NCBI GenBank assembly: GCA_016342655.1
Contig: JAEINL010000002.1
Location: forward strand, 51,744 to 115,743
Direction of reading: 5' to 3'
DNA: 64,000 nucleotides
DNA from: Sphaerochaeta sp.
GTDB lineage: Bacteria; Spirochaetota; Spirochaetia; Sphaerochaetales; Sphaerochaetaceae
Part shown: in pieces, positions 1 to 64,000 of the stretch
Numbering within the stretch: the stretch's first letter is position 1
Layout: every line of letters begins with the position of its first letter
Translations under genes and position numbers: made by a program
The notes under the pieces: generated by a model
What the model was told of the DNA's origin: nothing
The model's database searches: none
The model's input: the letters and a program-made list of their open reading frames with translations, nothing else

Positions 1-40
1 TTCCGGAGATAATGCGACGCCTCGGGCAAAGGAGCAAATC

Positions 41-1459
41 ATGAGCACTACTTATACACGCCTTACGAAAGGGATTATCGAAGAGCTAGAGAAGATAGTT
101 GGAGCTAGGAACCTGATCACCGATATAGAGAAGATGGAACATTATAGCCATGATGAGACCTCAGTTGAGGAATATGCCCATATGCCGGAGGTGGTGCTTA
201 CTCCTCTTGATGTAGGGCAGGTAGCTGCTATCATGAGACTTGCTACAAAGTACGTAATCCCGGTAACCCCACGCGGGGCCGGCTCGGGGCTTTCTGGAGG
301 AGCTATCCCTTTGTTTGGAGGGATAGTACTCTCCCTTGAGAAGATGAACAGGGTGTTGGAGATCGATGAGGCCAGTCTGACCGTCACCGCCGAAGCAGGC
401 ATTGTGACCAATGAGCTCAATGAACACCTGAAAGGAAAGGGGTTGTTTTTTGCAGGCTACCCCATGAGTCTTGAGACCTGTTTTCTAGGTGGCAACATTG
501 CAGAGAATGCAGGTGGGGGAAAAGCGGTCAAGTATGGTGTAACAGGACGATACGTCCTGGGTCTTGAGGTGGTAACACCCCAGGGGGAGATAGTTGAGCT
601 TGGAGGCAAGGTCACCAAGGATGTCAGCGGCTATGACCTCAAGCAACTGTATATTGGATCAGAGGGTACCTTGGGGGTCATTACAAAGGCGACTATCAGG
701 CTGTTGGGTGTGCCCAATGTTGCTTCTGATCTTTTGGTCCCCTTCAAGAGTGCACAGGATGCGATCTCAGTGGTCCCCCTGATAATGAAAGGTGGCATCG
801 TTCCCACCAGCATTGAGTTCATGGACCGCAGTTCGATAGAGATGACCTGTTCCTACTTGAATGAAAGCCTTCCCTTGGATGGGGTGGGGGCAATGTTGCT
901 CATTGAGATCGACGGTTCTGATGAGCAGCAGGTAGAACGTGAGCTCATTGCAGTTGGCGACCTGTGCATCCAGAGAGGGGCGATGGAGGTCTATATCGCC
1001 GAGGATGCTTCCAACAGGGAAAGGATATGGTCGGTACGAAGGAATATCGCTGAAGCAATCAAGGTGTACAGCCCTGTCCAAAGTCTTGAAGATGTGGTTG
1101 TCCCTATAGGAACTATTCCCAGAGTGCTTCCTGAACTAAAACGGCTTTCGGAGAAGTATGATGTCACCATCCCCTGCTATGGACATGCAGGCGATGGAAA
1201 CCTCCATGCCACGATAGTGAAGAATCCCGAGAGCAGCATGGAAACATGGCAGGACCTTGAACCGAAGATTCTGACAGAGCTCTATGCTTTTGTAGTTGGT
1301 AAGCTTGGAGGAAAGATCAGTGGTGAGCATGGCATTGGGCTGAAGAGAAGAGTGTATCTCAAGAACCTGACACCACCAGCTGAGTACAGGCTCTTTGAGG
1401 CGGTGAAGAAAGCATTGGACCCGGCTGCGATCATGAATCCTGGGAAGATACTTTGGTAG
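41..1459 (+). CDS. FAD-binding oxidase, glycolate oxidase GlcD / D-lactate dehydrogenase family
   Basis: 472 aa ORF; PRGAGSGLSGGAIP FAD-binding motif, C-terminal GEHGIGLKRR...ALDPAAIMNPGKIL typical of GlcD; RBS aaaggag. Confidence 0.9.
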   Translation: MSTTYTRLTKGIIEELEKIVGARNLITDIEKMEHYSHDETSVEEYAHMPEVVLTPLDVGQVAAIMRLATKYVIPVTPRGAGSGLSGGAIPLFGGIVLSLEKMNRVLEIDEASLTVTAEAGIVTNELNEHLKGKGLFFAGYPMSLETCFLGGNIAENAGGGKAVKYGVTGRYVLGLEVVTPQGEIVELGGKVTKDVSGYDLKQLYIGSEGTLGVITKATIRLLGVPNVASDLLVPFKSAQDAISVVPLIMKGGIVPTSIEFMDRSSIEMTCSYLNESLPLDGVGAMLLIEIDGSDEQQVERELIAVGDLCIQRGAMEVYIAEDASNRERIWSVRRNIAEAIKVYSPVQSLEDVVVPIGTIPRVLPELKRLSEKYDVTIPCYGHAGDGNLHATIVKNPESSMETWQDLEPKILTELYAFVVGKLGGKISGEHGIGLKRRVYLKNLTPPAEYRLFEAVKKALDPAAIMNPGKILW

Positions 1460-1480
1460 GCTATCAGTTGTATAGTGATT

Positions 1481-1635
1481 CCCCAACGAAGCGAGAGTAG
1501 CACAAGCATTACCATGCTTCCATTACCGAGCGAGGGCTGGGAAAGCAAGGTGAGATACGTGAGCCCCTTGGCTCGGGAAAGGAGGCAACGCCTCCTCTTT
1601 CCAGGGCTTGCCCTGGGGTATTGATACCTTTCATT
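1481..1635. repeat. Multi-hairpin dispersed repeat, copy A
   Basis: CCCCAACGAAGCGAGAG...GATACCTTTCATT shared with copies at 2570, 42083 and 60496; consecutive hairpins GAGCC-CCTT-GGCTC, GGAGGC-AAC-GCCTCC, CCAGGGC-TT-GCCCTGG. Confidence 0.85.
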
Positions 1636-1897
1636 CCCAAAGTCTTTTCTGGAGATGGTCCCAAAGGGATAACCCAATACAGGGATTAAAGAATTGCAAT
1701 AGTTTTTCAGAAAGAATTATCATGTGTGGACAAAGATGATTCCTGAGTAGTTGTATCTGTCACATTCTTGAGTTGTGAAAATATCATGGTATACTGTATC
1801 TATAGTTCTTTTTCAATTCTGATTGTTAAGGCGTGTTTTGAGGTTTTATTATTTGATACGTTGTTTGATAGAAACATGATTCAAAAAGGGGGAGCCT

Positions 1898-2308
1898 ATG
1901 AAGAACATCCTAGTGCCGCTTGATGGAACGGAGAGAAGTCTCCAATCTGTACAGCTCGTCAAGGAACTTTTTGATCCAAAGGAGGTGAAGATAACGCTTC
2001 TCACGGTACGTGAAGATTACAAATCTCCTGAAGCCCTCTACGAGACGGAGAACGTGGTGAAGGAAACCCTTCCGATGCTGGAATCGGCTGCCAAGCAACT
2101 TGTAGGGTATAGCGTAAAGGAACATGTAGGCTTTGGCCAGGCAGGAGAGACCATACTCGAATATGCAGCGTCAAATGGTATGGATACCATCATCATATCC
2201 CGAGCGACTCATTCAGGATGGTCCATGTTTGTAGGGTCGGTGGCAGTGCACATTGTAAAATATGCAAAATGTATTGTGATCATAGTCCCAGAAAAAGAGA
2301 AGAAGTAG
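1898..2308 (+). CDS. Universal stress protein (UspA family)
   Basis: 136 aa; MKNILVPLDGTERS start and GSVAVHIVKYAKCIVIIVP C-terminus. Confidence 0.9.
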   Translation: MKNILVPLDGTERSLQSVQLVKELFDPKEVKITLLTVREDYKSPEALYETENVVKETLPMLESAAKQLVGYSVKEHVGFGQAGETILEYAASNGMDTIIISRATHSGWSMFVGSVAVHIVKYAKCIVIIVPEKEKK

Positions 2309-2472
2309 GACGCGATACATACATAGGGGCAATGATTCGCTGCCCCTTCCATAGGACTATACTATCTATGGTGATACCTGAAAATACGTAATGCGTGTTT
2401 CCCAATTCCATGAAAAATTGGGGGTAAGCTATAGACTGAATTTCTTGATTTTTGTACATAGAAGGCCAGTGG

Positions 2473-3739
2473 TCATCCAGCCGCTGGCAACCCATGCTTG
2501 AGCCGTCTTTTGCGTAGCTCCCTTTCAACCAACCTGGGGATGTCATCCCTCAGGTCCTTTGCCTTCATTCCCCAACGAAGCGAGAGTAGTGGAAGCATTA
2601 CCATGTTTCCATTACCGAGCGAGTGCTGGGAAAGCAAGGTGAGATACCCCGCCCCTTGGGGCGGAAAAGGAGGCAACGCCTCCTCTTTCCAGGGCTTGCC
2701 CTGGGGTATTGATACCTTTCATTACCCCGAAAATATAGAAGAGCTTCTGCACCTCCAGGGTCAGTTCACACCATTGTCCCTTTTCAAAGGTCTTGCCCTT
2801 TGGCTTCCTCCACTTTGCAGAGAAGATCTTATCCCTCAGGTCGTTGAAAGAGTACTTGTCAAACAGGAGGTACTCGTCCATTCTCCTACGGATCCACATC
2901 TCCAGGATGGTGGTGATGTAGACAAGGAATATCTTGCTTTTGAGATGTTCCTCAAGGCTGTGCCTGGGCCTTCTCATCCTGGTCTTATAGCACTCGTAGT
3001 CCTTCTCGATATAGTCCCTATTCCTGACCAGACCAAGGACCTTCTCACAACTGAGGCCTACAGGGCCAAGGAAGCCGAAGAAGCCGCACTCCTTCATCTT
3101 GTCCCTTTGCGCCTCCTTATTGTCGGCTATACCCACGAACTTGCCTTCTGCATCATACTCAAGCTCAAAGTACTTGCCGTAGGAGTTGCCTTTCTTATAG
3201 AGGCTCCTGTCTGACTCAAGGGCCTCCTTCATTTTCACAAACTTGCGGGCATGCCGCTGCTGGTCCTCTGCCTGTTTCTGCGAATCATGAAAAAGGTAGA
3301 GTGCAAGCTCATGGCGGTTAGGACCCCTGCCCCTTCTGGAGGCAGCAATGCCAATTGGCCTTGACCAGGCATGCATGCTGATGGAAGGGTAGAAGTTTTC
3401 AGTATCAAGGATTACATCATACGCCTCCCTGATGGCTTCCTTATAATAGGGGGCTGTCAGGGGCATGCCCATGATGAACTGGAAGCCGCTGCGGAGCAGC
3501 ATCACAATATTTGCCAGACTGTAGAACCCCCTGTCCATGAGCAGGATCGTCCCCTTGCGGAACTCAGCGACCTTGAGCTCCGCAAGGGTGACCTTAAGGA
3601 CATTCTTGTCGGAACAGTTGCCTTGGAGGGAGCGGAAGTACAAGGGGATGCCGGTAACGGCATCACAGATCATCAGCAGGTTGACCTGGGCCATGTCATC
3701 ATTCTCCTTGTTCTTGCCGAATTTCGCTGCCTCCAGCAT
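2473..3739 (-). pseudogene. IS4/IS1634-like transposase, N-terminally truncated and split near its C-terminus by repeat copy B
   Basis: DDE-type segment ILLMDRGFYSLANIVMLLRSG; reading frame LFYIFGVMK... is interrupted at 2570-2723 and resumes as MKAKDLRDDIPRLVERELRKRRLKHGLPAAG*; no in-frame start upstream before a stop. Confidence 0.85.
2570..2723. repeat. Multi-hairpin dispersed repeat, copy B (inserted in transposase)
   Basis: Same family as copy A; middle stem changed to CCGCCCC-TT-GGGGCGG with pairing preserved. Confidence 0.85.
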
Positions 3740-4151
3740 TGCCGAGAAAGTTGAAATTGAGGTCGTAAAATTCCGATATCGTAATGTTACGACGAATCAA
3801 ATTTGACAAACATGAATTTTCTGCAACCAAAGGTCATTAGTGCAGGCTTGAGGCGTTTTAACACATATCTGGATTGTCTATCGAACTTAAGAATAATTCA
3901 GAAGTAAACTAAGATGAATAAAAATCAACTTATATCTGTTTAAAAATACATAATATTAGAGATTAATCTATATGTCTCATTGGACTAGTTAGAAAGAAAT
4001 ACGTTGCAAAATGTTGCAATTATATACATTACAAAAAAATTGGGCTGGATTAGTGTTATTTTTCTTGACTTACATAATAGGTGTCCTTAGAATAAACAAA
4101 GTTGACTGAAAGGAAACGATGTAACTCTTAAAACAACAAAAGGAGAAGTTT

Positions 4152-5549
4152 ATGGTTTTTTTTGAAGCTTTTTTTAATGGATTGAAATGGTTGATAGGTC
4201 AGTTGTGGGGCCCCCCAATGATGATACTTCTTATTGGTACAGGTCTTTATTTATCGATTATCACAAGATTTTTTCAGTTTAGGAAACTCGGATATATTCT
4301 TAAGAATACATTTGGAAAGATTTTCGAGAAAGAGAATAAGAGCCTAGCGGGTGTAATGACCCCCTTTCAAGCGGTCAGCACTGCTTTGGCAGGTACTGTA
4401 GGTACTGCAAACATTGCCGGAGTTGCTGCAGCTATTGCAATTGGAGGTCCGGGAGCATTGTTTTGGATGTGGGTCGTCGCATTGGTTGGAATGATGACCA
4501 AGCTGGTTGAAATCTCTCTTGCAGTACACTTTAGGGAAGTTCGTGAAGATGGTTCTGTATATGGTGGACCCATGTTCTACTTGAGTAAAGGACTCGGGAA
4601 AATTGGTAAACCTCTTGCAATCCTCCATGCAGTGGCAGTTCTTATCGGAGGCTTAGTAACAGCTGCACTGTTACAGCCGCATACAGCTGCAGCCGCACTT
4701 GAAGGAAGCCTGGGAATCAACCCGTACATCACAACTGTGGTGTTAGCTATCTTAACCGGACTGGTGATCATTGGTGGATTTCGGTCGATCGGGAAGTTCT
4801 GCGAGAAGCTCGTTCCATTCATGGCTGTATTTTATGGTCTCGGTGCTATAGTTATCATAATCATGAACTTCTCCGGAATCCCTCATGCATTCTATCTTAT
4901 ATTCAAATATGCATTTGCTCCGGTACCTGCAATCGGAGGTTTCGCAGGGGCTTCAATTATTATGATAGTCCAGAAAGGGATGGCACGAGGGATGTTCTCT
5001 AATGAAGCAGGGATGGGATCTGCTCCTATGGTCCATGCAACAGCGAAAACTGACCATCCAGTCAGACAGGGACTGTGGGGATCCTTTGAAGTATTTGTTG
5101 ATACGATTATTCTCTGCTCACTGACAGGGCTTGCTATCCTTACAACTGGTGTATGGGATTCAGGACTGACTGGGATAAATCTTACTATTAAGGCTTTTGA
5201 AGTAGGCCTTCCTGGAAGTGTTGCATCATTTTTAGTCATGTCAGGGATTGTACTCTTTGCATTCTCTACACAGGTCGGATGGTTTGTGAATTACCAAACA
5301 GCAGCATTCTATTTGTTTGGCGAGAAAGGTGCCAAATACCTCAAATGGGTATATCTCCTTCCTGGTATAATTTTTGCAGGTCAGGGTGCTAATGCGGTAT
5401 GGCTCTTTGGAGACCTTGCCTGTGGTATCATGGGAATCCCGAATCTTATTGGACTCCTATTATTAAGCAAAGTCTTCATGGAGCTTTATCAGGATTTTAT
5501 CAAGAAAGAGGGTCTTGATAAAAAACACAAATTTGTAGCTAAAGGTTAG
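4152..5549 (+). CDS. Sodium:alanine/glycine symporter, AGCS family
   Basis: 465 aa polytopic; GTVGTANIAGVAAAIAIGGPGALFWMW and GMARGMFSNEAGMGSAP signatures. Confidence 0.93.
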   Translation: MVFFEAFFNGLKWLIGQLWGPPMMILLIGTGLYLSIITRFFQFRKLGYILKNTFGKIFEKENKSLAGVMTPFQAVSTALAGTVGTANIAGVAAAIAIGGPGALFWMWVVALVGMMTKLVEISLAVHFREVREDGSVYGGPMFYLSKGLGKIGKPLAILHAVAVLIGGLVTAALLQPHTAAAALEGSLGINPYITTVVLAILTGLVIIGGFRSIGKFCEKLVPFMAVFYGLGAIVIIIMNFSGIPHAFYLIFKYAFAPVPAIGGFAGASIIMIVQKGMARGMFSNEAGMGSAPMVHATAKTDHPVRQGLWGSFEVFVDTIILCSLTGLAILTTGVWDSGLTGINLTIKAFEVGLPGSVASFLVMSGIVLFAFSTQVGWFVNYQTAAFYLFGEKGAKYLKWVYLLPGIIFAGQGANAVWLFGDLACGIMGIPNLIGLLLLSKVFMELYQDFIKKEGLDKKHKFVAKG

Positions 5550-5560
5550 AAATTGAGGAT

Positions 5561-6733
5561 ATGAGGAAAACAATGAAAGATATTACTGATACTGAATTGA
5601 TAAATATATGCAGAGATATGATCAAAGAATCAAGCATTTCCGGCACTGAGAAGCAAGTTGTCGCAGTGGTAGAAAGATGGATGAAGACCCTTGGGTTTGA
5701 TGAAGTGAATATTGATAAATATGGGAGTATCATCGGAAAGATAAAAGGGACTGGAAATGGTCCGGCAGTAGTACTTGACGGTCATGTCGATACAGTGGGT
5801 ATTGGAGATTCTTCCCTTTGGACACACGATCCGTTTGGTGCAGAGATTGTTGATGGTAAGATATTTGGAAGAGGCACCTCTGATATGAAAGGCGCTTTGG
5901 CTGCTATGATCTATGCAGCTTCCCGGTTCACGGAAGACAGACTTCCTGGAGACCTCTATGTGACCGGAACAGTCCATGAGGAGATGTTTGAAGGTGTTTC
6001 GCTTGATCATATCCTGGAAAGTATCCCGGTAGATTATGTGATTATAGGAGAGGCTTCTTCTCTGAATTTGAAGATTGGTCAGAGAGGGAGAGCTGAGATA
6101 TGCGTGAAAACACATGGCAAGAGCTGCCACTCCTCTAATCCTCAGTTCGGTAAGAATGCAGTCTATCTGATGCTGAAGGCTCTTTCAGAGATATCAACCC
6201 TAGAGCTACCCTCAGATAAACATCTGGGTTCAGGCATTATGGAACTCACTGATATAATCTCGAAACCATATCCCGGTGCCTCAGTAGTCCCATATGAGTG
6301 TACGGTCACGTTCGATCGGAGACTCATTGAAGGGGAGACCGCTGAACAGGTAATAGCTGAAGTGAGAGGTTCGATCACTTCACTGACAGATGACGAAGTC
6401 GAAGTCTATATTTCGGCAGGTAAAGCAGAGTGTCATACCGGTCAAGAGATAACAGCAAATCGATTTTTCCCTGCCTGGTACTTTCCTGAAGATTCAGACT
6501 TTGTGAAAAAGGTTTATGAAGGACTTCAAGAAGCAGGAATTCCTGCTAAACTGCAGACATATTCATTTTGTACGAATGGATCTGCAAGTGCAGGACTCAG
6601 AGGTATTCCTACTTTAGGATTCGGCCCCTCAGTTGAGAATCAGGTACATGTGAGTGATGAGTATATTGAGATCACTCAACTAATACAGGCATCAAAGGGA
6701 TACTGTGCCATTATTTCCTCTTTGATGAGATAG
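5561..6733 (+). CDS. M20 family hydrolase, YgeY-like (selenium-metabolism-linked type)
   Basis: 390 aa; VVLDGHVDTV, GRGTSDMKGALAAMI metal-binding motifs; C-term TYSFCTNGSASAGLRGIPTLGFGPS. Confidence 0.87.
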   Translation: MRKTMKDITDTELINICRDMIKESSISGTEKQVVAVVERWMKTLGFDEVNIDKYGSIIGKIKGTGNGPAVVLDGHVDTVGIGDSSLWTHDPFGAEIVDGKIFGRGTSDMKGALAAMIYAASRFTEDRLPGDLYVTGTVHEEMFEGVSLDHILESIPVDYVIIGEASSLNLKIGQRGRAEICVKTHGKSCHSSNPQFGKNAVYLMLKALSEISTLELPSDKHLGSGIMELTDIISKPYPGASVVPYECTVTFDRRLIEGETAEQVIAEVRGSITSLTDDEVEVYISAGKAECHTGQEITANRFFPAWYFPEDSDFVKKVYEGLQEAGIPAKLQTYSFCTNGSASAGLRGIPTLGFGPSVENQVHVSDEYIEITQLIQASKGYCAIISSLMR

Positions 6734-6755
6734 TTCTCACAATAGGATTTCATTC

Positions 6756-6781
6756 CAGCCGCCGTTAGGCGGCTGTTCTTT
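6756..6781 (+). terminator. Rho-independent terminator after M20 hydrolase
   Basis: CAGCCGCC-GTTA-GGCGGCTG followed by TTCTTTTC. Confidence 0.8.
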
Positions 6782-7077
6782 TCTTCCACACTTCAAGAAA
6801 TTGTTTGTAAAGAGGCCGGGATAGGGCGTATTGTCCCTCAATTACCGGTTCAGCTTAAAGCTGTCACCAAAAATTTGTATGAAAACATTCCTCTGTGTAT
6901 CCAAGTGTATTATTTCAATTTCCGCAGGAGAATTGGTATAATTGCCCTCCAGTATAAACGATTATTCATCCCATTCTTTGAACTTGAAAACTTTTCAGTT
7001 CTTAAATCATGATATAGATTTCAACCAAATTTTAAGAAAAATATGAACTTGTGTAGTTAGCGAGAAAGATATACAAT

Positions 7078-7275
7078 ATGTTACTTATTGAACCAGTAAT
7101 AAAGACTTATCAGTTCTGTACCGATGGGAGTGAATGTGCTGGGAAAAGAAACATCCCAACAATTGGAATTGGACCAGGAAGATATGATATGGCTCATGTA
7201 GTTGATGAGAACATAGAGATTGAGAAAATTGTAACAGCTGCAAAAATATACAGTTACCTAGCAAAAGAATATTAA
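7078..7275 (+). pseudogene. C-terminal remnant of a second YgeY-like M20 hydrolase
   Basis: KTYQFCTDGSECAGKRNIPTIGIGPGRYDMAHVVDENIEIEKI aligns by eye to the C-terminus of the 5561-6733 product; the remainder of the enzyme is missing upstream. Confidence 0.8.
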
Positions 7276-7316
7276 GAATAACTAAACATGAATAATAGGA
7301 GCGTTACAAATAAGTA

Positions 7317-7856
7317 ATGGATGCAATAACAATTGGCCTACATATAAAGAAAATTAGATTACAACAGAAGAGAACTCAACAAGAGCTAGCCGATTTCTGT
7401 GGGTTTACAAAGAGTCATCTTTCAAAGATTGAAAGTGGAAAGGTGATGCCTTCCATTGGGGTGCTTGCAAAAATTGCAGAGGCCTTACAGAAAAAAATAT
7501 CCTTTCTTCTTGATGAAGAGAATCATAAGGATATTACCTATGATTCGAAAGTTGAAATCCAGACTAAGATGATCAAGACTTCCAAAGGATACTCAATCTA
7601 TCCATTTGCTTCCGCTCAAGAAGATAAGATTATGCAACCCTTTCTCTTTGAAACTCATAAGGAAGACCATAAGATTCATTCTACAATCCATGAAGGAGAG
7701 GAGTTTTTCTATATTCTTGAAGGGGAAATGATTCTGAAGATAGGCACCGAAGAGTACCATTTATGTGAAGGCGATGGATTATATTTTGATGCACGGTTAG
7801 AGCATGAAACTAGACCTCTTACTGAGACTGTCAGAGTCTTGGATATCATCTCTTAG
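7317..7856 (+). CDS. XRE-family transcriptional regulator with C-terminal cupin domain
   Basis: HTH TQQELADFCGFTKSHLSKIESGKVMPSI plus cupin HEGEEFFYILEGEMILKIGTEEYHLCEGDGLYFDARLEHE. Confidence 0.92.
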   Translation: MDAITIGLHIKKIRLQQKRTQQELADFCGFTKSHLSKIESGKVMPSIGVLAKIAEALQKKISFLLDEENHKDITYDSKVEIQTKMIKTSKGYSIYPFASAQEDKIMQPFLFETHKEDHKIHSTIHEGEEFFYILEGEMILKIGTEEYHLCEGDGLYFDARLEHETRPLTETVRVLDIIS

Positions 7857-8025
7857 GATTTGTAATCACACGTCCGTACAATACTAAACAAAACCAAGGC
7901 TTTCAGCTCAGGTTTGTGAATTGTTTGCCTTCTGTTCAATCGTAATCTCGGCCATAGGAATTTACAGAAATTATTGTATGTAATTGCTACAATAATCTGT
8001 AGTACTATGAGAAAATGTCGCTATT

Positions 8026-9255
8026 CTACAGCTTCTCCCTGCACAAAGGCATACTCATGCACCTCGGGCCGCCTCTTCCCCGTACCAACTCCGATCCCCT
8101 GATTGGGAGCACCTCTATGCCATTATTCTGCAGCACTTCATTCGACACCACGTTCCGGCAGTAGGTGATTACCTTTCCTGGCGCAATGGCCAAGGTATTG
8201 GTGCTGTCATTCCACTGCTCCCTGGCAGATGCTATGGCATCACTGCCACCGCTTCTGATGATATTCACAGCAGGGACACCCAAAGCCTTTTTCAGAGCCT
8301 GCTTGAGGGAAGGCTCTGCATGTATATCAAGAGTATCATTCTTGCCCTGTTTCATGCTGAAGACCTTCACAGCAGATCCAATGCCTGGGAACATGCAGAA
8401 GGCATCACGGTCAACCATGGTAAAGACAGTATCAAGATGCATGTATGCCCTTGTGTAGGGAATCTGGATGACAATCACAGTCTTAAGACCTTCACCACCT
8501 TCCTCGATAGGGGAGAGCATCCTTTTTGCAAAGCCCTCTATTGCCCAGACATCAGTTCTGGCACTGCTCCCGCAGATGACACACTTGTCGCTGAGCATCA
8601 GGATGTCTCCACCTTCAATACTGCTTTTTGCTGTGTAGTCCTGATGGATACGAGTAGAAGCGAACAGAGGATTATGAGTTGCAATCAGAGAAAGCAACCA
8701 GTTCTCCCTTCTTCTTGATTCTGTCTTCATCACATTGATGGAAACCCCACCTCCTACAACAGTAGCAGGGTCGCGGGTAAAGTAGAGGTTGGGAAGGGGA
8801 GGGATATAGTAAGGGAACGTATCACGAATATAATAGGAAAGGGTCTTGTGCCTTACCTTGTCATCGACTTCAGTCTTGAGCAGACCTCCAATACAGAAGG
8901 CCACTAGCTGACTGGCATCGGCAGCATGCAGGTGTTCCTGGATGATCTGCTTGAGAGAAGGGGAGAAAATCTGGGACGTATTGACAAGATAATCAACTGC
9001 AAGCTTCCGTTGCACTTCATCTTGGAATACATCTTCCAGTAGAGATTCAATATAGTAAACTGTACAACCCTGTTCTCTCAGAACAGATGCAAACATATCA
9101 TGCTCACTTTGCATCTGTGCAAGAAAGGGAATATCCTCAAACAACATAGAATCAAGGTACTGCGGAGTCAAAGACTCCAGCTCTCTTCCAGGGCGATGCA
9201 ACAACACTGACTTGAGGTTTCCGACTTCTGAGGTAACGCTAATGGGTGAACTCAT
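8026..9255 (-). CDS. arcA: Arginine deiminase
   Basis: 409 aa; SEVGNLKSVLLHRPGRELE, FTRDPATVVGGGVSIN, MHLDTVFTMVD, RGRGGPRCMSMPL. Confidence 0.96.
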   Translation of the reverse strand: MSSPISVTSEVGNLKSVLLHRPGRELESLTPQYLDSMLFEDIPFLAQMQSEHDMFASVLREQGCTVYYIESLLEDVFQDEVQRKLAVDYLVNTSQIFSPSLKQIIQEHLHAADASQLVAFCIGGLLKTEVDDKVRHKTLSYYIRDTFPYYIPPLPNLYFTRDPATVVGGGVSINVMKTESRRRENWLLSLIATHNPLFASTRIHQDYTAKSSIEGGDILMLSDKCVICGSSARTDVWAIEGFAKRMLSPIEEGGEGLKTVIVIQIPYTRAYMHLDTVFTMVDRDAFCMFPGIGSAVKVFSMKQGKNDTLDIHAEPSLKQALKKALGVPAVNIIRSGGSDAIASAREQWNDSTNTLAIAPGKVITYCRNVVSNEVLQNNGIEVLPIRGSELVRGRGGPRCMSMPLCREKL

Positions 9256-9375
9256 GGTAATGACCTTTTCCTTCTGGTGATTAAACTCTGACAGTATAGT
9301 AGTACTTTGCTTTGAATAATAGGAAAGAATACACTTTATAGCAGATATGTATCATAGAGATGAGAGATGAAAGAT

Positions 9376-9416
9376 AGCCCGTCCTATGTAGATATACTCT
9401 CTACGGTGGACGGGCT
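9376..9416. terminator. Terminator-like stem-loop
   Basis: AGCCCGTCC ... GGACGGGCT (9 bp) followed on + by CTTTGCGTTT. Confidence 0.4.
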
Positions 9417-9443
9417 CTTTGCGTTTCTCCAGAGAAAGGTAAC

Positions 9444-9515
9444 TCAACTCCAGGGTATCAGCTCTGCAGCACTATACCCACCGGGTCCTCCTCCGAGGAC
9501 CACGAAATCAGTCTT
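9444..9515 (-). pseudogene. N-terminal relic of an FAD pyridine nucleotide-disulfide oxidoreductase (dihydrolipoamide dehydrogenase-like)
   Basis: minus strand reads KTDFVVLGGGPGGYSAAELIPWS*; GxGxxG dinucleotide motif followed by premature stop. Confidence 0.6.
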
Positions 9516-9623
9516 TTTTCTCTACTTTGACAGATAGCTTTCCTGATGATCCAACAGGCACATTGGTTTTTTCTCGTAATCCCTAGGCAACACTTTTTCT
9601 AGGATGGTTCACTCTTTACAAAG

Positions 9624-9662
9624 AAAGCCTCTTGTGCAGGATTGTTCCTGACAGGAGGCTTT
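9624..9662. terminator. Terminator-like long hairpin
   Basis: AAAGCCTC...GAGGCTTT with additional inner pairing CAGG/CCTG. Confidence 0.45.
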
Positions 9663-9684
9663 GTTCTTGACCAAGCAAGGCATA

Positions 9685-9706
9685 AAAAATAGGGGCCTTA
9701 GCCCCT
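9685..9706 (-). terminator. Rho-independent terminator after the lysine-rich microprotein
   Basis: minus strand AGGGGC-TAAG-GCCCCT followed by ATTTTTT. Confidence 0.75.
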
Positions 9707-9732
9707 GTATGCCTGAAGATGAAAGATAGGGC

Positions 9733-9834
9733 TTATTTGGCTTTCTTTTTCTCCATCTTCTCTTGCTTTTTCTCTTTAGCGGTCTTTAGAGGTTTTTTCT
9801 TCTCTGTCTTCTTTGCATCCTGCGATTTAGCCAT
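9733..9834 (-). CDS. 33-aa lysine-rich small protein (absent from supplied ORF track)
   Basis: MAKSQDAKKTEKKKPLKTAKEKKQEKMEKKKAK*; upstream GGAGG (tttatGGAGGtatccttATG) and downstream terminator. Confidence 0.65.
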   Translation of the reverse strand: MAKSQDAKKTEKKKPLKTAKEKKQEKMEKKKAK

Positions 9835-10024
9835 AAGGATACCTCCATAAATTATATGAAATCGGGTGAATCATAGCCCCTATAAGAGTGAAAAGCAACC
9901 TCTGGAACTATGAAATATCAAAGCTAGTATGAACATCACCGAAAAGTATAGGATTCTAAGAGATGTCCCATCAATAGCAATCTTACAAATAGTCTGGTCC
10001 TTGATTTGTTAGCCTATTCTTTTG

Positions 10025-10621
10025 TCACCGTATTTGCTTTTTCCAAAATATTCCTACCTTCTTTGTATACTCTATATAATCCGGTCCAAATCGAACGGAC
10101 AAGTCATTATCTTCAAGTATGGTATAACTTAGAAAGAGTGGTATCCATACCAAAGAATATAGCAATAATGTCAGACTATTGAGTATCAGGGAGATACCAA
10201 ACCATGAAAGTATTTCACCCAGAGTTTGTGGATGTCTCATATACATATATATTCCCTTGTACAGCTTGGTTTCTTTACTGGGTAGTGCAGCCTCTTTCCC
10301 TGCAGCGAAAACTCCTATGAACATAAAACCCAGTGTCAATACAGTAATGACAATACCAATAATTCTGACAAGTATATCGTTCTGGCTTGCTACTTTTACC
10401 GTATAGTATTCGCCAAAGACAAAGAGTACATACCCAGCAACTGTTGCCATCTCAAAAAGCATAGCCGACATCCTAAAAATACCGCAGATCTTATACGCTT
10501 TATCTCCAATTCTCAATGATAATGTTGCCGGTTGTAAACTCATGATATACAAAAGCGAAAAGGCGATTGAGCTCAGCAATATGATTGTTATTGAGATGAT
10601 TGTTATCATTCTTACCTCCAA
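10025..10621 (-). CDS. Isoprenylcysteine carboxyl methyltransferase / phospholipid methyltransferase-like membrane protein
   Basis: 198 aa multi-TM; YMRHPQTLGEILSWFG and C-terminal RFGPDYIEYTKKVGIF. Confidence 0.75.
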   Translation of the reverse strand: MEVRMITIISITIILLSSIAFSLLYIMSLQPATLSLRIGDKAYKICGIFRMSAMLFEMATVAGYVLFVFGEYYTVKVASQNDILVRIIGIVITVLTLGFMFIGVFAAGKEAALPSKETKLYKGIYMYMRHPQTLGEILSWFGISLILNSLTLLLYSLVWIPLFLSYTILEDNDLSVRFGPDYIEYTKKVGIFWKKQIR

Positions 10622-10643
10622 AGAACATTTTATTTGGCGTTTT

Positions 10644-11711
10644 TCATACGTATTTCACCTTCGGGTTTCCTTGAAAATCCGAAGGGTATCGAGGCATGAC
10701 CAGATCTTTTCCCAATTTCTTTGCCTCCATGAGGTTTCTGTCTGCATGTGCCATCAGAAGATCAGTGGTATTCCCATTTTCGGGGAACAAAGCTAAGCCA
10801 ATAGATATGGACAACTTTTCCCCTGTTTTGCAGGTGTCTGTAATATCTACATTCTTAACTTCTGTTCTGAGGTCCTGTGCAATTCCATAGAGCCTAGCAT
10901 AGTCTGTATCGATAATCATGATAGCAAACTCGTCTCCGCCATAGCGGCAGGCAATAGCGCTTGCTTCCAACGTGTCTACAAGAAAAGAGCTTACCCTTTG
11001 CAGAATTATATCCCCTGTTGCATGGTTGTACTGGTCATTGAATTTTTTGAAGTTGTCTACATCCATCAACATGACACCATAGGTCATACCCTTGGATTCG
11101 CCACGGTGTACCTTGTCTTCAAGGGTTCCATCAAAGTAGCGTCTATTGAGCAGGCCGGTAAGATGGTCCCTGATCGAATTCTCTTTAAACTGTTTGAGAT
11201 GATATGAGCTGATATAGTTGGCAACAATACTCAACACTGAGGTAAAAAGCACAAAAAAGATAAAGCTTGCCCAGTTGTGTGCCCTGAGGGCCGGTGTAGT
11301 CGATAGTATGGAGATAAGCACTACTAGCTGTACAGAGGCCAAGATAATGGTACTTAGAATTGGAAGCAGCAAACTCGAGAGAAGCACTGTAATCGTCACA
11401 TAAATAAGGGGGAAGAACTCTGTGATCCCAAGACGAGAGTCAATGTATATTGATCCCCAAGAGCCTATAAGTGAAAGCGAAACTGTGAGTATGGAAGAGA
11501 GTCGATACATATTTTTCAGAGTGCCAAAATAGGCAATACCATCAATACCTAACAGAAAGCCTATCAACAGGGAGTAGGCTTGCCTCTCATAGGTACCTGT
11601 GGGGTTTGACTGTAGTAAGAGAATTAATGCAAGTATAAGCAATACAAAGATAAAGGGCTGTAGCCATAGTAGGAGTTGGCTTCGTATGTCTTGGTTTTCT
11701 TGTAATTCCAT
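10644..11711 (-). CDS. Membrane-anchored GGDEF diguanylate cyclase
   Basis: TM N-terminus then RDHLTGLLNRRYFD ... CRYGGDEFAIMI. Confidence 0.92.
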   Translation of the reverse strand: MELQENQDIRSQLLLWLQPFIFVLLILALILLLQSNPTGTYERQAYSLLIGFLLGIDGIAYFGTLKNMYRLSSILTVSLSLIGSWGSIYIDSRLGITEFFPLIYVTITVLLSSLLLPILSTIILASVQLVVLISILSTTPALRAHNWASFIFFVLFTSVLSIVANYISSYHLKQFKENSIRDHLTGLLNRRYFDGTLEDKVHRGESKGMTYGVMLMDVDNFKKFNDQYNHATGDIILQRVSSFLVDTLEASAIACRYGGDEFAIMIIDTDYARLYGIAQDLRTEVKNVDITDTCKTGEKLSISIGLALFPENGNTTDLLMAHADRNLMEAKKLGKDLVMPRYPSDFQGNPKVKYV

Positions 11712-11932
11712 ACTCCATTATGCTATGAAGAGAGGCAAGGTGCAAGTTGCTGAACTCTGTTTAACACAAGATGGATAGGAAAGGTGTGAAAATCTCTATC
11801 CAAGGCTGCGTTAAAAATAGAATTCTCGTTTTGGTTTGGTCGTTACTATGGATGAATTGGTAGCGTTTGGCTATATTTTCCATACAATAATTTGTGAGAT
11901 ACTAAAAGGAAACGGGTACTTGAGGAAAAAAA

Positions 11933-11962
11933 GACGTTGCCCGTATATCGATATGGGCAACG
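11933..11962 (-). terminator. Rho-independent terminator after antiporter operon
   Basis: minus strand aACGTTGCCC-atatcgatatac-GGGCAACGTc followed by TTTTTTT. Confidence 0.8.
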
Positions 11963-12015
11963 TTACCTTGTAGTACCATCAAAAATAGTTCAATCTATTC
12001 GATGGGAAAAGAATC

Positions 12016-13269
12016 CTACGATAGAGATTTCTCATGTTTGCTGAGCTCTGAAGGACGTATTTCACCAGCTTTGGTCAGACCGATCTTGGTCAGAATAGGT
12101 CCGATGATCTCAAAGAAAATGGACGTAGCGGTGACGGTGGTGATAACCATCATCCCTATGCTTGCACCGTGTGCGCTTATTCCTGTGAACTCCTGTTTTA
12201 CCACAAGGGAAAGTCCTATGGCCACACCAGCTTGGGAAAGGATTCCCATGCCAAGATATTTTCTGATATTATTTTCCATCTTTCCTAGGACAGAGCCTAG
12301 ATAGGCACCCCCCATCAAACCCGAGGAACGTCCTAAGATATAGACAACCCCAAGCAAGCCTAGGGATGGGAGGGCATTCAAGTGCAGGTTAGCCCCGGCA
12401 AGGGTGAAGAAGAGCACAAACATCAGTGGCATGAACGATTCCAATTGGCTTTTCAGGGAGTGTATCACCTTGGAGCTCTGGGTATTGACGATGATGATAC
12501 CAAAAATCATATTTGTAAGGATCTCTGAAAGACCCAGGAGGGTGCAAAGTCCTGCAATCATGAATACCTGAGCAAACAAGAGTATCAGTATATCCACCTT
12601 TTCGCGCAGCTTCTTAACCAACAGGCCGAACAGATAGCCCATAGTTGTTCCTATCAAGACAGAGTAGGCAACCTCCTTCAAAGGTTCAAGAAGGACAACC
12701 CATATATTCATGACCCCTCCCATCTCCGAGTGAAGCAATGATTGTGCAATGGCTGAAGCAAATCCAAAGATGATGATTCCCAACCCGTCATCAAACCCGA
12801 CAACTGCATATAGGGCCTCGGTCAGCTTGCCTTTTGCCTTGTATTCCTGGATGATGGCAACCGTTCCGGCCGGTGCGCTTGCAGGGGCAACCGCACCAAA
12901 CACCAGGGCAAGGGGAAGGTCCCGAGTCAAGGCGTACACTGCACCCATTACAATGATGAAAGCCAGGAATGACTCTGCAAATATTACCGTTATGATACCG
13001 GATCCCTGTCTTTTCAAGGCTGAAAGGCTCAGCTCAAGGCCTATGCTAACAGCAACAAAACTCAAGGCAATATCGGTAATGAAGGAGAGGCTACCTTGGA
13101 CTGGTTCGCTGATGAAATTCACTAGAGATGGTCCAAGCAATACCCCGGCTACCATGTATCCTATCAAGGAGGGGAGTTTGATCAGTCGCATGAGCTTTCC
13201 CATGTAGAAAGCAAGCAACATCATGAGACCTGCTATAAGAAGCAGGGGAAATTGCGAAAATAGTGTCAT
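12016..13269 (-). CDS. Kef-type CPA2 cation:proton antiporter (membrane domain only)
   Basis: 417 aa polytopic; LPSLIGYMVAGVLLGPSLV, APASAPAGTVAIIQEY, FVLFFTLAGANLHL. Confidence 0.9.
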   Translation of the reverse strand: MTLFSQFPLLLIAGLMMLLAFYMGKLMRLIKLPSLIGYMVAGVLLGPSLVNFISEPVQGSLSFITDIALSFVAVSIGLELSLSALKRQGSGIITVIFAESFLAFIIVMGAVYALTRDLPLALVFGAVAPASAPAGTVAIIQEYKAKGKLTEALYAVVGFDDGLGIIIFGFASAIAQSLLHSEMGGVMNIWVVLLEPLKEVAYSVLIGTTMGYLFGLLVKKLREKVDILILLFAQVFMIAGLCTLLGLSEILTNMIFGIIIVNTQSSKVIHSLKSQLESFMPLMFVLFFTLAGANLHLNALPSLGLLGVVYILGRSSGLMGGAYLGSVLGKMENNIRKYLGMGILSQAGVAIGLSLVVKQEFTGISAHGASIGMMVITTVTATSIFFEIIGPILTKIGLTKAGEIRPSELSKHEKSLS

Positions 13270-13279
13270 ATGGTTCTCC

Positions 13280-14098
13280 CTAAAAATCCAAAGATCCGAG
13301 GGTGAAGGCTAAGTCATGGACCGTTACCATAACCCCACGACTCTGATCGATATCGTTGGTTATGGTGCGGATTCTTCTCAGTACGCTGTTAACACTCTCT
13401 CTGTCGATTACCGCTATAAGGACACGGCTGAAATTTTTGCTTCGATCACTCCAAAATGCTGCAAACAAAGGCATGTGATAAAGGTATTGGTTGGCATTTT
13501 CTGTCTCTATGACTGCAACCGAACCATCAGCTTCAGAACTGACAGCCTCCAGTATCTCATCAAAATACTCTTCCTTCTGTATATACACTGTAATCTGGGA
13601 CTTCAGTGTTCCAACTCCAGAGAGGTCAGGGGAGGATATGTGGGAGTTGAAAATCTCCACTATCTCTTGTGATGTAGTTGCACCCAAGATGTTTTCCCTG
13701 ACTGTTTTATCCCTGACTGCCTTGGAGATGACGGCAAGCAGGCGAACGTGTTCATTTCTCATGTCAGTCGGACCGATAAGGAATATGAAGATTTGGGAAG
13801 GCTTTTCGTCCAAAGCGGTAAAATCGAAAGGTTTTGTTGTGGTTATGACGCCGATGACAAACTCCTGTAGATTATCAAAACTGCAGTGGGGGATTGCGAT
13901 ACCGTTGGCAAGGCCTGTTGATCGTAGCTTCTCCCGTTTGGTAAGAGCCTCCAAAATAGCCTTTTCGCCGATGGACTGTAGGGGTTTTGCCTTGGTTGCG
14001 TTATTCGCTATCAAGGCCAGTAGGGATTGCTTGTCGGTTACGTCTGCCTGAAGTGTTATACACTCAGCGTGCAGGTTGTGCCATAGATTCATAGTCAT
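13280..14098 (-). CDS. PTS EIIA (fructose/Ntr-type) with C-terminal PII/ACT-like extension
   Basis: EIIA active-site context LANGIAIPHCSFDNL; about 110 aa C-terminal domain SQITVYIQKEEYFDEILEAV... Confidence 0.8.
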   Translation of the reverse strand: MTMNLWHNLHAECITLQADVTDKQSLLALIANNATKAKPLQSIGEKAILEALTKREKLRSTGLANGIAIPHCSFDNLQEFVIGVITTTKPFDFTALDEKPSQIFIFLIGPTDMRNEHVRLLAVISKAVRDKTVRENILGATTSQEIVEIFNSHISSPDLSGVGTLKSQITVYIQKEEYFDEILEAVSSEADGSVAVIETENANQYLYHMPLFAAFWSDRSKNFSRVLIAVIDRESVNSVLRRIRTITNDIDQSRGVMVTVHDLAFTLGSLDF

Positions 14099-14768
14099 CC
14101 TCCAACAGCAGCCGGCCTACTTCGTCTGAAGTAATGGCCGCTAATATTTTTTCTTTAATTCCCTCTTTCTGAGAGAATCTTGCTAATCGTGATAAAATAC
14201 GTAGGTGCATAGTTTCATTAGGGGCTAGCAGTAGGAAAAAGATATGAGTCTTCTCCCCCTGGAGATTTCCAAAGGTGAGCCCTTTCCTGCTGATACCCAT
14301 AATGATAGGGGGAAACCCAGAGGGAACCTGCTTCACATCCCGTAGGTGAGGAAACGCAGTCCCTTGCCCAAAGGCCGTGGTGACCATCTCTTCCCGGGCA
14401 AGCAGTTGTCGTACAAGTTCTTGCCTGTCAGCAATCAAGTGCTGTTTCTGCAAAGGTTCTGTCAATTCCCAAAGGACTTCTTCTATCCCACCAGCTTGCA
14501 AATCCATACACATATACGGTGGTAGAATAATACGGGAAAGTTGTAACACGGTCCCGGGAACATCCATAAGCCTTGCAAATGTTTGTTCTTCTGAGAAGTT
14601 CATCTTGGAGTTCAGCCACAGGTCGATGACACTTCGTTTGAATCTCCACTGTCCGGCAACCTTCATGCAGGGGATCTCGTTGCGAGCGATCATCCTCGTT
14701 ACCGTCTTGGGAACGATTTTAAGATAGTCAGCAACATCCTGAAGGGTTAAGATATCCGTATTGTCCAT
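14064..14768 (-). CDS. Excisionase/MerR-type HTH fused to PTS EIIA
   Basis: LTLQDVADYLKIVPKTVTRMIARNEIPCMKVAGQWRFKRSVIDLWL HTH; EIIA GQGTAFPHLRDV. Confidence 0.87.
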   Translation of the reverse strand: MDNTDILTLQDVADYLKIVPKTVTRMIARNEIPCMKVAGQWRFKRSVIDLWLNSKMNFSEEQTFARLMDVPGTVLQLSRIILPPYMCMDLQAGGIEEVLWELTEPLQKQHLIADRQELVRQLLAREEMVTTAFGQGTAFPHLRDVKQVPSGFPPIIMGISRKGLTFGNLQGEKTHIFFLLLAPNETMHLRILSRLARFSQKEGIKEKILAAITSDEVGRLLLEDDYESMAQPAR

Positions 14769-14872
14769 ATTTGTCCTTTAAAGTCCATTAAAAGGTATTA
14801 CAACTCCTTCAATACTTTGTCAATGGATACACAGAAAGAATATGGTGTATAGGGGATATTCACCCATACTAT

Positions 14873-15424
14873 CTAGGGATTGGTTCTCACAACCCAAGCA
14901 TCCCTTGTGATACAATAGTGATCATTATCGGTTGTCTTGCCAAACAAGGTCTCTTGTTTGGCAAGATGGATCCATTGCATGCCACACTTTTTCATTACCG
15001 CACCTGATGCAGGGTTTTCCGTTTCATGGCAGCTTGTGACGGTTTGGATGCCGAGTTCTGAAAACATATAGGTTAGGGTTGTTTGCAAGGCCTCACTCAT
15101 GTAGCCATTGTTCCAATAAGATCTGTTCAGTACATACCCAAAGGAAGCCTCAGTCTCAGATACAATTCTCAGGTCGATGCACCCGATTACTTTTTCTGTC
15201 CCCTTGAGGACTATTGCATAGGTGCTTTCGTTGGATAGCAGGGATGTTATGATGGTTTTAGACATTTGGACGTTCTGGTGAGCCGGCCAGGTGAGATATT
15301 GCACTGTCTGCTCATCGCTGGCATAGGCAAAGACATCCTCTGCATCCAGTTCAGTGAAATGACGAAGATGTAGCCTTTCAGAATCCAGCGTTGGTGCCAA
15401 ATGGGTATGTATTATTGTATTCAT
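14873..15424 (-). CDS. GNAT family N-acetyltransferase (RimJ/RimL type)
   Basis: ERLHLRHFTELDAEDVFAYASDEQTVQYLTWP ... IDLRIVSETEASFGYVLNRSYWNNGYMSEAL. Confidence 0.92.
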   Translation of the reverse strand: MNTIIHTHLAPTLDSERLHLRHFTELDAEDVFAYASDEQTVQYLTWPAHQNVQMSKTIITSLLSNESTYAIVLKGTEKVIGCIDLRIVSETEASFGYVLNRSYWNNGYMSEALQTTLTYMFSELGIQTVTSCHETENPASGAVMKKCGMQWIHLAKQETLFGKTTDNDHYCITRDAWVVRTNP

Positions 15425-15598
15425 AGGCTCCTTCTCGCAATGGCTTTGCTGGGAAGATTACACCACAGGGGTATACATTGTCCATGCAAGAAACAATTGT
15501 ATCCCCTCGCGTCCATCCATGGTTTTTGCCTTGTTCCCATGGTAAGCTTGTTTCACGTACATTTCGCTGGAATCGAAACAATACGAGGGTTACTACCA

Positions 15599-15889
15599 AT
15601 GGAAAGAGAGAAAAGATTTGCAAATGGACAGATTGTATCATCACAGAGAGGAAATATCCTTACGTACTATTTCAAGACAGGGGTAGTCAAGGCTACAGGA
15701 CCTGTGCTGGGTGACCAACAGATGGATGGTACGTGGGTCTTCTATAGGGAGAATGGTATGCTCTGGCAGGAAGGGCATTTTAAGGCTGGAGAAAAGCATG
15801 GCCGATGGATCAGGTATGATAAGAGCGGGCAACTTGAATATGAGGCAGAGTTCTCTTTTGGGAAAGAGGCAAGGAAACAACTCTACTGA
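15599..15889 (+). CDS. MORN-repeat-type small protein
   Basis: MEREKRFANGQI... DGTWVFYRENGMLWQEGHFKAGEKHGRWIRYDKSGQLEYEAEF; start chosen inside the 15401 ORF. Confidence 0.65.
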   Translation: MEREKRFANGQIVSSQRGNILTYYFKTGVVKATGPVLGDQQMDGTWVFYRENGMLWQEGHFKAGEKHGRWIRYDKSGQLEYEAEFSFGKEARKQLY

Positions 15890-16112
15890 TTCGTGGTGAT
15901 ACTTTTAATATTTCTTGGGTGTCTTTTATGGCTCTAAATTCAGTGTTCTAACTTTATGTTGGAGGTTTTTCTTTAAATTAGGACATATTCGATTATATGT
16001 AGCATGGAGAACGTAAACTTTGTACAAAACTTTCTACGAATGCTTCATATCCTTTGCAATGAGTGTGTTTTCTAGCGTATGATATTTTTAACAATTATTT
16101 GGTAGGTTTTGA

Positions 16113-18269
16113 TTGATACAAAAATTATTGCATACGCTAGGCATACGAAAATTATTTCCTCTTACTTTGATCAACTATATACTGATCCTTTTCTTGATTT
16201 TGCTTGGGGTTGTTCTCAGTATATTTTCCTATCAGAAAATTACACAATCCTATGAAAGTCAGGCACTGAATACTATTCGAACCTTGTCTGCAGCCCTTGA
16301 TACAGAAGAGGTCCGTTCTCTTACGGGCAGGGACATTGATCAGAATTCGCCTGCCTACTTAGCCATGAAAAAGAGATTGTCACAGACCTTTTCTGCAAAT
16401 GCAGCATATTTCTTTACCATATATGATGGCCTGATCTATTTCATGGTCGATTCTGAACCAATAGGCTCACCAGACCTTTCCCCTCCGGGTCAACACTATG
16501 AAGAGGCACCCCCTGAAGCTTACCGCGTATTTGCGGAGGAGCAGCCCATCATAACCAAAGCCTACACCGACCGTTGGGGTAGTTGGGTCAGTACCTTCAT
16601 ACTACTTCCTCAAAGTGAAGGAAGCATACCGATTGCCTTTGGCCTAGATTATAACTCGGGGATTTTCTACACTCATGCAAAGTTGATAACTCTGGTTGCT
16701 TCACTGCTCATTGTTGTGTTGCTTGTATTGTTTATGATTTCTTCTCTTGCCTTGAAGAATAACAAGTTGCTGCAGCTTGAGAAGGATAAGGCAACTGAAG
16801 CTACTTCTCTCCTCAAAACGTTTGAGATGAAAGTACGGCAAGAGAAAGTACTTTTAGAGACAACCTTGCAATCGCTTGGAGAGGCTGTCATCTCCATTGA
16901 TAGTGAGGGTAGGATTGTCGTCATGAACAGGATGGCCCAGAAGCTTACGGGTTGGGATATCGCTGAAGCCTTAGGAAAGCCCCTACATGAGGTCTATACT
17001 ATTGTAGAAGGCATTACCCTCAAGCCTTTTGAAAAGCCCTGGCCCTATAAGGTGCTAGAAACTGGGATTCCCCAGCAATATGACAATAGTGAAATAAAGC
17101 TGATAGGAAGGAATGGTAAGCCGATTGCCATTGAAGATATGGTATACCCCATTCTTGATGGAGAAGGAACTGTTACAGGGGCTGTCCTCATCTTTACCGA
17201 TGGTACAGAAAAAAGATTGCAGAAGGCTGAACTTTTTTATTTGAGCACGCATGATGGACTTACAGGATTACTGAACCGCCAGTCTTTTTATGCAAAAATG
17301 CAAGAAATGGATGTTCTCAAACACTATCCTATGGTTCTTATGCTTTTTGATGTAAATGGTCTGAAACTGATAAACGAAGCATATGGACATACTACAGGGG
17401 ACTCTCTTCTCAATGAGATAGCTATCATCCTGCAACGGCCATGGTACAAGGGACAGATGGTAGGTAGGGTTGATGGTGATGAGTTCGCACTATTTTTCCC
17501 AAACGCTACTGAAGAGATAGTACTGAAAGTTTCTCAAGAAATCCAGGAGGCTTTGTCAGAACAGGCTTTCTCCGGGTATGCCCTCACCATCTCCCATGGG
17601 TACGCAAAAAAAGAGTATGCCCAGACTCCCCTTAGCGAACTGCAAAAAAAGGCCGAGGATGATCTTTTCCGCAACAAGGTTGTAGAGAATCAGAGTGCTC
17701 ACCAGAAAATGGTTGATCTTCTCTTGCAGTCCCTATTCAAGAAAAGCCCCAGGGAGATGGAACATAGCAAACGAGTTGGCATATTGGCACAGCGCTTTGG
17801 CAGACACCTCGGGCTCCCACCAGAAGAGGTCGAAGCTCTGCATACCTTAGGGGTATTCCATGACATCGGCAAGATTGCCCTGGCTACTAGAATCCTGAAT
17901 AAGAAGAGTAAATTGGATGCTGATGATTGGAGAGAGATCAAGCGCCATCCTGAGATAGGATTTAACATTCTCAGTTCTGTTAACCAGTATGTACCCATAG
18001 CAGAGCAGGTACTTTGCCACCATGAACGTTGGGATGGTAAGGGCTATCCCAACCAGATTTCCGGGGACTTGATCCCTTTGTACTCACGGATACTTGCCCT
18101 GTGTGACACCTTCGATGCAATGACAAACTTCAGGGCATATAGGGCAGGGGTTTCTGTTGAAAATGCACTGGAAGAGATTAAGCGCTGTAGCAATACTCAG
18201 TTTGATCCGATCCTTGCTGGTCGGTTTATCGAGATGTACGGCAAGAGTCCTGAAATGGAAGGGGTGTAA
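16113..18269 (+). CDS. Sensor with PAS, GGDEF and HD-GYP domains
   Basis: PAS VLLETTLQSLGEAVISIDSEGRIVVMNRMAQKLTGW; GGDEF-like THDGLTGLLNRQSF...VGRVDGDEFALFF; HD-GYP HDIGKIALATRIL...HHERWDGKGYP; TTG start. Confidence 0.92.
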   Translation: MIQKLLHTLGIRKLFPLTLINYILILFLILLGVVLSIFSYQKITQSYESQALNTIRTLSAALDTEEVRSLTGRDIDQNSPAYLAMKKRLSQTFSANAAYFFTIYDGLIYFMVDSEPIGSPDLSPPGQHYEEAPPEAYRVFAEEQPIITKAYTDRWGSWVSTFILLPQSEGSIPIAFGLDYNSGIFYTHAKLITLVASLLIVVLLVLFMISSLALKNNKLLQLEKDKATEATSLLKTFEMKVRQEKVLLETTLQSLGEAVISIDSEGRIVVMNRMAQKLTGWDIAEALGKPLHEVYTIVEGITLKPFEKPWPYKVLETGIPQQYDNSEIKLIGRNGKPIAIEDMVYPILDGEGTVTGAVLIFTDGTEKRLQKAELFYLSTHDGLTGLLNRQSFYAKMQEMDVLKHYPMVLMLFDVNGLKLINEAYGHTTGDSLLNEIAIILQRPWYKGQMVGRVDGDEFALFFPNATEEIVLKVSQEIQEALSEQAFSGYALTISHGYAKKEYAQTPLSELQKKAEDDLFRNKVVENQSAHQKMVDLLLQSLFKKSPREMEHSKRVGILAQRFGRHLGLPPEEVEALHTLGVFHDIGKIALATRILNKKSKLDADDWREIKRHPEIGFNILSSVNQYVPIAEQVLCHHERWDGKGYPNQISGDLIPLYSRILALCDTFDAMTNFRAYRAGVSVENALEEIKRCSNTQFDPILAGRFIEMYGKSPEMEGV

Positions 18270-18740
18270 AACACTACAGGCTTCCCCAGCAGATAAGAAA
18301 GGTATGAGCACTAGGCTTTTCTTGTATCCCTTGGGTTCGAATGCATAGAAAGAGCATGAGACTGTATTCCAGCGTGTCCGATGTGCTTGGTCTTAGTGCT
18401 TTTCCACCTTTCTCCTTCTTGTATTGGGGATGAAAGGATTGACCCCTCGTAATAAGGTGTAATGCATAGGTTCCTCCGTATTTTTGGGGCATCTAAGCAC
18501 CATATAATTCTTCAAAACAGAAATATACTATGCTATGATAGTCATATTGGCACAGGGTTTTTTTGTTCTATGCTTTTCTGTTCTCTTGATTTGCAGGTCG
18601 ATAAAATACTACTTCTGAGGGTAGAAAAGTATGTGTGAAAGGGGGTTCTAGTCTCAATCCCAAACGCTTTACCTTAGGTACCGATAAAAAAAAAGTATTT
18701 TGATGTATTTCAAAATGGATTAGTAAAAGGGGAGTAAGAA

Positions 18741-19763
18741 ATGAAAAGAACTATCAGAATCGTTAGTATCGTAACAAGTTTTCTTTTGGTGGGAAGCATA
18801 CTCTTTGCTGCTGGAGCTCAAGAGAAAGCCCCGAAAGAAGTATCGACTGTAATGGAAGAGAAAGTGTCCATGTATGCCAGCATCACGGCCATCGAACCTC
18901 TTCTTGCAGCTTTCCAGGAAGATACCGGAGTTCTGGCTGAAAATACCCGTCTCTCTACATCCAATTTTGCAACAACTGTGCTCACAGAGTTCCAGGCAGG
19001 TAAACTTGCTGCTGATATTTTGCAAGCCCCTCTTCCCGTGTTGGAAATTCTGAAATCGTATGGGGTTATCGAGGATTATTTCTCACCGGCAGCCCAATCC
19101 TATCCTGAATGGGCCAGAAACAATGCAGGCATCTATCAGTTTGGTATTGAATATGTTGCCCTGATCTATAATACAGAGCTTGTCAAACCTTCTGATGTGC
19201 CCAAGCGTTATGAAGATCTAACCCTTCCAAAGTGGAAGAATAAGATTGTCATGGCTAACCCAGGCAACCATGCAACCACCATTTCTTGGTTGGTGGGTTT
19301 GAAGGAAAATAACATATTTGGTTCTGATGCAAAATGGATGGATTTTCTCAAGGGCCTAGCAGCAAACAATCCCATGTTTGTAGCCTCATTCGGACCAACA
19401 CCAGCCCCCATCGAAAGTGGTGAGAAACTTATTGGTATCTCGATGCCCAAATATATCATCACCAAAGCACCGGCACCACTGGCATGGGCCCAGGTCGAGC
19501 AGCCTCTGCTTGGTTCCCCAAGAGCAATTGCCATCACCGCCAATGCACCTCATCCTAATGCTGCTGCAGCATTCATGGAGTATTGGCTTTCCGACAAGGC
19601 GATGTCCCTGCTTGCAGACAAGGTAGGTGAATATGTACTTACTCCTGGAGTTTTCCCTCCTATCGATGGTATCGACAAGGCAAAGGTAATTCCTATTCGT
19701 GACCTCTCAGACGAAGAAATCATGAAATGGGGTGCTGAATTCGAGAAGATCTTTGCTCTGTAA
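18741..19763 (+). CDS. ABC transporter substrate-binding protein, iron(III)-type
   Basis: 340 aa; signal FLLVGSILFAAGAQEKAP; periplasmic binding fold; followed by ATPase and fused permease. Confidence 0.85.
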   Translation: MKRTIRIVSIVTSFLLVGSILFAAGAQEKAPKEVSTVMEEKVSMYASITAIEPLLAAFQEDTGVLAENTRLSTSNFATTVLTEFQAGKLAADILQAPLPVLEILKSYGVIEDYFSPAAQSYPEWARNNAGIYQFGIEYVALIYNTELVKPSDVPKRYEDLTLPKWKNKIVMANPGNHATTISWLVGLKENNIFGSDAKWMDFLKGLAANNPMFVASFGPTPAPIESGEKLIGISMPKYIITKAPAPLAWAQVEQPLLGSPRAIAITANAPHPNAAAAFMEYWLSDKAMSLLADKVGEYVLTPGVFPPIDGIDKAKVIPIRDLSDEEIMKWGAEFEKIFAL

Positions 19764-19792
19764 TAAAATACACATACTAGGGGACGTTTCTC

Positions 19793-20878
19793 ATGGAAAT
19801 TCAAATTCGAAGGCTTAAAAAGTATTATTATTCAGAGGGAAAGACCATCAAGGCTCTTGATGACGTGAATCTGACGATTCCAGCCAATAAGATTTTTACC
19901 CTTCTTGGACCAAGCGGTTGTGGAAAGACCACACTTCTTAGAAGTATCGTTGGGCTGGAGACCCCTGACGAAGGGGAGATAACCATCGGCGATACGGTTG
20001 TGTGGTCAAGTGAAAAGAACATTTTCATGCCAACCGAGAAGAGGGGTCTTGGAATGGTTTTCCAGACCTATGCCATTTGGCCCCACATGAATGTATTCAA
20101 CAACGTAGCCTATCCTTTACAGAATCAGGGCATGCCAAAAGCTGAGATTGAGGAAAGGGTGCGCGAGACCTTGAGTTTTGTTCAGTTGGAAGGATTTGAG
20201 AAACGTCCTTCGACCAAATTGTCCGGTGGGCAGCAGCAGCGGGTGGCCCTTGCCAGGGCCCTCGTTGCCCAACCCAAAGTAATTCTTTTCGACGAACCTC
20301 TATCAAACTTGGATGCGAAGCTCCGTGAGGAAACAAGGAAGGAACTTCGTTCGTTCCTAACCAAATTGGAAATTACTGCAGTCTATGTCACCCACGACAG
20401 GATAGAGGCACTCTCCCTCTCAGATTCCATCGGAGTGATGCGTGCTGGGAAGATTGTAGAAATTGGTGCACCAAAGAAAATTTACTTCAACTCAGAGCAT
20501 CAGTTTGTTGCAGACTTCATCGGCAGGTCAAACCTTATTCCTGCAAAGGTGAAACAACAACAGGATGCCTATACCAGAGTTGAGACATCCTTGGGTGAGT
20601 TCATTTGCAAGGAGAGAGAGTATCCTGTGGGAAGTGACCTCATTCTCTGTATCAGACCGGAATTCATTGACTTTGAGATCGTGGGCGAAAAGGAGCAAAT
20701 GAATACCCTCACAGGTGTCATGGAGACCATGGTATTTGTTGGGGAGGTGTATGAAAGTGAGATTAGGGTAGACGATGTGCTGTTTATGGCAAAAGTAGAC
20801 CCTGAGACAACGCTTGAAGTGGGAGATCCTGTAACTTTCTCCGTAAAACCGGAACACTGTCTTCTGGTTTCTGAATAG
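19793..20878 (+). CDS. ABC transporter ATP-binding protein (FbpC/PotA-like)
   Basis: GPSGCGKTTLLRS Walker A, KLSGGQQQRVALARAL, ILFDEPLSNLD; C-terminal TOBE-like region. Confidence 0.95.
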   Translation: MEIQIRRLKKYYYSEGKTIKALDDVNLTIPANKIFTLLGPSGCGKTTLLRSIVGLETPDEGEITIGDTVVWSSEKNIFMPTEKRGLGMVFQTYAIWPHMNVFNNVAYPLQNQGMPKAEIEERVRETLSFVQLEGFEKRPSTKLSGGQQQRVALARALVAQPKVILFDEPLSNLDAKLREETRKELRSFLTKLEITAVYVTHDRIEALSLSDSIGVMRAGKIVEIGAPKKIYFNSEHQFVADFIGRSNLIPAKVKQQQDAYTRVETSLGEFICKEREYPVGSDLILCIRPEFIDFEIVGEKEQMNTLTGVMETMVFVGEVYESEIRVDDVLFMAKVDPETTLEVGDPVTFSVKPEHCLLVSE

Positions 20879-20889
20879 GGGATGGTGAA

Positions 20890-22569
20890 ATGGTAAAACG
20901 CCAATCCAAACTGACCTACCTGCTTATTGTGATTCTCGCCCTGCTAACCCTCAGCCCGGTGGTTATGCTGGTTATGGGGAGCTTCTCCAAAGGGTTGAAT
21001 ACCTTTGGGGACTTCACTGTCTCAAAATATGTCTCTGTCTATACTGATCCTTCGTTTTATTCTGTATTGGGTAATACCCTGATATTTGTACTGTTCTCTG
21101 CACTGTTCTCCACCATCCTAGCCCTGTTTCTCGCATACCTTAACAATCGGACCAACATTCCTGGGAAATTTATGTTCAGAGTAATCTCAGTCGTCCCTAT
21201 GATGATACCGCACGTACTCTTTGCAGTAAGCTGGGCACTGTTGTTAAATCCCTCGAATGGTATACTCAATCTGGTATTGATGAATATATTCAGGTTGGAG
21301 AACGCACCCTTCAACATCTATTCCATCAGGGGGATGATCATGGTTGAAGGCCTTTTGGACCTTCCTATCGCGTATCTGATCATCGCACCTGCGATGGCAT
21401 CCTTCGATATCTCCCTTGAAGAGTCTTCAAGAGTCTTTGGTGCTGGCAACATGAAGACGCTTTTTCGCATCACCTTGCCGGTGTTGCGTCCAGCCATCCT
21501 GGCTTCCTTTATCCTCTGTGTTGTCAGGGCCCTGGCTTCCTTTGCTGTCCCTTCAGTTCTGGGTATGCCTGGAAGGACCTATGTACTTGCGACCTACATC
21601 TATCGTACGGTCACCACCGGTTTTATTGCTGACTATGGAAAAGCTGCTGCGGTTGGTATGAGTATCCTGGTATTTTCCATCTCGCTGATATATGTCTATC
21701 GGTATCTGACCCGCTTTAGTGAGAAGTATGTTACTGTCTCCAGCCGCGGCTTCAAGCCCGTGGTCATCGAGCTAAAGAAAGCAAGAATACCCATGTTTGT
21801 AATCCTTCTCATCTTTTCCTTTGTCCTGATATTGCTTCCTATCTTGGTATTGCTCTATACCTCGTTTGTTCCGTATTCCATGGTACCCAGCATGAAGGCT
21901 TTTGCTTCAATGAACCTAAACCATTGGAAGAGTGTGCTTAACGATGCCAGCTCCTTGACATCCTTGAAGAACAGCTTGTTCCTCTGTATTGTTGGCGCAT
22001 CCTTGGGGACGTTGCTCTCTATCTTCATTTCCTATGTGATTGTGAAGGTAAAGTCCAAAGCTTCTGGTATTCTGGAATCCTTAAGTTTTCTGTCCTTCTC
22101 TTTCCCTGGTATTGTAATCGGTATTGGGTTCATGTGGTTTTTTGTACGGACTCCTCTCTATGCGACCATCTGGGCTCTGCTCATCGGGTATATCGCTACC
22201 TACCTTCCCTATGGCATACGCCCAATGACCAGCGCTTTTATCCAGATTCATAGTCATCTTGAGGAATCATCCACGGTTTGTGGAGCATCCTTTCTTACTA
22301 CCATACGACGTATAGTCATTCCGTTACTGATCCCAGGCATTGTTTCTGGTTGGATACTGATGGCGACCATGTTCTTTAGGGAACTTTCACTCTCTGTTGT
22401 ACTCTCAAGACCAGGGACTGAGACCATGGCAGTACAGATTCTCAAGTTCTCTAATGATGGCCTTTGGGGCAGACTCTCGGCCTTGGGTATCATCATGATC
22501 GGAATTTCGGTTCTCCTGGTTGTCACTGCAAACTTGGTAGGGAATCACTTCAAGCCTGAAAATACGTAA
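20890..22569 (+). CDS. ABC transporter permease, iron-type fused double permease (FbpB-like)
   Basis: 559 aa, two BPD permease halves each with an EESS-type loop (SLEESSRVFGAG; HLEESSTVCGAS). Confidence 0.92.
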   Translation: MVKRQSKLTYLLIVILALLTLSPVVMLVMGSFSKGLNTFGDFTVSKYVSVYTDPSFYSVLGNTLIFVLFSALFSTILALFLAYLNNRTNIPGKFMFRVISVVPMMIPHVLFAVSWALLLNPSNGILNLVLMNIFRLENAPFNIYSIRGMIMVEGLLDLPIAYLIIAPAMASFDISLEESSRVFGAGNMKTLFRITLPVLRPAILASFILCVVRALASFAVPSVLGMPGRTYVLATYIYRTVTTGFIADYGKAAAVGMSILVFSISLIYVYRYLTRFSEKYVTVSSRGFKPVVIELKKARIPMFVILLIFSFVLILLPILVLLYTSFVPYSMVPSMKAFASMNLNHWKSVLNDASSLTSLKNSLFLCIVGASLGTLLSIFISYVIVKVKSKASGILESLSFLSFSFPGIVIGIGFMWFFVRTPLYATIWALLIGYIATYLPYGIRPMTSAFIQIHSHLEESSTVCGASFLTTIRRIVIPLLIPGIVSGWILMATMFFRELSLSVVLSRPGTETMAVQILKFSNDGLWGRLSALGIIMIGISVLLVVTANLVGNHFKPENT

Positions 22570-22595
22570 GTATCGAATTTCTCTGGTACAAAGAT

Positions 22596-22633
22596 AGGCC
22601 TTGCATCTCTCTATAGGGACGCGAGGTCTTTTT
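22596..22633 (+). terminator. Terminator after ABC permease
   Basis: AGGCCTTGC-atctctctatagggac-GCGAGGTCT followed by TTTTTG. Confidence 0.6.
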
Positions 22634-22797
22634 GTTACTGTTTTTATAACCATATACCAGTAAAGCAAATAAAAATACAATACTTGCACAGATACCAAGC
22701 ACTCTTTTCTTGTGTTGTCCAAGAGGTGGTGGTACACTGAGGTATCACACAAGAAGATAGATTGAAATACAATTCAATCTGATGTAAGGAGGAAACG

Positions 22798-24570
22798 ATG
22801 AGAAAACGTGGTCTAAAACTAATTGTTCTGGGTATGATGGTTCTCTTTCTTTCGGTTGGCATGCTCTTTGCCCAACCCCTGCCGGAAACCCAGAATCTGA
22901 CCATCCTAGCTACGACTGACATTCATAGCAACGTTTGGGGATTTAGTTATGAGAATGACAAGGAGACTACCAAAGATGGACTGGCAAGGATAGCTACCTA
23001 CATTGCAGAGGTCCGCTCACAAGAGCCTTATGTTGTTCTGGTTGACAACGGTGATGCCCTGCAGGGTAACATCATGACAGATGATATCTACAACAAGCAG
23101 GATGGTCTCCATCCTGTGATCAGGGCCATGAACCTATTGCAGTATGATTCCCTTACCTTAGGAAACCATGAGTTTAACTTTGGGGAAAAACTTATCAAGA
23201 GAGTCCAAGGCCTTGCAGACTTCCCCGTCCTTGCTGCTAATATGGCACGAGTCGATGGGACGATGGCAGCCTTACCGTACACCATTATTGAGCGTGGTGA
23301 CCTAAAGATTGGTATCATCGGCCTAACAAACCCCAATGCCCCCCGTTGGGATGGGGAAAAGACTGATCCCTTCGTATTTGCCGCTGTGGGTCCCGCCTGT
23401 AGGAGGGTAGTGGACATCATCAAGGACAAAGTTGACATCCTCATTGCCGTATCCCATGTGGGTATCTATCCCGAGTATGATGAAGAGGGTGGAAGTGATG
23501 GTGCAAACGCGATTCTCGAACTATGTCCGGAAATTGATGTTATCATCCTAGGACATGCCCATAATACCTATAAGAACATTCATGGCGATACTGTTGTGGG
23601 TGGGGCTAGAAACTTTGGTAAGGAAGTAATCCGCATTGACCTTGGCATCGATAGTGACAAGCGTATTATCTCTCGCAAGGTTGACGTGATTACCATGGAT
23701 AAATACGAGCCAAGTGATCTGATTCGCAAGGACGCCTTCATCATGGAAGCACACAAGAAGACCCGTGACTTCATTTCAGGAGGAGCCCCTTCAGCCGATG
23801 GCAAGAGCAGTGGTGGTATTTTCGGTACCGCTTCTGTCAATTTCCAACCTATGAACGAGATTATGGGAATCCCAGAAGGCAAGCTTCGCGACACTGCTGT
23901 CATGGACCTCATCAACTCGGTCCAGTTGGCCAACTCGGGTGCTGATGTCTCTGCAGCCGCACTATTCTCTGATACCAGTGATATCCTTGCCGGTCCCATC
24001 AACTACGGAACCATCTTTGGCATTTACAAGTTTGACAACACCCTCTACAAGGTTGAGGTCACCGGTGCAGAGTTGAAGGCGTACATGGAGTGGTCAGCTT
24101 CCTGTTACAACGAGTGGAAACCTGGTGACATTTCGATTAGTTTCAACCCCGAGAAACCTGGGTATCTCTACGATATGTTTGCAGGAGTTGACTATCAGAT
24201 TGACCTGTCCAAGCCTGTAGGAAAGAGAATTGTGAACGTAAAGTTCAAGGGCAAGCCTCTTTCTGATACTCAGAGGCTTACCTTGGCAGTCAACAATTAC
24301 CGGTATTCCTCAGCTCTCAAGACACAGAAGATTGTTGCAGCAACCAAGATGTGGGAATCACCCAACTCGATTCGTGATATGCTTGTTGCACATATCAAGG
24401 AGCAGGGAAACCTATATCCAAAGGTTGACAACAACTGGAAGATTGTCGGTGTTGACCTCTCATCTCCCTATCGTCAGCAGGTCATCAAGATGGTTAATGA
24501 TGGCAAGCTGGAGAAACCCTATGCCAAATCATTGAATATCAATGATCTGAAAGCGGCTGGAGTAATCTGA
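22798..24570 (+). CDS. Secreted bifunctional metallophosphoesterase / 5'-nucleotidase (2',3'-cyclic-nucleotide 2'-phosphodiesterase type)
   Basis: 590 aa; signal peptide; LTILATTDIHSNV, DNGDALQG, TLGNHEFNFG, DVIILGHAHNTY. Confidence 0.93.
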   Translation: MRKRGLKLIVLGMMVLFLSVGMLFAQPLPETQNLTILATTDIHSNVWGFSYENDKETTKDGLARIATYIAEVRSQEPYVVLVDNGDALQGNIMTDDIYNKQDGLHPVIRAMNLLQYDSLTLGNHEFNFGEKLIKRVQGLADFPVLAANMARVDGTMAALPYTIIERGDLKIGIIGLTNPNAPRWDGEKTDPFVFAAVGPACRRVVDIIKDKVDILIAVSHVGIYPEYDEEGGSDGANAILELCPEIDVIILGHAHNTYKNIHGDTVVGGARNFGKEVIRIDLGIDSDKRIISRKVDVITMDKYEPSDLIRKDAFIMEAHKKTRDFISGGAPSADGKSSGGIFGTASVNFQPMNEIMGIPEGKLRDTAVMDLINSVQLANSGADVSAAALFSDTSDILAGPINYGTIFGIYKFDNTLYKVEVTGAELKAYMEWSASCYNEWKPGDISISFNPEKPGYLYDMFAGVDYQIDLSKPVGKRIVNVKFKGKPLSDTQRLTLAVNNYRYSSALKTQKIVAATKMWESPNSIRDMLVAHIKEQGNLYPKVDNNWKIVGVDLSSPYRQQVIKMVNDGKLEKPYAKSLNINDLKAAGVI

Positions 24571-24594
24571 GTAGAATAAAGAATGATCATGAAA

Positions 24595-24622
24595 AACGCC
24601 CTTGGGATATCCCAAGGGCGTT
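24595..24622. terminator. 28-bp perfect palindrome, terminator-like
   Basis: AACGCCCTTGGGATATCCCAAGGGCGTT just downstream of the 5'-nucleotidase. Confidence 0.7.
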
Positions 24623-24873
24623 CTGACTAGTAATTAACCTGAACACTGGACAGTTTCGATTGCACAAGGATTGCTAGAAGGAATCGTCCATTTGGTATTG
24701 GAATACACCGCATTGCAGTATGAACAGATCCTGGAAAGGCAACAGGCAAAAGCTCAGTAGACTCTGCAAGGTAATTTCTACTATAAAGACGAATGGATTA
24801 TCACCTAATGAGTTGAAATCTTTGCAAACGTGAAAAGACCCACCTATGAACAGCGGGCCTTGAATTGTACCAC

Positions 24874-25056
24874 TTAAGAATCAATGCTATCATCAGTATC
24901 TAGCTTCTTCCGTTTCTTCACACTCTCAGTAAGCAAGAACTCAATCTGGCCATTGATGGACCTGAAGTCATCGTCGGCCCAAGCTGCAAGCTCTTTCCAC
25001 AACGAAGATGAGAGACGGAGTAATACCTGTTTCTTGTCTTTTTCTTTACTTGCCAT
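24874..25056 (-). CDS. Small Arc-like (ribbon-helix-helix) protein
   Basis: MASKEKDKKQVLLRLSSSLWKELAAWADDDFRSINGQIEFLLTESVKKRKK. Confidence 0.8.
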   Translation of the reverse strand: MASKEKDKKQVLLRLSSSLWKELAAWADDDFRSINGQIEFLLTESVKKRKKLDTDDSIDS

Positions 25057-25085
25057 ATCTCATCTTTCTCATTCTACATAAACCC

Positions 25086-26114
25086 TTAATACAAGCTCCC
25101 GCTGTTTACTATTGGTTGCACATCACGGTTACCACACAACACCACTAACAGGTTGCTGACCATGGCAGCCTTTCTTTCTTCATCAAGTTCAACTACAGAG
25201 TTCTCACTCAGCTGCTTCAGGGCCATCTCGACCATGCCCACTGCACCCTCAACTATCATCTGTCGTGCAGCAATAATAGCAGAAGCCTGCTGACGCTGTA
25301 ACATTGCTGCAGCAATCTCAGGAGCATAGGAAAGATGGGTGATCCTAGCCTCTAGGATTTCCAAGCCAGCTATCTCAACCTTACTCATCAATTCGTGTTT
25401 CAAATCATCAGCAACTTCTTTACTGCTTCCCCGTAAGGATTTCTCACCTTCTTCATCAGAAGCATCATAGGGAAAGAGCCTTACTACGTTACGCAAGGCA
25501 GAGTCGCTCTGAATGGAAAGGTACTCGGCAAAGTTATCCACATTAAAGACAGCTTTAGCGGTATCGACTACCTTCCAGATGACCACAACCCCGATGATGA
25601 TGGGATTTCCTAGGGCATCGTTAACCTTTTGTCTTTCGTTGTTCAGCGTCATAGCTTTCAGGGAAATCTTCTTGTTAGTTAGACCTAAGCTTGTCATATT
25701 TATAGCCATCGCTTGCTCAATGCTTTTTGAGGCTGGTTTTTGCTCGGTACGTTCACTCTTCGCTACAGGATTGACTGCACTTACAAACGGGTTCACAAAG
25801 AAGAATCCAGGGTGCTTGATAGATCCGTAGTATTTGCCAAAGAGGGTAAGTACCAAGGCTTCATTAGGTTTGATGACCTTAAGACCAGCATAGAGGATGG
25901 GGCCAATAACAAACCCATACAAGCCAGTGGCTATGAGGATCGAGAGTTTTAAAATAATTGGCAAAGCAGCAATTAACCCTAGCACAAAGCCTGCTACTGT
26001 GAGCAAAATAAGTAGTGTATTGGCTATAAGAAAGAGCATCCCATTAGTAGGGTTGAGCAATACCTTCTCCTGTCCGTAATCAGGGGGAACCATAGTTTGC
26101 GAGCTGTTCATCAC
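25086..26114 (-). CDS. SPFH / band 7 / prohibitin-domain membrane protein
   Basis: two TM N-terminus, [69 protein letters not shown]. Confidence 0.92.
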
Positions 26115-26145
26115 AAAGCCTCCATTGGGGGGATAAAAAACTTTA

Positions 26146-26164
26146 TGATATCAATATGATATCA
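26146..26164. promoter_or_regulatory. Candidate tandem operator upstream of SPFH/Arc-like operon
   Basis: two TGATATCA palindromes whose starts are 11 bp apart (26146 and 26157). Confidence 0.5.
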
Positions 26165-26277
26165 ATAAGATAATATTGCTAATCTACCTTTCTGTCAAGC
26201 AAAGACTACCACTACTGTGAAAATGCTGTACAAACAAGGCCCTGTGGTGTATAAAAACCCATAATGCATAACAATTG

Positions 26278-27976
26278 GAAAAATTAGGTAACGAGGTTCA
26301 AATCTCCAATGATAGGGCACTCAAAGTGAGCGAATAGCTCTATGAGTTTCTTGCTGTAGTTGGCTGCTTCCCAGATATTGTTCTTCTTCCTTATCTTCAC
26401 GCCTCTAGCCTCCCAGAGGATGTCATCCGGCGTCTTGCCCTGTATCTTGGGGCAGGCAGACCTGAAGGCCTCCTCGATTTGAGCTGTGATGAGGATGATG
26501 AAGGCTAGCCCCTGGCCCATATAGTAGTCGGAGAAACACAGGGCCTTGAACTCATCCCTGTTCTTTACAAGGTCATAATAACTTTCGATGCCCCAGCGTT
26601 TCTTGTAGAGGCAGAAGACCTCCTGTGCCGTATCCTTGGGAAGGGAGGTCTTGAGGATGAGGACCCCGAAGGAGCCCTTCAGTGCCTCAAGCCGCTGTGG
26701 CGTGTAAGCCTTGGATGTCCCGATCCTCTTCTTGAAGGCCTCCTCTTCCTCTGCAGACCTGTTCATGTCCTTGTAGAGGATGACCCTGGACCCGTTCTCC
26801 CCTGCAGTTTCAGCCTCCCAGAAGAAGATGGGATGCATCTTCTTCTGGGTGCGGTAGATGAAGCTCCTCTTGTAGTCAAGGTTGTCCTTGACGGCCTTGT
26901 ATTCGAGGAGGTTCTCCGAGAGGGGGATGATGTACTGGTTGCCGCCCCTGGTGAACAGCAACAGGTTCTCGAGGGAATAGAAGCCCCTGTCGGCGATGAT
27001 CAGCTTCCCTGTGAATGCAAAGGAAGCCAACAGGTCCTTCACGCTGGTCTTGTCGAGCATCCCCCCCGGATACAGCCTTGAGAGCACCGGACGGCGGGTC
27101 TCGATGTCGTAGGCCATGAGGAGATCGGTCTGCATCTCCCCGGTCGTCCTGTACTTGTTGCCGTACTGGGCCAAGTCGTTCTCATGGGAATAGGATTCGA
27201 TGCAGTGCCCGTCTATGGCTATCCTGTGTGACTTGTCCAGCAGATGCTGCTGGTAGCGCAAAGGCCGCTCCTCCCGCCTTCCTAGCGCATCGAGAAGCCC
27301 CGAAAGGCTTGCATAGCTCATCGACATGGATGGGTACCTGACAGAAAGGCTGCTCTGGGCGAAGAGGACGCTGATGTTCTTCAGGCCCGTGTACCCGTTG
27401 ACCATGTACAGCAGGGCCAGAGCATATATCCTGGTGGCGTCCAAGGGGTTGAAGAACACCTTCAGCTGTGCAAGCACCCCCTTCGATGCCTCATAGGCGA
27501 TGGCGTACTGGCCATACTCGACGACGGTGAGCTTCTCAGCGGTGCAGAAGTTGTCGTTCGGGATGAAGCCGACCCCCTCCTTGATGCTGCCGACGAGAGT
27601 GCCCATCCTGAGGCGCCACTTGCCGTCCTCACCCTTCTGGTTGCTGCAGGTATATACGTAGTACCCACCCCTGATCGCCTTCACCATCGTACCTTTCGGC
27701 TTGAGGTCCCTGATGCCTTTGGGAACGGAATAAGTGCCCATGACCACCCTCCTGATTAATTACCTACCGTTAACCTAACTATAGCATGGGACAAGGGGAG
27801 TTGGCAAGCAAAATTGCTGGCCAAAAAGAGGCTTTACAAGAGAGGAAAAGGAAATATTGAAGAGAAGAAACCAAAAAAAACGGGATTTTACACCCGATTT
27901 TGAGAGGAAAGAGGAATATTTGATTAGGAACCACCGGGGGAGTAGGTTTTTAGAGACTTTCGTTACCTAATTTTTT
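26278..27976 (-). mobile_element. Intact IS4/IS1634-like insertion sequence
   Basis: terminal inverted repeats GAAAAATTAGGTAACGA (left) and GAAAAAATTAGGTAACGA (right, reverse complement) flank the transposase ORF. Confidence 0.85.
26284..27747 (-). CDS. IS4/IS1634-like DDE transposase, full length
   Basis: 487 aa; RIAIDGHCIESYSHEN, KLIIADRGFYSLENLLLF, YKKRWGIESYYDLVKN. Confidence 0.92.
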   Translation of the reverse strand: MVMGTYSVPKGIRDLKPKGTMVKAIRGGYYVYTCSNQKGEDGKWRLRMGTLVGSIKEGVGFIPNDNFCTAEKLTVVEYGQYAIAYEASKGVLAQLKVFFNPLDATRIYALALLYMVNGYTGLKNISVLFAQSSLSVRYPSMSMSYASLSGLLDALGRREERPLRYQQHLLDKSHRIAIDGHCIESYSHENDLAQYGNKYRTTGEMQTDLLMAYDIETRRPVLSRLYPGGMLDKTSVKDLLASFAFTGKLIIADRGFYSLENLLLFTRGGNQYIIPLSENLLEYKAVKDNLDYKRSFIYRTQKKMHPIFFWEAETAGENGSRVILYKDMNRSAEEEEAFKKRIGTSKAYTPQRLEALKGSFGVLILKTSLPKDTAQEVFCLYKKRWGIESYYDLVKNRDEFKALCFSDYYMGQGLAFIILITAQIEEAFRSACPKIQGKTPDDILWEARGVKIRKKNNIWEAANYSKKLIELFAHFECPIIGDLNLVT

Positions 27977-28824
27977 CATAAGTTATGATTGAAGAATACC
28001 TGATTCACATAAGCATATGAGTCGGTGAGTTGGGTCTCCCAATTTTCACTACCCGTATGCCAAAACTCCGTCACAAACCTACGCACTCCAATATCCCAGC
28101 AGGCTTCCAAGAGGAGTGGAAAGTCTACATGACCGGTTCCATAGGGGATTTCCCTGAATTTCCCTGGGACAGTCTCCTTGATGTGGGCAGCTATGATATG
28201 GCCTTTGCCACTCAGCAAATCTTCTTTTGCCGCTTGGTTGTTGCCTCCAGCTGCATTCACCATATTGCCAAGATCTGGATATATCTGAAGGTAGGGGGAA
28301 TTGACAAGGGAAACATACTCCATGGCTTTGGAGACACTGTTCATAAAAGGTGTCTCCATAGTTTCAAAGCCCAAGAGGATTCCCTGTTCAGCTGCTAAGA
28401 GCGTACACAGGCTTAGATTCTCAAGAAACAAAGCCTTAGTTTTCTCTGTGGATACTTCGTAATAGACATCATAACCAGCGAGCTGGATGATGGGTATTCC
28501 CATATAGAGTGCAAAATCAATCGCCCGTTTGCAGATATCCAGGGATCTCTCTCTTGTCGTTGCATCGAGGCTTCCCAAAGGGTATTTTCGATGGGCTGAC
28601 AGGCAGATCGAACCCAAGGGAAAGGAAGTGTCCTGAACCTCGTTTCTGAACGATAGCAATTGTCCAGGTGAATAGGTGAGACGCTTGAGCCTGTAATCAG
28701 TCTCATCAATGCTGAGTTCAAGAAAATCATAGCCAACACTCTTCGCCTTAAGAAGTTTTTCCCCTAAGGAAAGGGTGTCCGGCATTGATTTTTCATATAG
28801 TCCTAGTTTGTACATGTTAGTCAT
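27976..28824 (-). CDS. ulaE: L-ribulose-5-phosphate 3-epimerase UlaE-like
   Basis: YKLGLYEKSMPDTLSLGEKLLKAKSVGYDFLELSIDETDYRLKRL; SICLSAHRKYPLGS; IQLAGYDVYYE; stop codon abuts IS end. Confidence 0.88.
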   Translation of the reverse strand: MTNMYKLGLYEKSMPDTLSLGEKLLKAKSVGYDFLELSIDETDYRLKRLTYSPGQLLSFRNEVQDTSFPLGSICLSAHRKYPLGSLDATTRERSLDICKRAIDFALYMGIPIIQLAGYDVYYEVSTEKTKALFLENLSLCTLLAAEQGILLGFETMETPFMNSVSKAMEYVSLVNSPYLQIYPDLGNMVNAAGGNNQAAKEDLLSGKGHIIAAHIKETVPGKFREIPYGTGHVDFPLLLEACWDIGVRRFVTEFWHTGSENWETQLTDSYAYVNQVFFNHNL

Positions 28825-29857
28825 AGACATAATACAGTGTTGCTTCTCCAATGTGACGGCTTGATGCGAGTATCATATCATACCCATCACCTTGGGCAAC
28901 AGTCACATTACTCGGACCAGTTCCCAAATCGAGTGTATACTCAAAATAGTCTTGTGTTTCCTTATCATATTGGACAAGGAAGAGTTCGAGGGCATGGCGT
29001 CTATAGCCAAAGATCATGGTAGGGATACCTCGAAGGTTTCCAGCCCAAATGGCATGGATAAAGTTCATCTTTCTCCTGCATGTGTAGACTTCAGTATACT
29101 TCTGGTCCTTTCCCTTGTATATCTTGAGTATCGAACCATGGAAGCCTTCGATGACGGCCATCTCATCAATTCCATCACCATCCATATCTATCATGCAGGC
29201 ATCACTGGTCTCCTGTCCCATCAGGTGAGAAATAAGCCACTGCCCACCGATTGCTCTTGGTGGTTCTATCTGGTAGATCCCACTTTCACAGGTGACAAGG
29301 GAGGAGGGTACGCCATCATCGAGATATATGCGTGAATACCCATGATTCTTCACTAGCCCATCGAGGATGACTGATACTGTAATCTTTTCACTCATATCAT
29401 CAGGAAGAGACGCCACATAGACTTTGCCTGGGTCTGACCAATCTTCCTTGTCCTTCTTTGATGTGGCGAGTGTGCTTGCGATAAGATATCGTTGATGAGG
29501 GGTGTCTAGTACATCGAAGCGGTGGATGAAGGGAAGACGTATGACGGTGCGTATCTCCCATTGTCCTGTAGCCTTTTCATAATGGGCATGGACGATAACA
29601 CTATTCTCCGATTGGAAGGTCGGAAAAAAGTGTTGGACTGCAAGGAAATCGCCCTCAGTGTTTTCCAGAGGGACAATGCACATTGTCCCTCCCGGCTCTT
29701 CCCACACGACCTTTCTTGCAAGGGTTTCTGCATCATACATGTAGCATGGGCCGTGGCCTTCCGATGCATAAAAAAGCTGTAAACGTCCTGCCACCTTGAA
29801 AGCGGCCACTGCGTAACAACGATCCATCTTGTCGAGTGTCTTTTTCTCTATAGTCAT
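28817..29857 (-). CDS. Uncharacterised protein with FG-GAP/VCBS-like segment, no signal peptide
   Basis: 346 aa; DMDGDGIDEMAVIEGFHGSILKIYKG calcium-loop-like motif; lies between ulaG and ulaE. Confidence 0.7.
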   Translation of the reverse strand: MTIEKKTLDKMDRCYAVAAFKVAGRLQLFYASEGHGPCYMYDAETLARKVVWEEPGGTMCIVPLENTEGDFLAVQHFFPTFQSENSVIVHAHYEKATGQWEIRTVIRLPFIHRFDVLDTPHQRYLIASTLATSKKDKEDWSDPGKVYVASLPDDMSEKITVSVILDGLVKNHGYSRIYLDDGVPSSLVTCESGIYQIEPPRAIGGQWLISHLMGQETSDACMIDMDGDGIDEMAVIEGFHGSILKIYKGKDQKYTEVYTCRRKMNFIHAIWAGNLRGIPTMIFGYRRHALELFLVQYDKETQDYFEYTLDLGTGPSNVTVAQGDGYDMILASSRHIGEATLYYVYD

Positions 29858-29876
29858 TATGAGTTCCTTTCTGCTG

Positions 29877-30941
29877 TTATAAGAACGAAGGGTAGGGCAG
29901 GTTTGTCTCTACGGTAAAACAATCGTCGAAACCTCTGGGATAGTGGTACTCTCTCTTGTCCTTATCGTCAGGATAGACAAATTTACCCCCGACTTGCCAT
30001 ATATACGGCTTGAACTGGTATTGCAAACGATCTTTTTTCATATCGAACAGCACTGTTATCTCCTTAGGATCAGCTTGGAAATTTGCCCAGATGTCATGAT
30101 GGAAGGGTATAACCACCTGTGTGTTGAGGGCTTCTGCCATCCGAAGGATGTCACAGGAGGTCATCTTGTCGGTAATACCGCGGGGATTTTCTCCGTAGGA
30201 GCCAAGAGCAACGTCAACGGTATGCTCGTTGCCATGTTTGGCATACATGTTGGAATAGTGTGAATCTCCGCTATGGTAGAGGTTGCCACCAGGGGCCTTT
30301 ACAAGGTAGTTCACCGCACGGTAATCCATATCATCTGGAAGTCTGCCTCGTATATCTCCATCAGGAGGGGAGGTTATCAAGGCTGTACGGTCAAAGGACT
30401 CCAGCGCAACAAGCTCCACATCTTTGAGCTTGACAACATCCCCAGGTTTCACCGCTATGCAACGGGATGCGGGAACTCCCCAGCTTGTCCACATATCAAT
30501 ACATGCCTGTGGTCCGATGAAAGGTACCGATTCGTCACAATTCTTTAGTATGGCAGCGGCAACACTTGCATCGATATGGTCGTTATGCATGTGCGTTGAG
30601 ATAATAGCATCAACTTGCTTGATGGCAAAGGGATCAAGAACAAATACGCTTGTTCGGAGATTCGGCTGTAACGATGTATTCCCTGCCATTCTGGCCATCT
30701 GGTGCTGAGGCCCGATGAACCTGTTCTTTTTGGTCCTCTTTCCTGAACCGACCCAGAAATCAATACAAAGGTTTGCATTTCCTTCTGATTTGACCCAAAT
30801 GCCTGTGCAACCCAGCCACCACATGGCAAAGGTGCCGGGTTTGACCTGTTCTTGTTCAATCTCTTCATTCAGCCATGTGCCCCACTCGGGAAATGTGTTG
30901 AGGATCCAAGATTCTCGTGTTATGTCATCAACTTTGCTCAT
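29877..30941 (-). CDS. ulaG: UlaG-family MBL-fold lactonase (L-ascorbate-6-phosphate lactonase-like)
   Basis: [79 protein letters not shown]. Confidence 0.9.
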
Positions 30942-30968
30942 ATAGAACTCCTTCGGTATATCTTTGTG

Positions 30969-31805
30969 TCATCCTTTGACAGCACCTGCGGTGAGGCCCA
31001 TTATCAAGGACTTTGCAGCTCCAAACGTAAAAATAAAGGCAGGCACTGCAATGATGGTTGCTATTGCAGTTATTTTACCCCACTCCGTACCGGTATCGGT
31101 AAGGAACAGGGAGACAGCTACGGGAAGTGTCCTGGTAAACCTGTCGGTCAGCACCAATGAGAGAATAAACTCATTCCATGCCATCCTGAAGGTGAAGATG
31201 CCTGCAACAGAGAGGCCAGGTCCTATGAGAGGAAGCACAATCTTTGTGAATGTAGAGAAGTCAGAGCACCCATCTATGATTGCTGATTCTTCCAGCTCAT
31301 AGGGGAGGTCCATGATAAAGGTCCGTATCACCCAGATGTTGAAGGGAATGTTTATGGCGGTATAGACAAGAATGAGTGCCAACCTTCCATTCACACCTGA
31401 ACCGAATGAGTTGAATAGGACAAACACCGGGACTGCAAGGATTGCCTCTGGAATCATCCGCAGAAGTAAAACACCCACAATCATGGTCTTTTTTCCCCCG
31501 AATCTCCATCGGGCAAGCGGATATGCCGCCAAGGCCCCGATACCTACACTGAGACCTGTAGAGGTTACAGCAACTATCACGCTGTTGGTGAAAAAGCGCA
31601 AGAAGTTGGATTCGAAGAACACAGCCTTGTAGTTGATAAAAGTCGGGACAAAAAACCATACTGGAGGGAGGGAAAAAGCATCAACTGGAAGTTTCAGGGA
31701 TGTTGAGATCATCTCATAGATGGGGAATAGGATTACCACTGTGGCCAGGGTGATGAGAATATATTTTAGAGCTAGGCTCAAATGGTTTCGTGTTTGAAGT
31801 TTCAT
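30969..31805 (-). CDS. Carbohydrate ABC transporter permease (MalG type)
   Basis: 278 aa; EESAIIDGCSDFSTFTKIVLPLIGPG permease loop. Confidence 0.94.
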   Translation of the reverse strand: MKLQTRNHLSLALKYILITLATVVILFPIYEMISTSLKLPVDAFSLPPVWFFVPTFINYKAVFFESNFLRFFTNSVIVAVTSTGLSVGIGALAAYPLARWRFGGKKTMIVGVLLLRMIPEAILAVPVFVLFNSFGSGVNGRLALILVYTAINIPFNIWVIRTFIMDLPYELEESAIIDGCSDFSTFTKIVLPLIGPGLSVAGIFTFRMAWNEFILSLVLTDRFTRTLPVAVSLFLTDTGTEWGKITAIATIIAVPAFIFTFGAAKSLIMGLTAGAVKG

Positions 31806-31807
31806 AT

Positions 31808-32695
31808 CTATTTCCCCTCCTTCCTTATTGAACGCACAATAAGAAATAGTGCGAAAAAGATAATTAAAAAGAGCAGCAACACTGAGACTGCTGATGCCAG
31901 CCCAAGACGCTGACTGGTGAATGCCGTCTTGTACATGTGCAACGAGAGCACTTCTGTTGAGACGCCAGGTCCACCTCCGGTCATGTTGTAGATGACTACA
32001 AGTGACCTGAAAGAGTCTATCAAGCGTAGTATTGCGGTAAGTGCCAGAACAGAGGCAATGTAGGGGAGCTTAATGTGTACAAGGCTCTGCCAATAGTTTG
32101 CCCCATCGACGCGTGAAGCTTCCATGATATCTTTGGGGACCCCTTGCAGTCCTGCTAGTACCAAAAGGAAGACAAAGGGGAACCACTGCCATACATCGGC
32201 GATTATTACTGAAGTGAGGGCAATCTCTGGATCAGAGAGCCACCCCACAGGGGCTATCCCAAGCAACGAGAGAAAGAAATTTATCTTACCGTACGTGGGG
32301 TGGTACATGAAGCGCCACATAATACCAACGACAACCGGTGCTACCATGATCGGAAGCACGAAGAGTGTTCTGAAAAGCCTCATTCCAGCAAAATTTCCTT
32401 CAAGGAGCAGTGCAAAGATTGTGCCGAGAAGTAGTTCTATACTCACTACACTCAAGCTAAAGGTAATCGTCACCCGTACACTTGATAAAAAGTTTTCACT
32501 GGTAAAAAGTTCTGCATAGTTTCTCAGTCCAATAAATGTTGGCTTTTGTGCCATGCTTCTCAACGACCATTCGAAAAAACTCAGTCGTAGGGTATTGAAG
32601 ATTGGCACTAGCATGACTACCAACAAAATGATGGCAGCCGGCGCTAAGAAAAAATAGGCATTGGTTTTTCTTCCGGGGATGGTGTTCTTCCTCAT
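31808..32695 (-). CDS. Sugar ABC transporter permease (MalF type)
   Basis: DIMEASRVDGANYWQSLVHIKLPYI; start MRKNTIPGRK chosen at 32695. Confidence 0.93.
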   Translation of the reverse strand: MRKNTIPGRKTNAYFFLAPAAIILLVVMLVPIFNTLRLSFFEWSLRSMAQKPTFIGLRNYAELFTSENFLSSVRVTITFSLSVVSIELLLGTIFALLLEGNFAGMRLFRTLFVLPIMVAPVVVGIMWRFMYHPTYGKINFFLSLLGIAPVGWLSDPEIALTSVIIADVWQWFPFVFLLVLAGLQGVPKDIMEASRVDGANYWQSLVHIKLPYIASVLALTAILRLIDSFRSLVVIYNMTGGGPGVSTEVLSLHMYKTAFTSQRLGLASAVSVLLLFLIIFFALFLIVRSIRKEGK

Positions 32696-32711
32696 GGTAT
32701 CTCCAAAACCA

Positions 32712-32740
32712 GTAGGCGAATACGTTCTGTATTCGCCTAC
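32712..32740 (-). other. Intercistronic stem-loop between SBP and permease genes
   Basis: GTAGGCGAATAC-GTTCT-GTATTCGCCTAC, 12 bp perfect stem. Confidence 0.8.
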
Positions 32741-32754
32741 CAATGAGTGTGCTG

Positions 32755-34125
32755 TTACTTAGTATATCCTGAACGGATCATGACCTTTCTGATAGGTTCT
32801 ACGACATCCTGCATGGCTTGCTCTGGTGTCTTGACCCCTGTAAGGCCCTGGTTTATGGCGATCCCGAGAAGGTTGTTGATTTCACCCCATTCTGGAATGA
32901 TAGGTCTCCAGTCTGCATTCGCATGTTCCAACTGTTCTGCAAGGACTGCAAATTCTGGATACTTCTCATAGAGGGAGGTATCTTTTACCGTAGACATTCT
33001 GAAGGGAGCTCCACCGGCCAATACAATCCTTTTCTCTACTTCAGGGAGAGTGAGGTACTGCATCAACAGGAAGGCTGCTTCAGGGTTATTGGCATTCGAA
33101 GGGATGCCAAGACCAAATCCACCGGTTTCAGAAAGACTGGTCTTTGCCTTTGGATGAGGGGCGAAGGCAATCTTGTCATAGACTTTTGATTGTTTGGGAT
33201 CCTTCACAGGACCGGCGAATACGCTTGCATCAAGATACATTGCAGCATCACCTTGTAAGAATGCGGCAAACTCTTCATCTTGGGTGAAGCCTTCCATTCC
33301 AGGAGGGCCGTACTTGATCATGGTCTTCATGAACTCGATGGTCTCAATGGCTTCCTTGCTGGTAAAGGCAGGTTCCCAGTTCTCATCAAATACTGTTGCA
33401 CCAAAGGGTGATGCATGAAGAAGCCAACCATGGGTCGCATGGTGGCCACTAGCGGCTCTCATCGTCAGCCCGTATACGCTAGGTACATTTTCCGCAAAGA
33501 ACTTTGCTGCGCTTTCGATTTCCGCATATGTTGTAGGGACTTTGATGTTGTACTTGTCAAACAGGTCTTTGCGATAGACAAGAAAACTTGTTTCTGCTCC
33601 AAATGGCAAACCAAACAGCTGAGCCCCAGGGCCATTCTTATAAATATTCTTGCCACCTGCAATACCAGTGACCTCTACATAGGCAGGTACTAGATCATCA
33701 AAGTCATAATCAGGTGCCGCAAGCCTGGGATTGTCAAAGTAGGGTTCCAAAGGACGAATGAGATTGGACATTGCGTACTCTGATTTCCACATGACAACCA
33801 TAGTTATCAAGTCATAGTCACCTTTGGGCTTGCTCATCTGGAGAATCTGTGCATCATGCATATTCATGTACTGCATTCTGTCAGATTCTACTTTGATACC
33901 GGTCTTTGCCGTGAAATCATCCAGAACACCAGATTCAACCATTGCATTGTAGTGGACATGATTTGGGTAGTTGAAGACGACAGTTGAGCCTGAAAATTGT
34001 TTCCAGTCAAACTCATCACTCATCGAAGCTGATGGCTTGGCTACCTCTTGTGCTCCAGCGGCAAAGAGCATTGTTCCCATGAGCAATACACTGACCACTA
34101 AAATACTCACTCTCTTTTTGTTCAT
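32755..34125 (-). CDS. Extracellular solute-binding protein (sugar ABC transporter)
   Basis: signal MNKKRVSILVVSVLLMGTMLFAAGAQEVAKP; GLPFGAETSFLVYRKDLFDKYNIKVPTTYAEIESAAK. Confidence 0.92.
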   Translation of the reverse strand: MNKKRVSILVVSVLLMGTMLFAAGAQEVAKPSASMSDEFDWKQFSGSTVVFNYPNHVHYNAMVESGVLDDFTAKTGIKVESDRMQYMNMHDAQILQMSKPKGDYDLITMVVMWKSEYAMSNLIRPLEPYFDNPRLAAPDYDFDDLVPAYVEVTGIAGGKNIYKNGPGAQLFGLPFGAETSFLVYRKDLFDKYNIKVPTTYAEIESAAKFFAENVPSVYGLTMRAASGHHATHGWLLHASPFGATVFDENWEPAFTSKEAIETIEFMKTMIKYGPPGMEGFTQDEEFAAFLQGDAAMYLDASVFAGPVKDPKQSKVYDKIAFAPHPKAKTSLSETGGFGLGIPSNANNPEAAFLLMQYLTLPEVEKRIVLAGGAPFRMSTVKDTSLYEKYPEFAVLAEQLEHANADWRPIIPEWGEINNLLGIAINQGLTGVKTPEQAMQDVVEPIRKVMIRSGYTK

Positions 34126-34271
34126 TTCTCTATCCTCCGTTTTGTCATTATAGGTATATGACACTAGTATCGTATCATGACATGGTGGAGAAGACAAGAA
34201 AAAAAAGATTATAATGCATTATTTGTTTTATTTAAGGTGTAAAATAGTTTCTATATGTTCTTTTCTTTCCT

Positions 34272-35051
34272 TTAGGCAATAAGTACCTCAATCCCAGCCC
34301 TTTCAAGGCCTGCCTTAAACTCAGGGGGGCATTTGTCATCCGTAATGACGATATCGATCGATTCAAGAGGTGCTGAGATGAAATTAGAGATGTACCCCAT
34401 CTTGGTAGAGTCAGCCAACACGATCACTTTCCCATGGGTGTTTTGGATCATTGCCTGGTTGATGCTACACTCCTGGTAGACGGTAGTGGTGAGCCCTTTT
34501 TCCAAGCTGATGCCGTTGGTTCCCAAGATAGTATGGGTACTGTACATGTCCCTGAGCGTAGCAAGGGCAAACTCGCCAATAAAAGATCTGGGATGTTTAA
34601 GATATTGGCCGCCAAGGAAGAGAATCTCAACCTTGTCGTCGATGAATGATTCCATGGAAGCAGCATTATTCGTTATGACCTTAATTTGTTTTCCAGATAT
34701 GGATTGCAATAAAAAGTTGGTGGTAGACCCGCTGTTGATGAACAAAATGTCCTGTGCTTTGATAAGGGAAGCGCATTTCAAGGCGATGCGTCTTTTCTCC
34801 TGCACATGCACGATGTCTTTTTTTGCATAGTCCTCATCGCTCAGTTTGATGTCTTGGTTTGGTGGTAGAGTCGCCCCTCCATGAGTTCTGACCAATAGGC
34901 CTTTCCCATCAAGAAAATCGAGGTCTCTTCTGATGGTGACCTTTGACACCTGCAGAAGATCTTCCAGGACATTGACCGAAACATTGCCTGCTGTATACAA
35001 TGCATCCAAAATTTGCAGATGCCGATTATTTGCTATTGTGCCGTTAGCCAT
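34272..35051 (-). CDS. DeoR/GlpR-family transcriptional regulator
   Basis: LEDLLQVSKVTIRRDLDFLDGKGLLVRTHGGA HTH; DeoR sensor domain. Confidence 0.94.
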   Translation of the reverse strand: MANGTIANNRHLQILDALYTAGNVSVNVLEDLLQVSKVTIRRDLDFLDGKGLLVRTHGGATLPPNQDIKLSDEDYAKKDIVHVQEKRRIALKCASLIKAQDILFINSGSTTNFLLQSISGKQIKVITNNAASMESFIDDKVEILFLGGQYLKHPRSFIGEFALATLRDMYSTHTILGTNGISLEKGLTTTVYQECSINQAMIQNTHGKVIVLADSTKMGYISNFISAPLESIDIVITDDKCPPEFKAGLERAGIEVLIA

Positions 35052-35192
35052 ACTACCCTCATCCTATTCAAGATAAAAAATCAAAAAGAACACAAAAGAA
35101 TCAATTTGACTTTTCTTTATGATGATTATAAGGTTAGTTACAGCAGAGCGTCTAGAGTATTCATGCAATGAGTTCCTAGGTTCAGGTTCTTT

Positions 35193-36674
35193 TTGGAGGT
35201 TTGGATGAAGACACTGGTTATAGTCGATACCGGCACAACAAGCATGCGTGCAACCATCTTTGATCTCTTCGGTTCGGTTGTAGAGATGACCCAGACGAAC
35301 CATCCCCCACAGTACTATCCTGATGGGCGGGTTGAGCATGATGCACAATCCTACCTCTCTGTGCTTGAAGACCTTCTCATGTCTTGTTCTTCTTTCGCCT
35401 ACCAAAACAACCATACTATAGAGGCACTAGCCATCACAAGTTTTCGCTCTGCTGTCGTTCCCGTCGATAGGGAAGGGGCTGCCCTGTTTCCGGTGATCAT
35501 GTGGCAGGACAACCGCACTGATTCGCTAGTCTCCACCTATGCCTCACTTCGTGAAAGCATATACCAACGAAGCGGGGCTGTAATCACCTCAGTGTTCTCC
35601 AGTCTGAAAATACAGTGGCTACAGACACACCACAATGAGATATACAAAAAGACCCATAAGATGGTGGGCATCCAGGATCTGCTGATCCACCATCTTACCC
35701 ATGCGTTCGTTACTGATCACTCTCTTGCTGGCAGAACCAGCCTGCTCAATATCCATACCCTCTCTTGGGATGAGGAACTGCTGAGGATGTACGGTATAGA
35801 TGTGTCGCTTTTGTGCAATCTGGTCAAGCCAGGTTCTGTAGTAGGAGCCTTGGACAGGGATGTTGCCCTTCGTGTCGGGTTGCAAGCGGGCCTTCCTGTC
35901 ATCTCTTCAGGAGGCGACCAGCAGTGTGCTGCTCTGGGCAGTGGGCTGTTGGATGAAGAGACTGTAATAGCCAACACCGGTACAGGCTCCTATGTGGTGG
36001 GACTCTCTCTTAAGCCGGTCATTGACCCGCTGATGCGAGTCTTTTGTACCCCATCGGCCATCGCAGGATTGTACCATCTGGAAGGGGGGATGATCTCCAC
36101 GGGCTCTGTGTACCGATGGTTCAAGGAGATGCTTGATCCCTCCCTAGATTTTGCCTCCCTTGATCAGCTGGCCTTGCTTTCTCCCCCTGGAGCCCGGGGC
36201 GTTGTCGTAATCCCTCACTTCAAGGGAAGTGGCTCCCCCTATTGGGACCAACAGGCAAAAGGTGTCATCAACAATCTTACCCTGAGCACCACAAAAGGCG
36301 ATATAGCTCGTGCCATACTGGAAGGCATAGCCTTGGAGATAGAGGAGAATATCGCCATTTTTGAAGTAATTGCCCACCCCATTGAACAGATGCGGGTTTC
36401 AGGAGGAATGGCAAAGAGTGCTGTGTTCAATCAGATACAGGCTGACATCCTACAAAAGAATGTTGTCCAACCATACAATACCGAAACCACCTCCTTAGGG
36501 GCTTGGATTAATGCGTCGGTTGCACTCGGCCATCATGCGTCCCATCTTGAGGCATACGAGAATGCGGTATCACAGCAGAAGGCTGTCTTGTATTCTCCTG
36601 ATGTGACGTTGGTTCCTATCTATGAGGCTTTGCTTAGGGAGAAGGTCAGGTATCTCTCCACGTACAAAGGATAA
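35193..36674 (+). CDS. FGGY-family carbohydrate kinase
   Basis: TLVIVDTGTTSMRATIFDLFG ... IANTGTGSYVVG ... MRVSGGMAKSAVFNQIQADIL. Confidence 0.92.
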   Translation: MEVWMKTLVIVDTGTTSMRATIFDLFGSVVEMTQTNHPPQYYPDGRVEHDAQSYLSVLEDLLMSCSSFAYQNNHTIEALAITSFRSAVVPVDREGAALFPVIMWQDNRTDSLVSTYASLRESIYQRSGAVITSVFSSLKIQWLQTHHNEIYKKTHKMVGIQDLLIHHLTHAFVTDHSLAGRTSLLNIHTLSWDEELLRMYGIDVSLLCNLVKPGSVVGALDRDVALRVGLQAGLPVISSGGDQQCAALGSGLLDEETVIANTGTGSYVVGLSLKPVIDPLMRVFCTPSAIAGLYHLEGGMISTGSVYRWFKEMLDPSLDFASLDQLALLSPPGARGVVVIPHFKGSGSPYWDQQAKGVINNLTLSTTKGDIARAILEGIALEIEENIAIFEVIAHPIEQMRVSGGMAKSAVFNQIQADILQKNVVQPYNTETTSLGAWINASVALGHHASHLEAYENAVSQQKAVLYSPDVTLVPIYEALLREKVRYLSTYKG

Positions 36675-36837
36675 TGTCCTCGAATCCTAACGGTATCCGT
36701 ACGGGGTTTTGCTTGTCTGGTTGCTTTGGTATACAGGCTTAAGCTTCATACTTTGGTTAGCATATAACCAATAGCAATGCTATGTTATCATTCAAAAATA
36801 TCTGCTATACTCCCATACTAACCAGTGAGGAGGGTTT

Positions 36838-38769
36838 ATGCAGAAAAAACCAACCGATGTATGGAATGTACAAGATTCAGCCGATCTCTACCGCATTGAA
36901 GAGTGGGGTAACGGCTACTTTCATATACAGGAAGATGGAGAGGTTGAGGTCCGCCTTAAGCGTGATACTCCAGAATCCTCCATCAGCCTCCTAGAGATAG
37001 CCAAGGGCTTGAAAGACCGAGGGACTAAACTCCCTGTACTATTACGATTCAGCAATATCCTTGATGACCGAATCCACCACATCAACGAAAGCTTTTCCCA
37101 TGCCATCAAGGAAGTGGGGTATGAAGGATCCTATAGGGGTGTCTACCCTGTAAAGGTAAACCAACAGCAGCAGGTCATCGAAGAGATCTGCCGTTTTGGC
37201 AAGCAGTACCATCATGGACTTGAGACAGGCAGCAAGGCGGAACTCGTCATAGCCCTTGCCTATGTTGATGACCCCGAGGCATATATCGTCTGTAACGGTT
37301 ATAAGGACGAGGAGTATATTGACCTCGCTCTCAAAGGGATGTCCCTTGGTATGCAGACAGTCCTGGTCATCGAGATGCCAGGGGAAGCCTCCATTATCGT
37401 AGAGAGGGCAAAGGCCCTGGGCATTACACCGAACATCGGCATACGAATGAAACCTTCGACTGTCGCAGGTGGCCACTGGACCGACTCTGGTGGGGACCGT
37501 AGTGTATTTGGTCTGAATACCACCCAGGTAATAGAAGTGGTGGATATGCTTAAGAGTGAGGGCATTCTTGACTGGCTGAAATTATTGCACTACCACTTGG
37601 GATCCCAAATTCCCAATATTCGGTCCATCAGGATGGGGGCGACTGAAGCAGCCCGTTTTTATGCGGGTCTGATTCAGGAAGGGGCTCCCATGGGACTGTT
37701 GGACATTGGAGGTGGACTCGCCATCGACTATGATGGAAGCCATTCCGATACCAGCAACAGCCGAAACTACACAACCCGAGAGTATTGTTCAGATGTGGTA
37801 GAGGAAATTATGACCATCTGCAATCAGGAAAAGATCCCTCATCCCACGATTCTCAGTGAATCGGGGAGGGCCTTGGTCTCCTACTATTCTGTGCTGTTGC
37901 TGAATATCCTGGACACCAATGTGTTCTGGAACGGTAAGGGCAGGGGCGAGCCTATCGCTAAAGAACTCCTGCCAGCCTTGGATAATCTTTTGTATGTGCG
38001 TACCATGCTTAGAGAGGAGACTGCCCAAGAGTGTCTGAACGACTTGAACTACTATCGTGAGGAGATTCGAAACAAGTTCCTCTACGGACAGGTGAACATG
38101 CGCGAGCGTGCTGCGGCAGAGCATCTCTACTGGTCCATCATAAGTGAGATATACACCCTGATGAAGGATCAGGAGCATCCGTCTACCCACCTGAAGGTGT
38201 TGGAACAGCAGCTCTCTGATATTTATTATGGTAACTACAGCCTATTCCAGTCGTTGCCCGATGTCTGGGCTATCGACCAACTGTTTCCCATCATGCCGAT
38301 ACATCTTTTGGATAAGAAGCCCAATAGGCAAGCCATTCTTTCGGACATCACCTGTGACAGTGAAGGCAAGATTGACCGCTTCATAGGAAGGGGTGGGGTG
38401 GAGAACACCCTCCCCTTACATGTCCCGCCCGAAGGGGAAGACTATATCTTGGGAGTATTCCTGGTAGGGGCGTACCAAGAGACCTTAGGTGATCTTCATA
38501 ACCTTCTCGGTGATACCAATGTCATGAGTGTCACCTATGATGAGGATGGCCAGTTCAGGTTTCATAATGAACTTGAAGGTGATACCATTGCAGAGGTACT
38601 TAGCTACGTAGAGTATGATACCAAGCAGATGGAAGCCATGATTCGCATCAAGGCTGAGAAAGCTGTCCAAGAGGGAAGAATAACCGCCCAACAGAGAAGG
38701 AAAATCATCACATCCTACACTTCTGGGATGAGGGGATATACCTATTATGAGACAGATCAGGAGGATTAA
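36838..38769 (+). CDS. speA: Biosynthetic arginine decarboxylase
   Basis: 643 aa; GVYPVKVNQQQQVIEEI, LLHYHLGSQIPNIRSI, LLDIGGGLAIDYDGS. Confidence 0.95.
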   Translation: MQKKPTDVWNVQDSADLYRIEEWGNGYFHIQEDGEVEVRLKRDTPESSISLLEIAKGLKDRGTKLPVLLRFSNILDDRIHHINESFSHAIKEVGYEGSYRGVYPVKVNQQQQVIEEICRFGKQYHHGLETGSKAELVIALAYVDDPEAYIVCNGYKDEEYIDLALKGMSLGMQTVLVIEMPGEASIIVERAKALGITPNIGIRMKPSTVAGGHWTDSGGDRSVFGLNTTQVIEVVDMLKSEGILDWLKLLHYHLGSQIPNIRSIRMGATEAARFYAGLIQEGAPMGLLDIGGGLAIDYDGSHSDTSNSRNYTTREYCSDVVEEIMTICNQEKIPHPTILSESGRALVSYYSVLLLNILDTNVFWNGKGRGEPIAKELLPALDNLLYVRTMLREETAQECLNDLNYYREEIRNKFLYGQVNMRERAAAEHLYWSIISEIYTLMKDQEHPSTHLKVLEQQLSDIYYGNYSLFQSLPDVWAIDQLFPIMPIHLLDKKPNRQAILSDITCDSEGKIDRFIGRGGVENTLPLHVPPEGEDYILGVFLVGAYQETLGDLHNLLGDTNVMSVTYDEDGQFRFHNELEGDTIAEVLSYVEYDTKQMEAMIRIKAEKAVQEGRITAQQRRKIITSYTSGMRGYTYYETDQED

Positions 38770-38774
38770 CCTTA

Positions 38775-39995
38775 ATGAAAAAACGTTTGATGATAGTAGG
38801 CGCCGGGGGCGTCGGTAATGTGGTAGTGAGAAAGTCTGCAAGGATGGATGACGTGTATGCTGAAATCATGCTGGCAAGCAGGACAAAATCCAAGTGTGAT
38901 GCTATCGCAAAGAGTGCAGGCCCGGTTCCTGTAGTCACTGCAGAAATCGATGCTGATGATGTTCCCGCCCTTGTTGCCCTAATTACAGGCTTCAAGCCAG
39001 ATCTTTTGATCAATGTTGCCCTCCCATACCAGGATCTCACCATTATGGAGGCTTGTCTGCAGACTGGGGTCCACTATGTCGATACTGCAAACTACGAGCC
39101 TAAGGATAAGGCACAGTTCGAGTATTCCTGGCAATGGGCCTTTGATGATCGCTTTAAGCATGCAAATCTTACAGCAATCCTGGGAAGTGGCTTTGACCCG
39201 GGGGTGACCAATGTGTTTACCGCCTATGCACAGAAGCATTACTTTGATGAGATTCACTATCTCGATATAGTCGATTGCAACGCAGGCGACCATGGAAAGA
39301 GCTTTGCTACGAACTTCAACCCTGAGATCAACATCAGAGAGATAACCCAGCGAGGGCGATATTGGGAAGATGGCGCTTGGAAAAGTACCGATCCGTTGGC
39401 TATCAAGAAACAGGTTGCCTATCCCAACATCGGGGAGCGCTCTTCCTACCTGCTCTTTCATGAGGAACTGGAGTCGTTGGTTACACACTTCCCTACCATC
39501 AAGAGGGCACGTTTTTGGATGACCTTCTCCGAACAGTACATCAATCACCTTAAGGTCCTTGAGAGTGTGGGTATGACCAGCATAGAGCCCATCCTTTATG
39601 AAGGCATTTCGATACAACCCCTGCAGTTCCTTAAGGCTGTCCTGCCAGAACCTTCCTCTTTAGGTGAAAACTACAAGGGCGAGACCTCTATCGGAGTGCA
39701 ACTGAGGGGCATCAAGGATGGTAAGGATCGGACCGTCTACATCTATAACAACTGCAAGCACCAGAGTGCCTATCAGGATACCAAAGCTCAGGGGGTATCC
39801 TACACCACCGGAGTCCCTGCAGCCATCGGTGGCAGATTGCTCGCCCAGGGTATATGGAAGAGGAGCGGTGTATGGAATATGGAACAGTTTGACCCTGATC
39901 CTTTCATGGCCTTGCTTCCTGAATTGGGGCTTCCCTGGGAAATTGTCATTGATGGAGCCTTATCCTTTCATGAACAGGACATGGTCAATGCTTGA
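38775..39995 (+). CDS. Carboxynorspermidine/carboxyspermidine synthase (saccharopine dehydrogenase-like)
   Basis: MIVGAGGVGNVVVRKSA; LGSGFDPGVTNVFTAYAQKHYFDEI; operon partner of nspC. Confidence 0.92.
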   Translation: MKKRLMIVGAGGVGNVVVRKSARMDDVYAEIMLASRTKSKCDAIAKSAGPVPVVTAEIDADDVPALVALITGFKPDLLINVALPYQDLTIMEACLQTGVHYVDTANYEPKDKAQFEYSWQWAFDDRFKHANLTAILGSGFDPGVTNVFTAYAQKHYFDEIHYLDIVDCNAGDHGKSFATNFNPEINIREITQRGRYWEDGAWKSTDPLAIKKQVAYPNIGERSSYLLFHEELESLVTHFPTIKRARFWMTFSEQYINHLKVLESVGMTSIEPILYEGISIQPLQFLKAVLPEPSSLGENYKGETSIGVQLRGIKDGKDRTVYIYNNCKHQSAYQDTKAQGVSYTTGVPAAIGGRLLAQGIWKRSGVWNMEQFDPDPFMALLPELGLPWEIVIDGALSFHEQDMVNA

Positions 39996-41124
39996 TGCAA
40001 CCATAGTGACTCATACTCCAGCCTTTGTGCTGGAGTATGAAGCTTTTCAAAGGAATCTTGAGCTTATACGGGAATTGCAGCAGGAGCTACCCTGCACTTT
40101 CCTGTTTGCCCTCAAGGGCTTTGGCATGCACCGGGTCTTTGCTGAAATTGCAACCTGTGCACAAGGGGCTACTGCGAGCTCACTCAATGAGGCACGCCTA
40201 GCCAGTGAGTTCTTCCCAAGTGTACATGCCTATGCCCCTGTCTACCAGAAGGATGAGTTTGATGCCATAGCAAAGCTGTCGTCCCACATCACGTTCAACT
40301 CCGTGGACCAATATACACGATATAAGGATCGGTTGGGCTCTTCTCTTGCTGGATTGCGGGTCAATCCAAAATATGAGGTGGTTGAGACAGCCCTGTATGA
40401 TCCTTGCTCACCTGGTTCAAGGTTAGGGGTCAATCCTACAAACTTGGAAGAACTCCCTGCTGGCATTACAGGCTTGCATGTACATAATCTCTGTGAAAGT
40501 GGAGCTAGGGAAATGAAAGGGACCTTGGCAGCTGTAGAGAATCTGTATGGGCATTTTTTCTCCCGTCTCAAGTGGCTTAACCTAGGGGGCGGGCATCTTG
40601 TCACACAGAAAGGCTATGACCTCAAGCTGTTTAAGGATACCGTACTGTCTTTCAATAGAAAATATCCCCATATCGAACTGATCTTTGAACCAGGGGCAGC
40701 CTATGTCTGGGAGACAGGGGTGCTGGTATCAGAAATATTGGATATAGTGGTCAGCGATGGCATAACAACGCTGATGCTTGATACCTCCTTTACTGCCCAT
40801 ATGCCTGACTGTCTGGAAATGCCCTATACGCCTAAGGTAAGGGGGGCATCCATTGTGACTGACCAATCCAAAGCAAATACAGGACCACGCATTCGCCTTG
40901 GAGGTGCCAGCTGCCTGGCTGGGGATTGGGTAGGGGACTATCAATTTCCTTCAATTCCCAAGATAGGTGACAGGCTTGTATTCTCTGATATGATGCACTA
41001 CACCATGGTGAAGACAACCATGTTCAATGGCATTGCCCACCCAGATATCGGTATAATCCGTGACGGAAGCTATGAGGTGATAAAACATTTTTCCTACGAG
41101 GATTATACTAATCGCTTGTCCTAA
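39988..41124 (+). CDS. nspC: Carboxynorspermidine decarboxylase
   Basis: TPAFVLEYEAFQRNL; LFALKGFGMHRVF; VHNLCESGA; LNLGGGHLVT; start corrected inside ORF 39718-41124, 8 bp overlap with previous CDS. Confidence 0.92.
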   Translation: MLDATIVTHTPAFVLEYEAFQRNLELIRELQQELPCTFLFALKGFGMHRVFAEIATCAQGATASSLNEARLASEFFPSVHAYAPVYQKDEFDAIAKLSSHITFNSVDQYTRYKDRLGSSLAGLRVNPKYEVVETALYDPCSPGSRLGVNPTNLEELPAGITGLHVHNLCESGAREMKGTLAAVENLYGHFFSRLKWLNLGGGHLVTQKGYDLKLFKDTVLSFNRKYPHIELIFEPGAAYVWETGVLVSEILDIVVSDGITTLMLDTSFTAHMPDCLEMPYTPKVRGASIVTDQSKANTGPRIRLGGASCLAGDWVGDYQFPSIPKIGDRLVFSDMMHYTMVKTTMFNGIAHPDIGIIRDGSYEVIKHFSYEDYTNRLS

Positions 41125-41127
41125 GGA

Positions 41128-42027
41128 GTGAAGATGAAACCCTATTTCTTGGATTCCGAATATCCCAACGCTTCTCTTGAGGAAGCATATTTTCATGTCA
41201 TACCGTTTCCTCTCGAGGAGACGGTCTCCTACATGGGAGGAACAGCCAAAGGGCCACAGGCTTTACTCGAAGCGTCTGGTCAGCTTGAGAAGCTTGTGGA
41301 TGATCACTCTGAGCCAGGATTGCTGGGTATCCACACTACAGATGCAATTGAATGTACCTATACGAACAGCATACAGGAGGTGTTTTCCAAAGCCGCAAAA
41401 CTGGTAAATCGTGCCTTCAGACAACAATCGGTACCCGTTATGCTTGGTGGAGAACATAGTGTTACCAATGCTTCTATTCAGGCCATTACAAAGGCCTATA
41501 CAAAAGGAGAGGTAGGAATTCTGCAGTTTGATGCACACATGGACCTCAGAGAGGCTTATGAAGGTTCTCCCTTCAGCCATGCCAGTGTTATGAAGCGTGC
41601 TGTTGAGGTAGGTATCCCCCTCTACCAAGTTGGGGTTCGTAACTACAGCCCCGAAGATTTGGAAGCTAGGGAGGCTTACAAGGTAGGGCACTTGGATGCG
41701 CATGCCCTCGAAAGTATGAAGCATACCAAGGAAGGGTTTACCCAAGTTTCCTTGCCCGAATCATTTCCTAAGAAGGTGTTTATCACCTTTGATGTTGATG
41801 GCTTTGATGCTTCGCTTATGGGAAGTACCGGCACCCCTGATCCCGGAGGGCTCTTCTGGTGGGATGCCATCAACCTGTTGGAAAGCCTTACCCAAGGACG
41901 GACCATCATCGGTTGCGATGTGGTCGAGCTTGCACCCAACCCCCTGCTGCACCATGGGCCCTACATAGCTGCAAAACTGACCTATCACCTGATGGGGCTC
42001 ATCGCCAAGAGAAATGGGTTGGTATAG
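41128..42027 (+). CDS. speB: Agmatinase (ureohydrolase family)
   Basis: GGEHSVTNA; LQFDAHMDLREAYEGSPFSHASVMKR; FITFDVDGFDASLMGSTGTPDPGG. Confidence 0.94.
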   Translation: MKMKPYFLDSEYPNASLEEAYFHVIPFPLEETVSYMGGTAKGPQALLEASGQLEKLVDDHSEPGLLGIHTTDAIECTYTNSIQEVFSKAAKLVNRAFRQQSVPVMLGGEHSVTNASIQAITKAYTKGEVGILQFDAHMDLREAYEGSPFSHASVMKRAVEVGIPLYQVGVRNYSPEDLEAREAYKVGHLDAHALESMKHTKEGFTQVSLPESFPKKVFITFDVDGFDASLMGSTGTPDPGGLFWWDAINLLESLTQGRTIIGCDVVELAPNPLLHHGPYIAAKLTYHLMGLIAKRNGLV

Positions 42028-42082
42028 GCAGTATCCTTTGACAGATACCTGACTCTAGTCTGCTGAGTGGAACGTATCCATT

Positions 42083-42204
42083 CCCCAACGAAACGAGAGT
42101 AGCACAAGCATTAACAAGGTGAGATACGTGAGCCCCTTGGCTCGGAAAAGGAGGCAAGGCCTCCTCTTTCCAGGGCTTGCCCTGGGGTATTGATACCTTT
42201 CATT
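42083..42204. repeat. Multi-hairpin dispersed repeat, copy C (internally deleted)
   Basis: CCCCAACGAAACGAGAG...GATACCTTTCATT; lacks about 33 nt relative to copy A. Confidence 0.85.
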
Positions 42205-42362
42205 GCCCATCAAACCAGCCATCGGAACAAAAGAGTGCAATAGGTTTGTGTTTCCAAGAACCTGAACATAGGATTGAAAAACCCTTCTCCAAGCTCTTCA
42301 ATACCCATTGGGGAGCAACCGAAAGCAACTGGATTGCAAGCGTCTTGGAAAGGGAAGGGTGG

Positions 42363-43187
42363 TTACTCTTTGGCAAAGATATTCTTTGTAAGCTTCTTTA
42401 CCTTCACAGTAAGAGGAGAGCTATGTCCGAAACGGGCAATTGACTCATTAAGGACCCACCTGTAGGCCAGTCTCGCTTCCTCATCTTTTTCTATCTTATG
42501 GTAGCAGTGTCCAATATGGGCCATGAGGCCTATGCGTTCGGCATCAGTAGAGAAATCCTTCTCAGCATCTAGAAAGGCCCGGACTACGATGTAATGGCTC
42601 AAAGCTTCCTTATAACGTTTCATCTTTTCCAGACAATATCCAAGGGCAACCCGTGCCATGATGGTCTGATTGTCAGTTGATCCTTCAAACTCCTCAAAGA
42701 TGCCCAGAACATGCTTGCGCAAGGGTAATTCCTTTGTAAAGAGTTCCTGGGCATGGTGGAGATCTGCCTGCAGGCAGATGACATCCATATACAGGTCGTA
42801 AGAAGGGCTTTCCTCTTCTGACCAGTCGCGTTTGAGCAGCTCTGTGGCTATGGTCTGCGCTTGTTTGTTCTGGCTGTCATCAAGGTAGGAGTTTGCAAGG
42901 GCAATCTGTGCCTCGATGGTAATATCATCATCACTACCGTAGAGGTTTTTTGAGGTTTCGTAAATCTGTTTTGCAACTGCAAGTTCGTTTGTCGAGTCAT
43001 TTGCATGAAGGTAGGCCATATTAAGCTCACCCATCAGGTTTACATAGTATGAGTTTGCAGGTCCGTGCAGATTGAAGTGTTTGACGCGCTTCTTCTCCAG
43101 CTCCATAATGCTCTGGTGAATTCGGGCGAAGTATATTGGGTTGTCAAGCTCGCTGGTAAGCAGCAGGCGTGTCAGATAGTTTTCCAT
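42363..43187 (-). CDS. Tetratricopeptide-repeat protein
   Basis: 274 aa helical repeats (MARVALGYCLEKMKRYKEALSHYIVV, LMAHIGHCYHKIEKDEEARLAYRWV). Confidence 0.75.
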   Translation of the reverse strand: MENYLTRLLLTSELDNPIYFARIHQSIMELEKKRVKHFNLHGPANSYYVNLMGELNMAYLHANDSTNELAVAKQIYETSKNLYGSDDDITIEAQIALANSYLDDSQNKQAQTIATELLKRDWSEEESPSYDLYMDVICLQADLHHAQELFTKELPLRKHVLGIFEEFEGSTDNQTIMARVALGYCLEKMKRYKEALSHYIVVRAFLDAEKDFSTDAERIGLMAHIGHCYHKIEKDEEARLAYRWVLNESIARFGHSSPLTVKVKKLTKNIFAKE

Positions 43188-43202
43188 ACCATAAGTATAG
43201 CG

Positions 43203-44003
43203 TTAGGAATTATCCCTAACAAGAGGCTCCCGTGATTTGATTGCATGTATTGCCAGGAAACAATCATACACATAGCTGTCCATCACCATACATCCGCTTC
43301 TGTCAGTATATAGGTCTGTAATGGAGAAACCTTGCATACACAGACCTCCAACCAAGTCGTTGATAGTGTGGCTGAATTCAATGGTATCATGTTCCTTCAA
43401 GCGTTTTGCAAGCTCCTTCTCGCTGAGGCTTTTCAGGTGGGAGAAGGGTATGGTGTATTTGACTTTCATATGATTTTTCAAGGCTGCTTTCCCATCAAAG
43501 ATATAGAGTGCAGGATTGATGGCGCTGGTCAACAGGGATCCACCATCCTTGAGTATCCTATTGCACTGGCGGTATACACTTTGCACATCGTCGATGAAAC
43601 ATGTGGAGGTCGGGTTATAGATGAGATCGAACCTCTTGTCCGAAAAACGGGACAGGTCACACATGTCGCCCTGTTCGAGAGCCACGGTGAGGCCTTCTCT
43701 TTTTGCAATGGTTGCATCCTGGGCAAGCTGTTTTTCTGATAGGTCAAAGACGGTGACATGAGCACCATAGGCTGCAAGCAACACTCCTTGCTGACCACCT
43801 CCACAGGCGAGGCAAAGGACCTCTTTGCCTTTGGTATCTGCAATCCAAGAGTGTGGGACCTGCTTGAAAGGAGAAAGGATCATATCAAGGAAACCCTTTT
43901 TTGCCTGTTCTACCTGTTGGGGCGTGCACCCATCAGTCCATATATTGCCTCTGGTGGTTTCATAGTCCCATGCCTCTGCATTATATGTAGTATACTTTTC
44001 CAT
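43203..44003 (-). CDS. Class I SAM-dependent methyltransferase
   Basis: GKEVLCLACGGGQQGVLLAAYGAHVTVFDLSEKQLAQD. Confidence 0.92.
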   Translation of the reverse strand: MEKYTTYNAEAWDYETTRGNIWTDGCTPQQVEQAKKGFLDMILSPFKQVPHSWIADTKGKEVLCLACGGGQQGVLLAAYGAHVTVFDLSEKQLAQDATIAKREGLTVALEQGDMCDLSRFSDKRFDLIYNPTSTCFIDDVQSVYRQCNRILKDGGSLLTSAINPALYIFDGKAALKNHMKVKYTIPFSHLKSLSEKELAKRLKEHDTIEFSHTINDLVGGLCMQGFSITDLYTDRSGCMVMDSYVYDCFLAIHAIKSREPLVRDNS

Positions 44004-44015
44004 TCGGCCACCATA

Positions 44016-44591
44016 TCACGTATGGATTGGGGTATCAAGCAAATCGTGTAGTATACCTTTTTGAAGGGGAGTAGTGTATTCTAAATGTTTTGAAAAAAGA
44101 GGTGTATAGGTCAAAATAGCCTGTTTTTGATGTGAGTGCATAAGCGAAATCTTTTCACAAGGTACTTTGAAGCCTTCAATTGCAGGGAGTTTTTTACATT
44201 TTACCCCATGGGCAAGGGTCACATGAGGGTGGAAGTCCTGATTATCCAGCAAAAAGGTATTGGCCTTTAGCTTATAGGCAAGTTCTTTTTGCAGAGTCTC
44301 CAGTTCCTTGTTCTCTTCTATACCCAACCAGAGAATATCTCCCTTGCGTTTTCGAAACAGACCCAGCTGATTGAACGTACACAGTAGGGGTTTGGCTTCG
44401 AGAGAAAAGAGAATTTCTTTGAGTATGGGAAGAAATTGCCCTTCTACCTCTCCAAGGAAACAAAGGGTGAGATGTAGATTTATGGAACGGGTAAAAAGAC
44501 CTTTCGGACAATACGAAACCAAGTCCTCTTGTAGGGCTGTTAGGTAATCCTTTGTTTCACTATCAAATTCCAAAGCAAAAAAGAGTCGCAT
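44016..44591 (-). CDS. thpR: RNA 2',3'-cyclic phosphodiesterase (2H family)
   Basis: two HxTx motifs: NLHLTLCFLG and FHPHVTLAHG; MRLFFALEF start. Confidence 0.9.
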   Translation of the reverse strand: MRLFFALEFDSETKDYLTALQEDLVSYCPKGLFTRSINLHLTLCFLGEVEGQFLPILKEILFSLEAKPLLCTFNQLGLFRKRKGDILWLGIEENKELETLQKELAYKLKANTFLLDNQDFHPHVTLAHGVKCKKLPAIEGFKVPCEKISLMHSHQKQAILTYTPLFSKHLEYTTPLQKGILHDLLDTPIHT

Positions 44592-44691
44592 GGGATAAGT
44601 ATAAGATCTCTTGACTTTGCTTGCAAGAGTTCATCATAAAGCCTTGTTACCATTGATATTTGATCCTAGAATACCCCTATGGAGGCCTTGG

Positions 44692-46050
44692 ATGAAAATT
44701 GTGTTGGTAGGGGCAGGTAGTGCCCAATTTGGTTTTGGAACGTTGGGAGACATTTTTCAAAGTGAAAAACTGGCAGGTAGTGAAATATGTCTTGTTGATA
44801 TAGATGAGAAGGCTTTGGCCCATGTAACAGAGGCAGCGGAAAAGTTTGTCCAGGAGCATTCGCTACCGTTTACCATAACTGGTTCCACTGACCGTACTGC
44901 AGTCCTAGCGGGATCTGATGTAGTGGTGATTTCCATTGAAGTAGGTAAACGCTTCCCCCTGTGGGATGAAGACTGGACACTTCCCCAGCAGTATGGCATC
45001 AGACAGGTGTACGGAGAGAATGGAGGTCCTGGTGGCGTATTCCATGCGTTGCGCATCACCCCTGTCATTGTAGATATCTGTGACGACATAGTCAGGTTTG
45101 CTCCCGATGCGTGGGTATTCAACTACTCCAATCCGATGACTGCAATCACGACAACAGTGCTGCGCAAGTATCCTGATCTGAAGTTTGTAGGTATGTGCCA
45201 TGAGATAGCATCCCTTGAACGCTATCTCCCTTCGATTCTCGATACTCCATTTGAAGACCTCGATCTGAGGGCGGCAGGGTTAAACCACTTCAGTGTATTG
45301 CTTGAGGCCAGCTACAAGAACAGTGGCAAGGATGCGTATCCGGATATCTTACAGAAGGCTCCCCCTTTCTTTTCTAAGGAACCGGGATATTCTGACATAC
45401 TCTCCTATGTGAAGGAGAACCAGGAGCTGTTTCAGACAGAAGGGAGAACTGACAGAGCTCTGCCTAAGGGTATGACCAGTACCAAGAAGTGGGCAGACAG
45501 GAGGCTTTTCAAGAAGATTCTTGAGCATTACAGTCTCCTCCCCATTACAGGGGACAGCCACTTTGGGGAGTACATCCCTTGGGCGCATGAGGTAGCAGAC
45601 CATAAGGGTATAAAGGATTTCTATACCTTGTATCAAATGATGCTCTCCCGTGTACAACCGAAGATTGAACTGAAGCTCAGTGAACGCCTAGTCTGTATCT
45701 TGGAAGGCATCCTTGATGACAGTGGGTATGAGGAGCCTGCAGTTAACATCCTCAACAATAACCTCATAGCCTCTCTTCCTTCCTGGATTGCTGTAGAGGT
45801 TCCTGCAAAGGTGCATAAGGATGGCCTTGAAGGAATTGCCTTCCCTAACTACCCCAAAGGATTTGCCTCCTTACTACGAAACTATTGTGGTGTCTATGAC
45901 CTGGTTGCAGAAGCATGTCTGACTGGTAAGAAGGAATATGTCATCCAAGCTTTACTGGCCAATCCTGTGGTCGACCGTTGCGAGAATATCCCAGAACTTG
46001 TCAATCTGATGATTGAACGCCAACAGAAGTGGCTGGGCTATTTGAAGTAG
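44692..46050 (+). CDS. GH4 family alpha-glucosidase/alpha-galactosidase (MelA-like)
   Basis: MKIVLVGAGSAQFGFGTLGDI; VFNYSNPMTAITTTVLRKYPDLKFVGMCHEI; RBS GGAGG; start corrected from ORF 44611. Confidence 0.9.
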   Translation: MKIVLVGAGSAQFGFGTLGDIFQSEKLAGSEICLVDIDEKALAHVTEAAEKFVQEHSLPFTITGSTDRTAVLAGSDVVVISIEVGKRFPLWDEDWTLPQQYGIRQVYGENGGPGGVFHALRITPVIVDICDDIVRFAPDAWVFNYSNPMTAITTTVLRKYPDLKFVGMCHEIASLERYLPSILDTPFEDLDLRAAGLNHFSVLLEASYKNSGKDAYPDILQKAPPFFSKEPGYSDILSYVKENQELFQTEGRTDRALPKGMTSTKKWADRRLFKKILEHYSLLPITGDSHFGEYIPWAHEVADHKGIKDFYTLYQMMLSRVQPKIELKLSERLVCILEGILDDSGYEEPAVNILNNNLIASLPSWIAVEVPAKVHKDGLEGIAFPNYPKGFASLLRNYCGVYDLVAEACLTGKKEYVIQALLANPVVDRCENIPELVNLMIERQQKWLGYLK

Positions 46051-46065
46051 GGTAGTTCTGAATAT

Positions 46066-46097
46066 AAAAAGGAACCTTCCTGCTTGAGGAAGGTTCC
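46066..46097 (-). terminator. Terminator downstream of tRNA
   Basis: minus strand GGAACCTTCCT-CAAGC-AGGAAGGTTCC followed by TTTTT. Confidence 0.8.
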
Positions 46098-46100
46098 TAG

Positions 46101-46173
46101 TAGCGACAAAGGGACTTGGACCCCTGACCGAACGGATATGAGCCGTTTGCTCTACCAACTGAGCTATGTCGCC
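46101..46173 (-). tRNA. tRNA-Met (anticodon CAT), CCA not encoded
   Basis: GGCGACATAGCTCAGTTGGTAGAGCAAACGGCTCATATCCGTTCGGTCAGGGGTCCAAGTCCCTTTGTCGCTA folds as cloverleaf; a lysidine tRNA-Ile(CAT) is not excluded. Confidence 0.88.
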
Positions 46174-46443
46174 ATGTGTTGTAAAACAACTCTTGCATGA
46201 TAGTAAAAGCAATAAGGTTAGTCAAGAGGGTTTTGGGAAAGAGTTGTTTTACAAACCTATACCAAATTCTTTCTCCTTGAAAGATCAGCAGACAAGCCAT
46301 AGTGTTTGGGGGTTTCTTGCCAGAGTGTAGTGTTTTCTCTCCTATGATCATAGGAGAGTATGCAATACGTCTATGAAACAATACCCTCCTTACCCTAAGC
46401 AAAAATACTTGCCTTATTCTCTCTATATCGCTACTCTAGTAGC

Positions 46444-47220
46444 ATGATTGGATTCTTCATTAAAAAAGCATTTTTCGATGGCTGGGACAACCTCATTGGT
46501 ATAGTTGTCCATAATCTTGGGTTTCTTCTGGTGATGTTGGCCTTTATGGGCAGCCTGAGCCTAGGGGAAGTCAATATGGCGCTGAGCATACTTGCCATAA
46601 TTCTCTCATTGGGGTTGTTCTCCTTCTTTTTTGCTGGGAGCGCTTTTTCAACGTATGCCTACAGTCGCTACGAACGAGGTGGTTTTGAAGGTTTCAAACG
46701 AGGCATCAGAGAGTCATGGCGCCACGCCTTGCTTTTTTGGGCACTTTTGCTCTTGGATATCTCGCTCATTCTGCTCGTCATTCCCTTCTATCTTAGTTAT
46801 GGGACCATTGTGGGAACAGTTCTCTCTGTAGTGCTCTTTTGGGTATTTGCTGGCTTGAGCATGGCTCTGATGTACTTCTTCCCGTTATTCTATCACATGC
46901 GTGGAGATACCCCCTTGAAGACCCTGAAAAAGAGTTTCATCATTCTTATCGATAACCTCTGGTTTTCCCTCTTTCAGGCTGTCTATCAGATTATTACCTT
47001 AGCGCTCTCTCTCTTCCTCGCAGGCTTGGCCCCAGGGGTCACAGGCATGATGCTTGCCTCTAGTGATGCTACCAAGCTCCTGATGTACAAGTATGATTAT
47101 CTGGAAGAGAACCCTGAAGCTGACAAGAGGCATCTGCCTTGGGACGAATTGCTCTACGAGGAACAGGAGAGTGTAGGCCACCGTTCACTCAGGAACATGA
47201 TTTTCCCTTGGAAGGACTAG
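46444..47220 (+). CDS. Multi-pass membrane protein of unknown function
   Basis: 258 aa with about 6 hydrophobic helices. Confidence 0.65.
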   Translation: MIGFFIKKAFFDGWDNLIGIVVHNLGFLLVMLAFMGSLSLGEVNMALSILAIILSLGLFSFFFAGSAFSTYAYSRYERGGFEGFKRGIRESWRHALLFWALLLLDISLILLVIPFYLSYGTIVGTVLSVVLFWVFAGLSMALMYFFPLFYHMRGDTPLKTLKKSFIILIDNLWFSLFQAVYQIITLALSLFLAGLAPGVTGMMLASSDATKLLMYKYDYLEENPEADKRHLPWDELLYEEQESVGHRSLRNMIFPWKD

Positions 47221-47221
47221 T

Positions 47222-47806
47222 ATGAACATGGAAGTCGAGCTGAAGGCCCATGTCTCAGATTATGCTTTGCTCAAAAAACGCCTTGAATCTCTAACGGGAA
47301 TATCCGCTTGCCTGTGTGAGTACAAGCAAGATACCTACTTCTCCCCTAAGGGGGAGGATTCTCACTTTCGTATGAGACTTGAACAGAAGGGCCCTTCCTT
47401 TGACTCAATGCAAGGCACTTTGGTTTTCACCTATAAGAATAAAGAGCGTACAGATGGCATTGAAGTAAATGAAGAAGTGGAGTTCACAGCCAGTTCTGAC
47501 CAGGGGGCAGCAGCCCTCCAGTTTTTTCTCAGCATGGGTTATGAGATATACATCACCAAGACCAAGAGAGGGTATGTCTACACCTACACTGTTTGTCCTG
47601 AGCTGCCTTTGATGACAGTGGAGTTGGTTGAAGTGGTGGGCCTAGGCTGGTTCATTGAGATGGAGTTTGTCCTTGAAAACTCATCTAAAGTGGAATTGGC
47701 CAGAGAAAAACTCCTTCATGTCCTTGATCGGGTGGGTGTCGATCGCTCATCCATCGAAGACGAATACTACATGCATATGCTCAAGAAGAAGAAACCCGAA
47801 GCCTAA
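47222..47806 (+). CDS. CYTH-domain protein / class IV adenylate cyclase-like (CyaB)
   Basis: MEVELKAHV; DTYFSPKGEDSHFRMRLEQKG; LVEVVGLGWFIEMEFVL. Confidence 0.87.
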   Translation: MNMEVELKAHVSDYALLKKRLESLTGISACLCEYKQDTYFSPKGEDSHFRMRLEQKGPSFDSMQGTLVFTYKNKERTDGIEVNEEVEFTASSDQGAAALQFFLSMGYEIYITKTKRGYVYTYTVCPELPLMTVELVEVVGLGWFIEMEFVLENSSKVELAREKLLHVLDRVGVDRSSIEDEYYMHMLKKKKPEA

Positions 47807-47817
47807 GCCTCGGGTTT
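47792..47817 (+). terminator. Terminator-like hairpin overlapping CYTH gene stop
   Basis: AAACCCGA-AGCCTAAGCC-TCGGGTTT. Confidence 0.6.
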
Positions 47818-47836
47818 CATTTGGGATGTCCTCGTA

Positions 47837-48331
47837 TCAGTCTACAGGGTAGTGGGGGATATTGTCCTCACCAATGAAACGGCTGATACATTTTACTATT
47901 GTCTCATGGTCTCGGACATCGGTCAGACCCGATACGATTACGGCGCCCACCGTCCCAACACCTTCGACATAGATGGGGAAGCCCCCTCCACAAGCAACAA
48001 ACTTGGTTGGGTCAAGGCCTCTCTCCTCAAGGGAGGATCCTTTGTGCTTTAGCCACAATGCGTAGTGTAGCGTGCTCATCTCAAAATTCAAGACTGTTCT
48101 GAATTTGCGGTCTATCCAACTCTCATTGCTGAGATTTGACCCTTCAGCAGAGTACTGAAATAGGGTTAGTCCGCTCATAAGCTTGATAGAGATAGCAATC
48201 TTCAGATCCTTATCCATAGCCTCTGCTACGAATATCTTGCCCAACTCCCATGCATCCTCATGGGTGAAGGTCTCAAATCTCAACAATTCCTCTTGTGCCG
48301 ACACAATTGCCAATCTCTCGTCAAGTTCCAT
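47837..48331 (-). CDS. UPF0303 / heme-degrading-domain (HbpS/GlcG-like) protein
   Basis: MELDERLAIVSAQEELLRFETFTHEDAWELGKIFV; FVACGGGFPIYVEGVGTVGAVIVSGL. Confidence 0.85.
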   Translation of the reverse strand: MELDERLAIVSAQEELLRFETFTHEDAWELGKIFVAEAMDKDLKIAISIKLMSGLTLFQYSAEGSNLSNESWIDRKFRTVLNFEMSTLHYALWLKHKGSSLEERGLDPTKFVACGGGFPIYVEGVGTVGAVIVSGLTDVRDHETIVKCISRFIGEDNIPHYPVD

Positions 48332-48333
48332 AC

Positions 48334-49302
48334 CTACTCCGTTGGGAATTTGATTCCCCATTGTTTTCTCAAAGTGTCCATGACTTCCATGACACGAATA
48401 ATCTCGCTATGCGGCATTTGCTTGCATTCGAGCTCCCCTTCCTCAATAGCCTTTCTACATGCTTCTACCTGATGTTCAAATCCGGTGATGTACTTGAAAG
48501 GCTTATATGTTTCCACAAGGTTGTAATCCTTGTCATACACATTAATCCCTTCACAGTTATTGATGTTTAGAAATTCGATAAAGCCACGACTTCCAAAAAT
48601 GGCACCCCTACGGTCACTGGTGCTAACCATGGAACTATGCAGGACAGCCATCTTCCCCCCCTTAAAGGTGAGGGTCATGCTGTTTGATTCATCCATCCCA
48701 CTGTCAGTCTTGATGCAGGTGGAGGTAATCTCTTCAATCTGGTTGCCGAAAACCATCATGGCAAAGTTAATGGGATAAACACCCACATCCAACAGGGCAC
48801 CTCCTGCCAAAGCAGGATCAACAAGACGTCTTACTCCCTTTACAGGGTAGCAAAGATTTGCCGTAAGGGCATGAGGCTCTCCGATAACACGACGGTCCAG
48901 TATCTGGTCCAGCACTAGCCTCATAGGCAGATAGCGTGTCCATATTGCTTCGGCAACCAGAAGTTTTTTCTTCTTGCCATATGCGAGGACCTTTCTTGCC
49001 TGCTCGGCATTCATGGTAAAGGATTTTTCACACAAGACATGCTTGCCATGGTTAAGGCAGAGCATCATGTGCTCATAGTGAAAGGAGTGTGGGGTGCACA
49101 CATACACCAGATCGACATCCGGGTCGTTGACCATCTCTTCGTAGGAACCATATGCTTTCTGGATATTCCACTTACGAGCAAACGCTTTAGCTTTTTCAAG
49201 GTCTCTGGAAGCGACAGCATATGCTTCCACTTCTTTCATCTCGGCTAGGGTTGCTGCCATCTTCCTTGCAATGTTGCCAGCACCTAAAATTGCCATTTTC
49301 AT
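48334..49302 (-). CDS. Gfo/Idh/MocA family oxidoreductase
   Basis: MKMAILGAGNIARKMAATLAEM; VCTPHSFHYEHMMLCLNHGKHVLCEKSFTMN. Confidence 0.95.
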   Translation of the reverse strand: MKMAILGAGNIARKMAATLAEMKEVEAYAVASRDLEKAKAFARKWNIQKAYGSYEEMVNDPDVDLVYVCTPHSFHYEHMMLCLNHGKHVLCEKSFTMNAEQARKVLAYGKKKKLLVAEAIWTRYLPMRLVLDQILDRRVIGEPHALTANLCYPVKGVRRLVDPALAGGALLDVGVYPINFAMMVFGNQIEEITSTCIKTDSGMDESNSMTLTFKGGKMAVLHSSMVSTSDRRGAIFGSRGFIEFLNINNCEGINVYDKDYNLVETYKPFKYITGFEHQVEACRKAIEEGELECKQMPHSEIIRVMEVMDTLRKQWGIKFPTE

Positions 49303-49413
49303 ACGTATTCCTCCTCGTTATTAAAGAGTATAGGCTTTCTCCTAGTGTTTTGAAAGTCAAATGTGCTGTGATTAGAAAAGTTTGCAGGAGATTTCCAATA
49401 CGTAATGAGGTGA

Positions 49414-50193
49414 TTATCCCAATAATGAGAGAAAATTCAACGCCAAGGAGACTACTCCGATAAGGCCAAAGGTCGTATTGCTTTTGATCCTAAGGTTGCT
49501 TTTTGCGATAAGGGCAACCAAAGACCAGATACCAAAGAGCGTTGCTGTGGTAAGCAAGGCCAGGCTACTTTGGGCAAGAAGAGGAAGATAGGGCAGTAGA
49601 ATACAGAAGGCTAGGGATGCACGGGCTCCTCCTTGTGTTCCCAAGGAGAGTAAAAGCGCTGCAGTGGCACCTACAAGAAGGGTAAACAGCAGTACCAAGG
49701 AGGATTTTTCGGGTGAAGATAACATAGCTAGGGAAACGTTAGCACATGCCAACGAGAGTATTTTCAAAGCTTCCATAACATTGGAGAAAACAAAGCGTGC
49801 CCCACTTGATCGGTCAAAGAGGTGGTACATAGCAAACAAAACAAAACAGGCTGTAAACAGGCTCAAGGAAAGGATGATCAGGATAGTGGCAGGGACAAAC
49901 CCTAAGTCGCTGTTCTTGATGGTTATCGCCAGAACAATCAGAATGACCAAGGAAACCACTGATCCAAGGATATCTACCACAGCATTAAAAACTGAAGATG
50001 GGGTATAGGGGTGTTTCCCCTCACTGTTGAGTTTCCTGTTATAGGTATCACTATTGTAGGAGAAGTTGAAATAGGTACCATTTCTCAGCTTGGCTGTAAA
50101 GTCAAGTTTATGCACCTGTTGGGCATGCTCTGTTATCTCGCATACCTGCCTTTCGAACTCAGAAAACAGTGTGTTCAAATCATCCATATTCAA
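49414..50193 (-). CDS. Hypothetical multi-pass membrane protein
   Basis: 259 aa; hydrophobic C-terminal half; 4 bp overlap with downstream-read PlsC-like gene. Confidence 0.6.
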   Translation of the reverse strand: MNMDDLNTLFSEFERQVCEITEHAQQVHKLDFTAKLRNGTYFNFSYNSDTYNRKLNSEGKHPYTPSSVFNAVVDILGSVVSLVILIVLAITIKNSDLGFVPATILIILSLSLFTACFVLFAMYHLFDRSSGARFVFSNVMEALKILSLACANVSLAMLSSPEKSSLVLLFTLLVGATAALLLSLGTQGGARASLAFCILLPYLPLLAQSSLALLTTATLFGIWSLVALIAKSNLRIKSNTTFGLIGVVSLALNFLSLLG

Positions 50194-50861
50194 CTCCAGA
50201 ATTTGTCGGTCTTAATCTCTTCGATCAGACGGGAAACTTCGATGGTCAACAGTGAGCAAATCATCTGCTCTGCAGCCTTACGGTCAGTCTTGGCAAGTTC
50301 TATCGCTCTAGGAAACTCCATAGGCTTTCCGATATTCGCATAGTAGTTTCTTGAAACCACTGTCATGCTTCTCCCTGCAGTCTTTGAACGTTTATCTTTT
50401 ACTCTTCTTCTAGGAGCGAGAAGACCTATAGGGACAATGGGCACAGGCTGTTCTAGGTAAATCCTAGCGACACCTGGACGAAACAGGGATAACTGACTTT
50501 GGGTATTAAGAGCACCTTCGGGGAAAATGTAGACAGAATCCCCCTGTTTTACATACGAGGCTGCCTTCTGGACAACCTGTTTCCTATCTTCTTTGGTGAG
50601 GGCCCTGATCTGTTCGGTCCAGCCTAGAAAGTTCCCTATGACAGGTATGCCAAAGCCCGGTCCGATGACCACATGCAGAGGGTCCTTCATGAGGGTGGTC
50701 ACAAAGTGCACATCACTGCTGCTGAAATGGTTGGAACAGAAGATTTTGGGTCCATGTGGCAGTTGCTCTTCCTGCCAGGTCTGGAAATCATAATTGAGTT
50801 GTAGGATTACCTTAACAACAGTTCTATATATGTTGTGAAGGCAATAACTGATCTTTTTCAC
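50190..50861 (-). CDS. 1-acyl-glycerol-3-phosphate acyltransferase-like (PlsC family)
   Basis: PKIFCSNHFSSSDVHF; IFPEGALNTQSQLSLFRPGVARIYLE; VPIVPIGL. Confidence 0.88.
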   Translation of the reverse strand: MKKISYCLHNIYRTVVKVILQLNYDFQTWQEEQLPHGPKIFCSNHFSSSDVHFVTTLMKDPLHVVIGPGFGIPVIGNFLGWTEQIRALTKEDRKQVVQKAASYVKQGDSVYIFPEGALNTQSQLSLFRPGVARIYLEQPVPIVPIGLLAPRRRVKDKRSKTAGRSMTVVSRNYYANIGKPMEFPRAIELAKTDRKAAEQMICSLLTIEVSRLIEEIKTDKFWS

Positions 50862-50903
50862 CCATAACTCCTAGTTCAAGTGTACAAACAGTGCAAACTC
50901 TGG

Positions 50904-51662
50904 TCAACACCAGGTGGGCATCCAAAGATCACGGCCTAACGAGGGGTCGTGTATCTTGTGTGCATCAATGTTATAGACTGCCTTGATGTTTTCATGGCAA
51001 ATCACCTCTTGAGTCGGACCGCTTGCATACACACTACCCTTGGTAAGGAGTATAGTCTCATCGCTGTAGACCTGGACCAACAAAAGGTCGTGCAATACAC
51101 AGATGACACTCAGGTTTTTCTCAACCAGGCGTTGGAGCAGATTCATCATTGTCCGTTGGTGTTTGACATCCAGGTGGTTGACCGGCTCGTCCAACAACAG
51201 CACCCTTCCTTTCTGGCAGAGTGAACGGGCGAGCAGAACACGTTGCATCTCTCCCCCTGACAGTTCGGTCACCCTCTTATGGATAAGATGTAAGATGTCG
51301 CAATCACGCAAGGCCTGCTCGACAAAACCTTCCTCATCATGGCCACCATAGGCATAGCGCCCCATCGAAACTGCTTCCAGCACAGAGAAATCGTAGTCGA
51401 TTCTTCCGTTTTGGGGAACAAAACCAAGTTTTCTTGCGATTTCCTTTTGTTTGAGCGAAGAGACTTCACTCCCACTGATATGCACAGTCCCTGAAGAGGG
51501 AATGAGCTCCTTATAAAAGAATTTGAGCAATGTGCTCTTTCCACTTCCATTGGGACCGGTAAGGGCGATGAACTTCCCTTCAGGAATAGCAAGGTCAAGG
51601 TTGGTAAAGACTTCCTGCTTGTCATATCCCCCTGTAAGGCCTCTGGTTTCCAGGCTATACAT
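50904..51662 (-). CDS. btuD: Cobalamin-type ABC transporter ATP-binding protein
   Basis: GPNGSGKSTLLKFFYKEL; LSGGEMQRVLLARSL; LLLDEPVNHLD; downstream of B12 riboswitch. Confidence 0.87.
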   Translation of the reverse strand: MYSLETRGLTGGYDKQEVFTNLDLAIPEGKFIALTGPNGSGKSTLLKFFYKELIPSSGTVHISGSEVSSLKQKEIARKLGFVPQNGRIDYDFSVLEAVSMGRYAYGGHDEEGFVEQALRDCDILHLIHKRVTELSGGEMQRVLLARSLCQKGRVLLLDEPVNHLDVKHQRTMMNLLQRLVEKNLSVICVLHDLLLVQVYSDETILLTKGSVYASGPTQEVICHENIKAVYNIDAHKIHDPSLGRDLWMPTWC

Positions 51663-52641
51663 AGGCGTACCGTCCTTTTCGAAGCATCCAGATAAACAAG
51701 GGAGCACCTAGGAGGCTGGTAATTACCCCTACTGGCATCTCACCTGTAGGAAGGAGCAATCGTGCCAAGGTATCGCTTCCTAGGAGCAGCAAGGCGCCGA
51801 AGAGGCAGGTGCTCACCAGCATCTTGCTGTGCTTGGGACCGAGTACCAGGCGGGCCATATGGGGGGCCATAAGGCCGATGAAGCCTATTACCCCGAAAAA
51901 GGAGACACAGGTAGCGACAGCGAAGGTCGCGAGCAACAGCAGTAGTATGCGAATTTTCTGCAGGGGAAGTCCCGAGGCCAAAGCTGATCCCTCATCAAGA
52001 AGCAACATGTCCATCTCCCTATGACTGAGACTCGTGGGGACAAGGAACAGCAGGACACATACGAACATGAAGAATACCTGTTTCCAGGTACTGGAAGTGA
52101 AGCTTCCCAGGGTCCAAAAGAGGATGCGGTCATAATGCTCATGGTTGAGGAACATAAGCAAAGTCATTCCAGCTGAGAGGATATAGTTGGCTGCGACCCC
52201 GGTAAGCAGCAAGGTGGTCTGACTCACCTTGTGTCTTGATCCTACAAGAAAGATGAGTGCTGTAGTTGCAAGGGCCCCAAGAAGGGCTGAGAAGGGCAGT
52301 CCAAGGAAAACAGCGTAGCCCAGTGTTATGGAAAGGGCAACGCCAAAAGAAGCCCCGGCAGAGACACCCAGAACAAAGGGGTCTGCCATGGGGTTGCGTA
52401 GCACTGCCTGGAAGACCGCTCCAGCTCCTCCAAGTATTGCACCACAAAAGATAGCAGTAAGGACACGAGGAAGCCGAAGTTGGAAGATAATGTACTGCTG
52501 GGAGGCATTGTCAGATCTTCCTGTGAGGGCAAGCAGGGTATCAGAAAAAGAAAATCCGGCTGGCCCGAGAGTAAGGGAGACCATTCCAAGAAGTAGAGTC
52601 GACAGCACTAGGGCCAACTCTAGGCGTCTGTTCATAACCAT
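51655..52641 (-). CDS. btuC: Cobalamin-type ABC transporter permease (FecCD/BtuC)
   Basis: RLPRVLTAIFCGAILGGAGAVFQAVLRNPMADPFVLGVSAGASFG. Confidence 0.92.
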   Translation of the reverse strand: MVMNRRLELALVLSTLLLGMVSLTLGPAGFSFSDTLLALTGRSDNASQQYIIFQLRLPRVLTAIFCGAILGGAGAVFQAVLRNPMADPFVLGVSAGASFGVALSITLGYAVFLGLPFSALLGALATTALIFLVGSRHKVSQTTLLLTGVAANYILSAGMTLLMFLNHEHYDRILFWTLGSFTSSTWKQVFFMFVCVLLFLVPTSLSHREMDMLLLDEGSALASGLPLQKIRILLLLLATFAVATCVSFFGVIGFIGLMAPHMARLVLGPKHSKMLVSTCLFGALLLLGSDTLARLLLPTGEMPVGVITSLLGAPLFIWMLRKGRYAYV

Positions 52642-53519
52642 TGTTCTCCATGAACAGCCTGAGCCAACAGTTCTAAGGCTTTGGCACTGCGAGGGCCTTG
52701 TCGGCTAATCATATCAGCATCGACAAATACCAGGTTTCCTTCCTTGGTTGCCCTGAGGTCGCTATAGGGTTTTGTAGTGATAAACTCCTGAAGAGTCTCT
52801 TCTTCAGACTGTCCCCAACGCTTTGTCAAGACAATGAGGTCTGGGTCGTTTGCAACCAAGAGCTCTTTGCTATACGTCCACCTAGTTGCATCGGATGCAA
52901 TGTTGACGGCTCCGACCATGCCCAACATCTCGCTGATATAGGTATCGCCTGTGGCCGTACCGTCGAAGGATCCAAAATCAATCATGAAGTAGACCCTTTT
53001 CTTGTCCATTGTTCTGGCTTTTTCCACAACATCCTTGACTTGGTTTTGCATCGTTAGGATTATCAGTTCCCCTTCTTTGACACAATCTACCCTTTGTGCA
53101 ATATCCCGTATCAGGGAGTAGGTCCCTGCAAAAGTCTCCTGCAGGTCCAAGGCCATTACCTCTATACCGGCATTTTTAAGAGCCTGCAACAGTTCATCAC
53201 CGACAAAGGCAGTTGAAATGGCAAGATCTGGTTGTAATGATACGAGTTTCTCCAAGGAAGGGTTGTAGAGGGTCCCGATGCTGGGCAGCTCTAGGGCTTC
53301 TTCGGGATAGGTGCAGTAGTCGGTCCTTCCAACCAGTAGGTCACCGACACCCAAGGCAAACAAGGTTTCCGTTGCATTGGGGGCAAGACTCACAATTGAA
53401 AGTTTTTCTGCTTCCTGGGGTTTTTTTTCTATCAGTGGCTGGGCGAGAAGTGGAGAGGCCATTGCCATACTCACTAGCAAAATCAACACAAATGATCTGA
53501 ATCTTTTTGTCATAAACAT
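52632..53519 (-). CDS. btuF: Cobalamin-type ABC substrate-binding protein
   Basis: signal FRSFVLILLVSMAMASPLLAQP; IVSLAPNATETLFALGVGDLLVGRTDYCTYPEEA; start MFMTKRF chosen. Confidence 0.88.
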   Translation of the reverse strand: MFMTKRFRSFVLILLVSMAMASPLLAQPLIEKKPQEAEKLSIVSLAPNATETLFALGVGDLLVGRTDYCTYPEEALELPSIGTLYNPSLEKLVSLQPDLAISTAFVGDELLQALKNAGIEVMALDLQETFAGTYSLIRDIAQRVDCVKEGELIILTMQNQVKDVVEKARTMDKKRVYFMIDFGSFDGTATGDTYISEMLGMVGAVNIASDATRWTYSKELLVANDPDLIVLTKRWGQSEEETLQEFITTKPYSDLRATKEGNLVFVDADMISRQGPRSAKALELLAQAVHGEQWL

Positions 53520-53574
53520 ATGCCCCTTTGGAATAATGGGCATGCAAGATACCCAAGCTTGTACTCCGCAAGCT

Positions 53575-53745
53575 TTACGTAAAACCGTCCGAGTCAGGTC
53601 TCCTGGCTTAGGCTTCCTCGGAACCTGCGACTTCCCGCTTTTGGCAGTGTCATAATGCAGGTTCCCAGCCATTACAGTGGCGGGACCGCAGGGGCTTGTA
53701 CCCCTTTCCCTTGGCTCAGATTTGATTCATCGTACGTTTGTTACA
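53575..53745 (-). ncRNA. Cobalamin (B12) riboswitch
   Basis: minus strand contains AGCCAGGAGACCTGAC (B12 box) and GGTACAAGCCCCTGCGGTCCCGCCACTGTAATGG; directly upstream of btuF. Confidence 0.93.
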
Positions 53746-53804
53746 GGGCCACTGTCAAGTCATTCCGGTTGACCTAGGAATTTACCTACGGTACTATCGC
53801 TCGT

Positions 53805-54254
53805 ATGAAGTATAACAATATTGAGATTTATTCAGATGGTGGTTGCAGTGGCAACCCAGGGCCGGGAGGCTGGGCTTTTACCTTTAAGGCAGACAGTATC
53901 TTTGAGAAAGAGTCTAGCGGTGGTTCCCCTGCTACAACCAATAATAGGATGGAGCTGACAGCGGTCATTGAGGCTTTGAAAGCCTGTACCCCTTATCAAC
54001 CGGATAAGATTGTCATCAATACCGATAGCCAGTATGTGAAGAACGGGATAACCCAATGGATTAAGAACTGGAAACGCAATGGCTGGAGGACATCTGCCAA
54101 GGCTCCGGTAAAGAACCAGGAATTTTGGATTGCCCTGGATGAACTGAACAGCAAGCTTCCCGTTGAGTGGAAATGGGTCAAGGGTCATGCTGGAATTGAG
54201 GGCAACGAGCGTTGTGATGCTATGGTGCGCATCGAGATGGAAAAATTCTTGTAA
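53805..54254 (+). CDS. rnhA: Ribonuclease HI
   Basis: IEIYSDGGCSGNPGPGGWAF; NNRMELTAVIEAL; INTDSQYVKNGI; WVKGHAGIEGNERCD. Confidence 0.97.
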   Translation: MKYNNIEIYSDGGCSGNPGPGGWAFTFKADSIFEKESSGGSPATTNNRMELTAVIEALKACTPYQPDKIVINTDSQYVKNGITQWIKNWKRNGWRTSAKAPVKNQEFWIALDELNSKLPVEWKWVKGHAGIEGNERCDAMVRIEMEKFL

Positions 54255-54267
54255 GGTGATGATTACC

Positions 54268-54816
54268 ATGAAAAAACCGACTCTTTGGCAACTCTATTTC
54301 TCCTTCGTAAAAATCGGTGGACTTACCTTTGGCGGAGGTCTGGCGATGCTTCCCATGTTGCAACGGGAGGTGATCGGCAAGTACAAATGGGTTACGGAAG
54401 AGGAGCTCTTGGATATCTATGCCATCGGGCAGGTTACCCCTGGTATCATCGCGATAAACACAGCTTCCATGATCGGATACAAGAAGCGAGGCATTTGGGG
54501 CAGCATCGTCTCCACCCTTGGAGAGGTCACCCCTTCATTGGTACTCATAACGTTGCTTGCATCAATCCTTACACAATTTGAAGAGAACGTCCTGCTTCAG
54601 CATGCTTTCGGTGGGATTCGGGTTGCTGTGTGTGCCCTTATAGCACAGTCAGTATGTATCCTCTACAAGAAGAGCATAGTCGACCTTCCTACACTGCTGC
54701 TCTGCCTGGCTACTGTCCTTGGTACCTTTTTCTTGCAGTTGTCACCCATTGTATTTGTACTTGTGGGTATTCTGTTCGGCCTTGGTGTACAGAAGCTCAG
54801 AAGGAGAAAAGCCTGA
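54268..54816 (+). CDS. Chromate transporter half-subunit
   Basis: LYFSFVKIGGLTFGGGLAMLPMLQREVIGKYKWVTEEELLDIYAIGQVTPG; start corrected. Confidence 0.9.
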   Translation: MKKPTLWQLYFSFVKIGGLTFGGGLAMLPMLQREVIGKYKWVTEEELLDIYAIGQVTPGIIAINTASMIGYKKRGIWGSIVSTLGEVTPSLVLITLLASILTQFEENVLLQHAFGGIRVAVCALIAQSVCILYKKSIVDLPTLLLCLATVLGTFFLQLSPIVFVLVGILFGLGVQKLRRRKA

Positions 54817-55361
54817 TGACCTTTCTCCTCCTATATCTAGAATTCTTTAAGATAGGGTTGTTTTCCATTGGCGGCGGGCTGGCCACACTTCCGTTCCTCT
54901 ATACGTTGGCAGAGAGACGGCCACAGTGGTTCAGTGCAAAGAACATTGTCGATATGTTGGCCATCAGTGAGTCGACCCCCGGACCCATCGGCATCAACAT
55001 GGCTACCTATGCCGGGTATCTCACAGCAGGGCCCTTGGGTGGTTTCATAGCTACCTTGGGGGAAGTGACACCAAGTGTCATTATCATCTGTGTCATTGCC
55101 AGGTTCCTTGACCAGTTCGATAAGAATCCCCTTGTCAGGGATGCCTTCTATGGCTTACGTGCAGCAGTAATAGGACTGATCATCTTTGCCGGTTCGAAAG
55201 TATTTTCCGTAACCTTGCTCAATGCAGGGAGCATCAGGGTTGTTGAGACGCTCTTGTTTGTTGCACTGTTTGTTTTGGCGATGAAGTTTAGAAAGGTGCA
55301 TCCGCTCATTTGGATTGCTCTTGGATCGATTCTGGGGATTCTGCTGAAGCTTCCTTCATAA
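54816..55361 (+). CDS. Chromate transporter half-subunit
   Basis: LEFFKIGLFSIGGGLATLPFLYTLAER; LAISESTPGPIGINMATYAGY; ATGA overlap with previous gene. Confidence 0.9.
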   Translation: MTFLLLYLEFFKIGLFSIGGGLATLPFLYTLAERRPQWFSAKNIVDMLAISESTPGPIGINMATYAGYLTAGPLGGFIATLGEVTPSVIIICVIARFLDQFDKNPLVRDAFYGLRAAVIGLIIFAGSKVFSVTLLNAGSIRVVETLLFVALFVLAMKFRKVHPLIWIALGSILGILLKLPS

Positions 55362-55917
55362 GCGACGCGGCCAAGGCATACCAACTGTCTTCTCCTTCTA
55401 TGGTGGCGAGAGCATCAAAAGCTTTCACTTCTTCTTCGTGCACAGAAAGCAAGTACAAGGCAGTGTCCTTGGCAAAATCAGTGTTTCCCTTTTCAAGAGC
55501 CAATTCCATCAGTGTGGCATGGAGGGGGAAATTCCCCCTGTCTATTGCCAGGATAGCTGAATACAGAGAAAATGCAGCATCAGACTCTCCTTTTGTTCTC
55601 AGTGCAAAGGCTTTTGCAAGCATGAACTGCAGATGGGCGGGGAAGAGTGCGTATGAGTCATCACAGAGTAAGATGGCCTCATCGAACATCTCATTAGCCA
55701 AGAGAGCGAGTACCAGATTATACCGGCCCTCGCTCTCTTTGGGTGAAAGCTTCACAGCCTCCTCTAGCAACGGTACCGCTTGTCCATACTCCTTGGCATC
55801 GAGCAGGCTTAGGGCTTCTGCTTGCAAGACAAGGCTTTCCTCTCTCTTTGCTGAGGTGGTCGTACAGGAAGCGAGTAGCACCAGAGTCAGAAACAGGATG
55901 GGCACCAGTTTATTCAC
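55306..55917 (-). CDS. TPR lipoprotein
   Basis: MNKLVPILFLTLVLLASCTTTSAK lipobox; TPR-like repeats. Confidence 0.8.
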   Translation of the reverse strand: MNKLVPILFLTLVLLASCTTTSAKREESLVLQAEALSLLDAKEYGQAVPLLEEAVKLSPKESEGRYNLVLALLANEMFDEAILLCDDSYALFPAHLQFMLAKAFALRTKGESDAAFSLYSAILAIDRGNFPLHATLMELALEKGNTDFAKDTALYLLSVHEEEVKAFDALATIEGEDSWYALAASLMKEASAESPESIQEQSK

Positions 55918-56978
55918 GGTTGCAGTACCGTCCTCTCTATCTCCATGACCTGCGATCGGTAGAGGTTGGTTATTGAAGAGCCATAGTCAGCTAGCAATTG
56001 TATGATGTTTCTGGGATTATTCTCACCATCCTTTCCGTTAAGCCTGTCCCCTGCGTCTCCAAGACCTGGAAGGATGTAGGCAGCATCGTTGAGTACAGGA
56101 TCCATCCAGAGTGTATATACCTCAGCTCCCTCGATCGCTCGACAGATCCTCAAGGATCCCTTCAAGGCACTGATGACGTTGATGAACTTTACAGACTTGG
56201 GCTCAACTTTGTTGTCACGGAGATACTTGACGATGGTTACCAATGAGCCGCCTGTGGCATTCATGGGGTCAGCAAAGATAAGGTCCTTGCCATTGAGGTC
56301 CTCGAGCTTGAAGTAGGATTTGTCAAGATCGAGGATGTAATCCATGTTGGCTTCTTTCTTGCTGTCGTCACGCTTGATCTTAAAGAGGGCGAAGGGGGTT
56401 ACAAAGTCATCGGAGGAGTACTCCTGGATCTCTTTGCTCAGGATCATGCTGGGAAGTAGGGCCCCACGAAGCATGACACACATGACACTGTTCTTTATCA
56501 AGGAGTCAACATCAGGAATCCTATGGACTGCATAATTCCTGACAGGGCTGGTTACAGGGGTTTTGGTGATGATGCTGCGTTTGCTCGGAAGTGCAGCATC
56601 GGCATAGACATGCGAAAAGAGCATCTCATACGCTCTTTGGATATAGTAGAGGAACTCCTCATGCTCTGTGCTGGGATCGCGGAGCTTTGCAATGAGGCGC
56701 GATGCCTGGCCATGCTGCTGCTTGGGTGTCTCAAAGGAGTAGACGTGGATGTTGGGCTCCTGTTCAAAGACCTCCTTGAGGTACTTGCCAATCTCTGAAG
56801 CGCTGTCCACCAGACCTTTCCTTGCATTTTCAAGCTGCATGAGGTCGGTCGCATTTTCCAACACCACACATTGGGCAAGAGATTTCTTGTACAGCTCATC
56901 AACATGGGCTATCTTCTCTTTGTCACTATCCAAAAGATAGCCGTCAAGGTCTGTAGCATGCAGTATAACTTTATTCAT
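55914..56978 (-). CDS. Uracil phosphoribosyltransferase-like protein with long N-terminal extension
   Basis: IFADPMNATGGSLVTIVKYL PRPP loop; AAYILPGLGDAGDRLNG; about 140 extra N-terminal residues. Confidence 0.87.
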   Translation of the reverse strand: MNKVILHATDLDGYLLDSDKEKIAHVDELYKKSLAQCVVLENATDLMQLENARKGLVDSASEIGKYLKEVFEQEPNIHVYSFETPKQQHGQASRLIAKLRDPSTEHEEFLYYIQRAYEMLFSHVYADAALPSKRSIITKTPVTSPVRNYAVHRIPDVDSLIKNSVMCVMLRGALLPSMILSKEIQEYSSDDFVTPFALFKIKRDDSKKEANMDYILDLDKSYFKLEDLNGKDLIFADPMNATGGSLVTIVKYLRDNKVEPKSVKFINVISALKGSLRICRAIEGAEVYTLWMDPVLNDAAYILPGLGDAGDRLNGKDGENNPRNIIQLLADYGSSITNLYRSQVMEIERTVLQP

Positions 56979-57040
56979 TGGGTATTTTCTCCTGTTTCTT
57001 TGGTGATTTTACCCCAAGTGAACCGTTTGTACAAGGAAAG

Positions 57041-57886
57041 TCAACCCTTAACTGCACCCGCTGTAATCCCTTTGATAAACTGCTGGCTCATTGTCAGGTA
57101 GAGAACCAGAACAGGGATAGCCGAAAGAGTGAGGACGGCCAGTACCTTTGACCAGTCTGTCTGGTATTGGCCAAAGAGGCGGGTAACACCAAGGAGAAGG
57201 GTCTTTTGATCTTCAGTATTGATGAAAATGAGGGGAAACCAGAGGTCATTCCAAAAGGGTATCAGATTGTAGATGGCAACTGTAGCCAAGGCCGGACGGA
57301 TCAGGGGAAGGAGTATCATATGATATATCTTAAACGAAGTGGCCCCATCGATGTACGCCGCTTCCATCAGTTCTTTGGGTATTTCACGAATGAAGGTCGT
57401 GAGTATGAAAACCCCCACGGGGATTCCCATGGCGATATAGATTGGAGGTAGGGACCAGATGGTGTTCAAGAGCCCCAAGGCCCGAGTAATTTCCAGCAGT
57501 CTGATCGAAGCTATCTTGATGGGAAGCATCATGCCTGCTATCAACAGGAAATACAGGAAGGAAGAGAACCGACTTTTCCAACTTGCTAGGGCATAGCCTG
57601 CCAAGGAGGTGACGAGGGTCACTATCACCAACGAGAGAGTGACTACCACAAAGCTGTTCTTGAAGTAGGTTAGAAAGTCCCCATCACGTAGGACAGTCGT
57701 GTAATTTTTGAAATTCCACTGCTTGGGAATCCAGAAAGGGTTCTCATAAATGGTGAGCCGAGTCTTGAACGAGTTGATAACCAGTACCCACAAAGGGAAT
57801 AGGACAATGAATACCCATATGAGCATGATGACGTGACTTGGTATATGTCTGTTTTGACGTTTGAGTGAACCTGCCATATTATTCAC
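57041..57886 (-). CDS. Carbohydrate ABC transporter permease (MalG type)
   Basis: ELMEAAYIDGATSFKIYHMILLPLIRPALATVAIYNLIPFWND. Confidence 0.94.
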   Translation of the reverse strand: MNNMAGSLKRQNRHIPSHVIMLIWVFIVLFPLWVLVINSFKTRLTIYENPFWIPKQWNFKNYTTVLRDGDFLTYFKNSFVVVTLSLVIVTLVTSLAGYALASWKSRFSSFLYFLLIAGMMLPIKIASIRLLEITRALGLLNTIWSLPPIYIAMGIPVGVFILTTFIREIPKELMEAAYIDGATSFKIYHMILLPLIRPALATVAIYNLIPFWNDLWFPLIFINTEDQKTLLLGVTRLFGQYQTDWSKVLAVLTLSAIPVLVLYLTMSQQFIKGITAGAVKG

Positions 57887-58799
57887 CTCCTTGGGTTTGC
57901 TTAAGTGTGGGAATTACCCCTGCAAGCAGAATGAGGAAGGTAATGGTTGCAATCGCTGCCCCAAGGCCAGCATCTGGGATCCCTATCGGGTGTTGGCCTG
58001 CAATACCATACCGATAGAAGAGTGTACCAATGAGATCGGTTGAGTAACCGGGAGCCCCATTGACATTTTCCATGGCGAAGACAATGTCAAAGGCATTGAA
58101 GTTATTCACAAAGGTCAACACCGCAATGATACCCACTACAGGCTTGATGAGTGGCAACTTGATGGAGAAGAAGGTTCTGAAAAATCCGGCCCCCTCTATT
58201 TTTGCCGCTTCCAATATGTCTTCGCTGATGTTTCTCAGCGCCGCAACAAACATCATCGTTGGAATTCCCATCCATTGCCAACAGGAGACCAGGGCGACGC
58301 ATGTAAGGGCAGTTTTCGTATCCCCTAGCCATGGGTACTTGAGAAAGGGTAATCCCAAGGAAACAAAAAAATCACCGGACCATACTGGGTTGAGTATGAG
58401 TTTCCACAGGTATCCTGTGACCAGGACTGCAAAGGTTGTAGGAATGAATATTATTGTCTGATAAAGCTGCCTACCTTTCATGGTCTCATTGGTGAGAATG
58501 ACGGCAAATATGATGCCCAGGGCGTTTTGAAAGATCAGATGGATCAAGAAAAAGTACCAGGTATTGGCAAAAGCTCCCCAATACCGCTCTGAGATAGCCG
58601 AATCTGTGAAGAGTTTGGTGAAGTTGCCCAAGCCGACAAAACTTCGGCTCTGGGAGCTGTTTCCCGTGTAGAGACTGATTCTCAAGGAATCGATCATAGG
58701 GTATGCCATAAAGACAATATAAAAGAGTAGGGCAGGTATCAGATAGAGAAACCAATGCCACTGATGGTTCTTTTGTAAGGAAGATTTTGTTTTCGACAT
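57879..58799 (-). CDS. Sugar ABC transporter permease (MalF type)
   Basis: DILEAAKIEGAGFFRTFFSIKLPLIKPVVGIIAVLTFVNNFNAFD. Confidence 0.94.
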   Translation of the reverse strand: MSKTKSSLQKNHQWHWFLYLIPALLFYIVFMAYPMIDSLRISLYTGNSSQSRSFVGLGNFTKLFTDSAISERYWGAFANTWYFFLIHLIFQNALGIIFAVILTNETMKGRQLYQTIIFIPTTFAVLVTGYLWKLILNPVWSGDFFVSLGLPFLKYPWLGDTKTALTCVALVSCWQWMGIPTMMFVAALRNISEDILEAAKIEGAGFFRTFFSIKLPLIKPVVGIIAVLTFVNNFNAFDIVFAMENVNGAPGYSTDLIGTLFYRYGIAGQHPIGIPDAGLGAAIATITFLILLAGVIPTLKQTQGGE

Positions 58800-58824
58800 G
58801 CATGCTCCTTCACCAGATTGAAGA

Positions 58825-58854
58825 TAGGGTTGCCCAATTGGTTGGACAACCCTA
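58825..58854 (-). other. Intercistronic stem-loop between SBP and permease genes
   Basis: TAGGGTTG ... CAACCCTA with inner CCAATTGG self-complementarity. Confidence 0.7.
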
Positions 58855-58876
58855 GTGAAAATACAAATGCGCCCTG

Positions 58877-60109
58877 TTACATAAGTTTCTGGATGGAGTC
58901 AGCAGCCTGTCTGGCAGTGATATCGCCTTTCATAACCTTGATAACCGCTTGGTCCATTGGTGAGTAGAGATTCATCAGAGCCGGCCATACGAAGCGGGCA
59001 TCGGTCTGCTTGCCTGCATTGAGGGCTAAAAACTCATTTGCATGGGGATTTTCCAGTGTGATGGCAAACTTTATCATTGGGAAGAAGCCGCTAGGTAGGT
59101 TCTGGCTTGCTTTGGTGGCACCCTCTTCGGTGCAGAGCCATGCAAGGAAGGCCTGGGCCTCTATAGGATAAGCAGTATTCTTGTTCATCGTAATGGCCAT
59201 GTCAGGGTGGAAGGTTATAGCAGTCTTGTTACCCTTGGGAGCAGGAATGGCAAAGAGGCCCCAGTCAAAGGTCGCATCATCATACACCCCTGCTGTCCAG
59301 CTGCCATCGACGAACATGACGGCCTTCTGGCTGTTGAACAGGATCTGGCTATCATTATAGGTTACTGCTTCAAAACCTGAAGGACAGTACTTGGCCACAT
59401 CGGCCATAGCCTGGTAAGCCCTGACAAAGGCTGTATCATTCATCTTTAATACGCCTGTCTCGTACTTGACCCGCTGTTCTGAGCCGCCAATGAAGTTTGG
59501 TAGCAATCCAAGGAAGAAGGTCTCAAAGATGTCCCACTCATCAGCGAGGCCGTTGGCGATTGGCGTGTAGCCACGGCTCTTGAGCTTGGCATTGAGAGCG
59601 AGGAACTCTTCCCATGTCTGTGGAATTGTAAGTCCTTCTTTCTTGAAGATGTCCTTGTTGTAGTAGACAGCGTGGGAGACTGCTGCAAAAGGAACTGCGA
59701 ACTGTGTTCCATCAGGCATCTGCCAAGGAGCACGGTTGGAAGCGCTGAAGTTTTCCTTGAGGCCTGTGATGTCAGAGCAATCAGCAAAATAACCAGCATT
59801 GAAAAGCTCTTGGCCAGCAGCATACGAACGGGCGTACATGAGGTCTGGTCCGGTCTTGCTGTCCAATTGCAGACGGAGGGTTGCATTGTAGTCTGGTGGG
59901 TTGGTCGGCTGGAACTTAATCGACACATTCGGAGCAACCTTTTTGTATTCAGAGAGCAGACGGTTCATCTGCTCGACATCATCGGTTCTCCAGGATCCTA
60001 TGGTAAGCGTTACAGAATCGCCTGCCATATCCTTGGTTCCTTGGCTGCTAAGAGGTAGTGCCAAGCTCAAAAGAAGTAATACAACGATAAATCCATACAG
60101 TCTTTTCAT
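58877..60109 (-). CDS. Extracellular sugar-binding protein
   Basis: signal MKRLYGFIVVLLLLSLALPLSSQGTKD; VTLTIGSWRTDDVEQMNRLLSEYKKVAP...; start corrected. Confidence 0.93.
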   Translation of the reverse strand: MKRLYGFIVVLLLLSLALPLSSQGTKDMAGDSVTLTIGSWRTDDVEQMNRLLSEYKKVAPNVSIKFQPTNPPDYNATLRLQLDSKTGPDLMYARSYAAGQELFNAGYFADCSDITGLKENFSASNRAPWQMPDGTQFAVPFAAVSHAVYYNKDIFKKEGLTIPQTWEEFLALNAKLKSRGYTPIANGLADEWDIFETFFLGLLPNFIGGSEQRVKYETGVLKMNDTAFVRAYQAMADVAKYCPSGFEAVTYNDSQILFNSQKAVMFVDGSWTAGVYDDATFDWGLFAIPAPKGNKTAITFHPDMAITMNKNTAYPIEAQAFLAWLCTEEGATKASQNLPSGFFPMIKFAITLENPHANEFLALNAGKQTDARFVWPALMNLYSPMDQAVIKVMKGDITARQAADSIQKLM

Positions 60110-60165
60110 CAGTAGCTCCTTTAAATTTGTATGCAAATAGTATAGCACACATATAGAAAGTGTGA

Positions 60166-60219
60166 ACTAATTTGGTAATAGTGAAACAAAACACTAATTT
60201 GGTAATAGTGAAACAAAAC
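60166..60219. repeat. Perfect 27-bp tandem duplication in promoter region of sugar ABC operon
   Basis: ACTAATTTGGTAATAGTGAAACAAAAC repeated twice head-to-tail, 57-110 bp upstream of SBP start. Confidence 0.9.
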
Positions 60220-60495
60220 GGTCTCCTATAAAGTAGATTGCACATTTTTCTTTTTCACTTATTTACCTCCAGTATTCTAGACAAGCAGAGCCCGGGCATG
60301 TGCAACCCCGTCAGGGGCCTGGATCTTCAATTCCTATCTGGGATGCTTGGTTTTAATGACAAAGACCGGAGTGTAAGACTCTTGGTAAGGATGCAAAGTA
60401 GAACTGATTAGGGGCAAGTACAAAAGCATAGACACCAAAGACTATTGTGGTTGAGTAGGTATCTGGATAGGCGCCTGCAACAGAAAGATACATGC

Positions 60496-60605
60496 CGTTG
60501 CCTCCTTTTCCGAGCAAAGGGGCTTACGTATCTCACCTTGCTTTCCCGGCACTCGCTCGGTAATGGAACCATGGTAATGCTTCCTCTACTTTCGCTTCGT
60601 TGGGG
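60496..60605. repeat. Multi-hairpin dispersed repeat, copy D (inverted, 3'-truncated)
   Basis: reverse complement CCCCAACGAAGCGAAAGTAG...AAAGGAGGCAACG; homology stops inside the second hairpin. Confidence 0.8.
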
Positions 60606-60954
60606 AATGAGAAGAAGGAAAGAGGAAATACAGCAGGATCTTTTTCCTGTGAACATCCATACATCCAATTACTCTGTTAGGCTAGCACTGGCTCTATTTG
60701 TGGTCAGGGCAAGGGCACGATACTTACTTGGTATACGTAACAAAAAGTACAAAGAGTGTAATATGATATATATAAGCTTATATTGGTATGAAATAAGTTC
60801 TTGATTTAGCTAAAAATCCATTACAAATTTGTTTAAAGTACAAATGATGTCATATGATAGATAAAGTAAAAAATATATAATTTGTTTAAATATATACAAA
60901 AAATAATTTCTGTATAAGAATAATGAAAATTATAAAAAATAAAAATACTTTGTA

Positions 60955-60983
60955 TTGACATATGTTTCAAAAGTCAGTACTCT
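60955..60983 (+). promoter_or_regulatory. Candidate sigma70-like promoter
   Basis: TTGACA, 17-bp spacer, TACTCT, in a strongly AT-rich region upstream of CDS 61025. Confidence 0.4.
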
Positions 60984-61024
60984 TCATTCAAGAAATCAAA
61001 TATTAGAAAAAAAAGGATGATTCC

Positions 61025-61567
61025 ATGAAAAAAATAATTACCTTAATAGCTCTTATGACACTAGTAACCACCTTCGCATTCGCAACAACGCCTCCCGCAT
61101 TCCTTCAGCTGAACATGCATGTCGAAGAGTCCATAGCAACCAAAATTACAGATGGTCATATAGCCTATGCTGCATTATTTGATGAGTCGGTAATCCTTAC
61201 CGTAAAGGAGGTTGTCCTTGATAATGCCAATTCCGCTACTGACACAGAGTTCTACTTCAACATCCTGACGAACAAAGCGAACGCAACTCTCCAAGTTTCT
61301 GTAAGACCGGTCAGCTTTATGAGACAGGGTGGTGGAGCCTCTGCAATCAAATACTGGATTTATGAAACCGACAAGAGTGGAAATGGCTTACTATCAGCAG
61401 GTTCAACTAGTCCTTTCCAAAACTTTTACACTGTAACTTCTGCCGGAAATGGCCAGAGAATGCTTGATAGCAGAAAGCTGATTGTAGAAGTGAGCAACGA
61501 GGATTTCCAAAGCACCGTAGCCGGTGATTTCCAAGCCACAATTGCCTTACAGGTTTCCTCTAACTAA
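61025..61567 (+). CDS. Secreted hypothetical protein, beta-rich
   Basis: signal peptide MKKIITLIALMTLVTTFAFA; RBS aaaaggatg; no recognised family. Confidence 0.7.
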   Translation: MKKIITLIALMTLVTTFAFATTPPAFLQLNMHVEESIATKITDGHIAYAALFDESVILTVKEVVLDNANSATDTEFYFNILTNKANATLQVSVRPVSFMRQGGGASAIKYWIYETDKSGNGLLSAGSTSPFQNFYTVTSAGNGQRMLDSRKLIVEVSNEDFQSTVAGDFQATIALQVSSN

Positions 61568-61588
61568 TTCCCCAACAGTCCGAGTCTG

Positions 61589-61622
61589 AAGCTGTTGTCC
61601 TTGCACGGGCAACAGCTTTTTT
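61589..61622 (+). terminator. Rho-independent terminator
   Basis: AAGCTGTTG-tccttgcacggg-CAACAGCTT followed by TTTTT. Confidence 0.88.
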
Positions 61623-61719
61623 GTTGTTCGGGGAGTACGTACAAATGTACTAAAGAATTACTTTCATATTGACTTTAATTTGTACTGAATGATGGTGTTA
61701 TGTACGAATTGCTCTAGAA

Positions 61720-61757
61720 AGGGTGAAGACTCCCCAATCAAAAGTTGTCTTCACCCT
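61720..61757. other. Strong intergenic hairpin of unknown function
   Basis: AGGGTGAAGAC-(16 nt)-GTCTTCACCCT, 11 bp perfect stem, no T tract. Confidence 0.6.
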
Positions 61758-61993
61758 GCAAATGATACTGCTTCTAGTAGTTTGCAACATTCTTGCTTGG
61801 TGAGCAAGTATTCGGACAGGAATCCATCGCAAAATTGCTAGTAGTGAAACAAAGCCGTTGAAGTGTGAATTCCTGTGGCTATTTTAGCTAAAATCATCCA
61901 TACCATGAAACATGGTACCAATTTGTCATTTGGGGAGGACAAGAAAAAGATAGTGTGATACTGTTTACCAATCTTTCTCTGATGAGGTGAACT

Positions 61994-62620
61994 ATGAATC
62001 TAGTGTTTCTCGGCCCTCCAGGTGCCGGAAAAGGGACTATTGCGTCCCAGGCGAAAGTACAGTATGACATCCCGCACATTTCAACCGGGGACCTGTTCCG
62101 CAATCATATCAAACATGAAACAGAATTGGGCAAGCAAGTCAAGGCCATCCTATCCAGGGGGGATTTGGTTCCTGACAGCATTACCATCGCCATGGTCAAA
62201 GAGCGACTTGCAGAAGATGATGCCAAGAAAGGCTTCATCCTTGACGGTTTCCCAAGGACTATTATTCAGGCAGAGGCTCTTGAAGGGATGACAACTTTGG
62301 ATGCAGTCGTCAATTTCAAACTTGGCCGTGAAGAGATAATCAAGAGACTTTCGGGACGCAGGATGTGTAAATCCACCGGAAGAATCTATCACCTTATCTA
62401 TGATCCCCCCAAGAAAGAAGGCCTCGATGATGAGACAGGAGAGCCTTTGATGCAACGCGATGATGACAAGCCTGAGGCAATCGCCCATCGTCTTGATGTC
62501 TACCTAGAGCAGACCGAACCTCTTATTGCCTTCTATAAGGAGGAAGGGTTGTTAGTTGATATTGATGCCTCTCACTCTCCTGATACTGTTATGGCAGAAT
62601 TGGTCAGTGTCCTGAAATAG
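61994..62620 (+). CDS. adk: Adenylate kinase
   Basis: MNLVFLGPPGAGKGTIASQ; HISTGDLFRNHI; GFILDGFPRTIIQAEAL. Confidence 0.97.
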   Translation: MNLVFLGPPGAGKGTIASQAKVQYDIPHISTGDLFRNHIKHETELGKQVKAILSRGDLVPDSITIAMVKERLAEDDAKKGFILDGFPRTIIQAEALEGMTTLDAVVNFKLGREEIIKRLSGRRMCKSTGRIYHLIYDPPKKEGLDDETGEPLMQRDDDKPEAIAHRLDVYLEQTEPLIAFYKEEGLLVDIDASHSPDTVMAELVSVLK

Positions 62621-62691
62621 CAGGAAAACTAGAGATGATCCTACAGGTGATAGCTATAAGCAATGAAGACCTGCCATGCATTTGGTAGGTC

Positions 62692-63020
62692 CTCGTTGTT
62701 GCTTATCCAGGCTCCTTGTCTGCCTTGTTCCAAAAAAAAGGTTCCTACATCTATGAGAATGCTCGTCAATATAGGGACAATAAAAAGGGTGATGGGGTTG
62801 CGAACATTTCTCCTCAATCAATGTTTCGTTTAAGGTTGAACCTTCTTTCCTCAGTTCGTTGCATCTACTCATCATGACCAGACTATCATTGACTACAACT
62901 CCCGTTACTGCCAACATGCCAAAGACAGCACACTCAGAGGATGCCCCATCGTCATATGTTCGAGTATAGCTCCAACAAATTCGAAAGGCATAGCAGACAT
63001 GATCACCAGAGGATATATTT
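62692..63020 (-). pseudogene. Frameshifted C-terminal remnant of RND efflux transporter (AcrB family)
   Basis: across frames: IMSAMPFEFVGAILEHMTMGHPLSVLSL / GMLAVTGVVVNDSLVMMSRCNELRKEGSTLNETLIE / RNPITLFIVPILTSILIDVGTFF. Confidence 0.75.
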
Positions 63021-63153
63021 AAAATATACCCTTAAAAGAGTTTAGTTGTTTTTGATATCATGGTATGATGATAAGAGGGTAGTATTAAAAAAATGCTTGT
63101 TGATTTTTACCTGACAAGATGTCTTAATACCTAATTAATGGTGGAGGAAACTC

Positions 63154-63435
63154 ATGCAAAAGGAATTAGAGAAATCAGAGAAACATACAAAAGCTCAATT
63201 CTGGAAGTGTGCTTTACAAGTAAACCCCTTTAATTATAACTCGAAGTATAGAAACAAAGATCATGGATTATCTGAAGATGAATATAATAACAAACTTCGT
63301 CAAGTTGCATTAGAAAACAATATCAAAATTTTGGGAATAGCAAATCATGGTAGCGTTGAAGAAATCGACAATATCCGCAAAGCGATGGAAGGTTCTGGAA
63401 TTATTGTTTTTCCTGGATTTGAAATAGAATCGTAA
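63154..63435 (+). pseudogene. N-terminal remnant of a PHP-domain (TrlF/PHP-ATPase-like) protein
   Basis: AQFWKCALQVNPFN...HGLSEDEYNNKLRQVALENNIKILGIANHGSVEEIDNIRKAMEGSGIIVFPGFEIES*; ends right after the PHP FPGxEI motif. Confidence 0.55.
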
Positions 63436-63677
63436 CTGTTTAGTCGTGCAAAATTATTAGCTAATTATATCCATGACAAGCATATAATCAATCTTTAGAG
63501 TTTCAAACCATCTTTCCTGAGGGGAGGCCTTCTAGGGCCTTCCTTGTGTATCTCCTGGGCTTTTGGACGCCTATATAGACGTTTAAATGTTTGTATAATA
63601 TACAGTTATATATGTTTTAAGGTTGACTTTCACCCTTTTCTCATGCTACAATGGACAGCATAAAAGAGGGGTTGTCC

Positions 63678-63959
63678 ATGGGTAAGAATCGCAAAAACAG
63701 CAACGATAATGAAGTCTTGAAAGGGACTTCATCAAATATCCCCGCTGATCTTCCTGCTGATATCCAGGCCCTTTTTGCAATCATTGAATCCCTAAGGGAT
63801 ATCGTCGCAGCTCAAAACAGGATCATTGAATCCAACAACAGTGCTGATCTTCCTTTGGACATCAGATCCCTTGTCGCTACTATCATATCCCTGAATGAAA
63901 CCATCGAAGCACTTACCAAAGCCGTAAGCGTAAATTCGAGCCCCCTACAAAGATCATGA
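63678..63959 (+). CDS. Small coiled-coil protein with internal repeat, possibly IS-associated
   Basis: MGKNRKNSNDNEV...; two related ~33-aa units ADLPADIQALFAIIESLRDIVAAQNRIIESNNS / ADLPLDIRSLVATIISLNETIEALTKAVSVNSS. Confidence 0.5.
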   Translation: MGKNRKNSNDNEVLKGTSSNIPADLPADIQALFAIIESLRDIVAAQNRIIESNNSADLPLDIRSLVATIISLNETIEALTKAVSVNSSPLQRS

Positions 63960-64000
63960 ACAATATCCGACAATGATAATCGTTGGAGGATATGATGATG

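Follow-up and report, generated by a model that had tools for sequence, protein, structure and literature searches.

A folded, gene-less repeat of about 155 nt, dispersed through a Sphaerochaeta genome and shared by relatives, is very probably (probability about 0.86) a non-autonomous element that transposes as single-stranded DNA and is moved in trans by an HUH/Y1 transposase. Its target rule, its empty sites and its strand bias together form the signature of HUH/Y1 single-strand transposition, which points to a non-autonomous passenger moved by a Y1 enzyme of the IS200/IS605 or REP type. The original prediction had proposed a mobile non-autonomous family of the IS200/IS605-PATE or REP type; the copies, fold, target and empty sites support this reading, whereas a matching autonomous partner was not found. 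The IS200/IS605- or REP-type kind is known, and the spirochaete family is new and unusual in size, fold, breadth and strict target. A literature search of partial coverage returned no description of it, and the repeats form a genuine, apparently undescribed family of non-autonomous, single-strand elements within the Spirochaetia.

Copies in the 64-kb window

The window is the whole 64-kb stretch of Sphaerochaeta DNA that was analyzed. Four copies were located in it, exactly where they had been predicted, by direct reading of the sequence and by recovery as repeats, with the boundary rule taken from the target survey and the empty sites described below. Copy 1 (1481–1635, plus strand) is complete at 155 bp, runs from CCCCAACG to TTTCATT and follows the target GTGATT at 1475–1480; copy 2 (2570–2723, plus strand), also complete, measures 154 bp and follows TTCATT at 2564–2569. 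Copy 3 (42083–42204, plus strand; target TCCATT at 42077–42082) has both ends and spans 122 bp, its left hairpin lacking about 33 bp. Copy 4 (about 60496–60605, minus strand) is without the right end, covers model positions 1 to about 119, and has the target CTCATT beside its left end at 60606–60611. The left-end 20-mer occurred four times in the window against 0.01 expected. The end sequences agreed with those predicted, CCCCAACGAA(G/A)CGA on the left and GATACCTTTCATT on the right, and the empty sites proved the predicted limits exact: the ATT preceding CCCC belongs to the target, and the last base of the element is the final T of TTTCATT.

Spurious open reading frames (ORFs) lie over the repeats at 1282–1677, 2473–2676 and 42055–42240, as had been pointed out. 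The 3′ end of a minus-strand transposase-like ORF, 2612–3739 (window 2498–3739), is occupied by copy 2, which replaces the C terminus of this ORF, so that the annotated C terminus is element sequence. Further copies elsewhere also lie inside insertion sequence (IS) genes. The window additionally holds a cobalamin riboswitch (Rfam RF00174) at 53574–53749 on the minus strand.

A conserved two-domain fold

Single copies folded far better than shuffled sequences (z = −4.3 and −4.4). The left domain is one long hairpin within a TTCCC/GGGAA clamp, and the right domain comprises three hairpins, the closing helix of which stops just before the terminal TTTCATT. The prediction of three hairpins in series is thus too simple for the element as a whole. 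Covariation modeling, proposed as a check, backed the fold: among 32 diverse copies, 18 of 55 pairs had two-sided compensatory changes, which exceeded 500 of 500 shuffles and all slid controls. RNAalifold alone gave a weak consensus fold, and single-copy folds mapped onto the alignment gave a clearer one. Folds and covariation agreed in placing the folded ends subterminally, with no terminal inverted repeats. Judged by these alignments, a 158-nt two-domain fold backed by compensatory changes is common to the relatives' copies, whose unit of about 158 nt counts in the target ATT. Covariation is silent on whether DNA or RNA is the active form, because single-stranded DNA and RNA fold alike.

Precise insertion beside a six-base target

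Flanks were surveyed in 90 copies of the own genome and 65 copies of relatives. The left flank was mostly TT[C/G/T]ATT, in which ATT was invariant and A was nearly excluded from the position before it, while the right flank was random and the element terminus was CTTTCATT, so that target and right end resemble each other. The joined flanks of copies were then compared with genomic loci collected from the own genome and from relatives. One copy of Sphaerochaeta halotolerans had a clean empty site in two genomes, Sphaerochaeta sp. S2 and G014; IS copies of G003 and G010 provided one for another copy of this species, and two own-genome copies had theirs in paralogs of the same genome. Whether from relatives or from paralogous IS copies, each empty site ran from TT[C/T]ATT or a closely similar form straight into the right flank, with no duplication and no loss. 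These sites show that insertion is precise and proceeds without target duplication; aligning the copies with their flanks, as suggested, thus gave both a fixed target motif and exact empty sites. In the distant genome G420, the right end is CTTTATT and T precedes ATT in the flanks (four copies), and end and target seem to vary together there.

Strand bias and a proposed mechanism

Orientation was examined on draft contigs with the strand inferred from GC skew, and in a complete congener the sign change of GC skew along the chromosome fits two replichores. In the own genome, 47 of 50 copies lay on the G>C (leading-sense) strand (p = 4e-11), and orientation was uniform along whole contigs; in other species, this was the case for 42 of 52 copies (p = 9e-6). 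Gene direction does not explain the bias, as leading-oriented copies between co-directional genes agreed with the gene direction in 16 cases and disagreed in 12. Copies on the G>C strand place the top strand of the element on the lagging-strand template, and insertion into this template is documented for IS608 and ISDra2 (PMC6006769). The bias had not been predicted, and it also fits an IS200/IS605-PATE or REP-type element.

From these features and the absence of genes, we infer a single-strand intermediate and an enzyme of the Y1 class. An HUH/Y1 tyrosine transposase supplied in trans would recognize the folded left and right domains in the single-stranded DNA of the lagging-strand template. 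It would cut on the left 3′ of TT[C/G/T]ATT and on the right 3′ of the element's own TTTCATT, and would then join the element to DNA 3′ of another TT[C/G/T]ATT, leaving no target duplication.

Abundance, recent amplification and spread

The host genome (3.9 Mb in 161 contigs) carries about 130–166 copies (roughly 150). A whole-genome pattern search allowing up to two mismatches found 166 right ends and 131 left ends, against 0 right ends and 0–1 left ends for reversed control patterns, and the four copies first reported are thus no more than the part of the family that lies in the window. BLAST likewise confirmed many copies, the best 40 of 192 candidates in the own genome having 92–100% identity. 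Fully read contigs totaling 437 kb contained 60 matches, of which 45 were complete and 56 lay outside long ORFs. Mean pairwise identity of the full own copies was 94%; 38 of 90 had a partner at ≥99% identity, and nine copies with different flanks were identical. These identities show that the element was recently amplified in this genome.

Conservation in relatives was found as well. Among 150 genomes, the own one included in both counts, BLAST detected the element in 19 and a covariance model in 20, representing four GTDB families that all belong to the class Spirochaetia. A phylum-wide draw of 395 genomes gave seven positives, all inside this class, including G420, which represents a further family and holds a divergent, multi-copy form. 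Among the hosts with a name are Sphaerochaeta halotolerans 4-11T and several Sphaerochaeta MAGs, together with Spirochaetales MAGs. Searches of phages, plasmids and viral contigs gave no match, so that carriage on any of these was rejected; a known RNA family was likewise rejected, since an Rfam search with the copies gave no gathering-level match and nothing convincing up to E = 5. Neither outcome named beforehand as contrary to the prediction, namely four copies alone without conservation or a segmental duplication, was observed.

Candidate mobilizing enzymes

Members of the Y1_Tnp family are few in the own genome: one intact REP-associated transposase (RAYT), one IS200-like copy and fragments. 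The RAYT is single-copy, 269 aa long and located beside a dprA-like gene (G000:C13:15250-16056). Its best NCBIfam model is the REP-associated transposase, with a score below the curated cut-off; its sole solved structural relative is TnpA-REP, and the HUH and Tyr positions are conserved. By these similarities, it is a diverged REP-associated transposase. A long RAYT occurred in 15 of 20 element-bearing genomes compared with 5 of 130 element-free relatives, and within the genus the association had p = 0.004. This dprA-linked RAYT would be the likeliest mobilizing enzyme in Sphaerochaeta, at somewhat better than even odds. We infer rather than observe this role, because kinship confounds the association and because the distant genomes G111 and G420 contain many copies while no long RAYT was detected in them.

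A RAYT gene bounded by element ends was rejected, as a copy adjoins the gene in G138 and G068 only. G016 possesses a RAYT, and no search found an element copy in it; 400 kb of this genome, sampled for another RAYT-served repeat family, contained no dispersed one, and a second family was rejected on this basis. A cluster of local 50–150 bp repeats lies at G016:C1 ~1780–1786 kb (L336 13661–18682), a few kb from the RAYT gene. The search for a Y1/HUH transposase with matching ends thus yielded Y1 candidates but none with fully matching ends, and no autonomous element with such ends was found in the loci examined. The IS200-type transposases of relatives were rejected as a common partner, having no shared ends.

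Alternative explanations

The same single-strand mechanism could be served by an IS200-type TnpA, which would make the element a strict IS200/IS605 PATE and reduce the RAYT link to shared ancestry; we regard this as a serious possibility that nevertheless falls short of even odds. The IS200-like element of the own genome, L031 (G000:C101:56105-56467; L031 1468–1830), reads TTTTCATT where its left junction lies and ends on the right in GGCTTCATT (CTTCATT). TTCATT therefore stands at both junctions, as in the element, and this keeps an IS200-type TnpA a possible mobilizer. An IS200-type TnpA is moreover intact in G111, which has no RAYT, and decayed in G420, and Haloquadratum PATEs expand even though the IS200 genes there are mostly pseudogenes (PMC3119063). 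However, L031 is a single copy with a TAG stop codon directly before the catalytic Tyr and has little else in common with the element; the IS200-type copies of other genomes are mutually unrelated and without TTCATT ends, and several element-bearing genomes (G001, G017) have a RAYT only.

A mechanism other than single-strand transposition appears much less probable. Reverse transcription of a retro-element or intron-like RNA at lagging-strand primers would produce strand bias and truncated copies, and would suit the conserved structured fold; among truncated copies in fully read contigs, nine were 5′-truncated and four 3′-truncated. This polarity is weak, however, and several of the 5′-short copies begin at one internal ATT-ACCGAG, which may suggest cleavage at an internal site. 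Rfam gave no match of any kind, the fold belongs to the subterminal type, and one six-base motif stands both ahead of the left end and at the close of the right end, as HUH cleavage predicts, so that we consider a retro-element improbable. A non-mobile, vertically inherited family of regulatory RNAs or terminators would agree with the position of most copies outside long ORFs and with a short copy that four genomes retain upstream of one gene (see below), yet it is contradicted by the exact empty sites, by insertions within IS genes and within a conserved region, and by near-identical copies at unrelated loci, and is very unlikely. Least probable of all, to the point of being negligible, is a DDE-type MITE or a segmental duplication: the element is short, non-coding and dispersed, but it displays neither of the MITE features, terminal inverted repeats and target duplication, and the unrelated sequences flanking the copies and the empty sites contradict both origins; segmental duplication was rejected on account of these flanks.

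Relation to known elements

Like Haloquadratum PATEs and other non-autonomous IS200/IS605 elements, the spirochaete element is gene-less by its length, numerous, and has near-terminal palindromes with no terminal inverted repeats or target duplication (PMC3119063). The ends of PATEs match an IS605-type transposon present in that organism (PMC3119063); here no such partner was found, and a single full-length fold is retained in several bacterial families. Three of four features of IS200/IS605 passengers were thus found (subterminal fold, fixed target without duplication and lagging template), a matching autonomous partner being the exception. With IS608 and ISDra2 it shares insertion 3′ of a short fixed target resembling the right-end cleavage site and the preference for the lagging template (PMC6006769), whereas those elements encode their own TnpA (and TnpB).

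High copy number, extragenic location and folded DNA recall REP/REPIN repeats with their RAYTs (PMC8266576, PMC2817692, PMC3733652), as do the single-copy RAYT of most element-bearing genomes and the GTAG or GGAG that some members of the family have ahead of the left hairpin. Unlike REP repeats of 20–40 nt (PMC8266576, PMC2817692, PMC3733652), however, the element is about 155 nt long, its tetranucleotide varies (GTAG, GGAG, GGAA in S. halotolerans, GAAA), it has a fixed TT[C/G/T]ATT target, and it is not concentrated around the RAYT gene. Since two defining REP features, a short unit with a conserved tetranucleotide and clustering at the RAYT, are absent, we do not file it as REP; a RAYT may still move it.

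The bcr1 repeat, at about 155 bp, is of similar size to the spirochaete element. BCRs of the Bacillus cereus group measure 100–400 bp, and bcr1 reaches up to 130 copies and has a short mobility-linked TTTAT motif; it belongs to another phylum, and the authors suggest a mechanism resembling site-specific recombination and name no transposase (PMC6542083). Compared by this description, bcr1 comes closest as an analogue in its size, its copy number and its TTTAT-type motif.

That a domesticated RAYT disperses class-wide, structured single-strand elements of one full-length architecture across several Spirochaetia families is a tentative idea, which we rate as somewhat doubtful. If this holds, the family would form a mechanistic bridge between REP elements and IS200/IS605 PATEs, and a host function may explain why it has been retained. 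RAYT proteins cleave REP DNA in vitro. To our knowledge, movement of a REP-type repeat has never been shown directly, and insertions with known target, ends and strand are rarely at hand. The spirochaete family provides exact boundaries, a six-base target, empty sites, strand bias and mostly one intact RAYT per genome, including the cultured Sphaerochaeta halotolerans 4-11T, which makes REP-type movement testable. In the own genome, roughly 25 kb of repeat DNA as well as spurious ORFs trace back to the element, and repeats of this kind may break up short-read assemblies.

Variant copies

Copies of the G138/G118 group reach up to about 200 nt (L171 782–937, L201 2949–3146) with additional or longer hairpin arms, placed at matching positions, in both domains, and the fold therefore tolerates added arms. 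Matches to model positions 1–94 were rejected as starts of longer autonomous elements; they are copies shortened by internal deletion, four of which occupy a single common site. At G000:C22:12391-12444 (L058, L059), two right ends stand head to head in a near-perfect 54-bp palindrome, AATGAAAGG...CCTTTCATT. In four related Sphaerochaeta genomes (L166 4066–4156, L167 2448–2539, L168 2952–3042 and L169 4003–4094), one short copy lies immediately upstream of the same nucleotidyltransferase-like gene; it is an old insertion retained at this site and perhaps used by the host. A lone distant copy at G418:C3:75588-75680 (L367) has a left domain with GAGCGAG motifs and a single hairpin on the right side, and is possibly a simpler or ancestral form of the element.
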